A DNA stretch of 64,000 bases from Prochlorococcus sp. AG-412-I05 (GTDB taxonomy: Bacteria > Cyanobacteriota > Cyanobacteriia > PCC-6307 > Cyanobiaceae), in assembly GCA_003214855.1 (NCBI GenBank), contig QCLC01000006.1, forward strand, positions 1-64,000, read 5' to 3'. The notes below the pieces were generated by a model. The model saw nothing but the letters and a program-made list of their open reading frames with translations, did not search any database and was not told the origin of the DNA. Position 1 is the first letter of the stretch. Each line of letters starts with the position of its first letter. Made by a program: the position numbers and the translations under genes. Below are positions 1-64,000 of the stretch, one piece after another.

Positions 1-6
1 GCAGCG

Positions 7-1200
7 ATGCAGGATCTCACGCCAGAACGAATGAGTGCTTGGCTTGATCGCCAGCAGTTGCCGATCACTGTTGTTCCGGCTCAGCTGAAATCGATGCAAC
101 AGCGCTGGCAACCGCCGCCGCTGCAAGGTGAGTTAGCTCTTGGCCCAACACCGCAACGGCGCCTTGATCTGTCTTGGGGTCGCAGTAGTTATTCCGCTTG
201 GGTGTCTGCTACACACACTTATGACGGCAGAGCTCCTGCTGATCCTTTGGAGTTGGAAGAAGGTCGAGATAGCGATCAGCAGAAGTTTGAACCCATGCCC
301 AAACTTCAAGATCAGAGTGCGATTGCTGATGCTTCTCGCTCAACTCCAACGTTGAACTGGGCTGATCAGGGCCCCCTGGGGCAATTCCCTCGTGGTGCTG
401 CAGCAGGGGATTGCTTACACCGGATTCTTGAACGACTGGATTTTTGCAAGCCATTGCAAGATCCGAATGCCGTCATCGTGATTGAAGAAGAGCTACGACG
501 CGCAGGCCTTGACATCACTCTGCTCGCCTCAGTGCAGGATGGTCTTGACAGGGTGTTGAGTACTCCGATTGGTGGTTCTCTTGGAGGCTTGCGACTGAAT
601 CAACTGCATGGTCAACGTCGCATTCATGAACTCAGCTTCGATTTGCCAATTGCTCATCAAGGCAAGGTGTTGCGTTCGTTTGATCTAGCCAGTGTTTTTC
701 ATCTGAATCCATTGGCTCGCTTTGGCTTGCCCTATGCCGAAATGATTAAAGGTCTCAATGTTTGCAGTCGTGGTTTTCTTACCGGTTCGATTGATCTTGT
801 GTTCACCGATTCAGAAGAATCTTTAGAAGCTCGTTGGTGGGTCGCTGATTGGAAAAGCAACTGGATCGGTCGGCGTGATCCAGAGGGGCAGGCTGTCGCT
901 TGTGGTCCGCTCCATTACGACGACTCCGCAATGGAGCAGCAGATGCTCCTTCATCATTACCCTCTTCAAGCCCATCTATATTTGGTCGCGCTCCATCGTT
1001 TTCTGCGTTGGCGGTTGCCAAGTTACGAACCACAGCGCCATCTAGGTGGATACGTCTACGTTTTTCTTAGAGGTGTTCCAGGTGCTAAGGCCATCAACGG
1101 TCGCTCCTTTACTAAACCAGTGCCTGGCTTGATTGTGGAGCCCGCACCATTGGAGCGGGTTTTGCTTTTGGATCGCTTGCTCAAGAACGGAGGACAATGA
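7..1200 (+). CDS. recB: Exodeoxyribonuclease V beta subunit (RecB), C-terminal part; gene runs off the left edge
   Basis: RecB C-terminal nuclease-like sequence (LVFTDSEESLEARWWVADWKSNWIG...YDDSAMEQQMLLHHYPLQAHLYLVALHRFL), ATGA overlap with recD. Confidence 0.85.
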   Translation: MQDLTPERMSAWLDRQQLPITVVPAQLKSMQQRWQPPPLQGELALGPTPQRRLDLSWGRSSYSAWVSATHTYDGRAPADPLELEEGRDSDQQKFEPMPKLQDQSAIADASRSTPTLNWADQGPLGQFPRGAAAGDCLHRILERLDFCKPLQDPNAVIVIEEELRRAGLDITLLASVQDGLDRVLSTPIGGSLGGLRLNQLHGQRRIHELSFDLPIAHQGKVLRSFDLASVFHLNPLARFGLPYAEMIKGLNVCSRGFLTGSIDLVFTDSEESLEARWWVADWKSNWIGRRDPEGQAVACGPLHYDDSAMEQQMLLHHYPLQAHLYLVALHRFLRWRLPSYEPQRHLGGYVYVFLRGVPGAKAINGRSFTKPVPGLIVEPAPLERVLLLDRLLKNGGQ

Positions 1201-2927
1201 TTCGCAGCGATTCATCCACTTGGCCATCAGGTTTCTCCAAAGCACTGCATCAAACGTTGTTGAGGCGTCTTCCGCCCAAGGCTTCATCAATTCATCTCGA
1301 GGACTTGGTCAACGCCTTGATGGATGCATTAGCTCGCGGTGAGCTGCAGCTGAACCTCACTGCGGTGTCTCCCCCTCAAGAACTCAAAGCGATGGGATGG
1401 CCTGAGGCTCATTACCAGGCTCTGTTGGCTAGTGGCTGGCTGGAAGGCGCGGCTTCTCCGATGGTTTTAAACGGCAATCAATTGAGTTGGCGTCGGTGGC
1501 ATGGTGACATGGACACTGTGATCCAGGAGTTGATCAATAGGTCAAATGTTGTTCAACCGACTTCAATCTGCACCACACCATCGCAACATCCTGCTTTGTT
1601 GGATGGGCTTAATCCTGAACAGCAGGCTGCCGTAGAGGCGATTGATAGCCATGGCGTGGTGTTGTTGAGTGGTGGTCCTGGTACGGGCAAAACCAGCACC
1701 ATCGTGCAAATGTTGGCGCGGGCAGTCACGTTGAGACCAGGCCGGAAGATTGGTCTTGCTGCTCCCACAGGTAAAGCGGCAAGACGCCTAGAGGAGGCTG
1801 TTCGCAACGGGCTTGAGACAATCCCCCCCCACCAGCGCCAGGCGTTGACCAGCCTGCCTTGTAGCACCCTTCACCGCTGGCTTCAGGCCAGGCCTGGTGG
1901 GTTTGGTAGGCATCAACAACACCCCCTAATGCTTGATCTCCTCGTTATTGATGAGATGTCGATGGTGGAGCTTGCTCTGATGCAGGCGTTATTAAACGCC
2001 CTTCCTGTTGATAGTCAGCTTGTAATGATTGGTGATCCCGATCAGTTGCCTCCAGTTGGTAGTGGAGCGGTTTGGCATCAACTCCAACAGGCTGATATTC
2101 GCCAACAGTTCAATCATGGTGCCATTCATCTGCATCAGCTCTATCGCAACCGCGGTTCACTAGCCACGTTGAGCAGAGTTCTGTGTGATCAGGGCCTTTC
2201 TGCTTTTTGGCAACAACTTTCTCTTCTGCCGAAATCAGCGAACGTTGAGCAGCATCAATGCAACCTCAGCAGCATGCCAAGCTTTTTAGTTCAGCACTTG
2301 CAGGAGCACAGCAGAACACTGCAACGACTCACTGCCGAACTGATGCTCGAGCTGCCAGATGATGCTTATACCTCAACCATGATCAACACCAATCTTGCCG
2401 TTGCAGCTGAGTCTTTGCTGGATTCTCTCGAGCGGTTGATGGTGCTTTGTCCGAAACGTCGTGGTTTTTGGGGAGTCGATCATGTGCATCGTGCATTGTT
2501 GGGTCAAAGCCTTGAGGCTGGAGTGATGCGCTGGCCGTTGGGAACGCCGGTGATGTGTTGCGAGAACCAAGCTGAACTTGGGCTAGCAAACGGTGACGTT
2601 GGCTTGGTGGTTGGTCAAGGAGACAATCTGCGCATCCTGTTTCGCGTGATCTCTGAGCAGGGAGGACTGACCACACGCTTCATCCACCCGGCCCGATTGA
2701 GCACGGTGGAGCCAGCTTTGGCTCTTACGGTTCATAAGTCTCAGGGGAGTGAGGCTGATCAAGTCATTCTTCTCTGGCCGGAAATCACAGTTGTGTCGGC
2801 TACCAGCGCTGATGGTCGTGAGAGCGCTTCTAGCTTCGAGAGGAAACTTCTCTACACTGCTATCACACGCGCGCGACAGCGAGTGGATCTCGTTACTGCA
2901 ATGCCATCTGCTCGTAGTGACGGCTGA
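1197..2927 (+). CDS. recD: Exodeoxyribonuclease V alpha subunit (RecD helicase)
   Basis: Walker A GGPGTGKTS, DEMSMVE, GDPDQLPPVGSG, VHKSQGSE and YTAITRAR motifs; directly downstream of recB. Confidence 0.93.
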   Translation: MIRSDSSTWPSGFSKALHQTLLRRLPPKASSIHLEDLVNALMDALARGELQLNLTAVSPPQELKAMGWPEAHYQALLASGWLEGAASPMVLNGNQLSWRRWHGDMDTVIQELINRSNVVQPTSICTTPSQHPALLDGLNPEQQAAVEAIDSHGVVLLSGGPGTGKTSTIVQMLARAVTLRPGRKIGLAAPTGKAARRLEEAVRNGLETIPPHQRQALTSLPCSTLHRWLQARPGGFGRHQQHPLMLDLLVIDEMSMVELALMQALLNALPVDSQLVMIGDPDQLPPVGSGAVWHQLQQADIRQQFNHGAIHLHQLYRNRGSLATLSRVLCDQGLSAFWQQLSLLPKSANVEQHQCNLSSMPSFLVQHLQEHSRTLQRLTAELMLELPDDAYTSTMINTNLAVAAESLLDSLERLMVLCPKRRGFWGVDHVHRALLGQSLEAGVMRWPLGTPVMCCENQAELGLANGDVGLVVGQGDNLRILFRVISEQGGLTTRFIHPARLSTVEPALALTVHKSQGSEADQVILLWPEITVVSATSADGRESASSFERKLLYTAITRARQRVDLVTAMPSARSDG

Positions 2928-2940
2928 GGGTGACGCCGCC

Positions 2941-3324
2941 ATGCTGAACGCAACTGTTAGCAGAGGCATGAGCAAGCCCCCCCACAGAGTTGAGCGTCCT
3001 TGGGGTTGGTATGAAGATCTGCTCGAAGGAGAGGGTTATAAGGTCAAGCGTTTTTTGGTCTTTGCCGGTCAACAGCTCAGCCTTCAGCGCCATCAACATC
3101 GCAGTGAAAATTGGACTGTGGTCTCAGGCCAGGGGCAGCTTTTCTGTAAAAACACTTGGCACAATGCTCAAGCTGGCACCACGTTGTATATCCCTCTGGG
3201 AGTGCTTCACCGAGCTCGTGGAGGTCAAAGCGATTTAGTGGTCGTTGAGGTTCAGCATGGTCAGCTATTGCAGGAATCAGATATTGAACGCCTCGAGGAT
3301 GACTACGGACGGGTGATAAGTTAG
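2941..3324 (+). CDS. Cupin / mannose-6-phosphate isomerase type II-like protein
   Basis: VERPWGWYEDLLEGEGYKVKRFLVFAGQQLSLQRHQHRSENWTVVSGQG; ORF in the track starts earlier inside recD, ATG at 2941 is more likely. Confidence 0.85.
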   Translation: MLNATVSRGMSKPPHRVERPWGWYEDLLEGEGYKVKRFLVFAGQQLSLQRHQHRSENWTVVSGQGQLFCKNTWHNAQAGTTLYIPLGVLHRARGGQSDLVVVEVQHGQLLQESDIERLEDDYGRVIS

Positions 3325-3432
3325 GCAATCAACCTTTGAAGAAAAGGCGAGGCAGCACAACGCGGGTATCCGCGTATGGGGCGTTGTCTGCCTGATTTAA
3401 AGGATCAATCAAGCAGACAACGCCTTATCTCG

Positions 3433-5283
3433 ATGACCCATACAAAAGCGCACGAGGATGTCTCGTGTTCCCCTGAAAAGAGTGCGTCTGAGATCTCTTC
3501 AACGAGCTCGGATGATGGTTTAACAACTGTGGCTGAGGCCACCAATCACAACAATTCAGGCGATGGCTCGGTCGCTGTAGCCGCTGAGGCCTGTGAAGAT
3601 CCTGAAGCGACAGAGTTAGTTTCCGAATTCGATTGTTTTGGCTTTAGCGAGCCGTTGCTCAAGACCCTTGCAGAAAAGGGTTATAAGCAACCCTCCCCAA
3701 TTCAGAAAGCTGCTATTCCAGAATTGATGCTGGGTCGTGATCTAGTTGGTCAGGCTCAGACTGGAACAGGCAAAACAGCCGCTTTTGCGTTGCCCCTGAT
3801 CGAGCGGCTTCAGGATCATGGCAGTCGTCCCCAAGTGTTGGTGCTGGCCCCGACCCGGGAGTTGGCGATGCAGGTCGCGGATTCGTTCCGTGCTTATGCC
3901 GTTGGCCATCCGCATCTCAAAGTTTTGGCGGTTTATGGCGGAGCCGATTTCCGCTCTCAGATCAATTCGCTCAAGCGTGGCGTGGATGTCGTGGTAGGCA
4001 CCCCGGGCCGCTTGATGGATCACATGCGGCAGGGAACTCTCGACACCTCTGGTTTGAGGTGTTTGGTGCTTGACGAAGCCGATGAAATGCTGCGTATGGG
4101 TTTCATCGATGATGTCGAATGGATCCTGGAGCAGCTACCTGAGAAACGCCAGATGGTGCTTTTTTCGGCAACGATGCCATCAGAGATTCGTCGACTTTCG
4201 AAGCGTTACCTACACGAACCAGCAGAGATCACGATCAAGAGCCGTGATCAGGAGGCTCGTCTCATCCGTCAGCGATGTATAACTCTCCAGAACAGCTACA
4301 AACTTGAAGCCCTTAAAAGGGTTCTTGAGGCTTTCACTGGTGAGGGAGTGATTATTTTTGCCCGCACCAAGGTGATCACTCTCACCGTGGCTGAGGCATT
4401 GGAAGCCGCTGGACACGATGTTGCCGTACTGAACGGGGATGTCCCTCAAACCCAACGGGAACGAACGGTTGAACGTTTGCGCAAAGGCAGCGTGAATATC
4501 TTGGTTGCGACTGATGTTGCCGCTCGAGGCCTAGATGTCGATCGCATCAGCCTGGTGATCAACTACGACATCCCTTTTGATAGCGAAGCCTATGTGCATC
4601 GCATCGGGCGTACCGGCCGGGCTGGCCGAAGTGGACAGGCCATTTTGTTCGTGAATCCTAGGGAGCGTCGCTTTGTGGGCGGCTTTGAACGTGCTGTAGG
4701 TCAACCCATCGAACCGATGGATATCCCCAACAATGCAGCGATTAACCAGAGTCGTCTTGATCGCCTTCGTCAACGTCTCACCACTGCCGCTAAGACGGAG
4801 AGAGACAACTCCGAGGAGACAACCCTTCTCCAGGAGCTAATCCAGCGTGTTGTTGAGGAACTCAGTCTCAGTCCAGAGCAATTGGCTCTGGCAGCATTAG
4901 AGCTTGCTGTTGGCCCAGGCCCAATCTTAGTGCAGGCTGATGAGGGCTGGTTGCAGCAATCAACTCAGCGAATCCGTCGCAACGATCGTCACGAAAGTCG
5001 TGGAGGCTCTGGCCGAAGGCCTGAGCGTTCATCGAGACCGCCGGAAGATCACATGGAGCGTTTTCGCGTGGAAGTTGGTCGCCGCGATCGTGTCAAGCCT
5101 GGCAATCTGGTTGGTGCCATTGCCAATGAATCCGGGCTGGAAGGACGGATGATTGGTCGCATCCAGATTTTTGAGTCGCACAGTCTTGTGGATCTTCCCA
5201 AAGGAATGCCTGAGGATGTTTTTAAAGATCTAAAACGTCTCAAGGTGATGAATCGAGAATTGCATATCCAGCGTGCTTCTTAA
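3433..5283 (+). CDS. deaD: DEAD-box ATP-dependent RNA helicase (DeaD/CsdA type)
   Basis: AQTGTGKTAAF, PTRELA, DEADEML, SATMP, ARGLDV, HRIGRTGRAGR motifs and C-terminal RNA-binding domain; ORF is open from 3376, ATG at 3433 preferred. Confidence 0.93.
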   Translation: MTHTKAHEDVSCSPEKSASEISSTSSDDGLTTVAEATNHNNSGDGSVAVAAEACEDPEATELVSEFDCFGFSEPLLKTLAEKGYKQPSPIQKAAIPELMLGRDLVGQAQTGTGKTAAFALPLIERLQDHGSRPQVLVLAPTRELAMQVADSFRAYAVGHPHLKVLAVYGGADFRSQINSLKRGVDVVVGTPGRLMDHMRQGTLDTSGLRCLVLDEADEMLRMGFIDDVEWILEQLPEKRQMVLFSATMPSEIRRLSKRYLHEPAEITIKSRDQEARLIRQRCITLQNSYKLEALKRVLEAFTGEGVIIFARTKVITLTVAEALEAAGHDVAVLNGDVPQTQRERTVERLRKGSVNILVATDVAARGLDVDRISLVINYDIPFDSEAYVHRIGRTGRAGRSGQAILFVNPRERRFVGGFERAVGQPIEPMDIPNNAAINQSRLDRLRQRLTTAAKTERDNSEETTLLQELIQRVVEELSLSPEQLALAALELAVGPGPILVQADEGWLQQSTQRIRRNDRHESRGGSGRRPERSSRPPEDHMERFRVEVGRRDRVKPGNLVGAIANESGLEGRMIGRIQIFESHSLVDLPKGMPEDVFKDLKRLKVMNRELHIQRAS

Positions 5284-5293
5284 TTCAGCGTCG

Positions 5294-5578
5294 ATGGCTC
5301 TTTTACAGCGAATCTGCCTATTCATCAGTCTGAGCAGTGTCCTTTTTGCTATGTCTACGACTGATGGTTTAGCTCAAAGCAGCGAGGATGAGAACGCCAT
5401 TACCACAATGTGTTTGCTAGGTTTTAAAGCAGCTATGGCCAATGCAGGTAAGACGCCCCCTGCAGGGATGGGCCAGTTCACTTGTCAATGTTTCTTAGAT
5501 CAGGTGAATGCCGGGGAATTCATCAGTTCAGCTCAGTCCAAATGCCAAGCCAAGGCAGGTGCCCACTACGACATTTAA
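5294..5578 (+). CDS. Small secreted/periplasmic hypothetical protein
   Basis: N-terminal signal-like segment MALLQRICLFISLSSVLFAMSTTDGLAQ, conserved-looking Cys pattern (CLLGF...CQCFLDQV). Confidence 0.6.
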   Translation: MALLQRICLFISLSSVLFAMSTTDGLAQSSEDENAITTMCLLGFKAAMANAGKTPPAGMGQFTCQCFLDQVNAGEFISSAQSKCQAKAGAHYDI

Positions 5579-6027
5579 ACCTGCTTTTAATGTATTGATC
5601 TGAACATTGGCCTGAAAGCGATTTAGATCAAGAATCTCAGTCATTCTGATCAATTCGAACGCTACTTCCTCAATAGTTCTGTTGTGCTCATAATAAGAAT
5701 GTTAGGCCGATTCTGATGATTACCTTGGTTCAGCACACCATCGCAGCCGCAACCAAGATTGAGAAGAAGGACAACTCCCTCTAGAGCTCGTGATTGGCCA
5801 CTCTTGATAATCGCCTGATTTTGTCGCCAGACAACAGCTTGTTTGTATGTCTTGTGGCTTTTTGAGAGCTTCTGACTCGCTCCCCTGTAACTTAGGTGAG
5901 CATCAGCATCAGCTCACCGGCCCCAAACGGCTCGCTCCCTAGGCTTCGGCTTTCCAGCTCCAGCATTCAAGGACTTTCCTTTTCGGACCAAGGCTTCACT
6001 GATCAAATCCCATCGGTCCTTTTAGGA

Positions 6028-6360
6028 ATGACCATTTACATAGGCAACCTCTCTTTCCAGGCGGAACAGGAGGACTTGCTCGACCTGTTCAGCCAATACG
6101 GCGAAGTCAAGACATGCAGCCTCCCTCTCGATCGAGAGACGGGGCGCAAGCGTGGTTTTGCCTTCGTTGAGATGACAAACGATGCAGACGAACAAAAAGC
6201 GATTGACGATCTTCAGGACGTTGAATGGATGGGGAGAATGATTCGCGTGAATAAAGCAACACCACGTGAACGCACAGGTGGCGGTGGTGGTGGCCGTGGT
6301 GGATACGGCGGTGGCGGTGGATACGGCGGTGGCGGTGGCGGTGGCGGGAACCGCTGGTAA
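6028..6360 (+). CDS. Glycine-rich RNA-binding protein (single RRM)
   Basis: RNP motifs IYIGNLSF and RKRGFAFVEM followed by Gly-rich tail; ATG at 6028. Confidence 0.93.
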   Translation: MTIYIGNLSFQAEQEDLLDLFSQYGEVKTCSLPLDRETGRKRGFAFVEMTNDADEQKAIDDLQDVEWMGRMIRVNKATPRERTGGGGGGRGGYGGGGGYGGGGGGGGNRW

Positions 6361-6381
6361 ATCAGTAGCCTTAGCCCTTTC

Positions 6382-6413
6382 AATAAGGCCACCCATAGGG
6401 TGGCCTTATTCGT
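6382..6413 (+). terminator. Hairpin terminator after RRM gene (possibly bidirectional)
   Basis: AATAAGGCCACC-CATAG-GGTGGCCTTATT perfect 12-bp stem. Confidence 0.8.
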
Positions 6414-6414
6414 C

Positions 6415-6615
6415 TTAACAAGCTTCTTCTGGATCGATTAATTCGAGCATTACATCCTTTTGCCAAGCCCGCTGGTGGAGTTCTTTGCGCTGGTTCACCG
6501 CTTCATTGCCAGCATGAACGTCGTCTTGCAGATTTGGAACTGCTGCACGAAGACTGAGCCTGCGTTTCTTTGCGGTGAAGCGATGGAATCGATTGAGCGC
6601 TCTCGAACGGGTCAT
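6415..6615 (-). CDS. Small basic hypothetical protein
   Basis: 66-aa ORF convergent to the RRM gene, right after the shared terminator. Confidence 0.45.
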   Translation of the reverse strand: MTRSRALNRFHRFTAKKRRLSLRAAVPNLQDDVHAGNEAVNQRKELHQRAWQKDVMLELIDPEEAC

Positions 6616-6760
6616 CGAACCTCCTTCAAGTCTTTAAGTTCTACCCCCTTTCAGGCCAAATGAACAGTTCAGACGGGATTGCTCAGCAAGGTTTCAGCTC
6701 AATCTCAATGCTTTGATCCGAAACCTTGTAGCGCTTGAATGAAAGTAATGCCCAAGGTTT

Positions 6761-8563
6761 ATGGCGTCTCGCGTTCAGCGCACTGCAAGTCCCCTGAGAA
6801 GGCTGCTCAGCAGCCTTAAGCCTCATCGGCGCCTGATTCTTGCGGCAACCACTTGCTCCATTCTCAACAAACTGTTTGATCTCGCACCGCCGGTACTCAT
6901 CGGTCTGGCCATTGACGTCGTCGTACATGAGCAGACCTCCTGGTTAGCGAATCTTGGCTTTAGCACTGTCCCTAGCCAATTGGGATTTCTTGCGTTGCTC
7001 TCCTTTCTGATCTGGAGTGCTGAATCCTTCTTTGAATATCTTTATGGCGTGTTGTGGCGCAATCTCGCCCAGACAACTCAACACAATCTTCGCCTTAAGG
7101 CCTATAACCACCTCCAGAATTTGGAGATGGCGTTTTTCGAGGCAGATAGCAGTGGGCGGCTGATGGCTGTTCTTAATGACGACATCAACCAATTAGAACG
7201 ATTTCTCGACTACGGGGCCAATCAGATCTTGCAGTTGATTACAACTGTGCTGTTGGTAGGTGGGGCGATGGTCTTCGTCGCTCCAGGCGTTGCCTTGTTC
7301 GCCTTTTTGCCTATCCCAGTGATCCTATGGGGATCAATTCAATTTCAGCGGCGGTTGGCTCCGCGCTACCGCGAGGTCAGAGATAAAGCTGGTGAGCTGG
7401 CTGCTCATCTCAGCAACAACCTCGGCGGGATGTTCACCATCAAGAGTTTCGCTACAGAAGCCTGGGAACTAGAGCAAATTCGTGATCGCAGTGAGGCCTA
7501 TCGCTGCAGCAATAAGCAGGCAATCAAACTGTCAGCAGCCTTCATTCCTCTGATTCGCTTTGCCATTTTGTTTGCGTTTTTGGCCATTTTGGTGATCGGA
7601 GGCCTTCAGGCATGGAAGGGGCAAATGGCTGTTGGGCTTTACAGCGTGCTCGTTTTTATCACACAACGCTTGCTGTGGCCTCTTACAACCCTTGGCCGCA
7701 CACTTGACGAATATCAGCGTTCAATGGCCTCCACCAATCGTGTGCTGGATTTGATCGATACTCCGATTACCATCGTTGAAGGATCACAGCCGTTGATAAC
7801 AGCACGAGTGCGGGGCGCTTTGTGCTTTGAGGATGTGGGCTTCCATTACCAAGGCCGTGCTCCTCTTCTAACTCACTTCAATCTTGATATTCCCGCTGGC
7901 TGCACGATCGGAATTGTGGGAGCAACAGGGTCAGGCAAAAGCACACTGGTGAAACTTTTGCTGAGGCTTTATCCACTTAGCTCTGGTCGGATTCTTCTGG
8001 ATGGACAGCCGATTGACATGCTCAAGTTAAGGGACCTACGTCGTTCAATTGCACTGGTGAGTCAAGAAGTTTATTTGTTCCATGGAACAGTTGCTGAAAA
8101 CATTGCTTACGGTAGCCCCGAGACAACTCAGGAAACAATTGATGCTGCGGCAGATTTGGCTGAAGCCTCAGAGTTTATTAAAGCCCTCCCGCATGGGTTC
8201 AATACGTTGGTGGGTGAACGTGGGCAACGTCTTTCTGGTGGTCAGCGTCAACGAATTGCCCTGGCCAGGGCAATTCTCAAGCAGGCACCGATTCTGATCT
8301 TGGATGAGGCCACTGCTGCCGTTGATAATGAGACAGAAGCAGCGATTCAACGTTCTTTGATGCATATCACCAAAAACCGAACCACTGTTGTGATTGCTCA
8401 TCGTCTCAGTACTGTGAGGCATGCCGATCAGATTATTGTTATGGATCAAGGTAATATTGTTGAGCAAGGTACTCATGATTCACTTCTGAAGCAATCAGGT
8501 ATCTATAGGGATCTCTGGAGAGTTCAAGCTGGACTGCGCACTGACGAGTTGTTGTTGGCCTGA
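6761..8563 (+). CDS. ABC transporter, fused TM and ATPase domains (multidrug/lipid exporter type)
   Basis: VGATGSGKST, LSGGQRQRIALARA, ILDEATAAVD motifs and N-terminal TM domain. Confidence 0.93.
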   Translation: MASRVQRTASPLRRLLSSLKPHRRLILAATTCSILNKLFDLAPPVLIGLAIDVVVHEQTSWLANLGFSTVPSQLGFLALLSFLIWSAESFFEYLYGVLWRNLAQTTQHNLRLKAYNHLQNLEMAFFEADSSGRLMAVLNDDINQLERFLDYGANQILQLITTVLLVGGAMVFVAPGVALFAFLPIPVILWGSIQFQRRLAPRYREVRDKAGELAAHLSNNLGGMFTIKSFATEAWELEQIRDRSEAYRCSNKQAIKLSAAFIPLIRFAILFAFLAILVIGGLQAWKGQMAVGLYSVLVFITQRLLWPLTTLGRTLDEYQRSMASTNRVLDLIDTPITIVEGSQPLITARVRGALCFEDVGFHYQGRAPLLTHFNLDIPAGCTIGIVGATGSGKSTLVKLLLRLYPLSSGRILLDGQPIDMLKLRDLRRSIALVSQEVYLFHGTVAENIAYGSPETTQETIDAAADLAEASEFIKALPHGFNTLVGERGQRLSGGQRQRIALARAILKQAPILILDEATAAVDNETEAAIQRSLMHITKNRTTVVIAHRLSTVRHADQIIVMDQGNIVEQGTHDSLLKQSGIYRDLWRVQAGLRTDELLLA

Positions 8564-8929
8564 ATCAACTTTTATTGATCTGTTGGCCTGTAATTCTGGT
8601 CGAACAATTCTATGCGATGTTATGCCAACATGGCAATAATTGTTTTGTTGATTATAGCCTATAGCGTAGAATCTTTTGGTATTTTGTTGATTTATTCTGT
8701 TGAAAAAATAGATTTAACTTCTTTTGGATGTCTTGACTTCTTCTGAGAAATAAAAGCAGCAACTTCTTTGCACTGATTAAAGATCTTGAAGCAAGAAACG
8801 GTTGGTAATTCAAATTGAGCTTATGATTAACTCTAGCTGTTCAACACAATTGAGCTTTGGCTAGAGTGTTGTTTAAAGCCGCAGGCTACTTTTATTAGAG
8901 AAAAATCTAAAGGGCTCTAAGATGGTGAT

Positions 8930-9826
8930 ATGACTCCCAAGCATCAAGGCGGTTCTGGTTGGCGTTCAATAACCACTGCCATTGGCGTGGGGCTGATCGC
9001 AGGCCTGTTCCTTTCAATTCCACTCAGTCGATCACTCACACAAAAGACTGCAGGCACAACCACTCCCCTTTTCCCGATTAGCAATCCCTTCAATGCCTGG
9101 CAGGGCTTTGGTAATCGTGATGTGGTGGTGCTCGGCATGGATGCAGGGCGTGGTAACACTGATGTGATCTTCACAATTCGAGTTATGGGGGGCGAAACAA
9201 GAATCACCCAGATTCCACGTGATAGTTATATCAATTCGCGTAATTTTGGGCCAATGAAAGTTAATGCTTTGTATGCTTATGGTGGTATCGAGGCGGTAAA
9301 AAGTGAGTTGACTCGGCTGATGCATCGTCCCATTAGCCATCACATCCTTGTTAATCTTGAGGGGATTAGAACTATTGCAGATTTATTGGGAGGCATTGAG
9401 GTTGATGTGCCTAAGCGTCTTTATTATCAAGATCAATCCCAGGGTCTTTATATTGATCTTCAAGCTGGCCCTCAGGTCTTGAAAGGTAAAGATCTCGAGG
9501 GGTTTTTGCGTTGGCGCCATGATGGTGAAGGCGACTTTGGTCGCCTGGGCCGTCAACAGCTAGTCCTCAAGAGTCTCTTTAGTAAACTCACTCGAGCTGA
9601 GAATCTTATTCGACTTCCAGCATTGATAAGTGCTGCAGGCCGTAACATCAAGACAGATATGGGGCCTTTAGAGCTTGGAGGCTTAATGACAGCAATGGGT
9701 ACCACTGAACTTGAAACAACGCGGCTAGCAGCTACGCCATTTTTTAGTAATGGCATCAGCTACCTAGACACTGAATGGCCAGATGCTGCGGAAGCCAATG
9801 GCTCACTTTACCGATTCCTATTTTAA
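8930..9826 (+). CDS. LytR-CpsA-Psr (LCP) family protein
   Basis: VVLGMDAGRGNTDVIFTIRV...TQIPRDSYI...VNALYAYGG...FLRWRHDGEGDFGRLGRQQ. Confidence 0.88.
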   Translation: MTPKHQGGSGWRSITTAIGVGLIAGLFLSIPLSRSLTQKTAGTTTPLFPISNPFNAWQGFGNRDVVVLGMDAGRGNTDVIFTIRVMGGETRITQIPRDSYINSRNFGPMKVNALYAYGGIEAVKSELTRLMHRPISHHILVNLEGIRTIADLLGGIEVDVPKRLYYQDQSQGLYIDLQAGPQVLKGKDLEGFLRWRHDGEGDFGRLGRQQLVLKSLFSKLTRAENLIRLPALISAAGRNIKTDMGPLELGGLMTAMGTTELETTRLAATPFFSNGISYLDTEWPDAAEANGSLYRFLF

Positions 9827-10027
9827 ATCGATCGATGGCAGATCAAAGCTGAATCATTTTCCCTGAGCTCTTAATGGGAAATTGGATATGAAGTGTTTGT
9901 TCAGCTTCAAATTCATGATATGCAAGAAATAGTAATAAAGACTAGAAGTTGCCTTTTGTGTCCAATTGATTAGCCTTGAACAATAAGACTATTGCTATTA
10001 TGTGTTTTCTTTTACGGCCTTTAATGA

Positions 10028-10582
10028 TCAGATTAAGAATGTAAATGATGTGATTACCTCTTCGAACAGCCCCTTCACTTTATTCCATCTAAACTCATTA
10101 GTGCTTGCTGCTAATGTATATAAACGCCCCCGATCAACGACCACTGTTGCTAGCTCATGGCGTTCTCGATCTTCAAGATGAACGGTATACTCCAAATCGT
10201 AAAAGATGTGTCCTCCTGCTTCACGCTGATTGGCGTCTATTAACTCAGCCTCTCGTCCACTGCCTTGAGGTGCAATCACTTCACGGCTTAAACGTTCCCC
10301 AATTGCGATTGGGCTCCCTAGGATTTGCAGATCTCCCTTTTCGTCAACTTTCGAAACAGCCAAACTTAGTGTTTCGTCGCTGTTGATTAAGTCGTGAAAT
10401 ACCACCTGAGGTCCTCCATTCATGCTCACACGGCTCCATCCATTGGGATAAAGGAATGCATAACGACCATCCGGGCTCTGGAAGGAGTTCATGCCTGCAT
10501 ATGAACCACTGCAGGCAGCGAGCAGCATCACAAGCGCACAAGCGAAACCCACACGTGAAATGGTTCGCACAAGTTCAAGCAT
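10028..10582 (-). CDS. psbP: PsbP-like (CyanoP) thylakoid lipoprotein
   Basis: Lipobox LLAACSGS and PsbP-like SPDGRYAFLYPNGWSRV; start chosen at 10582, longer ORF to 10642 possible. Confidence 0.82.
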   Translation of the reverse strand: MLELVRTISRVGFACALVMLLAACSGSYAGMNSFQSPDGRYAFLYPNGWSRVSMNGGPQVVFHDLINSDETLSLAVSKVDEKGDLQILGSPIAIGERLSREVIAPQGSGREAELIDANQREAGGHIFYDLEYTVHLEDRERHELATVVVDRGRLYTLAASTNEFRWNKVKGLFEEVITSFTFLI

Positions 10583-10719
10583 TGGAACAGAAGCGGACTT
10601 GCTGACCATTCTGCCGGCGTACGGTCTTGGCTTGATCAACAATTGCCACCTGGTGAACTGCCAAGATTCTCAGTATCTGCGGCGGACCCCTGAGCGGCTT
10701 TACTCGACCCCTGGCTCGC

Positions 10720-11289
10720 TTGATCGACCAGTTCGAGCGTCTGCCTGGGATTGGGCCACGAACGGCCCAGAGACTTGCCCTGCATCTGTTGAGACAACCA
10801 GAAGATCAAATCCGCGCTTTTGCTGATGCACTCCTCGCTGCTCGTTCTCAAGTGGGTCAATGTCAGACCTGTTTTCATCTCAGCGCGGAGCCTCTTTGCG
10901 ACATTTGCCGTGATGGCAAGCGATGCGATCAATTGCTTTGTGTGGTGGCTGATTCCCGAGATCTGTTAGCTCTCGAAAGAACCAGGGAATATAAGGGCCG
11001 TTATCACGTCCTCGGCGGACTGATCTCACCAATGGATGGTATTGGGCCGGACATGCTGCAGATCCCCAGCTTGATTCAACGCGTTGATCGTGATGGCATT
11101 AGCGAGGTCATTCTCGCTCTCACTCCCAGTGTGGAAGGTGACACCACTAGCCTTTACCTGGCACGGTTATTAAAGCCGTTTACTCAAGTGAGTCGAATTG
11201 CCTACGGCCTTCCTGTTGGTAGTGAGTTGGAGTATGCCGACGAAGTCACCCTGACTCGTGCTCTTGAAGGGCGTCGAGCTATGCAGTAA
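10720..11289 (+). CDS. recR: Recombination protein RecR
   Basis: [36 protein letters not shown] zinc finger, Toprim [16 protein letters not shown]; no clear ATG, TTG or upstream alternative start. Confidence 0.92.
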
Positions 11290-11293
11290 AGCA

Positions 11294-12214
11294 ATGTCTT
11301 CCACCAATCGCCCAACCCAATACAGCACCATTTTGCCTGCAGAGCGCCTTCCGGAATGGTTGCGGCGTCCCATCGGCAGCGTCTCCCAGTTGGAGCAGAT
11401 GCAGCAGCTGGTGAAGGGGAATCAGCTTCACACCATTTGTGAGGAAGGGCGATGTCCCAATCGCGGCGAGTGTTACGCAGCCGGCACAGCAACTTTTCTC
11501 CTAGGCGGATCGGTCTGTACGCGTAGTTGTGCTTTTTGCCAGGTCATGAAAGGCCAATCTCCTCAGGCAATCGATCCACTCGAAGCAGAGCGAGTAGCAG
11601 ATGCGGTGCAGCAGATGGGTCTTCGTTATGTGGTTCTTACTTCAGTAGCAAGGGATGATTTGCCCGACCATGGTGTCAGCCTTTTTACTGAGACCATGGC
11701 GGCCATTCGCCAGCGCAATCCTCTTATTGAGATAGAAGTGCTGACTCCGGATTTTTGGGGCGGAGTCGCTGATCTGGTCAAGGCATTAGAGGCCCAGAGA
11801 GAACGGCTCACGCAGTTGCTCATGGCTGCACCAGTTTGTTTCAATCACAACCTCGAAACCGTTGAAAGGCTTCAGAGCAAGGTTCGACGGGGAGCTACGT
11901 ATCACCATTCTCTCAATCTGCTGGCTGCAGCGCGGGAACTTGCTCCCAACATCCCTACCAAATCAGGCTTGATGTTGGGACTAGGAGAAGAGCAAGAAGA
12001 GGTGGTTCAGACTCTTGAGGATCTCCGTTCTGTTGACTGTCAACGGGTCACATTGGGTCAGTATCTGCGCCCTTCATTGGCACATATTCCGGTGCATCGT
12101 TATTGGCATCCTGAGGATTTCAAGAACTTGGCTGAAGTTGCTCGCAAGCTTGGATTTGCTCAGGTGCGTAGTGGGCCTCTAGTGCGTAGTAGTTATCACG
12201 CTGGTGAAGAATGA
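11294..12214 (+). CDS. lipA: Lipoyl synthase
   Basis: [36 protein letters not shown]; radical SAM. Confidence 0.94.
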
Positions 12215-12735
12215 TCTTTGCGATTCAATCCCCGGCAGCTTTGCCAACGACGCTGATTACGCTCCAGCACCTCACTGCAGCTTCCAACCATTAACGCTCC
12301 GGCTCCCCCCCAGATCATCCTGAGTGGGAAATCCATTGGGGCTGCTCCTAGTTCTCGGATAGTAAGAAATCCACGTTGCCGGAAATAACGAATTAAGCGA
12401 TGGTGCTGGCGCCCTTCATCACAAATTGCCAGTAGTCGAGCCTGTTTACAAGGAGTGGCTTCAAGTGCCCAGGTCATGGTGCCAACCCAGATGAGATCCC
12501 CTACTCCGGCGGGTGCTTCAGGATGAACACGCATTGTGTCGAGCTGTAATCCCTTCTCGCCTGCATAGGCCCAAGCCTTCATCTCACCCCAAAGTTGTAT
12601 ACGTTCCTCATCGAGAGCTTGGGCGACGACTAATTTTAAGGACCAGAGATTGAGTGGTCTTCTCACCTGCAGTCTCAAGAGCAGACCTGCATCAGAGGCC
12701 TGCTTTTCTAACTCAATTAGACTTAGTTGAGTCAT
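12196..12735 (-). CDS. Conserved hypothetical protein, GNAT-like flavour
   Basis: [12 protein letters not shown] start at 12735; sequence [15 protein letters not shown]...[23 protein letters not shown]; short 3' overlap with lipA. Confidence 0.65.
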
Positions 12736-13600
12736 GGCAAGGGAATGAGAATGACAAATTTTTGACGAGTCAAGGCAATACAGCCTAGTTAAGAATGGCA
12801 AGCTGATCACAGTAATCGTAGAATTCAAGATGAAATTCAGTTTCTACTCTCTGCTGCCTGCCTGTGTTAATTGGCGGACTTTTTCCGGCAGAATTTGATT
12901 TAGTGGTTCTTGATAACATCATTGCTAAGTTCAGAATAATAGAGTAGCATTTAACTGCAATATATGCTCAGAGCCATCATCTTCTCAAGGTAAGCTAGCG
13001 CTCTATATATGCAATATCAGCATAAAATTTTAGCAAATAACAGATTGGCATGAACTTGGAGTTTTGTTTTTGTTGATCTCATTTTAGGCTTATTGGCTGT
13101 CTATTGAAACTCTAAATGCAAACGATCTTTTACGAAAGGAGTCAGATGTATTTAGGTCAGTGATGCAAGTCATCAAGGTTGTTTGAGTAATGAGTGTGAA
13201 ACGGCAATGCTTAACATTTTTATTGCGTAGCTTATCACTAGTCAAGTCAAGCCAGTTTCTTCTGATGGCTTTGAATTGCAGGCTGTGGAAACGAATAAGT
13301 AGGCTGTTCTACAGTTTTTAGAGAAGGTTTCTCAAGAGTCTGTTTGAGTGTCTTCTTGCGCCACACTTTTATCGGAAAGCAAGGGCCTTGTGAATAGGTC
13401 TTTTGGTCTTGTCTAATTGAAATGCCTTTGCCCTAATAATGAAGCGTCTAAAGCGCAAGCAAGTTGAAATTAACTGAAAAGGCCTAGAGGGTTAAGGCTT
13501 ATTGATTTTGCTTCGATTTTAGTGCCTAAAACATTGATGAGATGCTCTCAGAAGAGTCACCTCTGTTGCTTAGCAGCTAATTTTAGACTTAATCTCAGGG

Positions 13601-14614
13601 TTATCCTCTAAACATTGAGCTCACAGAGCTTTCCTCATGGATGCGCCAAATCGCTTCGCCAAGCATATTGGCCACTGAAAGTACCTGCAATTGAGGGAAG
13701 TGTCGTTCCGCAGCGATGGGAATGCTGTTGGTAACCAAGACTTGCTCGAATAAACCTTCTTCGGATAATCGCTCGCAGGCGGGGGGTGAAAACACGGCAT
13801 GGGAGGCACAGGCAATCACCCGTTTAGCCCCTTCTTGTCGAAGAAGACGAGCCCCTGAGCAAATGGTTCCCCCAGTGTCAATCATGTCGTCGATTAGGAT
13901 TGCTGTTTTCCCAGACACATCGCCGATCACTGTGAGACTTTCGGCAACGTTGTGACCTGATCGGCGCTTATCAATAATTGCCAGTGGCGCATCCCTCATT
14001 TGTTTCGCAAAGGCTCGGGCTCGTGCGACTCCTCCAACATCTGGAGACACCACCACGACTTCATTAAGTTCTTGTGCTGCGAGGTAATCAACCAAGACTG
14101 GTGAGCCGTAGATGTGATCGCAAGGGATGTCAAAGTAGCCCTGGATTTGGGCGGAATGCAGATCCATGGCGAGAACTCTGTTCACGCCAGATTTCACTAG
14201 CAGGTTTGCGGTGAGCTTGGCAGTGATTGACTCGCGGCCAGCCGTTTTGCGGTCTGCTCTTGCATAGCCGTAGTAGGGAACGACCGCCGTGATCTGCCTG
14301 GCAGAGGCGCGCTGACAAGCATCAACCATGATCAGCAGCTCCATCAAATTGTCGTTCACTGGCGCGCAGGTGGGCTGAATCAGGAAGACGTCACAACCTC
14401 GGATCGATTCCTGGATTTGTACATAGAGCTCACCATCTGCGAACCGTTTGCACATCCTTGGACCATCGGGAACACCTAGGTAGGCCGCAATCTCTCTTGC
14501 AAGAGCTGGATTTGAGGTGCCGCTGAACAAGCGCAGACGCTGCATGTCATAGCTGATGCTCTCTTGTTCGGTACGGGCTGCGGTCAGAAAACTCGTCACG
14601 TCGCCAGCGAGCAA
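13601..14614 (-). CDS. prs: Ribose-phosphate pyrophosphokinase
   Basis: LRLFSGTSNPALAREIAAYLG, DLHSAQIQGYFDIPCDHI, ILIDDMIDTGGTI; start may be internal at about 14545. Confidence 0.94.
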   Translation of the reverse strand: MLAGDVTSFLTAARTEQESISYDMQRLRLFSGTSNPALAREIAAYLGVPDGPRMCKRFADGELYVQIQESIRGCDVFLIQPTCAPVNDNLMELLIMVDACQRASARQITAVVPYYGYARADRKTAGRESITAKLTANLLVKSGVNRVLAMDLHSAQIQGYFDIPCDHIYGSPVLVDYLAAQELNEVVVVSPDVGGVARARAFAKQMRDAPLAIIDKRRSGHNVAESLTVIGDVSGKTAILIDDMIDTGGTICSGARLLRQEGAKRVIACASHAVFSPPACERLSEEGLFEQVLVTNSIPIAAERHFPQLQVLSVANMLGEAIWRIHEESSVSSMFRG

Positions 14615-14685
14615 TATCAGCTGTACTCCGATGCTAGTGGTGCACAGGCTCTCATCTCAACTTCTTCTCTATGTAGGGTCGCCTG

Positions 14686-15222
14686 ATGATTGCTCCCATC
14701 CCTTTTCTGGTTGGTGCAGGCCCCCTCCCTGATGGTCGGATGCGGGCTGGTTGCTTGCTTTTGGCTAGCGCTTGGGGAGTTGAGTTGAGCCATCATCGCT
14801 GTTCTGAAAATCCCCAACAGGTTCTTGGTTTGTTGCCTCCGGAGGGGGGAATGGTGCGACTGAGCGGTGATCCAGCCATGTTTCATCCAGATGGTGGTAG
14901 CTGGCTGGAGGCTCTGGGAGCATGGCGCCAGCCCACCATTTTGATGGTCTCGCCTTTGCCCTCTGGGGAGATTCCTGGAGTTGCACCTGCTTATGTAGCG
15001 CTCTGTGCGGCCCTCGATGTGCCTCTGATTGGGGTTCTGCAATTGGGTGGCCCATGGAACCTCAGCCTTCGCCGCTCTGATGGGTTGCCGTGGTTCGGTT
15101 TGCTTCCAGATGATCCCTCAGCTTTGTCAGCAGTCCCTAATGGGGGCGGCTTGCAGCATGGGCCCTCTTTGGAGGAGGTCGTGGTGCAATTGCGTCGACG
15201 GCTGCTGCTGTCGTCCGATTGA
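14686..15222 (+). CDS. Conserved hypothetical protein (cyanobacterial)
   Basis: 178-aa ORF between divergent prs and convergent LCP gene. Confidence 0.65.
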   Translation: MIAPIPFLVGAGPLPDGRMRAGCLLLASAWGVELSHHRCSENPQQVLGLLPPEGGMVRLSGDPAMFHPDGGSWLEALGAWRQPTILMVSPLPSGEIPGVAPAYVALCAALDVPLIGVLQLGGPWNLSLRRSDGLPWFGLLPDDPSALSAVPNGGGLQHGPSLEEVVVQLRRRLLLSSD

Positions 15223-15232
15223 TGAGGCCCTG

Positions 15233-16249
15233 TTAGTTGCCCTGCGGCCAGAGCGGCATGGGGTGGCTTGCCTTGAGTTGCCGTAGGGTTTGTTCCCCGG
15301 CTCGTGGGGCTAGAGGTAACTCGCTGATGATTGGGAATTGATTGTTGCTAAGAGCCGCTGCCGTGAGGCTTAACAACTCACGAGGAGTTAAATCGGTTTG
15401 CACTTCTTTTGAAAACTCTTTCAGAATTTTGGGGAGTTTTGCGAGGGTGTTTGGCTGTCGCAATTGTCTAGACAGACCGTTCAGGATCCATTGTTGCCTT
15501 TGACGCCGACCGCTTTCTTCTTCAGGACCAGCGCGGTAGCGAACCAGTTGTTCTACCTTGCCTCCATTGAGTCTCTGCCGTCCTGCTTGCAAGTCCACCG
15601 AATAGTTCTGGGCATTGTCTTTGTGTTTAAAAGGCGCGTTGAGGTTGACCTCCACATCTCCGAGTCCATCGACAAGGACTCTTAGAGCTTTGCGGGGGAT
15701 CACCACAAAGCGGTGGGGTTGTCCTTTTGTAAGGCCGAGTATTTCCGCAATCACATCGGCGGTAAGGGCAATCCCCCCCCGCCCGTAACTTGACGCTAGT
15801 GGTTGCATCCCATCGCTTCCAGGCAGGGTCACAGCGAGTTCAATCGGTAGCTGAAGCACTTCAACAGGTTGCTTGGCCGCTACCTTCACGAGCATCAGGC
15901 TGTCTGCATTGGCTGAACCCATCGGTGCAGCTTGGTTTGTGAGATCGTTCAGTTGGTCCGAATCAATGCCCACTAACAAGATGATGATTGGTTGTTTGGG
16001 AAGCGGCGCTAGGGAGGTTGCCTTGTCCACTGATGGATCGCCTTTGGCGACTTGATCGGGCTTCGGCCAGAGCAGCCCCAGGGCCATGCTTGCCAGCCAA
16101 AGACCACCCAGGGTCGCAGCCAGGCGTAGCAAGGTACGGCCTGGATATTTCCCCATCCAGTGACCCACGCTTGATGGCGTTGGCGTTTTGCCTGAATCTT
16201 GTGTAGGCATCAACCGTGTTGAGGACAGCGGCATCACAGTCTTGCTCAA
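15233..16249 (-). CDS. LytR-CpsA-Psr (LCP) family protein
   Basis: ILLVGIDSDQ...ANADSLMLVKV...VNLNAPFKHKD...VRYRAGPEEESGRRQRQQWI. Confidence 0.82.
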   Translation of the reverse strand: MSKTVMPLSSTRLMPTQDSGKTPTPSSVGHWMGKYPGRTLLRLAATLGGLWLASMALGLLWPKPDQVAKGDPSVDKATSLAPLPKQPIIILLVGIDSDQLNDLTNQAAPMGSANADSLMLVKVAAKQPVEVLQLPIELAVTLPGSDGMQPLASSYGRGGIALTADVIAEILGLTKGQPHRFVVIPRKALRVLVDGLGDVEVNLNAPFKHKDNAQNYSVDLQAGRQRLNGGKVEQLVRYRAGPEEESGRRQRQQWILNGLSRQLRQPNTLAKLPKILKEFSKEVQTDLTPRELLSLTAAALSNNQFPIISELPLAPRAGEQTLRQLKASHPMPLWPQGN

Positions 16250-16366
16250 CTACAGCTCTTTAGGGTTAAAAGTCCAATGGCTTTTGGACTAACCGAGACT
16301 TCTGACAAGGCATCTTGCGAGTATGTAAGGACCCGGCCTAAGCCCTTCCAAGATTGATTGGGGCTA

Positions 16367-16432
16367 ATGGCTGATCTAGATGCTGACTTTGATCAGATTC
16401 CACTGTTGTTTTTATTTTCTGGTGTTTTTTGA
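16367..16432 (+). CDS. Possible leader/upstream ORF (21 aa) coupled to malQ
   Basis: MADLDADFDQIPLLFLFSGVF; stop TGA overlaps malQ ATG as TGATG; below the ORF-track length limit. Confidence 0.35.
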   Translation: MADLDADFDQIPLLFLFSGVF

Positions 16433-17997
16433 TGGTTGAGGGCAGTTCAGCGTTAGTCCGCACGACCGGGGTGTTACTTCATCCCACAGCACTGCCTGTC
16501 AGTCCAGTTTGCGGCAGTTTCGGTGCCCCTTCAAGGGCTTGGTTGCAATCACTTGCTCGCCATGACATCGGCGTGTGGCAGTTGTTGCCTTTGGCGCCTC
16601 CTGATGCGACAGGGTCTCCCTACAGCTCCCCTTCAAGCTTTGCTCTTAACCCTTGGTTGCTTGATGCCGATGATCTTGTTGATGAGGATTTCCTGTCCGC
16701 ATCCGTTCTGCGTGAGTTGCCAGGAACAGTTCCTATCCAGGAGCCTTGCGCCTCGGTTAATTTTGCTCTGGCTGACCTTCGAAGTCAGCGACTTGGCATA
16801 GCCTTAAGGGAGGCTTGGTCTGAGCAGGCTAGAGATCATCATCTTGCCTTTGAGAGTTGGTGTGGCAAGCAGTTCTGGCTTGAGGACCATGTTTTATTTA
16901 TGGAGCTCCGTCGTCAGCATCAAGGCCTCCCTTGGTGGGAATGGCCGGCAGGCTTGGCAGCTCATCAACGTAGTGCCCTCAATGCCTGGAAAGGTCATCA
17001 TCAGGAGGCTCTGCTTGAACATCGTTTGCTGCAATGGCAGCTTGATCGGCAGTGGCAAGCACTGAGACATCTAGCAGGCGAGCTTGGCGTTTTGTTGTTT
17101 GGTGATCTGCCTTTCTATGTTGCGCGCGATAGCGCTGACGTCTGGAGTCATCAGGGCCTGTTTTCGATTCTTCAAGGCGGGGAGCTTGAGATCCAAAGTG
17201 GTGTTCCCCCTGATTATTTCTCCAGTACAGGACAACTCTGGGGTACGCCTGTTTATCGCTGGTGGCGGCATCGCTTGAGTGGATTCCATTGGTGGCGTAG
17301 CCGCTTTGTGCGTCAATGGCAACAGGTGGATCTTTTACGCCTCGACCATTTCAGGGCGCTTGCGTCTTATTGGGCAGTTCCTGGATCCGATTCGACAGCG
17401 GAGCACGGGGAGTGGCGGTCTTCTCCAGGGGCAGCTCTATTGAAGCGGCTAAGGCGTGATGCTGGTGGCAGCTTGCCACTGGTTGCAGAAGATCTGGGAG
17501 TGATTACTCCTGATGTGGAAGAGCTACGAGACCAATTTGGTTTGCCTGGAATGAAAATTCTCCAGTTTGCTTTTGATGGCAATCCCAGTAATCCTTATCT
17601 ACCTGAAAATATTCAGGGTCATCACTGGGTGGTTTATACAGGCACTCACGACAATCCAACGACGCTGGGTTGGTGGCAGCAGCTTGATCTCGACGCCCGT
17701 AAACGGGTTACAGATCGATTGAAGGGTGCAGTTCATGCCCCTGGTTGGCAGTTGCTGGAGCTGGGCCTAGCGACAGAGGCGTGTTTAGTGATGACCCCAG
17801 TGCAGGATTTGCTTCATTTAGATGATGCAGCTCGTTTCAACACCCCTGGCACTGTCGAAGGGAATTGGTGTTGGCGGTTATCTTGCTTTGATTCAGCTCT
17901 TGATGGGGCCCTGCGCGGCTATGGCGAGAGAGGAGCTATCTGGGGACGTTCGCTTGAATCGGCAGCCGGTTTGCTGACGGCATCTGCGAGTCGGTAA
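16432..17997 (+). CDS. malQ: 4-alpha-glucanotransferase (amylomaltase)
   Basis: GVLLHPTALP, WQLLPLAPPDATGSPYSS, GDLPFYVARDSADVW, RLDHFRALASYW, AEDLGVITPDVEELRD, YTGTHDNPTTLGWW. Confidence 0.95.
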   Translation: MVEGSSALVRTTGVLLHPTALPVSPVCGSFGAPSRAWLQSLARHDIGVWQLLPLAPPDATGSPYSSPSSFALNPWLLDADDLVDEDFLSASVLRELPGTVPIQEPCASVNFALADLRSQRLGIALREAWSEQARDHHLAFESWCGKQFWLEDHVLFMELRRQHQGLPWWEWPAGLAAHQRSALNAWKGHHQEALLEHRLLQWQLDRQWQALRHLAGELGVLLFGDLPFYVARDSADVWSHQGLFSILQGGELEIQSGVPPDYFSSTGQLWGTPVYRWWRHRLSGFHWWRSRFVRQWQQVDLLRLDHFRALASYWAVPGSDSTAEHGEWRSSPGAALLKRLRRDAGGSLPLVAEDLGVITPDVEELRDQFGLPGMKILQFAFDGNPSNPYLPENIQGHHWVVYTGTHDNPTTLGWWQQLDLDARKRVTDRLKGAVHAPGWQLLELGLATEACLVMTPVQDLLHLDDAARFNTPGTVEGNWCWRLSCFDSALDGALRGYGERGAIWGRSLESAAGLLTASASR

Positions 17998-18848
17998 ATC
18001 CCAGGATGATTGGGTTCGGGAGTATGCGCCTGGCCCTTCCAAATGACGCTGTCCTCAGGAGCAGCTGGAGGCTTGATTTCTAGTAGGAGGGGTGGCCGCA
18101 ATTGAAGAGTGAGTGTCCCCTGAGCTTCTCTGAGATTTGTGAGATCTTTTCCAGCACTGTTGATTTTGAGCATACGTGGCTGACTGAGATTGATCTCCAG
18201 TAGACCCATCTCATCCTGAGCTTGGTGCTGGATAAGGGTTGCGTTGAGCCATTGTTCTGGAGATCGTTTTCGTGCTTCTTCCAGGGGTCTTAGGCCATCA
18301 AGGGCGGGGTTGGCTGTCTCGCTTGCGTGTTGATCATCAAGGGATTCAAGGCTGACTGTGATTGGCGAGAGTGTTTGACTGTTGAGTGCAGCAAGATGCT
18401 TTTGCTGGTGATTGAGGGCCAAGAGGCTGCTGAGCATGACCACGGCATAAATCACACTCCCTTGCCAGGTGGTGAAGACATCGATGCTGCCGGGGGTGAA
18501 TCGCGTCAGGCTCCTGTTGGAATGAGTTTGGTTCCTGGCATTGCGTTCTGGCATGGCCCCGTTGAGGCTGCCTGGGGCTAGTTCAAGATGCTGCTCCAGC
18601 AGCGGCAGCATTGAGCACAGATAGGCTGGCTCTGGTAGTCGTTTGACCCACCCCCGTTCGATTGCTTCTAAAACGGGGGTAGTGATTCGTGTTTCTTCAG
18701 CTAAATCACGCAGGCTCATTCCACACTGTTCGCGACGCTCTCTGAGTTGTCGACCAGCTTCCAGTAATGAACTCTGGAATATCTGTTGTGGATCTTGTCT
18801 GGTTTCGACTTCAGATCTTGATTTTTGCCATGGAAGGTTTAGTCGCAT
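17919..18848 (-). CDS. Helix-turn-helix RodZ-like membrane protein
   Basis: LREAREQ-type HTH (GRQLRERREQCGMSLRDLAEETRITTPVLEAIERG), TM segment, C-terminal beta-rich domain; overlaps malQ 3' end. Confidence 0.75.
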   Translation of the reverse strand: MRLNLPWQKSRSEVETRQDPQQIFQSSLLEAGRQLRERREQCGMSLRDLAEETRITTPVLEAIERGWVKRLPEPAYLCSMLPLLEQHLELAPGSLNGAMPERNARNQTHSNRSLTRFTPGSIDVFTTWQGSVIYAVVMLSSLLALNHQQKHLAALNSQTLSPITVSLESLDDQHASETANPALDGLRPLEEARKRSPEQWLNATLIQHQAQDEMGLLEINLSQPRMLKINSAGKDLTNLREAQGTLTLQLRPPLLLEIKPPAAPEDSVIWKGQAHTPEPNHPGIYRLADAVSKPAADSSERPQIAPLSP

Positions 18849-18881
18849 CGGCGTTTCAATTGGATGGCTTTATCAAGCGCA

Positions 18882-19616
18882 TCAACACATTGAGGGCTTG
18901 GTGATTTTCAGCAGGGGAGTCCATTCTCTCTCGTCAAGAGCGCGCCAGCACCCTTCTGGTAATGCGTCTAGGGCAATATTTGCAATCGCAGTGCGTTGAA
19001 GGTCTAATACGGGGTGACCTAGTTGTTCGGCTACGCGACGGATTTGCCGGTTGCGGCCTTCCCTTAGAACAATCTTCAAAAGGCTTTGGCTTGAGTGTGA
19101 TTGCAAAAGCTCTAGTTCAGCGGGCAAGGTTGTTTTCCCATCAAGCATGACGCCATGTCGCCAGCTTGAGAGCACTAGTGCTGAGGGTTGACCTTCCACC
19201 AAGACTTGGTAAGTCTTGTGATGTGCATAACGTGGATGGGTCAATCGCAGCGTGAGCTCTCCTTGGTTAGTGATTAGCAGAGCTCCTCGGCTATCGGCAT
19301 CAAGTCTGCCTACAGGATGAAGACCCTTGCATAGTTTGTCGGGCAGCATGCTGAAGACAGTCACTCGCCCGTGGGGATCATGACAACTAGTGATAACCCC
19401 CGCAGGTTTGTTGAACAGCAACACTCTTGTTTCGGTGTTGGAATTGAGCACACGCCCATCTACAGATATCTTGTCAATCTCTGGATCGGCCTTGTCGCCA
19501 AGCTTGGCAAGATGGCCATTCAACCTTACCCTAGCTTGCAGGAGGAGTTGCTCTGCATGGCGCCGGGAGCAGAGTCCTGACGCTGCAATCAGCTTTTGCA
19601 GTCTTTGTTGCTTCAT
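18882..19616 (-). CDS. Pseudouridine synthase, RsuA/RluB family
   Basis: MKQQRLQKLIAASGLCSRRHAEQLLLQARVRLNG (S4), GRLDADSRGALLITNQGEL, REGRNRQIRRV. Confidence 0.93.
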   Translation of the reverse strand: MKQQRLQKLIAASGLCSRRHAEQLLLQARVRLNGHLAKLGDKADPEIDKISVDGRVLNSNTETRVLLFNKPAGVITSCHDPHGRVTVFSMLPDKLCKGLHPVGRLDADSRGALLITNQGELTLRLTHPRYAHHKTYQVLVEGQPSALVLSSWRHGVMLDGKTTLPAELELLQSHSSQSLLKIVLREGRNRQIRRVAEQLGHPVLDLQRTAIANIALDALPEGCWRALDEREWTPLLKITKPSMC

Positions 19617-19931
19617 GCCAATGTTGTCAGCATGGTTATCAGCGGGCGCCGAGACCCAGCTGCACCATATCCATCTCCAAACATTTAATAGTTGGAAGAG
19701 TGTTTTGGAAGATGTGGTGAGGTTTTCGAGGGCATAATTATAGATAAGGATTTGCAAGTGCGTGGCACATCAAAAGACTCTCTCTATTGATGGCTGTTGT
19801 AGATAAAACGTTAATTCTTGATTTTAAAGCCTTCTTCATTTTGGCAATGGAGTGGAATTCGTCCGCAAGGCATTGATCTGCTCGTGGCAAACGATGGTAA
19901 ATTAGGAAACCTGGTTGTTTCGTTATTCAGT

Positions 19932-20894
19932 ATGGCTCCTTTGGCTGTGCTTTCAGATGTCGACCTGGTGCGTTCATACCTGCGCGATATCGGTCGAGTG
20001 CCGCTGCTGAGCCATGAGCAGGAGATCACGCTGGGTCGTCAGGTGCAGGAGTTGATGTCTTTAGAGCAGCTTGAGTCTGAACTGGAAGGTCAAACAGGTG
20101 AGCCAGCGAGTCATAAAGAGCTAGCGAAGGCAGCTGGATTGAGTGCGTTACAGCTCAAGAAGAAGTTGCAGAGCGGACGACGTGCGAAGGAGCGGATGGT
20201 GTCTGCGAACCTGCGCTTAGTGGTGAGTGTTGCCAAGAAGTACACCAAACGGAATATGGAGCTGCTTGATTTGATCCAAGAGGGAACGATCGGCTTGGTG
20301 AGGGGAGTGGAGAAGTTCGACCCAACCCGTGGCTACAAGTTTTCGACCTATGCGTATTGGTGGATTCGTCAGGGGATCACGCGTGCGATTGCGGAGAAGA
20401 GCCGGACGATCCGTCTACCGATCCACATCACGGAGATGCTGAACAAGCTCAAGAAAGGCCAGCGAGAGTTAAGTCAGGAGATGGGGCGCACGCCAACAGT
20501 GAGCGAACTTGCAGAGTTTGTGGAGTTGCCTGAGGAGGAGGTGAAGGAGCTGATGTGCCGTGCCCGTCAGCCGATGAGTTTGGAGATGAAGGTGGGAGAT
20601 GGGGATGAAACGGAGTTGCTTGAGTTGCTTGCCGGGGAAGAGGAGTTGCCGAGTGAGAAGGTGGAAGTGGATTGCATGAAAGGCGATTTACGTACCTTGC
20701 TAGAAAAGTTGCCCGAGCTGCAGGGTCGTGTGCTGCGGATGCGTTATGGGATAGACGGAGGCGAGCCGATGAACCTCACCGGGATTGCTAAGACTTTAGG
20801 AATGAGTCGCGATCGAACACGCCGTCTGGAGAGGGAAGGCTTGGCGTTGATGCGAACCTCTTCGTTTGAACTTGAGGCTTATATGGCGGTTTGA
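19932..20894 (+). CDS. RNA polymerase sigma factor, group 2 sigma-70 type
   Basis: DLVRSYLRDIGRVPLLSHEQEI, NLRLVVSVAKKYTKRNMELLDLIQEGTIGLVRGVEKFDPTRGYKFSTYAYWWIRQ. Confidence 0.94.
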   Translation: MAPLAVLSDVDLVRSYLRDIGRVPLLSHEQEITLGRQVQELMSLEQLESELEGQTGEPASHKELAKAAGLSALQLKKKLQSGRRAKERMVSANLRLVVSVAKKYTKRNMELLDLIQEGTIGLVRGVEKFDPTRGYKFSTYAYWWIRQGITRAIAEKSRTIRLPIHITEMLNKLKKGQRELSQEMGRTPTVSELAEFVELPEEEVKELMCRARQPMSLEMKVGDGDETELLELLAGEEELPSEKVEVDCMKGDLRTLLEKLPELQGRVLRMRYGIDGGEPMNLTGIAKTLGMSRDRTRRLEREGLALMRTSSFELEAYMAV

Positions 20895-21176
20895 AACTTG
20901 TTTTTTGGTTTTCTGTGAGTCGACAACCAAAGCTAAGATTTAGGGATTATTCCCGGATTAGTTTATCCCAACTCCCGTCCTTATCAGTTGTATATTCTCT
21001 TGCCTTTGTTATTGCCATGTTCAGCATGGGATGAATATAACTTAGTTGGATTATTGCTACATCTTCGTGCCAATCGATAGATAGCTATTGTGGAATCAGA
21101 ACATTGAAAAATGGCAGAGATTTGTATTGTGGAGTGGCTTCTTTCCCCTGGCGATTGTTATTCTTTGTGCCCATGT

Positions 21177-22871
21177 TTAGGTGGCTCGTGGAGTAAGTTT
21201 TTGCAACATGCCATTTGCGACCTTGCGAGGGCTGAAGGTTCGCCTTAGCAGGCTCATTAAGGCCTTGATATCAGATGCGCTTAAACGCTCGTCTTTGATC
21301 AATGTCATCAGTAGACGACTACGCAAAGTGGATCCATCTGGGCCAAGCAGCAGTTTTAGGCCTGCTCCTGCTACAGGGATTAGTTCTGCATCTGGTGCTA
21401 CAGCGTCTTGGCTTATCACTTTCAGCAAACTTTCAATTCGCTCTAGGCGCAGGTGCCCATGATGATCAAAAATCACCTCCATCAGTTTCTCTCGCATCTC
21501 CATTGAGTCTCCTGCCAGTAGACGTTTTGCCACATATGGGTAGGCAATTGCGATGATCTTGAACTCTGGATCTAGCCTTAATGCAAGACCTTCTTGACTA
21601 ACAACAGCTCGGATGATCAAGGCAAATCTAGCCGGGACTCTGAAGGGGTAATCGAACATCAGTTCTGAGAAACGATCGGTGATTGCCTTGAAGTTGAATG
21701 ACTCTACTGATTCACCAAGAGAGCCACCAAGTACTTCTTCTAGTGCCGGTATGATTGCTGTTAGATCACTTTTTAGACTAAGGAAGCCCAGCTTTTGAAA
21801 GTCTTTGGCTAGCGCATTAAAATCGTTGTTGATTAGGTGAACTACTGCTCCAGTAAGAGTGAGACGATCGTCATCACTAATTGAATCCATCATGCCGAAA
21901 TCGCAGTAGGCAAGATGGCCCATCCTTTTACTTTGACCACTGAGGGCAAAAATGTTGCCTGGGTGAGGATCAGCATGGAAATAGCCGAACTCAAAAAGTT
22001 GTTGAAGACCGCTGATGACGGCCGTCCTGATCAGTGCTGTTGGATTAAGAAGTTGGGCTTTTAACTCCTTGCGGTCTCGTAGCTTCGTGCCCTCGATCCA
22101 GCTTGTGGTTAGTACACGGCGGGATGACAGCAATCGCTCCACTCTCGGGACCGTTACCGTAGGGTCTTTGGCGAAATGAGCCGCAAATCGTTCAGCATTG
22201 TTAGCTTCCTGTTCGTAATCAATCTCCTCAAACAGGCTGCGACCGAATTCATCAATAATGTTGCCTAGTCCAAAGCCCAGGTTGAGCGGGAGCACTGGTG
22301 CTGACAGCACGCCGAGCAGGCGGATGATGACGAGATCGCGGCGCAAGATGAACGCCAGTTGAGGACGTTGTACTTTCACGGCGACCCATTGATTGCCGTG
22401 TAGGCGAGCTTTGTAGACCTGGCCCAGGCTGGCTGCAGCAATTGGTTGGCTAGGAAACTCTTCAAAGAGTTGACTAGCTGGAGCCCCAAGATCTTCTGCC
22501 AACGTGGCGAGGGCCGTGGCATGGTTGAAGGCGGGCAAATTGTCTTGGAGGCTGGTGAGTTCCTCGAGCCATTCACGCTTGATTAGGTCTGGTCGGGTGG
22601 AAAGGGCTTGGCCCACCTTGATAAAACAAGGCCCGAGGTTGGTGAGGGTGATGAGCAGTTTTTTTGCGAGCCTTTTTTGTGCCTCTTCGTCGTTGTTAGA
22701 GCCCTGAGCCAGCACTCTCACCGCCAGTATGAGCAGTGAGGTGAGCACATGAATGAATCGAGGTATCCAAACCCAGGGCCTGGCTAGCAACCAGAGCAGA
22801 TCCTTATTCGCGTCGTAACGCATCGGGGCTTTGCGGGATGCTGAAGCGGACGATGGATTGGAGCTGTTCAA
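21177..22871 (-). CDS. ABC1/UbiB family atypical kinase
   Basis: KVGQALSTRPDLIKREWLEELTSLQDNLP, AAASLGQVYKARL, HADPHPGN. Confidence 0.93.
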   Translation of the reverse strand: MNSSNPSSASASRKAPMRYDANKDLLWLLARPWVWIPRFIHVLTSLLILAVRVLAQGSNNDEEAQKRLAKKLLITLTNLGPCFIKVGQALSTRPDLIKREWLEELTSLQDNLPAFNHATALATLAEDLGAPASQLFEEFPSQPIAAASLGQVYKARLHGNQWVAVKVQRPQLAFILRRDLVIIRLLGVLSAPVLPLNLGFGLGNIIDEFGRSLFEEIDYEQEANNAERFAAHFAKDPTVTVPRVERLLSSRRVLTTSWIEGTKLRDRKELKAQLLNPTALIRTAVISGLQQLFEFGYFHADPHPGNIFALSGQSKRMGHLAYCDFGMMDSISDDDRLTLTGAVVHLINNDFNALAKDFQKLGFLSLKSDLTAIIPALEEVLGGSLGESVESFNFKAITDRFSELMFDYPFRVPARFALIIRAVVSQEGLALRLDPEFKIIAIAYPYVAKRLLAGDSMEMREKLMEVIFDHHGHLRLERIESLLKVISQDAVAPDAELIPVAGAGLKLLLGPDGSTLRSRLLMTLIKDERLSASDIKALMSLLRRTFSPRKVANGMLQKLTPRAT

Positions 22872-22924
22872 CAGTCCGCCCGGGCACGTTGATCATCAGA
22901 CTTTAGAAACGGCGATTCACCTTC

Positions 22925-24325
22925 ATGGGCTTTCTTCCCCTGTTGACTCGCGACCGTGGTCGCAGCTTGCATCTCCCCGCTCATGGTCGTGGGGCTGGCT
23001 TGCCTGATGATCTGCGTGCAATGTTGCGCCATCGAGCTGGCATCTGGGATCTGCCGGAACTTCCGGAGTTGGGTGGGCCATTGATGCAGCAGGGGGCGGT
23101 GGCAGAGAGTCAAAGGCAGGCAGCGATTGCTATCGGGGCTGAGCGGGCTTGGTATGGCGTCAATGGCGCGACAGGCCTCTTGCAGGCTGCTCTCTTGGCA
23201 ATTGCAAGGCCTGGACAGGCTGTGTTGATGCCTCGCAATGTCCATCGCAGCCTCATTCAGGCTTGTGTTTTGGGCGATCTCACGCCTGTCTTGTTTGACC
23301 TGCCTTTCATGGTTGATCGGGGTCATGTGTTTCCCCCTGATGGACCTTGGTTGAAGGACGTTTTGAATGAACTTCCCATCGCTGGTGTTGAGATCGCTGC
23401 AGCTGTGTTGGTGCATCCCACTTATCAGGGCTATGCGACGGATCTCAAGCCCATGGTTGTTGAGCTTCATTCTCGGGGTTGGCCGGTATTAGTGGATGAG
23501 GCTCATGGTGCTCATTTCGCCAGTCGGGTGGATGCATCTTTACCTGATTCTGCGATCACAGCAGGTGCTGACTTAATCGTCCACTCATTGCACAAATCTG
23601 CTGCCGGTTTGACTCAGACGGCAGTGCTTTGGAGTCAAGGGGATCGCGTTGATCCAAAAGCTGTCGAGCGCAGTCTCGGCTGGTTGCAAACCACCAGTCC
23701 AAGCGCACTCTTGCTGGCTTCTTGTGAAGCGTCGCTGAGTGACTTGTGCAAGCCTGCCGGCTTGCACAAGCTGGGAACGCGCCTCAAGGATGCTCGCGAA
23801 TTGGCGGTTCAACTTCGTCAGTTGGGATTGCCTTTGCTTGAAAACCAGGATCCCTTGCGGCTGATTTTGCACACCGCTGCAGAGGGTATCAGCGGACTTG
23901 AAGCAGATGCTTGGCTGATGGCCAGGGGGCTGGTGGGCGAACTTCCAGAACCAGGCTGCCTAACGTTTTGTCTTGGCTTGGCGCCCCAGCGTGGATTGGT
24001 CAGGCTGATGCATCGTCGCTGGCGGGGACTCCTTGCGGCCCAAGGTAAGGGCCTACCCTTGCCAGTCTTTACGCCCCCGCCACTGCCGCGCATTACAGCA
24101 CCAGCAATGGCTTGTGGCTTGGCTTGGCGCGCTCAAAGTCGGAGAGTGTCGATTGCTGATGCGGTAGGGAGAGTCGCGGCGGAGTTAATCTGTCCCTATC
24201 CTCCAGGGATTCCCTTGCTAGTGCCGGGTGAGAAGCTGGATCACAGACGTGTGGACTGGCTTTTAGAGCAGCAGAACCTTTGGCCCGAGCAGATCGCTGG
24301 TACGGTAAAAGTTCTGGCCTTGTAA
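22925..24325 (+). CDS. Orn/Lys/Arg decarboxylase family protein (PLP)
   Basis: LHLPAHGRGAGLP, PGQAVLMPRNVHRSLIQACVLGDL, VLVDEAHGAHF, HSLHKSAAGLTQTA. Confidence 0.9.
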   Translation: MGFLPLLTRDRGRSLHLPAHGRGAGLPDDLRAMLRHRAGIWDLPELPELGGPLMQQGAVAESQRQAAIAIGAERAWYGVNGATGLLQAALLAIARPGQAVLMPRNVHRSLIQACVLGDLTPVLFDLPFMVDRGHVFPPDGPWLKDVLNELPIAGVEIAAAVLVHPTYQGYATDLKPMVVELHSRGWPVLVDEAHGAHFASRVDASLPDSAITAGADLIVHSLHKSAAGLTQTAVLWSQGDRVDPKAVERSLGWLQTTSPSALLLASCEASLSDLCKPAGLHKLGTRLKDARELAVQLRQLGLPLLENQDPLRLILHTAAEGISGLEADAWLMARGLVGELPEPGCLTFCLGLAPQRGLVRLMHRRWRGLLAAQGKGLPLPVFTPPPLPRITAPAMACGLAWRAQSRRVSIADAVGRVAAELICPYPPGIPLLVPGEKLDHRRVDWLLEQQNLWPEQIAGTVKVLAL

Positions 24326-24338
24326 GACCATCAATGGT

Positions 24339-25259
24339 GTGGGCGTGAGAGCAGAGGCCTTTCGATGGAGATTGGTTGCAGCCGGATCTTCCAGCCAGCG
24401 GATTAGCAGTGGTCTGGCTGCCGGAGCTTTCGGTTTGGTGGTGGTTGCTTTAGGGGGTTGGTGGTTCACGGTTGGTTTGGGTGTGATCGTGCACCTTGCT
24501 TTGCTTGAGTTTTTTCGCATGGCGAAGTTCACCGGAATCAGGCCGGCGACGAAAACGACTCTTGTGGCCTGTCAGTTGTTGCTGATCAGTACACAGTGGG
24601 GTGTGGTTGGAGGGTTGCCATCTGATCTTGCTGCAGCAGTGCTGCCTCTCTCTGGTGCCGCCATTTGCGGCTGGTTGTTGCTTCAGCCGATCACCGGCTC
24701 CATTGCCGATATCGCCGCCTCGATCTTTGGGTTGTTTTACTTGGGGTTTTTACCCAGTCATTGGTTGCGATTGCGTAATTTAAGTGCTATCGATCTTGCT
24801 CCTGGGCTGGGTCAGCTTCCTGGCTGGTGTGCAGGCTGGTTGACTTCTGGGATGGCGATCACTTTGGTGGCTTGCCTGATGATCGTCGCTAGTGATATTG
24901 GCTCTTATGAATTGGGACGTCGTTTTGGACGCCTACCTTTATCGTCTATTTCGCCTGGCAAGACTGTGGAAGGTGCTGTCGGAGGCCTGTTTTGCGCAAT
25001 GACTATAGGGGCAGTTGCCGGTGAGCTTTTGGCTTGGCCATTGGGGTTTTTGCTGGGCGTGCTGCTTGGAGTTTTGGTTGCATTATTTGCGCTGGTTGGA
25101 GACTTGATCGAGTCGATGATGAAACGAGATGCGGGTCTTAAGGATTCTGGTGATGCGCTGCCTGGTCATGGCGGCATCCTTGATCGCATTGATAGCTATC
25201 TCTTCACTCCTGCAGTGGTGTATTACGCAGTAACGCTGATCCTGCCTGTCATGAGTTAA
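24339..25259 (+). CDS. cdsA: Phosphatidate cytidylyltransferase
   Basis: C-terminal signature GDLIESMMKRDAGLKDSGDALPGHGGILDRIDSYLFTPAVVYY; multiple TM. Confidence 0.94.
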   Translation: MGVRAEAFRWRLVAAGSSSQRISSGLAAGAFGLVVVALGGWWFTVGLGVIVHLALLEFFRMAKFTGIRPATKTTLVACQLLLISTQWGVVGGLPSDLAAAVLPLSGAAICGWLLLQPITGSIADIAASIFGLFYLGFLPSHWLRLRNLSAIDLAPGLGQLPGWCAGWLTSGMAITLVACLMIVASDIGSYELGRRFGRLPLSSISPGKTVEGAVGGLFCAMTIGAVAGELLAWPLGFLLGVLLGVLVALFALVGDLIESMMKRDAGLKDSGDALPGHGGILDRIDSYLFTPAVVYYAVTLILPVMS

Positions 25260-25264
25260 TGCGA

Positions 25265-25909
25265 TCAGGGTGTTACTGATGCGCGACCCTTAAGGTGAAG
25301 TTGTCCACCGTTCAGAATGGCTTCTTCAATGTGAATAGCAGGGTCCATGGGTAGTGAAGCTTCTAAATCCACATCCTGGTGTCTAATCAGCACGGTTCCT
25401 TGATCCGCTCTGATTAGAAAACGTCGTCTTGCCGGTTCTTGTTGACCAATTACTGGAGCCTGTAATTCCAAGGTGTCGTTGTTGATTTGAAGTCCTCCAA
25501 GAGGCGTTATGCCAATGAGCTCTTCTGCTAGCCAATCGCCAAGCCATCTCCATGGATCTGATAGCAGGACTTGATTGAGGTCTTTGTCCGTGATTGATAC
25601 AGTTCCCTGAAGATCGAAGCTTTGCTCGAGAGTCACAGCCTGGGCTGATTTGCCTAGGTTCATGTTCAGCCTGAGGGGGCCGCTTTTTAATTCGGCGTAA
25701 TGCAATGGCAGGCCTTGAAAGATCACCTCCTTGGCCATGAGACTGACTCCTGAAAGACGACCTCTCAACAGCTCCAGAGCAGATCCGTGCAGTTCCAGCT
25801 TCAGTTCACCAACGGCATCGCATTGTCGGCGGACCCAAATCTTGAGACCATTTGCGAGGAGTTGCAGTAAAGGGCCGCTACTGGTGGTGGTGGATGAAGG
25901 ATCTCCCAT
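25265..25909 (-). CDS. DUF2993 (LmeA-like) protein
   Basis: Family-like sequence LELHGSALELLRGRLSGVSLMAKEVIFQGLPLHYAELKSGPLRLNM. Confidence 0.72.
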   Translation of the reverse strand: MGDPSSTTTSSGPLLQLLANGLKIWVRRQCDAVGELKLELHGSALELLRGRLSGVSLMAKEVIFQGLPLHYAELKSGPLRLNMNLGKSAQAVTLEQSFDLQGTVSITDKDLNQVLLSDPWRWLGDWLAEELIGITPLGGLQINNDTLELQAPVIGQQEPARRRFLIRADQGTVLIRHQDVDLEASLPMDPAIHIEEAILNGGQLHLKGRASVTP

Positions 25910-25911
25910 GG

Positions 25912-26829
25912 CTAGGACAAAGCTTGAAGCCAGCGTTGGGCGACAATCTTGGGATGGTCGAGATGTGGTAAATGGCCGCAGTTGTCAAGTTCTTCCACTT
26001 GAGACCCCAGCAGGGTGAGGGCTTCCCTTCTCTGGGGTCCATTTAGAATACGGTCGTTGGCACCCCAGATCACATGAAGTGGTTGCTGGGGTAGCGGTGT
26101 TCCGCAATTGGCGATCCCTCCACTGCGGGCAAAGGCAGCTAGTGATCTCCTCCAGCCTGATACCTGTAGATGAAGGGAAGCGATTTGTTCCTCAGCATCT
26201 CCGACAGAGTTTTTGGGATCAGCGAAGGCTTGGCGGCAGATGCTGCGTCGCACGGCCGGTTGACTAAGGATCCATGCGCCCAGTTGATCTAGGCCTGGAG
26301 GGATAGGTTTTGGCCGTCCTGTTAATCCTGCAGGCGAAAGTAAGAGCAAGCGGTTGATTTGTTTTGGATGACGTCGAGCAAGCTCCATGGCAATAGCACC
26401 TCCCATTGATGCTCCGATGACTCCCACTGGAGAATTAGAGGGCAGATGGGCTAGCAGTTCATCGAGATGACGGATGAGCGCCTCTTGTCCATAGTCAGCT
26501 TCAGGGGGACGGGGAGTGAAGCCAAAACCATACAAATCCGGAATCACAAGCTGATGGTGAGGGCTTAATAACGGAGCTAGGCGTCGGAATTCAAGGAAGC
26601 TGCTATCAAACCCATGCAGCAGCAGCACTGGAGCCCCCTCGCCAGTGATGGCTACTGGGTAGGACTCAGGCTCTGCGGTCGAGCATGGGACAAGCCCCGG
26701 TAAAGACCACCACTGAACTTGATTGGCCAGGTCACGCGCTAATGGATCCAGAAGTTGTGGTGTGAGCTGACGTAAAAGGGTTTCTGACGAGGCGATTGTT
26801 TGGGCTGCCATTCCAGTTTTGAGGTTCAA
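25912..26829 (-). CDS. Alpha/beta hydrolase
   Basis: VLLLHGFDSSFLEFRRLAPLL, VIGASMGGAIAMELARR, NCGHLPHLDHP. Confidence 0.9.
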   Translation of the reverse strand: MNLKTGMAAQTIASSETLLRQLTPQLLDPLARDLANQVQWWSLPGLVPCSTAEPESYPVAITGEGAPVLLLHGFDSSFLEFRRLAPLLSPHHQLVIPDLYGFGFTPRPPEADYGQEALIRHLDELLAHLPSNSPVGVIGASMGGAIAMELARRHPKQINRLLLLSPAGLTGRPKPIPPGLDQLGAWILSQPAVRRSICRQAFADPKNSVGDAEEQIASLHLQVSGWRRSLAAFARSGGIANCGTPLPQQPLHVIWGANDRILNGPQRREALTLLGSQVEELDNCGHLPHLDHPKIVAQRWLQALS

Positions 26830-27986
26830 GAGGCTGCCATTCGCTTGGTGATTGTGGATTCGACGGGGACCGGGCCATTGTCGCTAGCGCCGAGGAGTGC
26901 TTCGAGTAGGGCGCTGGAATTGACGGGAAACGGCAGCTGGTATAGGTCAGAGCCTTTTTGACAGGCGAATTGGCAGACCTCATGCAGCTCGTGAAAACTC
27001 AAATTCGATAGGCCCAGATCCTTAAGATTTACAGGCAGATCAAGTCCTTTGAGGAATGGAATCAGCTGTCGCCTTGCTTGTCCGGCCAGTTGATGGCCTC
27101 CAATAATCTCCTCAAGACGCAACTGTACGAGAATCCCGTAACCCACCTTTTCTCCATGAAGGACCTCATGGCAATCTTTTAATTGCGTGAGTGCGTTGTG
27201 CACCGCATGGGCAGCGGCAGTACGGCAGCGAGCACCGCCAATCCCTCCGATCAGCCCTGCAGTTAGTGCGCAGGCTTCGGCAACCCTGATCCAGGCCAGG
27301 CTGTTTTGATCTTTCAGCGCTTCAGGCCCATCAAGCAGCAGCTGATCGCGCAAGACCCTTGCCATCTGCACAGCTTGTTGAATTAAGCCATCGTTGCTGG
27401 AGCCATTGCTGACAGACGCTTCGTACCATTTGGCGATTGCATCTGCGATGCCGCTTGCGAGAGTCCGGGGAGGAGCCTGACGCACGAGACCATGATCAAA
27501 GATCATCAGATGTGGACATCGAGCCAGAACTTGATCGCGTTGAAAAGCACCTGCTGGTGAATAGATATTGGCGAGGGCGGTCCAACCGGCACAGGTGGCT
27601 GCACTCAATGGAACTGTGATGCATGGGATGCTTAACCGATGGGCCAAAAGCTTCCCGGCATCTAGCACCTTGCCCCCACCTGCGGCAATCACACCGTCGC
27701 AGGAGTTGTCCAAGGCAAGAGCATTGATCCGCTTGAGATCAATCTCGCAGCAATCGTGCTTGAGCTCAGCAGAAATTGTGTTGAGTCCAAGGTCCTTGAG
27801 GTTGTTGAGTAATCCCTGGCGTAACTCAGCCGTGGCGATGCTGCGTCCAAGAAGTAAAGGTGAGCGGCAAATCGAGGTAATGAGTTGATGGCTTTCTTCC
27901 CACGCCCTTTCTCCCCTAACAACCTTTGCGGGGGCGATGGAGTGAGAGCAGTGAGAGACCTCCTCAGGCAAATTGTTTTTGTTCAT
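26826..27986 (-). CDS. Iron-containing/glycerol dehydrogenase-like protein (GldA family)
   Basis: GVIAAGGGKVLDAGKLLAHRLSIPCITVPLSAATCAGWT; start set at 27986 because the longer ORF would overlap clpC. Confidence 0.82.
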   Translation of the reverse strand: MNKNNLPEEVSHCSHSIAPAKVVRGERAWEESHQLITSICRSPLLLGRSIATAELRQGLLNNLKDLGLNTISAELKHDCCEIDLKRINALALDNSCDGVIAAGGGKVLDAGKLLAHRLSIPCITVPLSAATCAGWTALANIYSPAGAFQRDQVLARCPHLMIFDHGLVRQAPPRTLASGIADAIAKWYEASVSNGSSNDGLIQQAVQMARVLRDQLLLDGPEALKDQNSLAWIRVAEACALTAGLIGGIGGARCRTAAAHAVHNALTQLKDCHEVLHGEKVGYGILVQLRLEEIIGGHQLAGQARRQLIPFLKGLDLPVNLKDLGLSNLSFHELHEVCQFACQKGSDLYQLPFPVNSSALLEALLGASDNGPVPVESTITKRMAAS

Positions 27987-28002
27987 TGATGTAGGAGAGG
28001 TG

Positions 28003-30594
28003 TCAGACGCCTGCTCCAGCGAGTTCCGGTGCGGCAGTAGTTTTGCTGACATGGCGTACAACGATTTGCTTGTTGTCATCGACATCCATCTCGGCAGCAT
28101 CACCGTCCTTGATGCGGCCAGTAAGCACTTCCTCGGCAAGACTGTCTTCCATGAGTCGCATGACAGCCCTTCGTAGCGGCCTCGCTCCATAAGAGGGGTT
28201 GTATCCCTCTTCCACGAGTCGTTCTTTGAATGCATCTGAAACAGTGAGAGTGATCCCTTTGTCTTGCATGCGAGAGAACACTTCTTGAAGCATGATCTCA
28301 GCGATTTCTTTCACCTCATCTCTACTGAGTTGGCGGAAGACGATAATTTCATCGAGACGGTTCAGAAATTCAGGGCGGAAGTATTGTTTTAGTTCTTCGT
28401 TGACAAGGGATTTGATTCGATTGTATTGACTGTCTTCTGCGTTTTCACCTGAGAATTCGAAGCCAAGTCCTCCGCCTCCTTTCTCAATCACTTTTGAACC
28501 GATATTCGAAGTCATAATGATCAAGGTATTCTTGAAGTCCACTGTTCTTCCTTTGGAGTCAGTTAGTCGACCATCTTCCAATAATTGAAGCAGCAGGTTA
28601 AAAACATCTGGGTGTGCCTTCTCAATTTCGTCGAAGAGCACAACGGTATAAGGTCTGCGACGAACAGCTTCGGTGAGTTGTCCCCCTTCGTTGAACCCCA
28701 CATAGCCAGGAGGTGATCCGATCAGCTTGCTGACCGTATGTCGCTCCATGAATTCGGACATGTCTAGTCGGATCATGGCTTCTTCGCTACCAAAGAAGTA
28801 GGTGGCGAGAGCTTTGGTTAGTTCGGTTTTGCCGACCCCCGTAGGGCCTGAAAAGATGAAACTGGCAATGGGGCGATTGGGGTTTTTGAGGCCCACCCTG
28901 GCTCGACGGATGGCTTTCGAGACTGCTTTGACGGCTTCATCTTGGCCAATCAGCCTCTGGTGGAGGGTTTCCTCCATGTTTAGGAGCTTCACTGATTCGC
29001 TTTCGGTGAGCTTTTGTACAGGTACTCCGGTCCAAGCCGCCACGATGTTGGCAATATCTTCTTCTCTCACCAGTGGTGTGGTGAGATGAGGAATTAATGC
29101 AGCTGTTGTGTCTTTTTCAGGTTGAGGCGTTGACGTCTCATCGCTGGAACGAACAGCATTTTCCGCCTCAGCGGGGGGCGATTCCTCACTATCTTGGCGA
29201 CTGCTTTGAAGCAGAGTGCGGATCTTTTCTCTTAGCTCAACTTCTTTTTCTCGTAATTCCCCGGCTTTGGCGAAGTCCTGATCACGAACGGCATCTTCTT
29301 TTTCCTTTTGAACCTTGCGTAATTCTTTGTCAACCTCTTTTGCCGCAGGGGGAAGTTTGGAGTTAAGCAGACGCACACGGCTGCCAGCTTCATCGATTAA
29401 GTCGATGGCCTTGTCAGGCAGGAAGCGGTCAGAGATATAGCGATCGCCTAGGTTTGCGGCGGCATCTAGGGCTTCGTCTGTGATTTTTAGGCGGTGATGC
29501 TGTTCGTAGCGCTCCCTTAATCCTTGCAGGATCTCAATGGTTTCAGCGATCGATGGCTCGCCAACCATGACCGGTTGAAATCGGCGTTCTAGGGCAGCAT
29601 CCCGTTCGATGTGTTTTCGATATTCGTCAAGAGTGGTGGCACCAATGCACTGCAGTTCTCCTCTAGCTAACGCTGGTTTGAGAATGTTGGCGGCATCGAT
29701 GGCACCTTCTGCAGCGCCTGCTCCAATCAGTGTGTGCACTTCATCGATGACCAGGATCACGTTGCCTGCGGCTTTGATCTCTTCCATGATCTTTTTGAGC
29801 CGTTCTTCGAACTCTCCCCGGTATTTGGTTCCAGCAACTAGCAGGCCGATGTCGAGGGTTAGAACCCTCTTTTCTTCAAGGATGTCGGGAATATCTCCCT
29901 GTTGGATGCGTTGAGCGAGGCCTTCAGCAATTGCTGTTTTCCCAACTCCAGGCTCTCCAATCAGTACAGGGTTGTTCTTTGTGCGTCTTCCGAGGATCTG
30001 AATAACACGATCGATTTCATTTTGTCGCCCGACAACAGGATCAAGCTTGGATTCATTGGCTAGCTGGGTCAGGTTGCTGCCGAATTCATCAAGTGTGGCT
30101 GTCTTCGTTGAGCCTTTGCCTCCACCTCCGCCTGCAGTGACCTCGGCGGTTTCTCCGAGCATGCGGATTACTTGGGTGCGCACCTTTGCCAGGTCTACAC
30201 CAAGGTTTTCGAGTACTCGAGCTGCTACACCCTCACCTTCTCGGATGAGACCAAGCAGTAAATGTTCTGTACCGATGTAATTGTGGCCAAGTTGTCGGGC
30301 TTCTTCTAGAGAGAGTTCCAGTACGCGCTTTGCTCTGGGTGTGAAGGGGATTTCTACGGCGACAAAGCCTGAGCCACGGCCAATGATCTTTTCAACTTCA
30401 ACGCGGGCATCTTTAAGGTTCACGCTCATTGACTTGAGAACCTTCGCTGCCACACCTGTGCCCTCACCGATCAATCCCAAAAGAATCTGCTCGGTGCCCA
30501 CGAAATTATGACCAAGGCGCCGGGCCTCTTCCTGGGCCAGCATGATCACCTTGATGGCCTTCTCGGTAAACCGCTCGAACATGGTCCGGGGCAC
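28003..30594 (-). CDS. clpC: ATP-dependent Clp protease ATPase subunit ClpC
   Basis: [41 protein letters not shown], two AAA modules ([30 protein letters not shown]), UVR motif. Confidence 0.96.
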
Positions 30595-30757
30595 GTGAAT
30601 CTATCTCTAACTTATCAGGGTTGGTGTTGGAATGTGAGCTGTTGGATTATTTGTCCTAGTCCCTTTACTGCAAGGGAGTTAGTGGTTTCAATAGTAACAA
30701 CAAAGTAGCTAAGATGTTTGTCTTCGTTGTATTTTTCGGACGGTAATCCGTACTTAT

Positions 30758-31243
30758 TCAAATCTTTTGTCTTGGCTCAGCCTTCTTCTCTAAGCTTCGC
30801 CATTGAATCAGAGCATCTTGGCCGTTGCTGTAATAGTGATGACGACATCCTGCTGTCTTGAATCCGCAACTTTCATAAAGCCCTCTGGCCGCCGAATTGT
30901 TTCTGGCAACTTCGAGTGTGGCGTGGATGGCTCCAGTTCGTTGCCCTTGCTCGAGCAACTTTGATAACAGCAGTCGGGCTAGGCCCTGTCTGCGATGTCG
31001 AGGATGAACGCCTATTGCGGTGAGATGAAGTTCGTCTACTACTAGCCAGCCACAGGCCAAAGCAAGCAGTGTTGAAGACTTCAGCACTCCCATGCAGAGA
31101 CTGCGGGAATCGATCAATTCCTGAATCCATTGCTGTTTGCTCCAGAGTCCATTGAGCGCGAGTTGATTCAGCTCCATGCACGCATTGATCTGTTCCGGCC
31201 TTAAATGGATGATTTCCATTGCTTGGATGTCGTGCTTCAACAT
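30758..31243 (-). CDS. rimI: GNAT N-acetyltransferase, RimI-like
   Basis: LTAIGVHPRHRRQGLARLLLSKLLEQ...NNSAARGLYESCGFKTAG. Confidence 0.85.
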   Translation of the reverse strand: MLKHDIQAMEIIHLRPEQINACMELNQLALNGLWSKQQWIQELIDSRSLCMGVLKSSTLLALACGWLVVDELHLTAIGVHPRHRRQGLARLLLSKLLEQGQRTGAIHATLEVARNNSAARGLYESCGFKTAGCRHHYYSNGQDALIQWRSLEKKAEPRQKI

Positions 31244-31322
31244 GCCTAACCCCGCCTAACCCCCTCCTTGGGGGGATTGATCCCTACATTGATCCCTCTA
31301 ACTAATTTCCTCGTCCATCGCC

Positions 31323-32690
31323 ATGATTTCATCCAGCCCCTATGAGCCTGGGCGGGATCTCCTTAGCCCCAATTGCAACCTCGCGCCGATTACAACCGAA
31401 CTTGATTCGCAATCACGCTTGATCGTAGGAGGTTGTCAACTGAGCGAATTGGCTGAGTGCTATGGCACCCCACTCTATGTGCTTGATGAAGCCACTTTGA
31501 GGGCCGCTTGTCAGTCTTACCGTGGGGCATTGCAGCGTCACTATCCAGGTCCATCTCTTCCTATCTATGCCTCTAAGGCCAATAGCTCATTGATGATGAG
31601 CAGCCTGGTGGCTTCAGAAGGTTTTGGGCTGGATGTGGTCTCAGCAGGAGAGTTGCTTACCGCTTTGAAGGGAGGTGTGCCAGGCAATTGCATTGTGCTT
31701 CATGGCAACAACAAATCTGATCAGGAGTTGCTGCTTGCCTATCGCAATGGCGTCACAATCGTTGCTGATAATCAGCATGATTTAGATCGCCTCTCACAAC
31801 TGGTGCCGGTTGGGGCAGATCCTGCAAACTTGATGTTGCGTTTCACTCCGGGCATTGAATGCCATACCCATGAGTACATCCGCACCGGCCATCTTGATAG
31901 CAAGTTTGGTTTTGATCCAGATCAGCTTGAATCGGTTCTGAATCATTTGCTCGGCTGTCGCTGGGCACGGTTAACGGGACTCCACGCTCATATTGGATCG
32001 CAGATCTTTGAATTGGAACCTCATCAGGATCTGGCAGATGTGATGGCTGGTGCTCTGCAACTGGCTAGGCGCCTGGGTCATCCAGTCATGGATCTCAACG
32101 TTGGAGGAGGCCTAGGTGTCAGATATATCAGCTCTGATGATCCACCTTCAATTGATAACTGGGTCAAGGTGGTGGCCGAGGCCGTGAATCAAGCCTGTCG
32201 TTCTCGCAACCTAGATTTGCCCCGGTTGATGTGTGAGCCGGGTCGCTCTCTTGTCGCTGCTGCCGGAGTCACCCTTTATCGGGTTGGATCACGCAAGACC
32301 ATCCCAGGGCTGCGCACCTATCTTTCTGTCGATGGAGGTATGAGTGACAACCCCCGCCCAATCACGTATCAATCTCTCTATACGGCTTGCCTTGCTGACC
32401 GCCCTTTGGCCTCGCCAGACGAGACGATCACTCTGGTTGGCAAGCATTGTGAGTCTGGGGATGTTCTGCTTAAGGACCTTGCCTTGCCATATGCCAACAG
32501 TGGAGAAGTCTTGGTCGTTTTTGCGACAGGGGCTTACAACGTCTCTATGAGTTCTAACTACAACCGCATCCCACGACCTGCAGCGGTACTTGTTCATTCA
32601 GGCCACTCGGAGTTGGTGCAGAGGCGGGAGCAGCCAGAAGATCTTCTGCGATATGACGTTATGCCGGAACGATTTGTAGCGTTAGGCTGA
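31323..32690 (+). CDS. lysA: Diaminopimelate decarboxylase
   Basis: YGTPLYVLDEATLRAAC, YASKANSSLMMSSLVASEGFGLDVVSAGEL, HIGSQIFELEPHQD, CESGDVL. Confidence 0.95.
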   Translation: MISSSPYEPGRDLLSPNCNLAPITTELDSQSRLIVGGCQLSELAECYGTPLYVLDEATLRAACQSYRGALQRHYPGPSLPIYASKANSSLMMSSLVASEGFGLDVVSAGELLTALKGGVPGNCIVLHGNNKSDQELLLAYRNGVTIVADNQHDLDRLSQLVPVGADPANLMLRFTPGIECHTHEYIRTGHLDSKFGFDPDQLESVLNHLLGCRWARLTGLHAHIGSQIFELEPHQDLADVMAGALQLARRLGHPVMDLNVGGGLGVRYISSDDPPSIDNWVKVVAEAVNQACRSRNLDLPRLMCEPGRSLVAAAGVTLYRVGSRKTIPGLRTYLSVDGGMSDNPRPITYQSLYTACLADRPLASPDETITLVGKHCESGDVLLKDLALPYANSGEVLVVFATGAYNVSMSSNYNRIPRPAAVLVHSGHSELVQRREQPEDLLRYDVMPERFVALG

Positions 32691-32713
32691 GCAGGCAAGA
32701 CTGGGGAGTAGGA

Positions 32714-33595
32714 GTGAACTTGTGGGGGGTGGTAGATCCGCGCCTGCTCGATGTTTTGTTTGCTTCGGCCCTTGGCGTCTTGCTTTTTTCTAGGGTCAAT
32801 GAGCGGCGCACCCTTTGGTTGTTGAGGGGTTACCTCTTTTTGGTTGCCTTGGCCTGGGTTGTGCAGCGCTTTGAAAATCTTCCGCTCACTTCAAAGTTGG
32901 TGGATGCGCTGGTTTTGGCTTGTTCTTTGTCATTAGCGATCCTTTGGCAGGGGGAACTGAGACGTTTGATGGAATTACTGGGAACAGGTCGCCTAGCCGT
33001 TCTCCTTGGTAATCCTCAGAACGAACTACGGGCCACCGCCAGCACCGTTGCCCAGCTTACTGAGGCGGCTGGACGCTTATCTCAGAGCCGCCGTGGAGCA
33101 TTGGTTGTTGTTGATATGGGTAGTGATCTTCGTCCAGAAGACTTCCTTAACCCTGGTGTGCTGATTGATGCCCAGCTAAGTAGTGAGTTGCTGCTGAATC
33201 TTTTCGCATCTGATACACCCCTCCATGACGGGGCAGTACTTGTGAAGGGGAATCGGATCGTTTCTGCTGGTGTCATTCTGCCCCTCTCGCGGCAGGGCAT
33301 CAGCCGTTATGGCACGAGACATTTAGCAGCCTTGGGGATAACAGAACGTTTTGACCGCTGTATTTGTGTGGTGGTTTCCGAAGAGACTGGAACATTGTCT
33401 CTTGCAAACCAGGGCCGGCTTGAACGGCCCATCACCAGTAGTCGTCTGCAGGATTTGCTTAAGGAGTTGATCGGTTCATCATTAGGAGCAGCGGCCACGA
33501 AGGGGACCTCTAGTCCAGTCAAACCTTCGGCTGTTGCTACACAAGCTTCATCCAGGCTTAGCGTGAGCAGCTCTATCCAGGAACCACTACCGTGA
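32714..33595 (+). CDS. Diadenylate cyclase, CdaA type (c-di-AMP synthase)
   Basis: DisA_N signature [26 protein letters not shown]...[12 protein letters not shown]; three N-terminal TMs; GTG start. Confidence 0.92.
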
Positions 33596-34389
33596 GCCGC
33601 CGATCGGCCACTAGTTCAGGCCATCCAAAGGTCTGTGCATGTCCCTCAGGGCTTGATCCCTATCGGCTACCTAACCATGTGGCTGTGATTATGGATGGGA
33701 ATGGACGCTGGGCCAAGGCCAGGGGCCTGCCTAGGATGATTGGACATCGCGCTGGTGTAGAAGCTCTCAAGAGAACCCTTCGTCTTTGCAGTGACTGGGG
33801 CATTGGCGCCCTTACGGCTTATGCCTTTTCTACGGAGAATTGGTCTCGCCCTGGAGATGAAGTGAATTTCTTGATGACCCTGTTTGAGCGCGTGCTCCAG
33901 AGGGAGTTGGAGTCACTTGAGCGTGAAAAGGTACGGATTCGTTTCCTGGGAGACCTGGAGGGTCTCCCCTCACGACTGCAGGAGTTGATTAGTGAGGCCA
34001 CCGAGCTCACTGTTACGAACAATGGCATTCACTTCAATGTTTGTACCAATTACGGTGGCCGACGTGAACTGGTGCTGGCGGCACAGAAACTTGCACAACG
34101 GGCTGCAAGAGGGGATCTTGATCCAACTTTGATTGATGAGAACAGTTTCGAGGCTGAGTTGCTCACGGCTGGTGAGGTTGATCCAGACCTTCTGATCCGC
34201 ACCAGTGGTGAGCGACGGATCAGTAATTTTCTGCTCTGGCAACTCGCCTATGCAGAAATTCACGTTACCGATGTGTGCTGGCCTGATTTTGATGAAGTAG
34301 CTTTGACAGAGGCTCTTTTTGATTACCAGTCACGCTGTCGTCGTTTCGGCGGTTTGGATCCAATCGCAGCGAATCATCTGGGATCTTGA
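33592..34389 (+). CDS. uppS: Isoprenyl transferase (undecaprenyl diphosphate synthase)
   Basis: [65 protein letters not shown]. Confidence 0.95.
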
Positions 34390-34409
34390 CCGTTGGCTTC
34401 AGTCGTTCC

Positions 34410-35417
34410 ATGACCGTGCTTATTGCCAAGGATCTCACCTTTGAACCCGTTGTTCATCGTTATGACTGGACAGTGGATGAGGTGCGGGAACTATTGGAGA
34501 GACCACTGATGGACTTGCTCTGGCAGGCCCAGCTTGTGCATCGGACGGCAAATCCTGGCTATCGGGTTCAGCTGGCTTCTTTGCTCAGCGTGAAGACGGG
34601 AGGATGCCAGGAGGACTGCGCTTATTGCCCCCAGTCCATGCACAACAGTAGTGATGTTGAAGGGCAGCCTGATCTAGTTGCTCAGATCCAAACAGTGCTT
34701 GAGCGCGCACGGTCCGCCAAAGATGCTGGTGCGGATCGCTTCTGCATGGGATGGGCTTGGCGGGAGATCAGAGATGGTGCCCAGTTTGAAGCCATGCTTG
34801 CGATGGTGAGTGGTGTACGGGAGTTGGGACTAGAGGCCTGTGTTACTGCCGGCATGCTGACTGAAAAGCAGGCTTCTCGGTTGGCAGATGCGGGATTGAC
34901 TGCCTACAACCACAATCTCGATACCAGCCCTGAGTACTACGACCAAATCATCACAACGCGCACATACCAGGAGCGAATCGAAACCCTTCAGAAGGTTCGT
35001 TCAGCTGGCATCACTCTTTGCTGTGGGGGCATCATCGGGATGGGGGAATCAACGCTGGATCGAGCCTCTCTTCTTTGTGTACTAGCCAATATCAACCCTC
35101 ATCCTGAGAGTGTTCCTATTAATGGTCTGGTGGCAGTGGAGGGCACGCCATTGCAGGACCTTCCTGCGGTGGATCCTTTAGAGATGGTGCGCATGGTTGC
35201 CACGGCTCGAATTCTGATGCCTCGCAGTCGAGTGCGTCTAAGCGCAGGGCGTGAGCAGCTTGGTCGAGAGGCTCAGATCCTTTGTCTTCAAGCGGGAGCT
35301 GATTCGATCTTTTACGGCGATAGTTTGCTAACTACCAGCAATCCTGATGTAAAAACTGATCGCGAACTTCTCTCTCAGGCAGGGGTTCATGCGAATTGGG
35401 AGGAGAGTGACGAATGA
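34410..35417 (+). CDS. bioB: Biotin synthase
   Basis: [17 protein letters not shown] radical SAM motif, [15 protein letters not shown] at 34410 preferred over TTG at 34386. Confidence 0.95.
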
Positions 35418-36346
35418 ATCTGCAAGATGATCAGACCTCTGCAGATCTATTTCAGGTTGCGACTTTCTATTCCTTTACTGCTTGGCCTGAGGTCACTATT
35501 GCCTGCTTATTGCAGGATCTGCTGAGCATTGGGGATGAACATCAACTGATGGGAACTGTGCTGTTGGCAGAGGAAGGGGTAAATGGAACGATTTGTGGAT
35601 TGGTTGATGGTGTTAGTGCTTTGCTTGAGAGGTTAGAACGCGATTTGATCGAGGGATTGTTTGAGCTGAAAATTAGCTGGACGCCTGAGCAGGCTTTTCG
35701 TCGCTTCAAGGTTCGCCGTAAGGCAGAGATTGTGACCATGGGTCTTGCCGGGCTGAATCCATCAAAGAAGGTGGGGACTTATGTGGACGCTCATGAATGG
35801 AATGATCTAATTGATGATCCAGATACCCTTTTGATCGATACCCGAAATGACTATGAGGTTGCGATTGGGGAATTTAAAGGAGCAATAAACCCCCAAACGA
35901 AATGCTTCCGCGACTTTCCTGCTTGGGTTGAACAGCAGTTGCGTTCCATTGTTCAAGCACAAACTTCAGCACGAATAGCCATGTATTGCACAGGTGGCAT
36001 TCGCTGTGAGAAGGCTACGTCTTATCTGATTGAGAAGGGCTTTACTAACGTCCATCATCTTCGTGGTGGCATTCTTCGTTATTTTGAGGAGGTATCTCAA
36101 GCTGAAAGTCGCTGGCAAGGAGAGTGTTTTGTTTTTGATCAACGTGTGGCTTTGAATCATCAGCTTTCACCTGGTGTTCATCGTCTTTGTCATGCCTGTG
36201 GAATGCCCCTCACCCCTGAGGATCAGACGATGAATAGTTATCTGCCTGGTGTTCAGTGTCGCCACTGCGTGGATCAATTTAGTGATAGAGACCGTATTCG
36301 TTTTGCTGAAAGACAACGGCAGATGGAACATAGTTCTAGGAAGTAG
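35414..36346 (+). CDS. trhO: tRNA uridine(34) hydroxylase, rhodanese-related (TrhO)
   Basis: [39 protein letters not shown]-terminal Cys motifs; ATGA overlap with bioB. Confidence 0.9.
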
Positions 36347-36647
36347 ATAACACAGCGATGAAGAAAGTGTGTCTGTATGGTTTTTTAGTTAGAGATTGGC
36401 TAAGTTTAGGCCAAGAGCAGTTGAATATCTCCAAGCAGGCTTTCCAGTAATGTGGCTTTTGTTGAAGTGAAGTTTTTTCGTTGGCTACTCTCACGAAGGA
36501 ATGCCAGTTAAATGGATTCATGAACAGTTGGTTTTGTTCGAGCAATGAATCTTGCAATGTTGAATGAATCGCTTGCTTGCATTGATTAGAGAAGTCTGGT
36601 TAGAGACTCAGTATTTTTCTGCTGGAACATCTTCGTGGAAAGGGAAG

Positions 36648-36704
36648 TAGCATGTATGGCTCCAGCTCTCATGGATTTAAGAGAGTTGGAACCATACATG
36701 CTTA
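36648..36704. other. Long imperfect inverted repeat (hairpin of about 22 bp)
   Basis: AGCATGTATGG[C]TCCA[G]CTCTC ... GAGAG[T]TGGA[A]CCATACATGCT with about 10-nt loop; no T tract on either strand. Confidence 0.7.
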
Positions 36705-36744
36705 ACTGATCTAAAGGAGTAAATAAGAAGCCAATTTTGAGGCT

Positions 36745-37182
36745 TTAAAGTTGATTTGATCTCAGCTTAGCTCCAATTCTTTGATTGTTTGCTCTGCCTT
36801 TGCGATGGCCATGCTTAAGGTGTGATTGCATAGGCTCTAGCCCCATGCTCTTTAGGGTGGCATTGATTTTTTTGCGGCGTTGCTCTTTTAAGGCTCTATA
36901 AGATTGCCGCCCTTTTTGTTTACAGTTTCGAAAAGCTTCCGGTGTTTGGGCAGCATCAATACAGTTTTGGGAAGCGTTGATGATGGCAATCCGATTGTCT
37001 GCACTACTTAGTTCCCATTCTTTGCGGGCCTCAAAAAGCTTCTGTTGCTGAGCTTCGCTAAGTCTGGCGCCAAAACTTTGGCCACCTTTGTTGGCTTCAG
37101 CATCGCGGACGACAAAGGCCGAACCAGCAAGGGCAAAACAAGGAATCAGCCAAAGGGCTTTGGAACGTATGGAAAAGTTCAT
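36745..37182 (-). CDS. Secreted hypothetical protein
   Basis: Signal peptide MNFSIRSKALWLIPCFALAGSAFVVRDAEA; two Cys; basic Lys/Arg-rich C-terminus. Confidence 0.6.
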   Translation of the reverse strand: MNFSIRSKALWLIPCFALAGSAFVVRDAEANKGGQSFGARLSEAQQQKLFEARKEWELSSADNRIAIINASQNCIDAAQTPEAFRNCKQKGRQSYRALKEQRRKKINATLKSMGLEPMQSHLKHGHRKGRANNQRIGAKLRSNQL

Positions 37183-37525
37183 CGAGAACTCCAAAAGTTG
37201 ACCTTTTTATCTTGCGCGGATGCACATGCAAAAATCTGACCAGAAGCACTGCAAAGCATGACTAAGTTTGACCGTGGTCTTCAGGTAGACCTTTGCCCAT
37301 AGGCCAGACAAAAACACGTGTTGCGATCAATGCCTTTGGGATTGTCCGTTGGTCTGAGTGTTAGCAAGGATATGTAGAGGCTCAATAACGATTAAGTGCG
37401 ATTGGTTTCGTTCTTTCATCTCTTTTGCTTCTTTGCTAGCAAGCAGGCTATTTATGCTCATCTTTCAGTACTAGATACCTTTCTACAACTTCAACCCTTC
37501 TCCACGCTTTGCTTAAATCCTGTTT

Positions 37526-38776
37526 TTGGTTGAATCTGGCGTCATGCTAAGAAATATGCCATGCCCTGATAACACGATGCCATCACTCAGCTTTTGGTGG
37601 CGCTATCCCTACTTGAGAGTGTTAGTGGTTGTGTTGTTGATGACTTTTCAACCATGCGCAATTTCAGCGCAGGCATCAACTTCCCCATCAGTGGCCCAAT
37701 CAAGCTTGCGTCATTTAAGTGATCAGTTGCCGATTGTTGGTGTTTGGATGACCAATAGTCCGAGCCCTCTTTATTACAGCCGTAACTTGATGCATAAGGC
37801 GGTGAAAGATCTCTATAGCGCAGGCTTCACGGCGCTCTATCTCAATGTTTGGAGTAGGGGGTCTACCTTCTATCGCAGCAACTATGCCCCTGTAGAAGGG
37901 CCCCTTCAGAAAGCAGGCTTGGCTCTCGACCCTATTTGCACCCTGAGTAGGGAAGGTCATGCCCGCGGCATGAAGGTGGTGCCATGGTTTGAATACGGGC
38001 TGATGGAGCCTGATGACGCAGAGGTGGTTAAGCTTCACCCCGACTGGGTTCTTGCCAGAGCTGATGGCAACCCAGTTGTCAAGATGCATGGGCATCACAA
38101 GCGGGTTTGGCTCAATCCAGCCCATCCAGAGGTTCGTGCGCGATTCATTGGTGTAGTGATTGAGGTCATGAAGCGCTGCAAGATGGATGGCGTTCAGCTT
38201 GATGATCATTTTGCTTGGCCCGTGCAGCTTGGTTATGACCCTTACACCGTGGCTCTTTATCAACAAGAAACCGGCTCCTCTCCGCCCCGGGAGTACAGCG
38301 ACCGCTTTTGGATGCAATGGAGAAGGCGGAAACTGACCGGTTTGCTTAGAGAACTGAGACAAGCATTGGAGAAGGAAAAGCTACCTGTCAACATCAGCCT
38401 TGCCCCTGGGCCTTTCAGATTTGCTTACAACAAATGGCTTCAAGACTGGGAGCTTTGGACTGTAGGCAAATTGATAGACGAGTTGGTTGTGCAGAACTAC
38501 GCCTACTCGCTTAGGGGATTTGCGAAGGATCTCGACCAGCCGGCCTTACGCAATGCACCGCAATGGGGTGTTCCTGTGCATATTGGTGTGCTGGCAGGAT
38601 TCGGCAAACGCACCACGCCCATGCCGATTTTGGCTGAAAAGGTTCGAATGGCGGCTGAGCGCGGCCATGGAGTGATTTATTTTTATTGGGAGGGGCTCTG
38701 GGGACAGCACGCTGGGATAGAGGGTGGAATTCAGCGCCTCAGGCAGTTCAAGCAATTGCATGAGAAGAAAAACTAG
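37526..38776 (+). CDS. Glycoside hydrolase family 10-like (GHL10) protein
   Basis: GVWMTNSPSPLYYSRNLMHKAVKDLYSAGFTALYLNVWSRGSTFYRS, VWLNPAHPEVRARFIGVVIEVMKR..DGVQLDDHFAWP. Confidence 0.82.
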   Translation: MVESGVMLRNMPCPDNTMPSLSFWWRYPYLRVLVVVLLMTFQPCAISAQASTSPSVAQSSLRHLSDQLPIVGVWMTNSPSPLYYSRNLMHKAVKDLYSAGFTALYLNVWSRGSTFYRSNYAPVEGPLQKAGLALDPICTLSREGHARGMKVVPWFEYGLMEPDDAEVVKLHPDWVLARADGNPVVKMHGHHKRVWLNPAHPEVRARFIGVVIEVMKRCKMDGVQLDDHFAWPVQLGYDPYTVALYQQETGSSPPREYSDRFWMQWRRRKLTGLLRELRQALEKEKLPVNISLAPGPFRFAYNKWLQDWELWTVGKLIDELVVQNYAYSLRGFAKDLDQPALRNAPQWGVPVHIGVLAGFGKRTTPMPILAEKVRMAAERGHGVIYFYWEGLWGQHAGIEGGIQRLRQFKQLHEKKN

Positions 38777-38784
38777 GCTTACTT

Positions 38785-41403
38785 CTAGTGTTCTGGCTGC
38801 ATGAGCGTGACCACTTCTCTGGTGTTTGCAGACAGCTCTGCACTGGCCAGTTGATCGATGGCCCGGTGCATCGCCTCTTTCCTTGAGGGAGCATAAGTTT
38901 GCCAACGACTGAACACTTTCACCATGCGTGAAGCAGTGATTGGGTTGCGTTGATCAATAGCGATGAGCTGATCAGCCATGAAGTTGTAACCACTTCCATC
39001 AATAGCGTGAAATACAGGTGGATTTGAAGCGAGACCACCAAGGACAGCCCTTATCGCGTTGGGTGCCATTGGGTCAAAGCGGGGATGATCTAGTAACTGT
39101 TTGATTCGTTCAAGCCCATCTGACCATGGAGTGGATGCCTCCAGGGCAAACCAGGTGTCTAGGATCACTGGTCGATCTTGCCAGCGTTCGTAAAAGCTTT
39201 TGAGAGCTTCGTCTCGCTCAGTACATTCAACGGGTTGTAGTGCCCGAAGGGCCGCTCGAGCCAAAGACATCGAGGGGCCTTTGACTGCTTCAACTGCTTC
39301 CTTGCGAACTTCGCAATCACCAGCAGCAGCTAACCAGCTCCAGGTCAGTCCTGTGAGCATGCGTTCGCCTTGTCCAGCTGGCCATTGAGCCCCCCAATTC
39401 AATCGACTACGTTCAAGCAGATTCTGGAGCGGATCTGAAAGCTTGACTCCCAACCATGACTTGAGTGATTGATAGACCTGATAGAGCATCAATGGATCGG
39501 CGACATCCTGGGCGGCCTCCAGTTCAGCTAGTCCAGGCATGCCAAATAACATCGCCAGAAAAGAGGGATCGCTCTCCCCTCCACTGATGATCAGTTGATT
39601 TAGCGCTAGAGCTAAACGTTCTTCAAGTGGCTTGTCAGCTTGCTTGCTAGCCCTTGCTAAAAGGATCTTTCTCCATAATCTCTGGCCTGCTTCCCATCGA
39701 GCAACGGGATCGTCATCAAGAGCAAGTAGCTGCAACGATTCGTCGACTGAGACGTCCATCTGCAACGTGATCGGAGCTGAAAAACGACGAAATATCGATA
39801 GCGCTGGAGGCTTTGCTTGCCTGGGTAGATCCCTTAGTGAGACGCTCTGAGTGTCTTGGTCTAACACAACCAGTTTCTCTTCGCCGATGCGTCCATTTGG
39901 GCCGATCACGGCGAGGGCCATAGGAATGACTAGAGGTGCTTTTGAGGGTTGACCAGGCGTTGGTGGTGTGAATTGGCTGACCTCAAGTGTGAGTGTTCCG
40001 ACTTGAGAATCCCAGTGGCGTTTGACGCAGACTTGAGGAGTTCCGCTTTGGTGATACCAACGCTGAAATTGATCAAGATCAAACCCAAGTTGTTCCCCAT
40101 TTGCGCAGGCTCCTTCAGCAATGGAGTGGATAAAATCTTCTGTGGTAGCAGCAGTGCCATCAAAACGCTGCACATATAACGCTATTCCTGCCATGAAGCG
40201 TTGTTGCCCAAGCAGGGTGTGAAGCATGCGGATTAACTCTGCACCTTTTTCATAAATAGTTGTGGTGTAGAAGTTATCAATTGCCTTGTACTCACTAGGT
40301 TTAACTGGATGAGATGTAGGGCCTGAATCTTCACGAAATTGGGTGTTTCGCAGCATTGATACATCCTCGATGCGTTTCACTGCTTTTGAATGCAGATCCG
40401 CTGTGAAGCTCTGATCCCGAAATACAGTGAGACCTTCTTTTAGGGAGAGTTGAAACCAGTCCCTGCAGGTGATACGGTTGCCAGTCCAGTTGTGAAAATA
40501 TTCATGAGCAACAACACTCTCGATTCGTTCAAGTTCACCATCGGTGGCACATTCGGAATCAGCCAATACAAGTTTTGAGTTGAATATATTTAAGCTCTTA
40601 TTCTCCATTGCACCCATGTTGAAGTGACGCACAGCCACAATGTTGTATTCATCCAGGTCGTACTCCAGCCCATAGACCTTTTCATCCCAGGCCATAGCTT
40701 TTTTCAGAGAATCCAAGGCGTGAGAGGTGTAGGGCTCATCTCCGTTTTCAACATGCAAACGCAATAGAACTGAGCGTCCAGATGTGGTTGTGAAATGAGC
40801 CTGAACTTCCTGAAGTGCCCCTGCAACCAAAGCAAAGAGATAGGCAGGCTTGGGATAGGGATCGTCCCAAATTGCCTCATGTCGCATTGGATCTTTAGCT
40901 AAAGGCCCTTTGCTCACAAGATTTCCGTTCGAGAGCAACACTGGATAGCGCGTCCGATCCGCCTCAATTCGTACTCGATAGCGACTGAGCACATCCGGAC
41001 GATCAGGATGGAAGCAGATACGACGGAAGCCTTCTGCCTCACATTGGCTTGTGAGCATGCTCTCGCTGGCATAAAGCCCTTCTAGTGAGGTGTTGTTGAA
41101 GGGATCAATTCGGCAGATGATCTTCAACTCAAAAGGATGAATTGGTGGCTGATGGAGAACTAACTCACTGCTAGATAGGCTGTAGGCATCCGTTGGTACA
41201 GAACTGCCGTTTATAACAATGGAGTCCAACTCCAGGTTTAACCCCTGAAGGACTAAAGGAACTTTGGTTGTCAAGGCAGGCTCGATCTGCATGGAGCTGG
41301 AGATCGCGATGTGCTGTTCTTCGACAACAACATCCAGTTCAATATTAGGAATCTGGAAGGGATATGGCCTGTAATCTGCTAATCGGGTGGTTGCTGTTGT
41401 CAT
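38785..41403 (-). CDS. pepN: Aminopeptidase N (M1 family)
   Basis: GAMENKSLNIFNS, VVAHEYFHNWTGNRITCRDWFQLSLKEGLTVFRDQ. Confidence 0.96.
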   Translation of the reverse strand: MTTATTRLADYRPYPFQIPNIELDVVVEEQHIAISSSMQIEPALTTKVPLVLQGLNLELDSIVINGSSVPTDAYSLSSSELVLHQPPIHPFELKIICRIDPFNNTSLEGLYASESMLTSQCEAEGFRRICFHPDRPDVLSRYRVRIEADRTRYPVLLSNGNLVSKGPLAKDPMRHEAIWDDPYPKPAYLFALVAGALQEVQAHFTTTSGRSVLLRLHVENGDEPYTSHALDSLKKAMAWDEKVYGLEYDLDEYNIVAVRHFNMGAMENKSLNIFNSKLVLADSECATDGELERIESVVAHEYFHNWTGNRITCRDWFQLSLKEGLTVFRDQSFTADLHSKAVKRIEDVSMLRNTQFREDSGPTSHPVKPSEYKAIDNFYTTTIYEKGAELIRMLHTLLGQQRFMAGIALYVQRFDGTAATTEDFIHSIAEGACANGEQLGFDLDQFQRWYHQSGTPQVCVKRHWDSQVGTLTLEVSQFTPPTPGQPSKAPLVIPMALAVIGPNGRIGEEKLVVLDQDTQSVSLRDLPRQAKPPALSIFRRFSAPITLQMDVSVDESLQLLALDDDPVARWEAGQRLWRKILLARASKQADKPLEERLALALNQLIISGGESDPSFLAMLFGMPGLAELEAAQDVADPLMLYQVYQSLKSWLGVKLSDPLQNLLERSRLNWGAQWPAGQGERMLTGLTWSWLAAAGDCEVRKEAVEAVKGPSMSLARAALRALQPVECTERDEALKSFYERWQDRPVILDTWFALEASTPWSDGLERIKQLLDHPRFDPMAPNAIRAVLGGLASNPPVFHAIDGSGYNFMADQLIAIDQRNPITASRMVKVFSRWQTYAPSRKEAMHRAIDQLASAELSANTREVVTLMQPEH

Positions 41404-41570
41404 GGGGGAGTGATTGTTTGTAGAGATTTTTGAGCTTGAGCTTCCTCGCTAATTTCCTGATGACATCAATTGAGATGTGCTAGCCATACCGCGGAACAAT
41501 TTCTGCTGCTGCCTTGTACTTCAAGTTCGTTCGGGTAACGATTGTCTTCTATGAAGATCTAGAAGATGGC

Positions 41571-43133
41571 TCAATTGGGCAGGGCCCAGGGGTTGATCCC
41601 TAAATCGGCACCGATGAGATGGGAGCAGGCAAAGCCACTAAAAGCAACTGCATTTAGGCCTTGGCCAGGGAAACAAGAGTCGCCGACGCAATAAAGCCCT
41701 TTGAGTCCAGTGCGGTTAAAGGGCATGGTGAGAAGGCCTGGTAAACGACTGGAGGGGATTGGCCCATAGCTACCCTGAAATCGTCGTAGGAAACGTCGAT
41801 GGCTACGAGGAGTGCCCACCTCTCGGTGAACGATGGCTTGACTTAGGCCAGGCAGGATTTTTTCGAGTTTCCTGATTAGACGATCAGCATCAGCTTGCTT
41901 TTTGCTGTTGTAGGTCGCAGGGCTTAGGTCTTGCCATGCCTGCATTGAGGATGGTGTGAAGGCGTGGACGATGTGATGCCCCTCTGGCGCCAGGGATGGA
42001 TCCAGGAGAGTCGGCATAGAGACGAATGCGACACCCTGTTCACTCTCCATTTCATCCCAGCTTTCTAGGAGCAGATGGTGGCAGTGGCTGTTGGCTGGAA
42101 TGGCATCGTTACGGACTCCAAGGTGAAGAGAGAGGAAGGATGGCGATGGCACATAGCGGCGTCGCCAGGTCTGCTCCGCTGCGGGTGTGTGTTCTGCATC
42201 CACCAGGGCCTGTTTGGACCCTTCACCGCTGAATGTGTCCCAGCGAGTGGCGTTGGATATCACCCTGCGGGCGTGGATGATTTCTCCATTTGCTAGCTGT
42301 ACACCAACAGCACGGTTATCTTTTAGCACCACTCGTGTGACCCGTGCCTTGTAGCGGATCTCACCACCATGACGTTGCATGCCTTTGACGAGCTTTTGGG
42401 CTATCACACCAACGCCTCCTTTGGGGTAGTTGATGCCACCGGCATGGCGATCTGAAAACACCATGCCAGCATTGATCATCGGTGTGCGGTCGGCAGGCAT
42501 CACTGACCAGCAGAAGCATTCAATGTCGATGAACCGCAACAGTTCTGGGTCTTTGATGTGACGCCTGGCTACATCACCCACATTGACGGGCAACCAGCGC
42601 GCAAGACCGAGACAGGCCAGGGGGGACTTGAAAAAAACTTTGGCCAGATAAGTGGGATCCTCGATCGATAGCAGTGGCATTGCATCCAGGCAGTTGAACA
42701 CTTGCCAACAGATGTCGTAAAAGTGACGGATCCCCTTCGCTTCGTGGGGGAAGCGTGCGGTGAGATCAGCAATGAACTGCTCGTATTTTCGATCAACTGC
42801 GAGCTCTAATCCTCCAGGAAGGTGGTAGGCGAGTTGGGCGGGGTCAGGCAGGGTGTCACAGTGCTCCCCCACATCGGCCAAAGCTCGGGTGAGCAGGTTG
42901 GTGTATCCCTTTTCTCCGAACCCGAAGATCATTGATGCACCTACATCAAAGGTGTAGCCCTCTCGCTGGAATGAGCCGCTACTACCACCTGGGATTGTGT
43001 AGCTCTCCAGAACAAGAACCTTGGCACCTTTGACAGCTAGCTGACTGGCGGTGACCAGGCCGCCGATGCCCGAACCGATAACCACAGCATCCCAAGGCTG
43101 TGTTGCGTCTTTTTCGATGGGGATAGGTTCCAT
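41571..43133 (-). CDS. crtH: Carotene isomerase (CrtISO/CrtH)
   Basis: DAVVIGSGIGGLVTASQLAVKGAKVLVLESYTIPGGSSGSF; GLYCVGDSCFPGQGLNAVAFSG. Confidence 0.9.
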   Translation of the reverse strand: MEPIPIEKDATQPWDAVVIGSGIGGLVTASQLAVKGAKVLVLESYTIPGGSSGSFQREGYTFDVGASMIFGFGEKGYTNLLTRALADVGEHCDTLPDPAQLAYHLPGGLELAVDRKYEQFIADLTARFPHEAKGIRHFYDICWQVFNCLDAMPLLSIEDPTYLAKVFFKSPLACLGLARWLPVNVGDVARRHIKDPELLRFIDIECFCWSVMPADRTPMINAGMVFSDRHAGGINYPKGGVGVIAQKLVKGMQRHGGEIRYKARVTRVVLKDNRAVGVQLANGEIIHARRVISNATRWDTFSGEGSKQALVDAEHTPAAEQTWRRRYVPSPSFLSLHLGVRNDAIPANSHCHHLLLESWDEMESEQGVAFVSMPTLLDPSLAPEGHHIVHAFTPSSMQAWQDLSPATYNSKKQADADRLIRKLEKILPGLSQAIVHREVGTPRSHRRFLRRFQGSYGPIPSSRLPGLLTMPFNRTGLKGLYCVGDSCFPGQGLNAVAFSGFACSHLIGADLGINPWALPN

Positions 43134-43280
43134 GGCATGGTCTCAACAGCTTGACGCTAAGGGCTTGTATGCAACTCTGAACCCGTCAACTCTGACTGTG
43201 AAGTTTGCGGCAGCTTTGCTGGAGAGATTAAAGAATCAGTTTGATGCTTGCCCTGCTCGAGACGATTATGAACTCCCTAT

Positions 43281-44669
43281 CTAGATAGGGACCTTGCTCG
43301 TGCCCCATTGTTGCTGGGCTTCCTCAAGCATATTGAGCGCCCTATCTCGGTAGGCACCGTAGCGTGCGCGTTTAGCGTGGATTCGCTCTGCAAGTTCTGG
43401 CAGAAGGCCGAAATTTGCGGGCATCGGCTGGAACTCCCCTTTACGGCCCCTAAAGCAGTCGCTGTCACTCACAAAGTGTGTAAGGGCACCGATCATTGTT
43501 GTAGAAGGAAGCGTAATGGTGTTGAGACCCATTGCCAATCTCGCTGCATTGTTTCCAGCAAGCCAGCCTCCAGCTACTGCAGCGGTATAACCCTCTGTTC
43601 CGGTGATCTGTCCAGCAGCGAGGAGGTTGGATCGTTTGCTGAACTGCAGGGTTGGTTCAAGTAGCTGCGGGGCTTCGAGAAAGGTATTGCGGTGCATGAC
43701 CCCAAAACGCACGAATTCAGCCTGGTGCAGGCCTGGAATCATTTTTAGGACTCGCTTTTGTTCGCTCCATTTGAGATTGGTCTGAAAGCCCACCAGATTC
43801 CAGAGACGACCCTCGTGATCTTCTTTGCGCAGTTGCACAACTGCATAAGCCCGCTTGGAGCGACGCACGTCTCGATCATTGAGATCGCCCCAACGGGGAT
43901 CCCAGAGTCCGATTGGTTTGAGTGGGCCGTAGCGCATTGTGTCTTCGCCGCGACGAGCAAGCTCTTCGATTGGTAGGCAGCCCTCGAAAAACTTGGCAGA
44001 TTCCTTATCGAACTCTTTGAGTTCGGCTTGCTCAGCATTGAGCAGTGCCTCCCGAAAGGCAAGGTATTGCCCTTTGTCCATCGGGCAATTCATGTAGTCA
44101 GCGTCACCTTTGTCGTAGCGGCTTGCCCGAAATGCCAGTGTGAGATCGATACTTTCGCCTTCGATAATTGGACTGGCGGCATCAAAGAAGTGGCATTCGC
44201 TACGGCCGGTGAAGGTGCGTAGGTTGTCTGCAAGCAATTCACTGGTCAGAGGACCCGTTGCCAGAACAGTGATTTGTCCTTCATCTGGAAGGTGTTCCTG
44301 CTCTTGGCGCTCGATCGTGATGCGTGGATGGGCAGAGAGTTCTTTGGTAAGGGATGCACTGAAGGAAGCCCTATTGACAGCTAGTGCACCCCCAGCAGGT
44401 ACGGCGTGGCTGTCGGCTGTGCGAATCACGATTGAGCCCAGCCGGCGCAGCTCTTCCTTGAGTAGGCCGGCAGCACGATCGCTACTTAGAGCGCCAAAGC
44501 TATTACTGCAGACCAGCTCTGCACATTCACTGCTGTAGTGAGCTGGTGAGTGCTTGATCGGCCGCATCTCTACCAGCCTGACAGGCACGCCTGCTTGTGC
44601 TATTTGCCAAGCAGCTTCTGAACCAGCCAGGCCGGCTCCGATGACAAGCACAGTAGGGAGGGAACTCAA
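43281..44669 (-). CDS. trmFO: Methylenetetrahydrofolate-tRNA-(uracil-5-)-methyltransferase TrmFO
   Basis: [64 protein letters not shown]. Confidence 0.95.
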
Positions 44670-44744
44670 GAGTTCAGGTCATTCGGCATTTGGCCTGAAC
44701 TCGAGCTTAGGCAGTGGCCATTTGGGGATGGCCATTGCGGACTT

Positions 44745-44861
44745 TTAGCCTTTGTTTTTGCTGACAAGCCCTAAGCCCTGTTGCTTTAAAGCAGCACCGC
44801 GGATGTTGATAAAGGCCCAGGTGGCGGCAAGTAAAATAGGGAGGAGAACGATGAGAATCAT
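44745..44861 (-). CDS. psbY: Photosystem II protein Y (PsbY), 38 aa
   Basis: MILIVLLPILLAATWAFINIRGAALKQQGLGLVSKNKG translated by eye; not in the supplied ORF track because of length. Confidence 0.85.
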   Translation of the reverse strand: MILIVLLPILLAATWAFINIRGAALKQQGLGLVSKNKG

Positions 44862-45085
44862 GAGGGGGCTGATCGCTTAGTGGATTTTGCAGAGAACCGA
44901 TTCTACGGACTTACATAAGGGCAAGCATGCTTGGCCTCAGCAGCTGATCGAATTTTCACCAATCACTTTAGGTCCTTAATCTTCAGTTGATGGGGTGGCT
45001 GCATGGATCCTTTGCCAAGCTGTCCTTTTTGCTCGATAGGCTGCATGATAATTTTCATGCGTGCCTGAATGGCATTCCAAAAGGC

Positions 45086-45157
45086 GGGTCGCTAGCTCAG
45101 CGGTAGAGCATTCGGCTTTTAACCGACTGGTCCTGCGTTCGAATCGCAGGCGACCCA
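45086..45157 (+). tRNA. tRNA-Lys (anticodon TTT)
   Basis: GGGTCGCTAGCTCAGCGGTAGAGCATTCGGCTTTTAACCGACTGGTCCTGCGTTCGAATCGCAGGCGACCCA; acceptor GGGTCGC/GCGACCC, loop CTTTTAA. Confidence 0.97.
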
Positions 45158-45168
45158 CTTCAGTCAGG

Positions 45169-45211
45169 CCAGTCAGTTTCGGCGAAAATGCCCTTGCTGA
45201 CTGGTTTTTTT
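45169..45211 (+). terminator. Terminator downstream of tRNA-Lys
   Basis: CCAGTCAG...CTGACTGG followed by TTTTTTT. Confidence 0.8.
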
Positions 45212-45349
45212 CTTGCCCTGAAGAGCCATCAAAGACTTCGGAGTACTTCGTTGGGAATCGGCTCATGTCGCGCATTGCGACATGGACTTAGGCGCGTATA
45301 GGAAGAATCAACCCTTATCTTGAGGGGTAAAGTCGTATCAAAAGGAACA

Positions 45350-45547
45350 ATGGCGACAGCCGCTGAAAAACGTGAGGACATTAAAAGCAAGCTCCAAATT
45401 CTGCGTAAGGAATTGCGGGAGATCCATTCGAAAGTGATGGAGGAAAGCACGATGCCCGAACCCAGCGAAGTGCGTGCCTCGATGGCCAAATTGGAAGAGC
45501 TGCTTGAAGTACTTGAACCCAAGTCAGCGAAGAAGTCGAAGAAGTAA
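45350..45547 (+). CDS. Small coiled-coil-like hypothetical protein (gene 'A' of duplicated region)
   Basis: MATAAEKREDIKSKLQILRKELREIHSKVMEESTMPEPSEVRASMAKLEELLEVLEPKSAKKSKK; a decayed paralogue lies at 46595-46820. Confidence 0.7.
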   Translation: MATAAEKREDIKSKLQILRKELREIHSKVMEESTMPEPSEVRASMAKLEELLEVLEPKSAKKSKK

Positions 45548-45566
45548 ACCTCATGAGCGGATATTC

Positions 45567-45830
45567 CTGAGAGGATTTTTAAAGACCACTAGGACTTCGC
45601 CACAGTCTTCGTCATCTTCGATGACCTAGCTCCAGCTGTATGCGTCGAGAGCTACTCGTGGGTTTTCGATGAGGACTGGCTTGAGTTGCATCGCCTCTTC
45701 GAAGGCTCTTGCCCCTTCTGCTTTGACTGGCTTGTCGGGGTCAATGGCTATTGCAACGTCATAGTTCTGGGAGTTGAGTCATTTGATTTCTTTCGATCAT
45801 CCTTGATTCGTTTGTTGATCCAGTTCTCGG
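45567..45830 (-). pseudogene. Degenerate copy of gene 'B' (46220..46561)
   Basis: Strong nucleotide identity (e.g. TTTTCGATGAGGACTGGCTTGAGTTGC.TCGCCTCTTCGAAGG.TCTTGCC...GGCTTGTCGGGGTCAATGGCTATT) but no intact ORF. Confidence 0.8.
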
Positions 45831-46028
45831 CTCTTGCTCACATCCACTCTGGTCTTTAGCTCCTCCGGCTTGAGTGCCATATCCCAAGCCCAAACCTTTT
45901 GATAGGTTAAAATGCCTAGCTTAAGTAGCTTCGGAATACCTAAGGCAACCGGATAAACCCCTTTGGGTGAGGTGAAGGGTATCGCGTTCGTGTCAATGGA
46001 CGCGTAAGTTTTGTCGTACTGTTTCGTT

Positions 46029-46103
46029 GTAGCAGCGCATCTCAGGGTTTCCATTTGGCTTTTTAAACTGGCTGGCCCTGCGTTCGAATCACACACGACC
46101 CAT
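46029..46103 (+). pseudogene. tRNA-Lys pseudogene (degenerate copy; 3' half well conserved)
   Basis: TTGGCTTTTTAAACTGGCTGGCCCTGCGTTCGAATCACACACGACCCA versus genuine TCGGCTTTTAACCGACTGGTCCTGCGTTCGAATCGCAGGCGACCCA; acceptor and T-stem pairing lost. Confidence 0.8.
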
Positions 46104-46124
46104 CTCAATCACAACAAGGGGCTA

Positions 46125-46152
46125 GGGCCAAAAAGCTTTGGCCCTTTTGCGT
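46125..46152 (+). terminator. Hairpin with T tract after tRNA pseudogene
   Basis: GGGCCAAA-AAGC-TTTGGCCC-TTTT. Confidence 0.6.
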
Positions 46153-46219
46153 TTGAACGCTGTGATGGTGGTTTTGTTGAGATTGTTGTGGTCAGCTTGC
46201 AAAACTCGTGCGTGCCTTG

Positions 46220-46561
46220 TCACTCCTGAGCGACTTTCTTGAAGACCACTAGGAATTCGTCACTATCTTCGTCATCTTCGACGACCCAGCTCCAGCTTGA
46301 TGCGTCGATTGCTACGAGTGGATTTTCGATGAGGACTGGCTTGAGTTGCGTCGCCTCTTCGAAGGTTCTTGCCACTTCTTCTTTGATTGGCTTGTCGGGG
46401 TCAATGGCTATTTCAACGTCATAGCCCAGGGAATAGCTTCTTTCCCCTTTGACCGACCCATGGAGTAGCTCGTTTTTCAATCCAGTTCTCGGTTCTGGTG
46501 GACAAATGCACTCTGTTGCGTATTTGTGCTCATGAGTGTTAGATGACACACTTTCCGACAA
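46220..46561 (-). CDS. Hypothetical protein (gene 'B' of duplicated region)
   Basis: 113-aa intact ORF (…SYSLGYDVEIAIDPDKPIKEEVARTFEEATQLKPVLIENPLVAIDASSWSWVVEDDEDSDEFLVVFKKVAQE). Confidence 0.7.
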   Translation of the reverse strand: MSESVSSNTHEHKYATECICPPEPRTGLKNELLHGSVKGERSYSLGYDVEIAIDPDKPIKEEVARTFEEATQLKPVLIENPLVAIDASSWSWVVEDDEDSDEFLVVFKKVAQE

Positions 46562-46594
46562 AGTGCTGAGGCCTTATCGGGAAAGAGTTTCTCG

Positions 46595-46820
46595 ATGTCT
46601 ACAGCGAGTGAGAAACCTGAAGAGGTCAAGGTTAAGCTTCAGGGCCTCCGCAAGGCCTTGCGGGTCATGCATGCAGGGGTGATTGAAGAGGGGGCTTGAA
46701 GAAACAGTGCTCTCTGAGCCTGGTGATGTTTGAGTTGCTATGGCCCAGTTGGAAGCTCTACTCGAACTGTTAGAAAGCAAGTCAGCTAGAAAATCGAAGT
46801 CGAAAGAGTCAGCCAAATGA
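46595..46820 (+). pseudogene. Degenerate copy of gene 'A' (45350..45547)
   Basis: Reads MSTASEKPEEVKVKLQGLRKALRVMHAGVIEEGA* then, after frame disruption, MAQLEALLELLESKSARKSKSKESAK*; parallels gene A. Confidence 0.8.
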
Positions 46821-47841
46821 CTTAGAGCTGTTTTTTGTCAATCCTCACTGTTGTAGGCATGAGCTATTCGGAACTGCGCTCAGCTGTGAGCCTGGATCCA
46901 CTTCGATGGATGTGATTGATTTGTTGAGCACTACTTGCATCTCTTTGCTGTGAGAATGATGCCCCAAGCTGATCCAATGCTTCCAGGGGCTTGTGTGGGA
47001 ATTATTCCAGTTTATGGGGTTGGGTTTTCTGTAGTCATTGTCAAGCAAGGAAAAATCTGGAGCTGAAAGCAAATCAGAAGCGCTAGGGGGTGTAACCCAG
47101 ATTGATGTCCTGCATGAGGAGTGATGCATGCATTAAAAAAAACCGTTTAGGGTGGTACTGAGAGGATTACTTGCAACTGGAATAGCGTGAAACTTCAAAA
47201 GCTATCAAGCTCTTATAGGTGTTGTCTCTCTAAGTTTTTTATCTTTAGACTGGTCATCATTACTTCCCTTGAACAAAGTTTTTTACGTTGACCATTGCGC
47301 AATAATCTAAGCCGTGGGAAAAACTATAAAAATGAATGATTAAAGATTTAAATGCCTGCTACATATTGACTTTGGCAGTGAGATTGTTGACTTGCTAAAG
47401 TGCTAAATAGCATGTTGAAAATCAACAATTGGCAGACTTCCAGGCTGCTTGAGAGGCAATAAAGAGAACCTGGCTGGTTGGCGGGTGATGAGGAGAGCCA
47501 ACCTTGGAAAGCTTCTCTTTAGTGACATGAAAGATTATAAGCAGGCTCAAGATAAACTCTGAACTTGCTTGCAGTGCTATCTAAAATACCCTAATAAATG
47601 ACAGACATAGTCTGCTTTCCAGGGCCCATTGCTGCGGATTGCAGAACCACTATTTCCCCTGGACTGTTGATGGATCCACGCTGATGCCCTTTGGTGTATC
47701 CATCTCTAGTTTGAAGACACACCGATCAACCCCTCTGTTGATCCTTCGCTGCCGATAGCTTTGGTTCTTTAGTCGAAATGGATCTTGGCAATACATGCTC
47801 CTGGTGTGTTGTTTAATTGATCATTGAGATTGATTGGAGCA

Positions 47842-47949
47842 ATGGAAATCCCTGAAAATAATTTCGAGATAGATACGCAAACCGTTTGCTCCGCGAGTAG
47901 TTTCTCTGCGGATTTTGCCAATCCATGCAAGATCAATTGCAGCGTATAG
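47842..47949 (+). CDS. Possible Cys-containing small peptide (35 aa)
   Basis: MEIPENNFEIDTQTVCSASSFSADFANPCKINCSV in a 1.4-kb otherwise ORF-poor region; composition only. Confidence 0.2.
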   Translation: MEIPENNFEIDTQTVCSASSFSADFANPCKINCSV

Positions 47950-48301
47950 GAGAAAATAGTTTTAAGGAGGAGATGTAGAAGAATGATGCGCTTGATTGAT
48001 CGAGATCTGAAGTCTGCGTACTAATGCCTTAAAGGTTTACGAATTCCCCTAACAGTAAATGACTTTTCTGAGGGGTTTTTGGTGTTCTAATCATGCGCAA
48101 AGAGCAAAGCTTTTGCAGGTAATAATTTGCCTTGAGAAGGGGTTCTCAAAAGATCTTGCAAAGGGGAGACCTTGCATTCTTCTTCTTACACCCATCATGT
48201 GATCAAGTTCACGAAGATGAGTGAGAGGCAGCAAGGTTTCTTCTGCTTAATGAAATCAGGCTGGTAGATATCGGGCATAGAGCCCTCACACTATCCAAAA
48301 G

Positions 48302-48505
48302 ATGAAATCACAGCTCGCCGTCACATGTCTTTTAATTGCCATGGGAATATGTATTCAGGACCAATATCCCCAACAGATGAACGCTAAAGCAGAGTCGCGC
48401 AGAGTTCTTTGTTCAAAGCAAATTGGCATCCCATTTGGCACCGACAACATGAGCGGCCTTCAGTGGGAGAAATTCGGGCAATGCATTCGTGAATCTTTGT
48501 CCTGA
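48302..48505 (+). CDS. Small secreted hypothetical protein
   Basis: MKSQLAVTCLLIAMGICIQDQYPQQMNAKAESRRVLCSKQIGIPFGTDNMSGLQWEKFGQCIRESLS with signal-like N-terminus and paired Cys. Confidence 0.55.
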   Translation: MKSQLAVTCLLIAMGICIQDQYPQQMNAKAESRRVLCSKQIGIPFGTDNMSGLQWEKFGQCIRESLS

Positions 48506-48733
48506 GAGTTGTTTGAACTCCGCTCTTGTACCGCAAAGGAGTAGGGCTGACCCTTGGACTAATTGCGGTTTGACCTGTTGAGGAGGCTTCGCTTACGTTG
48601 ACGGATCTCTGAGGAGTCCGCTCAGGTTGATCTCATCAGCATCGTGTTTGGGTAGTTTCAAGAGGATGCGGATCTAGTTCCGTGATTCATTGCTAGACCG
48701 TAAGGGAGTCTTGGTGCTTCCGAGCCCATCTTT

Positions 48734-48988
48734 TTGTTGAGACTTGGTTGCGACTTAGTGGATTTGTGGCGAGATTTGTGTAGTGGTGCACACCTCATTA
48801 AAGCAATGGCTGTTGGCTCGCTTATTACAGTTAACCTTAATCGAGTCAAGGAAATCATTGATCGCTTAGCCACTGGGGAAGTAGTAAGCCTGGAGGAGAG
48901 GATCAAATCGCAGAAGTATGCAATTCACATTCCGTTTATTGCTGTCATGTTGAGCAAAGCCATTCGAAATCGATCGGAGCTGAAATGA
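48734..48988 (+). CDS. Small hypothetical protein
   Basis: Likely shorter product MAVGSLITVNLNRVKEIIDRLATGEVVSLEERIKSQKYAIHIPFIAVMLSKAIRNRSELK. Confidence 0.4.
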   Translation: MLRLGCDLVDLWRDLCSGAHLIKAMAVGSLITVNLNRVKEIIDRLATGEVVSLEERIKSQKYAIHIPFIAVMLSKAIRNRSELK

Positions 48989-48989
48989 A

Positions 48990-49115
48990 ATGTACTTATT
49001 GAACGAAGCGGGTGGTCCAAGCACTCTTACTATTGCCGCAGTGGTGATTGCTATCCTTACTTCAAGTTGGTTGTTTGGCGCATTGATAACCCTCCTCACC
49101 AAAAGTAGAAAATAA
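48990..49115 (+). CDS. Small membrane peptide (41 aa)
   Basis: MYLLNEAGGPSTLTIAAVVIAILTSSWLFGALITLLTKSRK; ATG one base after the upstream stop; single TM. Confidence 0.5.
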   Translation: MYLLNEAGGPSTLTIAAVVIAILTSSWLFGALITLLTKSRK

Positions 49116-49193
49116 CCTTACTTGGCGAAAAGAATTGAGTGTTGAGAATCAATGAGCCATACACTTTTTCAATTCATTGCCTAGTGAAAGCCC

Positions 49194-49322
49194 ATGATTG
49201 GACTAGGGACTAATATTGGTTTTCTAATCATATTTATTGACTTGATTCTTCTTATAAGAAACATCCAAGCAAAGGACCTGAATGGATCCCTTTGGCGATC
49301 CAAGAGATTTATCCCTTCATAA
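49194..49322 (+). CDS. Small membrane peptide (42 aa)
   Basis: MIGLGTNIGFLIIFIDLILLIRNIQAKDLNGSLWRSKRFIPS; single TM. Confidence 0.4.
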   Translation: MIGLGTNIGFLIIFIDLILLIRNIQAKDLNGSLWRSKRFIPS

Positions 49323-49396
49323 GTATGCAGACAACCTCGTAATTTGAGTCTTTTTACTAGTAAATCATTATGGCAGGGTTAATGTTAGCTTGATCT

Positions 49397-49428
49397 GAGC
49401 TGATGAGCTGATGAGCTGATGAGCTGAT
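49397..49428. repeat. Perfect 4x tandem octamer GAGCTGAT
   Basis: GAGCTGATGAGCTGATGAGCTGATGAGCTGAT. Confidence 0.95.
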
Positions 49429-49997
49429 AAATTGTTTTTACATTGATTTAGCCAAAGATCCACCATGAACTATGTGAGGCTCATTAGCTTGGCTATTTTC
49501 AACAGATTATTGAAGTGCCATTAGTGGATTTTCTCGGAATCACATCAGATGCTTCTTTATAGGGTTGTTAAGACACGCATAGAAAGTGACTGATGACAAA
49601 AGCTGATTCTCAAGCGATTGGGGAATCGATTTCCAGCGAGGGTTTGGCACCTCTCCTCTGGAAATGGTTGAACTGAATCTCTAGCAAAAACCCACCTTAT
49701 TTTCTGGACCTGGAAGGCCTAAGTCTTCAAGACTTGATCTTGCCTGAACCATGGCAGGCCTTCTGAGTGAATTGTGAGAAATTCGCCCTTTAGCAAGAAT
49801 CGCCTCTGATTGTCGACAGAGTGTGCCAGTGAATTGACCGACAGTAAGTAATTGTACCTAAAAAATCGATTTTTTTAGCATAAATACCTAGGTAGTTAGC
49901 ACTAATTTGCTGCTCAAGTGGAGTCTTGTTACAGGTTCTAGGTGAATCCCTTAGTAAAGGTTCATAATGCTGCTGGCGTTTCTCTTGCTCCGTTCTC

Positions 49998-51050
49998 GTG
50001 CAAACTTATGGAAATCCTAACCCCACCTATGGGTGGTGGGCAGGAAATGCTGGAACTACAAATCGATCAGGAAAATTCCTGGCAGCGCATATTGCCCACA
50101 CAGGTTTGATGGCCTTCTGGGCAGGATCGTTCACCTTATTTGAACTTTCCCGTTATGACCCCTCAGTACCCATGGGGCATCAGCCTCTGGTTGCCCTCCC
50201 TCATCTGGCAACTCTTGGAATAGGGGTCGGTGATGGTGGTGTCATAACTGATACTTACCCAATTGTTGTGACGGCAGTCCTGCACCTGGTTCTATCCATG
50301 GTTTATGCAGCTGGCGGACTTATGCACTCCCTCCTATTCAATGGAGACATTGGCGAAATGGGAGTTAAGTGGGCTAGAAAGTTTGACTTTAAGTGGGATG
50401 ATCCAGACAAGTTGACCTTTATTCTTGGTCATCACCTATTCCTATTAGGCCTTGGCAACGTTCAATTTGTTGAATGGGCTAAGTATTACGGCCTGTATGA
50501 CAATGCAGAAGGTGTAGTACGAACTGTAGTACCAAACCTGAACATTGGCATGGTATGGAATGCTCAGTTTAATTTCCTAGCTATTAATAGCCTTGAAGAT
50601 GTAATGGGCGGCCATGCCTTCCTCGCATTGTTCATGATGTCCGGTGGCCTTTGGCACATTGTTACCAAGCAAGCTGGTGAGTACACCACATTTAAAGGCA
50701 AAGGAATCCTTAGTGCTGAAGCTCAGCTCTCATGGGCCCTTGCAGGTGTAGGTTGGATGGCTTTAGTTGCTGCCTTCTGGTGTGCTTCTAACACAACCAT
50801 TTATCCAGATACATTCTTCGGTGAAGTTCTAGATCTCAAATTCAGTATCTCTCCTTATTGGGTTGACACTGCAAATCTTCCTGAAGGAACCTACACATCA
50901 CGTGCTTGGTTGACCAACATCCACTACTACTTGGGATTCTTCTATATCCAAGGTCATCTGTGGCATGCCCTCAGAGCTCTCGGATTTGATTTCAAGAGAG
51001 TTTCCAATGCTATTGGCAATGCCGACAGCGCAACAATTACTCTGAACTGA
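49998..51050 (+). CDS. pcb: Chlorophyll a/b-binding light-harvesting protein Pcb (IsiA/CP43 family)
   Basis: MQTYGNPNPTYGWWAGNAGTTNRSGKFLAAHIAHTGL, FILGHHLFLLGLGNVQFVEWAKYYGLYD, SGGLWHIVTKQAGEYTTFKGKGILSAEAQLSWALAGVGWM, NIHYYLGFFYIQGHLWHALRALGFDF; GTG start. Confidence 0.95.
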   Translation: MQTYGNPNPTYGWWAGNAGTTNRSGKFLAAHIAHTGLMAFWAGSFTLFELSRYDPSVPMGHQPLVALPHLATLGIGVGDGGVITDTYPIVVTAVLHLVLSMVYAAGGLMHSLLFNGDIGEMGVKWARKFDFKWDDPDKLTFILGHHLFLLGLGNVQFVEWAKYYGLYDNAEGVVRTVVPNLNIGMVWNAQFNFLAINSLEDVMGGHAFLALFMMSGGLWHIVTKQAGEYTTFKGKGILSAEAQLSWALAGVGWMALVAAFWCASNTTIYPDTFFGEVLDLKFSISPYWVDTANLPEGTYTSRAWLTNIHYYLGFFYIQGHLWHALRALGFDFKRVSNAIGNADSATITLN

Positions 51051-51072
51051 TTAGTTCTCCAGTAATTAAATC

Positions 51073-51105
51073 AAGCCCTGCACTCATGTGCAGGGCTTTT
51101 TTTTT
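51073..51105 (+). terminator. pcb terminator
   Basis: AGCCCTGCAC-TCAT-GTGCAGGGCT followed by T tract. Confidence 0.9.
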
Positions 51106-51480
51106 GCTTAGGAATAGTCTGATTTGTCCATTGATTGAATATTCCTTTCTACTTTCTTACAGATTTTTCTAAGCTCAATCCTGCTATCTATGGAAGTTTA
51201 GGGCTAAACGGGCCTCAAGCAAATACTTGGAATGGTTTTGCTGCTCCTAATTTTATGAATGTATAACTCTCAAGCTAAACAGAACACATCTAAAAAACTC
51301 ATCATTTTAAAAAGCCTCCAGTCTTATTTCTCACGAATAGGGTTGGACTATTTTGCTTTTGTAGATTTTAGCTTTGTTGGTTGTGGCTTTAAACCCACTA
51401 ACCCACTTGCCTCCTTCTTCTTGGTGGGGGCGTAGCTTTGCTCCCTTTTGTGGATAGATGGCTTGATTTTTTTGCAAAAG

Positions 51481-51510
51481 AAAAACCCTGCACACAAGTG
51501 CAGGGTTTAA
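51481..51510 (-). terminator. Terminator of the 51565-51870 minus-strand gene
   Basis: On minus strand AACCCTGCAC-TTGT-GTGCAGGGTTTTT. Confidence 0.75.
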
Positions 51511-51564
51511 TTGAACCTATTTGAATTTTAAATTCATTAGGGATTATCGTGGATTCTCTTGTTA

Positions 51565-51870
51565 TCAGGCACCACTGAAGTTTAAAAGCCAGCCTAGCCC
51601 TAGGCATTTCCATTCTGCCGGGCAACTTGCAACGGATCCAATGCCATTGGGATCAGCATTTACGCCAAAGAACCAAAGGATCATTACAAATAAAGCAGGC
51701 CCACCAAGTAAAAGTGCATGAATGGCACTAACTTGTTGATCCTCTACACCACGCCACCAAATAATAGGTGGAGCCAGCCACCGCTGCATCCACTTGGGAG
51801 CACCGTCGAGTGGGTCAATTGGATCACCTACATTTCGTCCCATAATTCCAGGGGTGAGCGAAGACCTCAT
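51565..51870 (-). CDS. Small membrane protein of unknown function next to pcb
   Basis: MGRNVGDPIDPLDGAPKWMQRWLAPPIIWWRGVEDQQVSAIHALLLGGPALFVMILWFFGVNADPNGIG...; one TM; own terminator downstream. Confidence 0.7.
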   Translation of the reverse strand: MRSSLTPGIMGRNVGDPIDPLDGAPKWMQRWLAPPIIWWRGVEDQQVSAIHALLLGGPALFVMILWFFGVNADPNGIGSVASCPAEWKCLGLGWLLNFSGA

Positions 51871-52329
51871 AGTTCTAGCATTTCTTGGGCGAATTAGAAT
51901 TATCTGATTGCAAAGTTGAAGTTACTCTTCATTGCTTGTGATGCCCCATCTGTAGGCCTAAATTTATCAGAATATCTTGATACCAGATTGGTGATGGGCT
52001 TTTTACAAGCAATGCCTTTGTATGCGCTGTTTAAATGATCTGGATTGTTTTTTCCTCGCAGCACTGTTTGGTGATTTTTTATCGAAGGGTCCTTACAGCA
52101 CGAATTGGCTTTTCGGGCTGGCTTGACCTTGAGTTTTTTGGAGCGCCCATAAGGCTTCTTGCCTTGCTACTTACAACGAATCCATTATGCGCAGCTTGCC
52201 TAATGCCCTAAGCGATAACGATCGTATAAGGCTTATGAAACCACCAAGCAGATTTGAAAACATGGTAGAAATGGTGCTTAAAGCTGGGTTTTATAGTGTA
52301 TAATTAACCGGCTTTGCATTCTAATTCAA

Positions 52330-52422
52330 ATGATTCCTTCAGCTGCAATCCTTGGAGTCCTTGGCATTCTTGGTTTTGCTTTCTTCTTCTGGTTGGCCGT
52401 TAACGATCCAGCAGACGCCTGA
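52330..52422 (+). CDS. 30-aa single-TM peptide
   Basis: MIPSAAILGVLGILGFAFFFWLAVNDPADA followed within 15 nt by a strong terminator. Confidence 0.65.
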   Translation: MIPSAAILGVLGILGFAFFFWLAVNDPADA

Positions 52423-52436
52423 AAATAAATTGCTTA

Positions 52437-52472
52437 ATTGGGCAGAGTCTTTCTCTGCCCAATTTCTTTTTG
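52437..52472 (+). terminator. Terminator after 30-aa peptide
   Basis: ATTGGGCAGAG-TCTT-TCTCTGCCCAAT then TTCTTTTT. Confidence 0.85.
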
Positions 52473-53040
52473 ATTCTTGTATGGTTTCTTGGAGCACATC
52501 CATAGAATACCACTGCTAAATTCATTTTAAAAAGCTGGGAAAATTTGATTCTCTCCTGATGTGGAAAAAGCTCTTTGCTTGACTGCATCTTGAGAAAACA
52601 GAACTGCTACGAATGCTAGAGATACTAGAATCTCATGCAGTTACACGAATCAAAATTTTCTCAATATATAGCAAGGCATACCTTTAAGACTTAGTGTGTG
52701 GAAATCACTCTATTTCCTTGTTTGCTTAACCGGAAATGATACCGTTTGTGCAATTTTTTGTGATCAATTTTAGACCTTTGCCTATATAGAACTTTGTTTT
52801 TCATTCATGAATGAATTCTGATTTGAACACAGGATTCAATTGAGATAGCATTCGCGGATGTGTTTAAGTAAGATATGAAGAGTACATCAATGAATTCTCT
52901 TTTTTGTCGACATACAAGAAACGCTTTTGCCTTTTCTTAAGCCTTAGTTACACCATTTATGGTTGAGTCTTAGGTCAGAATTTCTTGCTTAATCATGAGG
53001 GGAGACTCACCTGAAAAGACCATTGCTTTAGTTATTTGGC

Positions 53041-54303
53041 ATGATCACAAAAGCCCAAGAAACATCTAACATGCGTGTGATACTAGCGGGCCTCGTTGGT
53101 AACGTGATCGAGTGGTATGACTTCGCTTTGTATGGATACTTTGCCAACGTTATTGGACAACAGTTCTTTCCCTCAAGTAATCCTTCTGTTTCTCTAATTG
53201 CTGCTTTCGGAGCGTTTGCCGTCGGCTTTCTAGTTCGGCCTTTTGGAGGACTTTTGTTCGGACGTATCGCTGATTTGCTGGGACGAAAACAGGCTCTTAT
53301 CCTTACCTTGATGGCTATGGCTATTCCAACAGTGCTAATGGCCTGTATGCCCAACTACAGCAGGATTGGCATAGCCGCCCCGATAATAGTTGTTTCGTTG
53401 CGTATCATTCAAGGATTATCAGTTGGCGGCGAGTACACAACATCGATTGTCTATCTCGTTGAGAATGCCCCTGATCAACGACGAGGCTTCTTTGCTATTT
53501 GGGGGCTATGGGGTGCAGTATTGGGAATTCTGTTGGCTTCAGCAGTCGCCAGTTTTCTTGCGAATATTCTTGATCATCAACAGCTAGATCTCTGGGGTTG
53601 GAGAGTGCCTTTTGCTCTTGGCTTTCTTGTCGCATTAATAGGACTTTTAATTCGTCGTGGCCTTGTTAGCGATGTATCTACTGAAGTATCCAGAGACCCA
53701 GTACAACAGGTTTTTGGAAAATACCGTATGCAGGTATTACGCTTGTTCTTGCTTAATATTGGTGGCGGTGTTGGCTTCTATGCAGCTTTTGTGTATGTTG
53801 TGAGTTATATAAAAGAAATAGATATGGTGTCTGAACGCATAGCTTTGAATATAAATACAGTTTCTATGGCAATACTTTTACTACTTTATCCACTAACAGC
53901 TTGGCTTTCAGACCGTATTGGACGCAAACCCTTGTTGCTCGCTGGGGGAGGCATGCTGATGATTGGCTCGATTCCACTTTTTCAATTGATTCACACCACT
54001 GATCCTTCACGAATTTTCGTAGGGCAGCTTGGATTTGTGATTGCACTCGCAACTCTTTCGGGAGGATTAAATGTCGCGAATGTGGAGCTAATGCCTAAGG
54101 TGGTTCGCTGTACCGGCCTGGCGTTTGCCTACAACACTTCTATGGGAATTTTTGGTGGTACAACACCATTAATAGCGACCTGGTTAATTCAGGGAAGTGG
54201 AAATCCAATTAGCCCTGCTTACTGGGTAGCGGGCAGTGCTTCGATCACCTTATTAACAAGTATCTTTTGGGTTAGAGAGACGAGACTTTCAAGCCTGTCT
54301 TGA
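53041..54303 (+). CDS. MFS transporter, metabolite:H+ symporter (MHS) family, ProP-like
   Basis: GNVIEWYDFALYGYFANVIGQQFFPS, FGGLLFGRIADLLGRKQALILTLMAMAIPT, RIIQGLSVGGEYTTS. Confidence 0.9.
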   Translation: MITKAQETSNMRVILAGLVGNVIEWYDFALYGYFANVIGQQFFPSSNPSVSLIAAFGAFAVGFLVRPFGGLLFGRIADLLGRKQALILTLMAMAIPTVLMACMPNYSRIGIAAPIIVVSLRIIQGLSVGGEYTTSIVYLVENAPDQRRGFFAIWGLWGAVLGILLASAVASFLANILDHQQLDLWGWRVPFALGFLVALIGLLIRRGLVSDVSTEVSRDPVQQVFGKYRMQVLRLFLLNIGGGVGFYAAFVYVVSYIKEIDMVSERIALNINTVSMAILLLLYPLTAWLSDRIGRKPLLLAGGGMLMIGSIPLFQLIHTTDPSRIFVGQLGFVIALATLSGGLNVANVELMPKVVRCTGLAFAYNTSMGIFGGTTPLIATWLIQGSGNPISPAYWVAGSASITLLTSIFWVRETRLSSLS

Positions 54304-54530
54304 ACATAGAAAAAACAGATCAAGCATCGCTATTCCCCAATCAAGGTTATTTACCAGCCCATTATTAACCTGATGAGATACCCTCAAATTGTTTGATTTG
54401 ACTGCTATTGCCGACAGCACTCGGAAGTACGGCAGGCCTCAAGCGCAATTTGTTGCGTTATAAGTATTAGACCACACATGGCGGATTCGTTTAATATCCT
54501 CTTATTAGGAACCAGCCATTCGTTTACGCC

Positions 54531-54665
54531 ATGGATTTGTCAACAGTACTTCTATGGGCCTCTTTACCATTTGCACTGATAACGCTTTATTTTGGAACTA
54601 GAAATGGATATTACGATAGTGATTTGTATGATGGAGATGGATGCGCACATGATGTGCAGAGATGA
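54531..54665 (+). CDS. 44-aa single-TM peptide
   Basis: MDLSTVLLWASLPFALITLYFGTRNGYYDSDLYDGDGCAHDVQR; TM plus patterned polar tail. Confidence 0.55.
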   Translation: MDLSTVLLWASLPFALITLYFGTRNGYYDSDLYDGDGCAHDVQR

Positions 54666-55049
54666 TACTCTTTTCATTGCTAGCTTTTATTAATCTTGAG
54701 ATGCTCTGACTCTTCCTCGCTTGACTTGTGTCAAATCCATAGAAATTTTTGAATTGTACAAATAAATACTGAGGTTCAAATCAATTAATCTATAGTTTAC
54801 ATCTCTATGTAAGGAACCTTTTTGATTCTCTTGTAGATATGATAATTAATCTTTTTAGTGAAATCGATTCAAAACGAGAACTTGAATTTATGATTATTTA
54901 TAAACAATAGCTGGTCTAGGCTTTCTTTGGCATGAGTCTTGATTTTGGTGCAGCGTATTGCTTTACTTAATCAGTCTGTAAATAATCTATTGTAGCTGTA
55001 GGTGTTCTATTGAGGAATGCTTATTTTGTAGGGTTAGTTGATTTCACAT

Positions 55050-55652
55050 TTATTCGTGGCCACCATTACAACTCATCACTTTTATCGCAAGATCATCTTT
55101 ATTCATTCCATTATTATTCGAAGTAGATTCAATACATTCATTCTGTGACTTAGCCCAACGCGCAATCGGCTCAAGCCCTTCAGCAATCGGCTCAAGCCTA
55201 GAAACACCAACGACTAGGGCGATCGTGCTGATTGCTGCCATCAATGTGTAGGTGAGATCTTTGGCAATTTCTAGTTTGTTAACTTTACGACGTTCTGGCT
55301 GTGTGATTTTTGGGGAGGCCTCAATTGCCTTCCAGTCAAACCGCGTTTGCGAGGTAGGGATTAGATCTGAGTTGAGTTTTGTTCGCGAGTTAGCTATTGG
55401 CTTTGAGTCATGAGTCGATCGAGAGGTAAGGATTGGATATGAAGAGGCAGGAATTGCTTGCATTTGAGGGATCTGATCATCGTTGCTAGTCGTTGATTTA
55501 GAAGCTTCTGATCGTGGCCTCCATCCTGCAATGGTGATCACAAGCGAGACAGCCGCTACAAATAACGTGCGCAGGCTTTTCAAAGCATCACGGAGCTCCA
55601 TCGCCAGGTGTCCTCTGTCTTCGAAAAAGTCCGGGGTTGTTTCTTTGGTCAT
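55050..55652 (-). CDS. Hypothetical protein with C-terminal TM segment
   Basis: 200-aa ORF, low-complexity Ser/Thr-rich middle, TM LTYTLMAAISTIALVVGVSRLEPIAEGLEPIARWAKSQNECIES. Confidence 0.55.
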   Translation of the reverse strand: MTKETTPDFFEDRGHLAMELRDALKSLRTLFVAAVSLVITIAGWRPRSEASKSTTSNDDQIPQMQAIPASSYPILTSRSTHDSKPIANSRTKLNSDLIPTSQTRFDWKAIEASPKITQPERRKVNKLEIAKDLTYTLMAAISTIALVVGVSRLEPIAEGLEPIARWAKSQNECIESTSNNNGMNKDDLAIKVMSCNGGHE

Positions 55653-56136
55653 GCCTCCTTTTAGCTTATTTCATCCTTTGTGAGAAGTCGCTTTGAACGT
55701 CGATTTGTCTCTGCAGGAGAAAAGCCTGTATTTCTTCAATTGTAAGACATCAGTAGCGGAGTCATTTCATTGCCAATCAGCTTTTTTGTCAAGACAGAAA
55801 ACCCTTTTGATCTTGCTTCACCGATGAACATTGCTAATTGATGTTTATTCTAGTCTGTTTAATTGGTGCAGCTCTAGTCAGGTTGAGATGGTTGATCTGC
55901 AGGACCATCGCTAATCTGACTCTCTCAATGAAGACTTATATGCTCATGATAGTAGCAATTCCTACTTCGTTTAGAACATTGCCAATGGTTTAACAACTTC
56001 ATTCTTGTCTTGTATCTGATGTGCCAACAACGGTCTAATCTTTAAGCCGTTAGGGCTTAATTTATATGATGGCAGTATTATGCTGATAATACTGCCATCC
56101 TTCCGAATAGTTTCATAGCAACCTTTTGAACAACGA

Positions 56137-56394
56137 ATGAAAATCGTCAAACACATGACATCTGCCTTTGCAATAACATTTGTTTTCATTGGAGCGTCTA
56201 TGTCCGCAGTCGTAAAACATCATCACCATGACCATTATGTATGTGCTATTGCTTACCATTATGTTGGCGATGGTGTTTGTCGTCGCAACCGGCTTTGGTA
56301 TCAGGGAAGACGCCATGAGCGTGGTTTGGAATACCGACCTGAACCCATAGGATCTGTTGAGTTGTTTGATGGGGCTCTAAAAATTAAATTTTAA
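56137..56394 (+). CDS. Secreted His-rich small protein
   Basis: Signal-like MTSAFAITFVFIGASMSA then VVKHHHHDHYVCAIAYHYVGDGVCRRNRLWYQGRRHERG. Confidence 0.5.
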   Translation: MKIVKHMTSAFAITFVFIGASMSAVVKHHHHDHYVCAIAYHYVGDGVCRRNRLWYQGRRHERGLEYRPEPIGSVELFDGALKIKF

Positions 56395-56580
56395 TAGTTA
56401 GCTCTTAAGAAAGGTTAGCGCCTTTCACTTTTAGTCCTTATCCATTCTTGCATCTGTGTAAATCACTATCAAGTGCTAGCTCATCATGGCTAGAGTTCTT
56501 TTGAGCATCCTTGATGAGCAAGAGTCGCTAATGTCAGGCTTTTTAGTAATACTTGAGAACTTCAAATCTTAACGCTCTTG

Positions 56581-56820
56581 TTAATAGCGGAAGCGCTTAA
56601 TTACTGTTGCTGGTTCATGGTTAGAACCCTCTTGATAGAGGATCCATTGGTTTGTTTCTAGATCATGATCACAGCCAAATTCAAGGCTTTCCTTATAGGA
56701 TTCCCATTTTATGAAGTGGCAGGCTTGGTCTGCTTCAAAGGCTGAACGGTAACTAGTAAAAAATAAAAAAAGCATCACGCCAGCGGCGATAACAATAATG
56801 GTAACGAAGCCGACTTTCAT
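56581..56820 (-). CDS. Small membrane-anchored hypothetical protein
   Basis: MKVGFVTIIVIAAGVMLFLFFTSYRSAFEADQACHFIKWESYKESLEFGCDHDLETNQWILYQEG. Confidence 0.55.
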   Translation of the reverse strand: MKVGFVTIIVIAAGVMLFLFFTSYRSAFEADQACHFIKWESYKESLEFGCDHDLETNQWILYQEGSNHEPATVIKRFRY

Positions 56821-56996
56821 GTTTGCTCTGATCTGTGTCTTAAGTGCAAGGATGATATTGGCACAGATGATGGAGTATTGGCTGAGATGAAGTCAATTCT
56901 TGATTTTAATACAATTAAAAGCACCTTTTTGAATCATAGGATAAATCTGATGTTTGAGACCACACGTCAGATGTCTGTTTATTCTTTGCATCTTTA

Positions 56997-57521
56997 TCAC
57001 CTCTTCCTTTGGAATAAGAACAATACCAGTAACAGTGTTCCCCAGATTGGTAATAGATAAATAGCGGTAAAAACCCCCATTACGAAAACAGTAGAGGCAA
57101 CAATTATTGCGGTTCCGATTCCAGCCCCAAGTAACCAGCGACGCAGTCTTTTCGGCCATACTTGCCCGGTGAGTCGATCTAGTTGATTCTGTAGCTCCCT
57201 ACGTTCTTGAGTCATCTCCTGCAGACGGCTCTGATGCCAGGAGACTGAGTTTCGAGCTGATGATTCAACGACCTTTTTCTGTATACCTCCTAGGAAATCT
57301 GAGGAGCCAGAAAACATTGAGCGCACACTAACCGCTTGAGCTTGAATGAGTGCACGGCTGGTCTCGCCGATTGCTCGATCGAGCCTCTCTAGTCGAGCCT
57401 GCAATGACTGCACAGGGTCAGCATTGCGTGAGAGGTCGATCCTTTGCAGGGCGACGACTTTGTTGGGTCTGCTAAAAATTCCTTGAATGAGGCGCAAATG
57501 GTTTGTTCCGGACCTTTGCAT
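56997..57521 (-). CDS. Hypothetical protein, coiled coil plus C-terminal TM pair
   Basis: ARLERLDRAIGETSRALIQAQ...RLQEMTQERRELQNQLDRLTGQVWPKRLRRWLLGAGIGTAIIVASTVFVMGVFTAIYLLPIWGTLLLVLFLFQRKR. Confidence 0.6.
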   Translation of the reverse strand: MQRSGTNHLRLIQGIFSRPNKVVALQRIDLSRNADPVQSLQARLERLDRAIGETSRALIQAQAVSVRSMFSGSSDFLGGIQKKVVESSARNSVSWHQSRLQEMTQERRELQNQLDRLTGQVWPKRLRRWLLGAGIGTAIIVASTVFVMGVFTAIYLLPIWGTLLLVLFLFQRKR

Positions 57522-57641
57522 TATGGGGTGTGCTCGTCAACACGTTCTATCGCTAGGCCTATAGGGGCCTCCACTGGTTGGGAGCTTCAGCCATGGATGT
57601 GTTGAACCTGCCTGAGTCGGCTTGAAAGGCAGGTTTTTTAG
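57520..57641 (+). ncRNA. Candidate structured small RNA with intrinsic terminator
   Basis: Outer stem TCAACAC/GTGTTGA, inner AGGCC/GGCCT, terminator AACCTGCCT...AGGCAGGTT+TTTTT; no plus-strand CDS immediately upstream to account for it. Confidence 0.5.
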
Positions 57642-57807
57642 AATCCGTTCAGCCGCGCTAAAACACCATTGGTAGTGCCTGGGGGAGTGTAAACACTCCA
57701 GCGCATCCACTCATGACGTTCGTTTTGCTGCTGACTAAAACGGTATTAGAGCCAAGGACAGGGTGATGGATGGAGAGGTCGGTCCTGAAAGGCTCTAGGG
57801 GCCTACT

Positions 57808-58098
57808 TTGTGGGCCCCCGCTAACAACGGTTGGAGTCAAGCAATTGCAAGCCAAAGCTCAGATAGCAAACGAAAACCCAGACAATCAGTTTCTTATTCA
57901 ACAAACGATGCCCTTAAAGCTGACTACCGTGAGATTCGTCGTCTGGAAAAAAAACGGCTTGGTGTATTGCTCTATAGACGTGAAAGTATGGAGCGTGAAT
58001 TAGAAGCAATTAAGGCAGCTTTGAGCACATTTGAAGCTCAGATGCAGAGAAATGTCGCCTATGAGCAGCTCTCTATCTGTCATAAACCCTCTCCTTAA
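57808..58098 (+). CDS. Small coiled-coil hypothetical protein
   Basis: ADYREIRRLEKKRLGVLLYRRESMERELEAIKAALSTFEAQMQ; start uncertain (GTG at 57808). Confidence 0.45.
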   Translation: MWAPANNGWSQAIASQSSDSKRKPRQSVSYSTNDALKADYREIRRLEKKRLGVLLYRRESMERELEAIKAALSTFEAQMQRNVAYEQLSICHKPSP

Positions 58099-58513
58099 TC
58101 ACCATTGATTTGTTATTATTAATTTAGACATCATAAGACGTTCTAGAACTTTTCAGCTGTGATTCGTATTTCTTCTGCTTTCCTTTGGAGGGTTCTGCGC
58201 AAGATGGCACGAGATAATCTAATCGGAGCTGAGTAAATAAGCCTTTCCTCATCGACCCTCCTGTACAGGTTCATGCTTTCGAGGGCATGCCTAACGTCGA
58301 CACCCTTTAGAATGGATCATTCATTTGAAAACTGACCTTCTTCAGGCGCGTTCATATACTTCTTTGCAATCAACTCTGTAAGAAATGTTCTCTTTTTATT
58401 GTGCTAATGTAATGATGCCAAAGGTAAGTTGTCCTTTTTTAATGTTTTTTTAGATAAATAGCAAGTTATTTTCTCTACAGCTTCGTTTCCCAATTTGTCC
58501 TTTGACAACTGGG

Positions 58514-58747
58514 TTAGGGCCATTCGTCGAAGCAGTCCTGATCTGCTAGGGAGCTCTGTTGATCGTTTTGAATTTTGCCCTCTGCTCGATCAAGTGAGCT
58601 CAAGGATTTCTCAACATAGGTTCTTACGTAAGCAGCTCGCTTCTGTTGGTAATGCATGTGACGAAGGGTACGAGTTAACTCATGCCGTCGAACGCGTCGC
58701 CACTGATGCATGAATCGTTCGAGAATTGTTGGACGGCGACGGCTCAT
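58514..58747 (-). CDS. Small basic hypothetical protein
   Basis: MSRRRPTILERFMHQWRRVRRHELTRTLRHMHYQQKRAAYVRTYVEKSLSSLDRAEGKIQNDQQSSLADQDCFDEWP. Confidence 0.45.
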   Translation of the reverse strand: MSRRRPTILERFMHQWRRVRRHELTRTLRHMHYQQKRAAYVRTYVEKSLSSLDRAEGKIQNDQQSSLADQDCFDEWP

Positions 58748-59182
58748 CGATCTAGTCGCTTCCTAAAGCATATTGTATTCAGTTTTCTTGGTGCAGTGAA
58801 GAATGCTGCAAGATCATTTGCTGATGGTTGCAGATGGTAATCAAAGGGCAGACATTGCTCGTCATCGATGATGCATCCTGTGGTGCTCTCGCGATCACAA
58901 GGGTGTTGAGCAGAGTGAGCTTGCGCCGCTCTCCTATGACGAAGTTGTGATCTGTTTGCTGGTGATGTAGGCAGTCCTGCTCAAATTCACGGTCATCAGG
59001 AGGTGAAGCGGCTCAACTCGAGGCTTCACAACATCATTAATGTTTGAAGCCTGCACATAAGCATCGAAGAACGTCACATGTGGCCTTTCACGGAAGATAG
59101 GTATGGGAGTGAAATGAAGTCGCACCAGTGGGCCCCCTGCTTAGAACTGCTTTAGGCAGGCTTGTCGTACGAGGGAAGTCAA

Positions 59183-59590
59183 TCAGCTCCAGCTGAACTC
59201 CATAGCGATCCCTTCTTCGAGGTTACGTTTTACTGGGCAGGTATCAACCACCCTTTGAAGAAGTTTGACCTGTTCATCGCTCAGCTCAGGCGGCATGCTA
59301 ATTAGAAGTTTCAGGGCTTTGATACTGCGCTGGCCTTCACTGGTCATGATCTTCTCAACCTCAACTGCTGCACCCTCGATTCTCCAGCCCTTGCGACGGG
59401 CAGTGATGCCCATCACGGTGAGCACGCAGGTGCCAAGAGCTGTTGCGACTAGGTCTGTAGGTGAGAAGGCCTCGCCCTTGCCTTCGTGATCGATAGGGGC
59501 ATCGGTGCTAAGACGATCCCCAGAGGGGGTATGTAGGGCTTCACAGCGCAGATTGCCCTTGTAGCAACACGAGATTGTGGTCATCGTCAT
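59183..59590 (-). CDS. OsmC/Ohr family protein
   Basis: FSPTDLVATALGTCVLTVMGITARRKGWRIEGAAVEVEK...LQRVVDTCPVKRNLEEGI. Confidence 0.9.
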   Translation of the reverse strand: MTMTTISCCYKGNLRCEALHTPSGDRLSTDAPIDHEGKGEAFSPTDLVATALGTCVLTVMGITARRKGWRIEGAAVEVEKIMTSEGQRSIKALKLLISMPPELSDEQVKLLQRVVDTCPVKRNLEEGIAMEFSWS

Positions 59591-59841
59591 TCAGCTCTGA
59601 ACTGATTATTCTGCGATTGGATGTCTTTGAGAACCTCATCGAATAAAAAATCAAAGGCCCCAGTAGTCTGCAACGATTAATTAAACTCTTGATCACATCA
59701 AGGTTGATTTGATCCGATCATCTTGGATTCAACCTCAAGTAAGCCCAATCGCTATGGCGCTCATTGTTTAAGGCTTACTAACTAGAGATGCATCAATACA
59801 AATCAGGCTTTTGTATCGGCCCATTCAAATATCCTGTTGGT

Positions 59842-60180
59842 ATGGAAAAGAAAAAACAAGAGGAGTCTTCACCTCCAGATCAAAACCACCCCCTCTATGC
59901 GAGTGATCGTGATCGAGTTGATGCTCTCTTAGGGCATAAGGGGCATCCCAACGAAGACCAGCTCACCACGGCAGCGATGCTTCTAAACCGTTACGACGGC
60001 TTCCAAGGTGCGAAGGACTTGCAGGAAGATCTGACAAAGGTGGTTAAGAGTTGGGGTTTTGATCGTGAAGCCCTTAATGCCAAGACCAGAGCCATCTGGT
60101 CCAGTGGTTGGCGACCAGGCACTGCCACTTCTGGCGATGACGTTGGCTCAGGAGCCGACGTCGTTGACAAGGAGACCTGA
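59842..60180 (+). CDS. DUF3288-type cyanobacterial protein
   Basis: QNHPLYASDRDRVDALLGHKGHPNEDQLTTAAMLLNRYDGFQGAKDLQEDLTKVVKSWGFDREALNAKTRAIWSSGWRPG. Confidence 0.75.
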   Translation: MEKKKQEESSPPDQNHPLYASDRDRVDALLGHKGHPNEDQLTTAAMLLNRYDGFQGAKDLQEDLTKVVKSWGFDREALNAKTRAIWSSGWRPGTATSGDDVGSGADVVDKET

Positions 60181-60507
60181 TTGGTACCGCGGCTCAAGGT
60201 TGATACTGCTATTGATGTTCCCCTTGCATCGATGAGCGCCCCTTACCAGGAAGGCAGGAGACTGACCCCACGCGAAATGGTTAGATCCCATGCTTTTCCC
60301 GTATTGGCTGCTTTAAGTACTCTCAGCCTTATCGTGATCGCCTGGTCGCTTATCCCAATTTCTAGACAGGCAGCCCGTTGGAACGGATGTTTTGAGGAAT
60401 CCTTACGCTGGCAACGTAGGGACTTCCCAAAGGAGTCCAAAACGATTTCGAAGTTGTGGGCGACTCGCTACTGCAATGGTGGCTCTCTACCAATGCCAAG
60501 GAAGTAA
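60181..60507 (+). CDS. Small membrane hypothetical protein
   Basis: Likely start MSAPYQEGRRLTPREMVRSH; TM FPVLAALSTLSLIVIAWSLIPI; C-terminal C...YCNGG. Confidence 0.5.
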   Translation: MVPRLKVDTAIDVPLASMSAPYQEGRRLTPREMVRSHAFPVLAALSTLSLIVIAWSLIPISRQAARWNGCFEESLRWQRRDFPKESKTISKLWATRYCNGGSLPMPRK

Positions 60508-60573
60508 ACGAAGCCTCGCCATTTTTGCGTAAGTTGCAAGAATTGATTGGGCCTGATAAGCCGTTTGAGCATC

Positions 60574-60745
60574 CTATTTAGATGGAAATTCGAGGAGTAG
60601 TTCCAAGAGAAAACCGATGCCTTGACAGATATCAGATTTTAAGTCTTTAGAAAGGATGCGACCACCTGCTAAATTAATCCAAGGTACAACTTCTTTCGCA
60701 TATTCAGAAAAGCCTTCAAAGTCAGTAAAGGTTCTCTGTTGATAA
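60574..60745 (-). pseudogene. Gene fragment resembling a DUF1330-like domain
   Basis: Minus-strand translation TDFEGFSEYAKEVVPWINLAGGRILSKDLKSDICQGIGFLLELLLEFPSK* without start codon, closed upstream by a stop. Confidence 0.45.
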
Positions 60746-61033
60746 GCAAGTGTAAATTAGCCATGAAGAGAACCTTTAGGGCTCTGCTTAGATAAAAGTT
60801 GAAAGAGTTACTTCGAGGGTCTATTTTATCATCTTAAGATCATTTTCTATGTATTTAGCATAACAAAAAAACATCTATGAGTCAGTTGTGGTTTTGATTT
60901 GATTTGATCAGCACCTTTATGAGCCTCATCCATTATTGCATGAAGCTCATAGAGTATGATTTTGTTGAGGTAAGCTTTTAAGTGTATACTTGATTGCGAT
61001 TGTTGTGATTTTAGTTGGCTTTAATCTTACCCC

Positions 61034-61327
61034 CTAGCCAGCTGCAATCATTGAAGTTAAAAATTCAGGGATTGGCAGCTTAGCCATGAGTGAAGAAAGA
61101 AGATCCATATTGAACTTGTGGACGGCTGGAATGGTGCGATCCAGAATAAAAATTGCTAGATATGGAATGTTCATCGCGATTTGCCAACGCCATTTGAAGG
61201 TCAGGATCCCCCAGGCCTTTTTGGCGTAAGCCTTTTGAGGATCAGTAAGGCGCTCCCATCTCTGATTGCCAAAAGCGGTGATACGTTCCTTGAGAGAGGC
61301 TTGAGACAGTGAACCTGTTGACTGCAT
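61034..61327 (-). CDS. Conserved-looking small membrane protein
   Basis: 97 aa, KWRWQIAMNIPYLAIFILDRTIPAVHKFNMDLLSSLMAKLPIPEFL. Confidence 0.55.
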   Translation of the reverse strand: MQSTGSLSQASLKERITAFGNQRWERLTDPQKAYAKKAWGILTFKWRWQIAMNIPYLAIFILDRTIPAVHKFNMDLLSSLMAKLPIPEFLTSMIAAG

Positions 61328-61460
61328 TTTATGTCCTTAGATGGAGGTATTTATAGCACATAGGGGTTTTTACCCATGCCTGACAGGTCTTGGCTGCTGA
61401 TTCACGGGGATGTTGTTCAGGCAGATACATAGCTAGAATGAGTGTCTGATTTAATCAAGC

Positions 61461-61664
61461 TTGCTTGTGCCTGATCTTTCAAATGGCTTAGATCCTTTCT
61501 CTCCTTGGGGAATCGCACTTTTAACTTTTGGGGTGGTTTTTACCTTCTGCATTCCGTTCTTTTTGATTAAAAGTGATGATTTTAACCCAGACAAAGGTAG
61601 TAAGGCCTATCAGGATGAGATGAGAGCAAAAAAAATAGCCAGTCTCTATCCGAAAAAACCTTAG
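61461..61664 (+). CDS. Small membrane protein
   Basis: PDLSNGLDPFSPWGIALLTFGVVFTFCIPFFLIKSDDFNPDKGSKAYQDEMRAKKIASLYPKKP. Confidence 0.6.
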   Translation: MLVPDLSNGLDPFSPWGIALLTFGVVFTFCIPFFLIKSDDFNPDKGSKAYQDEMRAKKIASLYPKKP

Positions 61665-62000
61665 CCTGAGAAATAGCCTAAATACCTATTAATCCAATTC
61701 TACTTTGCACCAGCATTGATAATGCTGACTTACGTATGCTTTACCACAAGAGTCTTGTCAATAGTTATGGATTTTTTTATTGTCTAGTTTTTCTGTTGGC
61801 TAGACTTGGTGATTAATTGATAAGTCAAGTTGCTTTAAATTTTCTATGAAGTCATTTTTTGGTACAAAGAATTTTAATCTGATCAATGAGTAGATATCAA
61901 TAAGCTGGCATTTTTTTTTGTTCTTACAGTTAGTGATAGGTGTTGTGGCTAGAGAGTTTTCAGATGATAGAAATTAGCGAAGCATTGATGGCATTGCTAT

Positions 62001-62171
62001 CTATAGGGATTTGATCTCTTCACGCGCCTTGCATCGATCAAGGAACTTATTCCAAGCTTTTGGCCACCTCCAGCGAACGATTAGAGCCAAATAGAAGAGG
62101 TAGGCCATCCCCTCCACGGGATGCTTGATAATCGATAAGAGAGATAGTGCCTGTTCGACTGGTGACGCCAT
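62001..62171 (-). CDS. 56-aa hypothetical protein
   Basis: MASPVEQALSLLSIIKHPVEGMAYLFYLALIVRWRWPKAWNKFLDRCKAREEIKSL; absent from ORF track (<60 aa). Confidence 0.55.
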   Translation of the reverse strand: MASPVEQALSLLSIIKHPVEGMAYLFYLALIVRWRWPKAWNKFLDRCKAREEIKSL

Positions 62172-62590
62172 TAACGACTCTGTGCGTTACCCATAATTAG
62201 ACGGTAATCGTAGGAATGGCTCAAAACTGTTTCTAACTGTCGTAGCTCCACATGACTCCATTGGCGAGCTCTTGGCTTTTGCTGAACTTGAACTGAAGAA
62301 AAAATCTAGCCGATCTTTCTGCTCTTTTTATTCGTGGCAGAGATGAGATGCGCCTTCTCTTGGCCATCTATAAGCTCCCCTTGGATAGTACAAATATTGC
62401 TTCGAGCATGAAGTTCTCCTTTTTTGGGTCGCTAAGCGCCGACTGGAAACCTCTTCACTTCAGTACCCTAGGCGACTTTCATCAGAGGCCTGGGGAGATC
62501 GTTCTGGCCAGGCCTATGGCTGTTTAAGCATTCTTATAGATCATTGTCTGAGCAGTTACTTTCCTCGTGAGTCATAAGCAACCATCAACC

Positions 62591-62617
62591 CCTTTCCTGT
62601 ATAGGAAAGGCTTTTTC
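62591..62617 (+). terminator. Orphan plus-strand terminator
   Basis: CCTTTCC-TGTATA-GGAAAGG-CTTTTTC with no plus-strand CDS immediately upstream. Confidence 0.6.
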
Positions 62618-62736
62618 TGTAAAGGGCTCAATCTTTTTATCATCAGCCAGTATTGTGGAAGGATTTATATCTCTTTATTGCTAAATGGTTTTTGCTGTGA
62701 AATTTGATTAGAAAAGGCTATTGGGATGAAGAGCCT

Positions 62737-62913
62737 ATGGACAGCTCAATTCTTTGTCGATATTGCGGAAAGGCGATTTCCTCTGACTACCAATGGGAAA
62801 AGGAGGCACTGTTGATCAATAAAAGTTGCATGGAATGCCTTGAAAAAATTGAAAATGGTGAATTAATCATTCAACGCCGCATCTCAACGACTAATAAGCA
62901 GTGTGGTGAATGA
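62737..62913 (+). CDS. Small zinc-ribbon-like protein (58 aa)
   Basis: LCRYCGK...SCMECLEKI: two CxxC pairs. Confidence 0.55.
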   Translation: MDSSILCRYCGKAISSDYQWEKEALLINKSCMECLEKIENGELIIQRRISTTNKQCGE

Positions 62914-63062
62914 AGGCCTATGCTGTTCTTTCTTCCAACAAGGCAAGTAGGGGAACTGTTTCCCTTTAAGCAGATTGATTTATCCTCTCGACAGCACACA
63001 TAAGGCGATCATCTGCTTATTGATATCTTGATTAATAGTTAGATGTACTTTCCTTTGACTTG

Positions 63063-63871
63063 TTAAATTATTACTTCACTGTCAAAGAAGAACTTGGTAT
63101 AGCCGAATTCGTTGAACAATGTTTTAATAGCATCTTTGGGCTGAGCCCCGTCGTGATCTGATAATTGAATTGTACATATAGAATGATCAAGCGCTTCCAT
63201 TGATTTGAAAAAAAATCAATGTACTTTAGCTCTTTTTGATCAGTTTTGATATCTTTAGCAAGATCATTAACCACCTTCTCTTCATTTCTTATGCCAACAG
63301 ATAGAAGGCCAATGATTGTTTTCCCTTTGAGATCATCTGAATCATGGAAGTTAAGGTTTGCAGGTGTGATCCAGTTTGTGATATCCATTCCTTTTTGATA
63401 TCTTTCTACATGGGAATAGGAGTTTGTTGTGGAAGTGAACTCCAGGTTTGATATCTTGCTTGAAATACCTATTGCATCCTCATTCAATCGCTCCATATTA
63501 ATACGACCACCTGTGACTGTATCTCCATCGAAGGGCTTTTCAGGTACATCAACACCTGAGATGATTCTTGCTTTTACTTCGCTTGCAGAAAGATCAGGAT
63601 TTCTTGCCCAAAATGAACTAGCAATACCAACGACTAGTGGTGTTGCCATCGAGGTGCCTGACATGTAATCATAGGCAATATCTGATGTATTAATAGTGCT
63701 ATAAATATCAATTCCTGGTGCGAAAAGATCAACGCTTTGCTTGCCATAGTTTGAGCCCCATCTAGGGCTATATGGTGGATCGGACCTTGGACCACCCTGC
63801 ATTACTCTTTGGCTATCTTGAGTTGAGGCAGCTACTTTTATGCCTAGCATCTTTAATAGCTTTTTGACCAT
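63063..63871 (-). pseudogene. Truncated, frameshifted subtilase (S8 peptidase)
   Basis: DLFAPGIDIYSTI and GTSMATPLVVGIA (Ser active-site motif) present; Asp/His part missing, stop 24 nt upstream of first ATG; C-terminus continues out of frame after an A8 tract at 63208-63215. Confidence 0.75.
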
Positions 63872-64000
63872 TGGAGTGAACTTTTCCTTTTGCTACCCCT
63901 GTTTTAACATTGTAGAAAAAGGCTTTATTTGTTAGAGACTTATGCATTTTTTCTGTTGCTCTTCTTTTTAGGCCTGAGCGCTTTATTTACGCGTTTTTAA

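Follow-up and report, generated by a model that had tools for sequence, protein, structure and literature searches.

The window analyzed here is a 64,000-nucleotide stretch of Prochlorococcus sp. AG-412-I05 (contig QCLC01000006.1), whose genome is of a low-light type, and the region of interest lies between two divergent genes. The minus-strand ORF of 174 aa (56997-57521) encodes, as judged by eye, a coiled coil and two membrane helices, and the plus-strand ORF p84 (57844-58098, 84 codons) encodes a small basic coiled-coil protein; no protein family scored above the cut-off for the flanking ORFs. We consider it fairly probable that the DNA between them holds two separate plus-strand units: unit 1, a probable short, lineage-specific terminated transcript, and unit 2, a promoter followed by a two-hairpin mRNA leader. 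The leader, which lies beside the hairpins flagged in the initial annotation, is a better-supported feature than the small RNA (sRNA) candidate proposed there.

All of the structural elements previously marked in unit 1 are present. The outer stem formed by TCAACAC (57537-57543) and GTGTTGA (57599-57605) is actually longer than described, extending over 11 bp (57537-57547/57595-57605), two of them G-U pairs. Within it lies the inner hairpin (57555-57570), in which AGGCC (57555-57559) and GGCCT (57566-57570) flank the loop TATAGG. The intrinsic terminator (57605-57639) consists of a 9-bp stem between AACCTGCCT (57605-57613) and AGGCAGGTT (57627-57635), a 13-nt loop and a T6 run (57634-57639), and the A57605 base is common to the outer stem and the terminator stem. 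A terminator scan with a loop limit of 8 missed this terminator, whose loop is 13. Only two perfect stems of 8 bp or more with a T6 run behind them are present in the 64-kb window, this one and the pcb terminator (51073-51098); approximately 0.1 per strand would be expected by chance. No plus-strand gene lies just upstream of unit 1, and the absence of a coding partner for the terminator on its own strand, pointed out from the start, supports a short plus-strand transcript. A conserved reading frame is excluded because single-base indels separate the relatives. The rarity of the terminator therefore makes a short plus-strand transcript of approximately 110 nt (57530-57640) plausible, and unit 1 is treated below as a candidate of this type. 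The promoter scan of unit 1 yielded nothing above threshold; a weak possible -10 element, CATTAT (57519-57524), read from the sequence only and retained in MIT9313 and a second relative, G003, would place the RNA start near 57530-57532.

The fold of unit 1 as a whole is ordinary, and it is the terminator that is unusual. Compared with its shuffled sequences, unit 1 gave a z value of -2.1, with 6 of 200 shuffles folding as well; in the window scan, its z value was -1.6, and 261 of the 2096 segments of equal length (approximately 12%) scored as low. Elsewhere in the window, the segments 3356-3477 and 36601-36722 have very low folding z values on both strands (approximately -5 to -6). In addition, an Rfam match to IsrR, the isiA antisense RNA, lies just above threshold at 50394-50557 on the minus strand, antisense inside a pcb/isiA-like gene (49998-51050); an IsrR-like RNA on pcbD has been reported for Synechococcus CC9605 (PMC5069720).

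Among 60 relatives, the interval 57480-57900 has full-length matches only in MIT9313 (G002, 94% identity) and G003 (87%). Likewise, when unit 1 alone was sought in the five species of its own genus that were covered, copies besides its own were found only in MIT9313 and G003, an absence from the other two members that is soft because those genomes are 78-85% complete. Between the present genome and G003, the identity is 96% in the promoter of unit 2, 90% in the leader and 83.5% in unit 1 (three gaps), compared with 77-80% at the fourfold-degenerate sites of neighboring genes and 74% in the spacer downstream of p84. Unit 1 has thus evolved only slightly more slowly than neutral sequence. In its structure, for which there are three sequences only, 86.9% of cells are paired and no compensatory pair occurs. 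Eight of the nine pairs counted in the outer stem are invariant in the three species and one is lost in G003, so that the near-invariant arms of this predicted stem leave room for a function. On the other hand, both relatives lack some of the inner-hairpin pairs, and their terminators are weaker, at -7.9 and -6.6 kcal/mol versus -15.4 kcal/mol here.

Because the start codon of the 174-aa ORF lies at 57521 on the minus strand, the promoter and 5' UTR of this gene must share the DNA of unit 1, and it is quite possible that the conserved blocks at 57526-57605 represent that promoter and 5' UTR, with the plus-strand stems being incidental; the z value against shuffled sequences is also slightly lower for the minus strand (-2.1) than for the plus strand (-1.6). 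However, the T6 terminator works on the plus strand only, and the upstream regions of the 174-aa homologs, which are found only in small (Prochlorococcus-size) genomes, contain no copy of unit 1 or its blocks. Tentatively, and with somewhat more doubt, unit 1 (57530-57640) may instead be a new, functional Yfr-type sRNA that acts in trans and occurs in the MIT9313 clade only. The strong terminator of the present genome, the two nearly invariant blocks that make up the outer stem and the lack of a coding frame all argue for such a role, whereas the near-neutral rate, the altered inner hairpin, the weaker terminators of the relatives, the lack of a family match and the ordinary fold z value argue against it. 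The true start of the 174-aa ORF is uncertain: its codon at 57519-57521 is ATG here and in G003, while in MIT9313 TAA comes after the ATG, and the reading frame probably opens at the next GTG.

Unit 1 resembles the Yfr1 and Yfr2-5 sRNAs of picocyanobacteria in size range, intergenic placement and the expected terminator; it differs from Yfr1, Yfr2 and Yfr7 by position, and from Yfr1 and Yfr2 also by Rfam model. In MIT9313, yfr1, yfr2 and yfr7 have been reported at 1220973, 1667304 and 727045, respectively, with yfr1 spanning 1220973..1221029 (PMC1242208). The Yfr1 13-mer was found in that genome at 1220993, and the counterpart of unit 1 lies elsewhere, at approximately 1117730-1117888. The Yfr1 and Yfr2 Rfam models gave no match in 57400-57900, and the Rfam scan proposed in the initial annotation assigned unit 1 to no sRNA family at either gathering or lax thresholds, returning nothing apart from a chance snoRNA match. 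Of the earlier suggestion of a Yfr-like sRNA, the short terminated transcript is plausible, but the Yfr label was derived from size, with no Rfam match and with copies in three close genomes only. The case for unit 1 as a conserved functional sRNA is weak and unproven, and by itself this reading would be of local interest only.

The initial annotation had also noted a related string approximately 230 bp downstream of unit 1. This string is indeed present at 57796-57836, but the resemblance is not that of a repeat; the string is part of a separate leader, whose P2 hairpin, GGGGCCTAC-TTT-GTGGGCCCC, it contains ahead of the Shine-Dalgarno sequence (SD) GGTTGGAG. The shared element TAGGGGCCT is invariant at the downstream site and absent from unit 1 of MIT9313 and G003, and for this reason it is not an old repeat. 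The possibility that unit 1 is a degenerate copy of the leader was likewise discarded, since neither leader covariance model matches 57520-57641 and the relatives lack the shared string in unit 1.

The two-hairpin leader RNA occupies 57748-57818, with a predicted +1 at A57748. Its P1 stem pairs 57748-57753 with 57791-57796 and has an inner helix of GGAC (57756-57759) and GTCC (57782-57785); P2 pairs 57798-57806 with 57810-57818. The ribosome-binding site of p84, GGTTGGAG (57829-57836), forms the end of the related string. In MIT9313, the equivalent of A57748 is 1117642 on the complement strand, and the predicted end of unit 1 corresponds to approximately 1117750. The p84 start codon (57844-57846) is ATT here and ATG in MIT9313 and G003, which may mean that p84 uses a rare initiation codon, that its start is damaged or that the draft genome has a wrong base here; because ATT replaces the ATG of the relatives, translation of p84 in the present genome is uncertain. 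Of 151 family genomes, 102 have a p84 homolog, although many of these matches are weak (E of approximately 1e-4). Within its own genus, the leader is single-copy and restricted to the three genomes with p84.

Covariation supports the leader structure. In an alignment of eight leaders from other genera, 92.7% of cells are paired and nine pairs have changed on both sides; the covariation score is 0.41, compared with 0.27 for shuffled alignments (0 of 500 reach the observed value) and at most 0.17 when the structure is slid. A covariance model built from these eight leaders, with no sequence from the own genus (R1), has its best match in the window at 57745-57822 (E 0.0037), followed by a match with an E of 3.4. 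The own copy scores modestly with this independent model (20.9 bits). R1 also matches the leader at the equivalent place in MIT9313 and G003 and recovers the held-out leaders L037 and L080 together with further leaders, among them L112 (E 2.5e-10). A second model, R2, in which the own copy is included, matches the leader with an E of 2.9e-08. An alignment of 33 loci, fitted to the model structure, contains compensatory changes in 16 of 21 pairs, and RNAalifold, run on the 33 sequences, arrives at both P1 and P2 unaided. The predicted structure is conserved across many Prochlorococcus genera. With stricter filters, the family scan placed the leader in 34 of 300 genomes and 22 genera, a few matches at its cut-off, such as L125 and L129, looking like chance; outside the own genus, it was found in none of the genomes searched that are larger than 2.1 Mb. 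Besides MIT9313, SS120 and MIT9211 appear to carry the leader. Several short matches, including L009 and L015, were set aside as chance matches inside genes. A phage or viral origin was also rejected, as the region had no phage match and neither the ORF nor the promoter pattern turned up in a viral contig. Shortened leader-like hairpins (GGCTTTAGGAGGGCTTTACGCCCTCCGC) were seen at positions 1501-1542 of both L130 and L131, with no clear small ORF downstream.

The leader is preceded by a promoter of its own. Its inferred core consists of a -35 box, ATGACG (57713-57718), a 17-nt spacer and a -10 box, TAAAAC (57736-57741), and an upstream element (57684-57703) combines the palindrome GGAGTGTAAACACTCC with an overlapping conserved repeat unit, TAAACACTCCAGCG, which in other genera is repeated in tandem with a period of 14-15 bp. 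The better p84 homologs share an upstream layout in which tandem copies of the TAAACACTCnAGCG unit lead to a motif with ATTTACA at its end; after 17-18 bases comes a TAnACC-like -10 box and, six bases later, AGAGCC. A 29-bp promoter motif matches 25 sites spread over 24 of 121 genomes, compared with none for the reversed control, and all 25 are upstream of a p84-type gene. As a genome-wide site in the own genome, the motif was discarded (31 matches versus 30 for the reversed control). The -35/-10 spacing is alike in nearly all of the leaders tabulated. A 17-codon ORF at 57713-57766 initially looked coding, with no second-position changes between MTFVLLLTKTVLEPRTG here and MTFIVILPKTLVEPL in L004; it was rejected because G003 has a stop at codon 11 and L041 has a different sequence, and its conservation is that of the -35 to -10 region. 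In Prochlorococcus AG-409-B05 (L004, 1501-1580), the promoter part without P2 precedes a different ORF of 66 aa beside a high-light-inducible-type gene, and the full leader occurs elsewhere in the same genome (L109).

In other genera, the leader is also found ahead of an unrelated membrane-type protein of 46 aa (MNYQEGLNLIESILPIAVG...), at L115, L118, L119, L121-L124, L126, L127 and L133. Downstream of the 46-aa protein, a small acidic protein ends in a CP12-like CxxxPxxxxCKVYDD tail; neither protein has a match in Pfam or NCBIfam. In this second context, the SD is masked by a third, small hairpin formed by CUUCCU and AGGAGG.

Structured 5' UTRs of small ORFs are known from picocyanobacteria in the form of the Downstream-peptide motif (RF01704, the glutamine-II riboswitch) and the Yfr6 leader (PMC2864571, PMC1242208). 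The present leader shares with them its placement before small ORFs and differs in having two simple 5'-end hairpins; the RF01704 model had no match in ten leader loci, and Rfam 15 as a whole gave no family match in these loci at E values up to 0.5-1. Yfr103 is an abundant ncRNA of 290-328 nt in Prochlorococcus MIT9313 and marine Synechococcus, with Synechococcus homologs and paralogs, and a conserved imperfect palindrome lies at -29 to -58 before its start (PMC5069720). The palindrome and repeat of the leader promoter, at approximately -45 to -64, resemble that palindrome in placement. By distribution, the basis of this comparison, Yfr103 differs from both units, as the leader was not found in the Synechococcus-size genomes searched and unit 1 was found in three Prochlorococcus genomes only. 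No description of such a leader was found in the literature searched; the main MIT9313 transcriptome paper lies outside this search and may already list the leader or unit 1 as a transcript.

In nearly all of the leaders tabulated, P1 opens with the predicted +1, which lies seven positions past the -10 box, and the predicted 5' UTR is 90-100 nt long; the message would therefore begin inside a stem. A candidate activator would bind the TAAACACTCnAGCG (TAAACACTCGAGCG) repeats adjoining the -35 box, the RNA would start at the first base of P1, and its 5' end would be closed in this stem, with P2 following one base later. In this way, the hairpins would protect the message against 5'-end-dependent decay while keeping the ribosome site within a short, open spacer of fixed length. 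The E. coli ompA leader is a 5'-terminal stem-loop that stabilizes its mRNA. The leader described here is similar in having a stem at or near base 1 and an open SD spacer; the two are not homologous, and the effect of the present leader on decay is hypothetical. The accessibility of the SD is mixed between species, with probabilities of being unpaired of 0.23-0.93, which counts against the proposal.

A ligand-sensing riboswitch, or a site for an RNA-binding protein that switches the small-protein genes, would offer another explanation of the leader (57748-57818), in keeping with the presence of both hairpins before two unrelated small genes and with the third hairpin that pairs with the SD in the second gene group (CUUCCU/AGGAGG). 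We regard this as unlikely, however, because the leader loops vary in sequence and length and a short U-U-A-G junction is the sole conserved unpaired core, so that neither a ligand site nor a protein site can be discerned, and because Rfam provides no match. The variable loops argue against a ligand pocket and thus favor 5'-end protection together with a fixed open spacer. The likely job of the leader is therefore to protect the 5' end of the mRNA and to keep the ribosome site usable.

More speculatively, and with little confidence at present, the leader and its repeat-bearing promoter might mark an undescribed small-protein regulon in low-light Prochlorococcus, with an activator and a switch that acts on the 5' hairpins at the RNA level. 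A leader that two small-protein genes unrelated to each other share across many genera, and that has a conserved promoter of its own, provides a concrete handle. Prochlorococcus has few regulatory proteins, and RNA leaders and small proteins may therefore carry much of its regulation.
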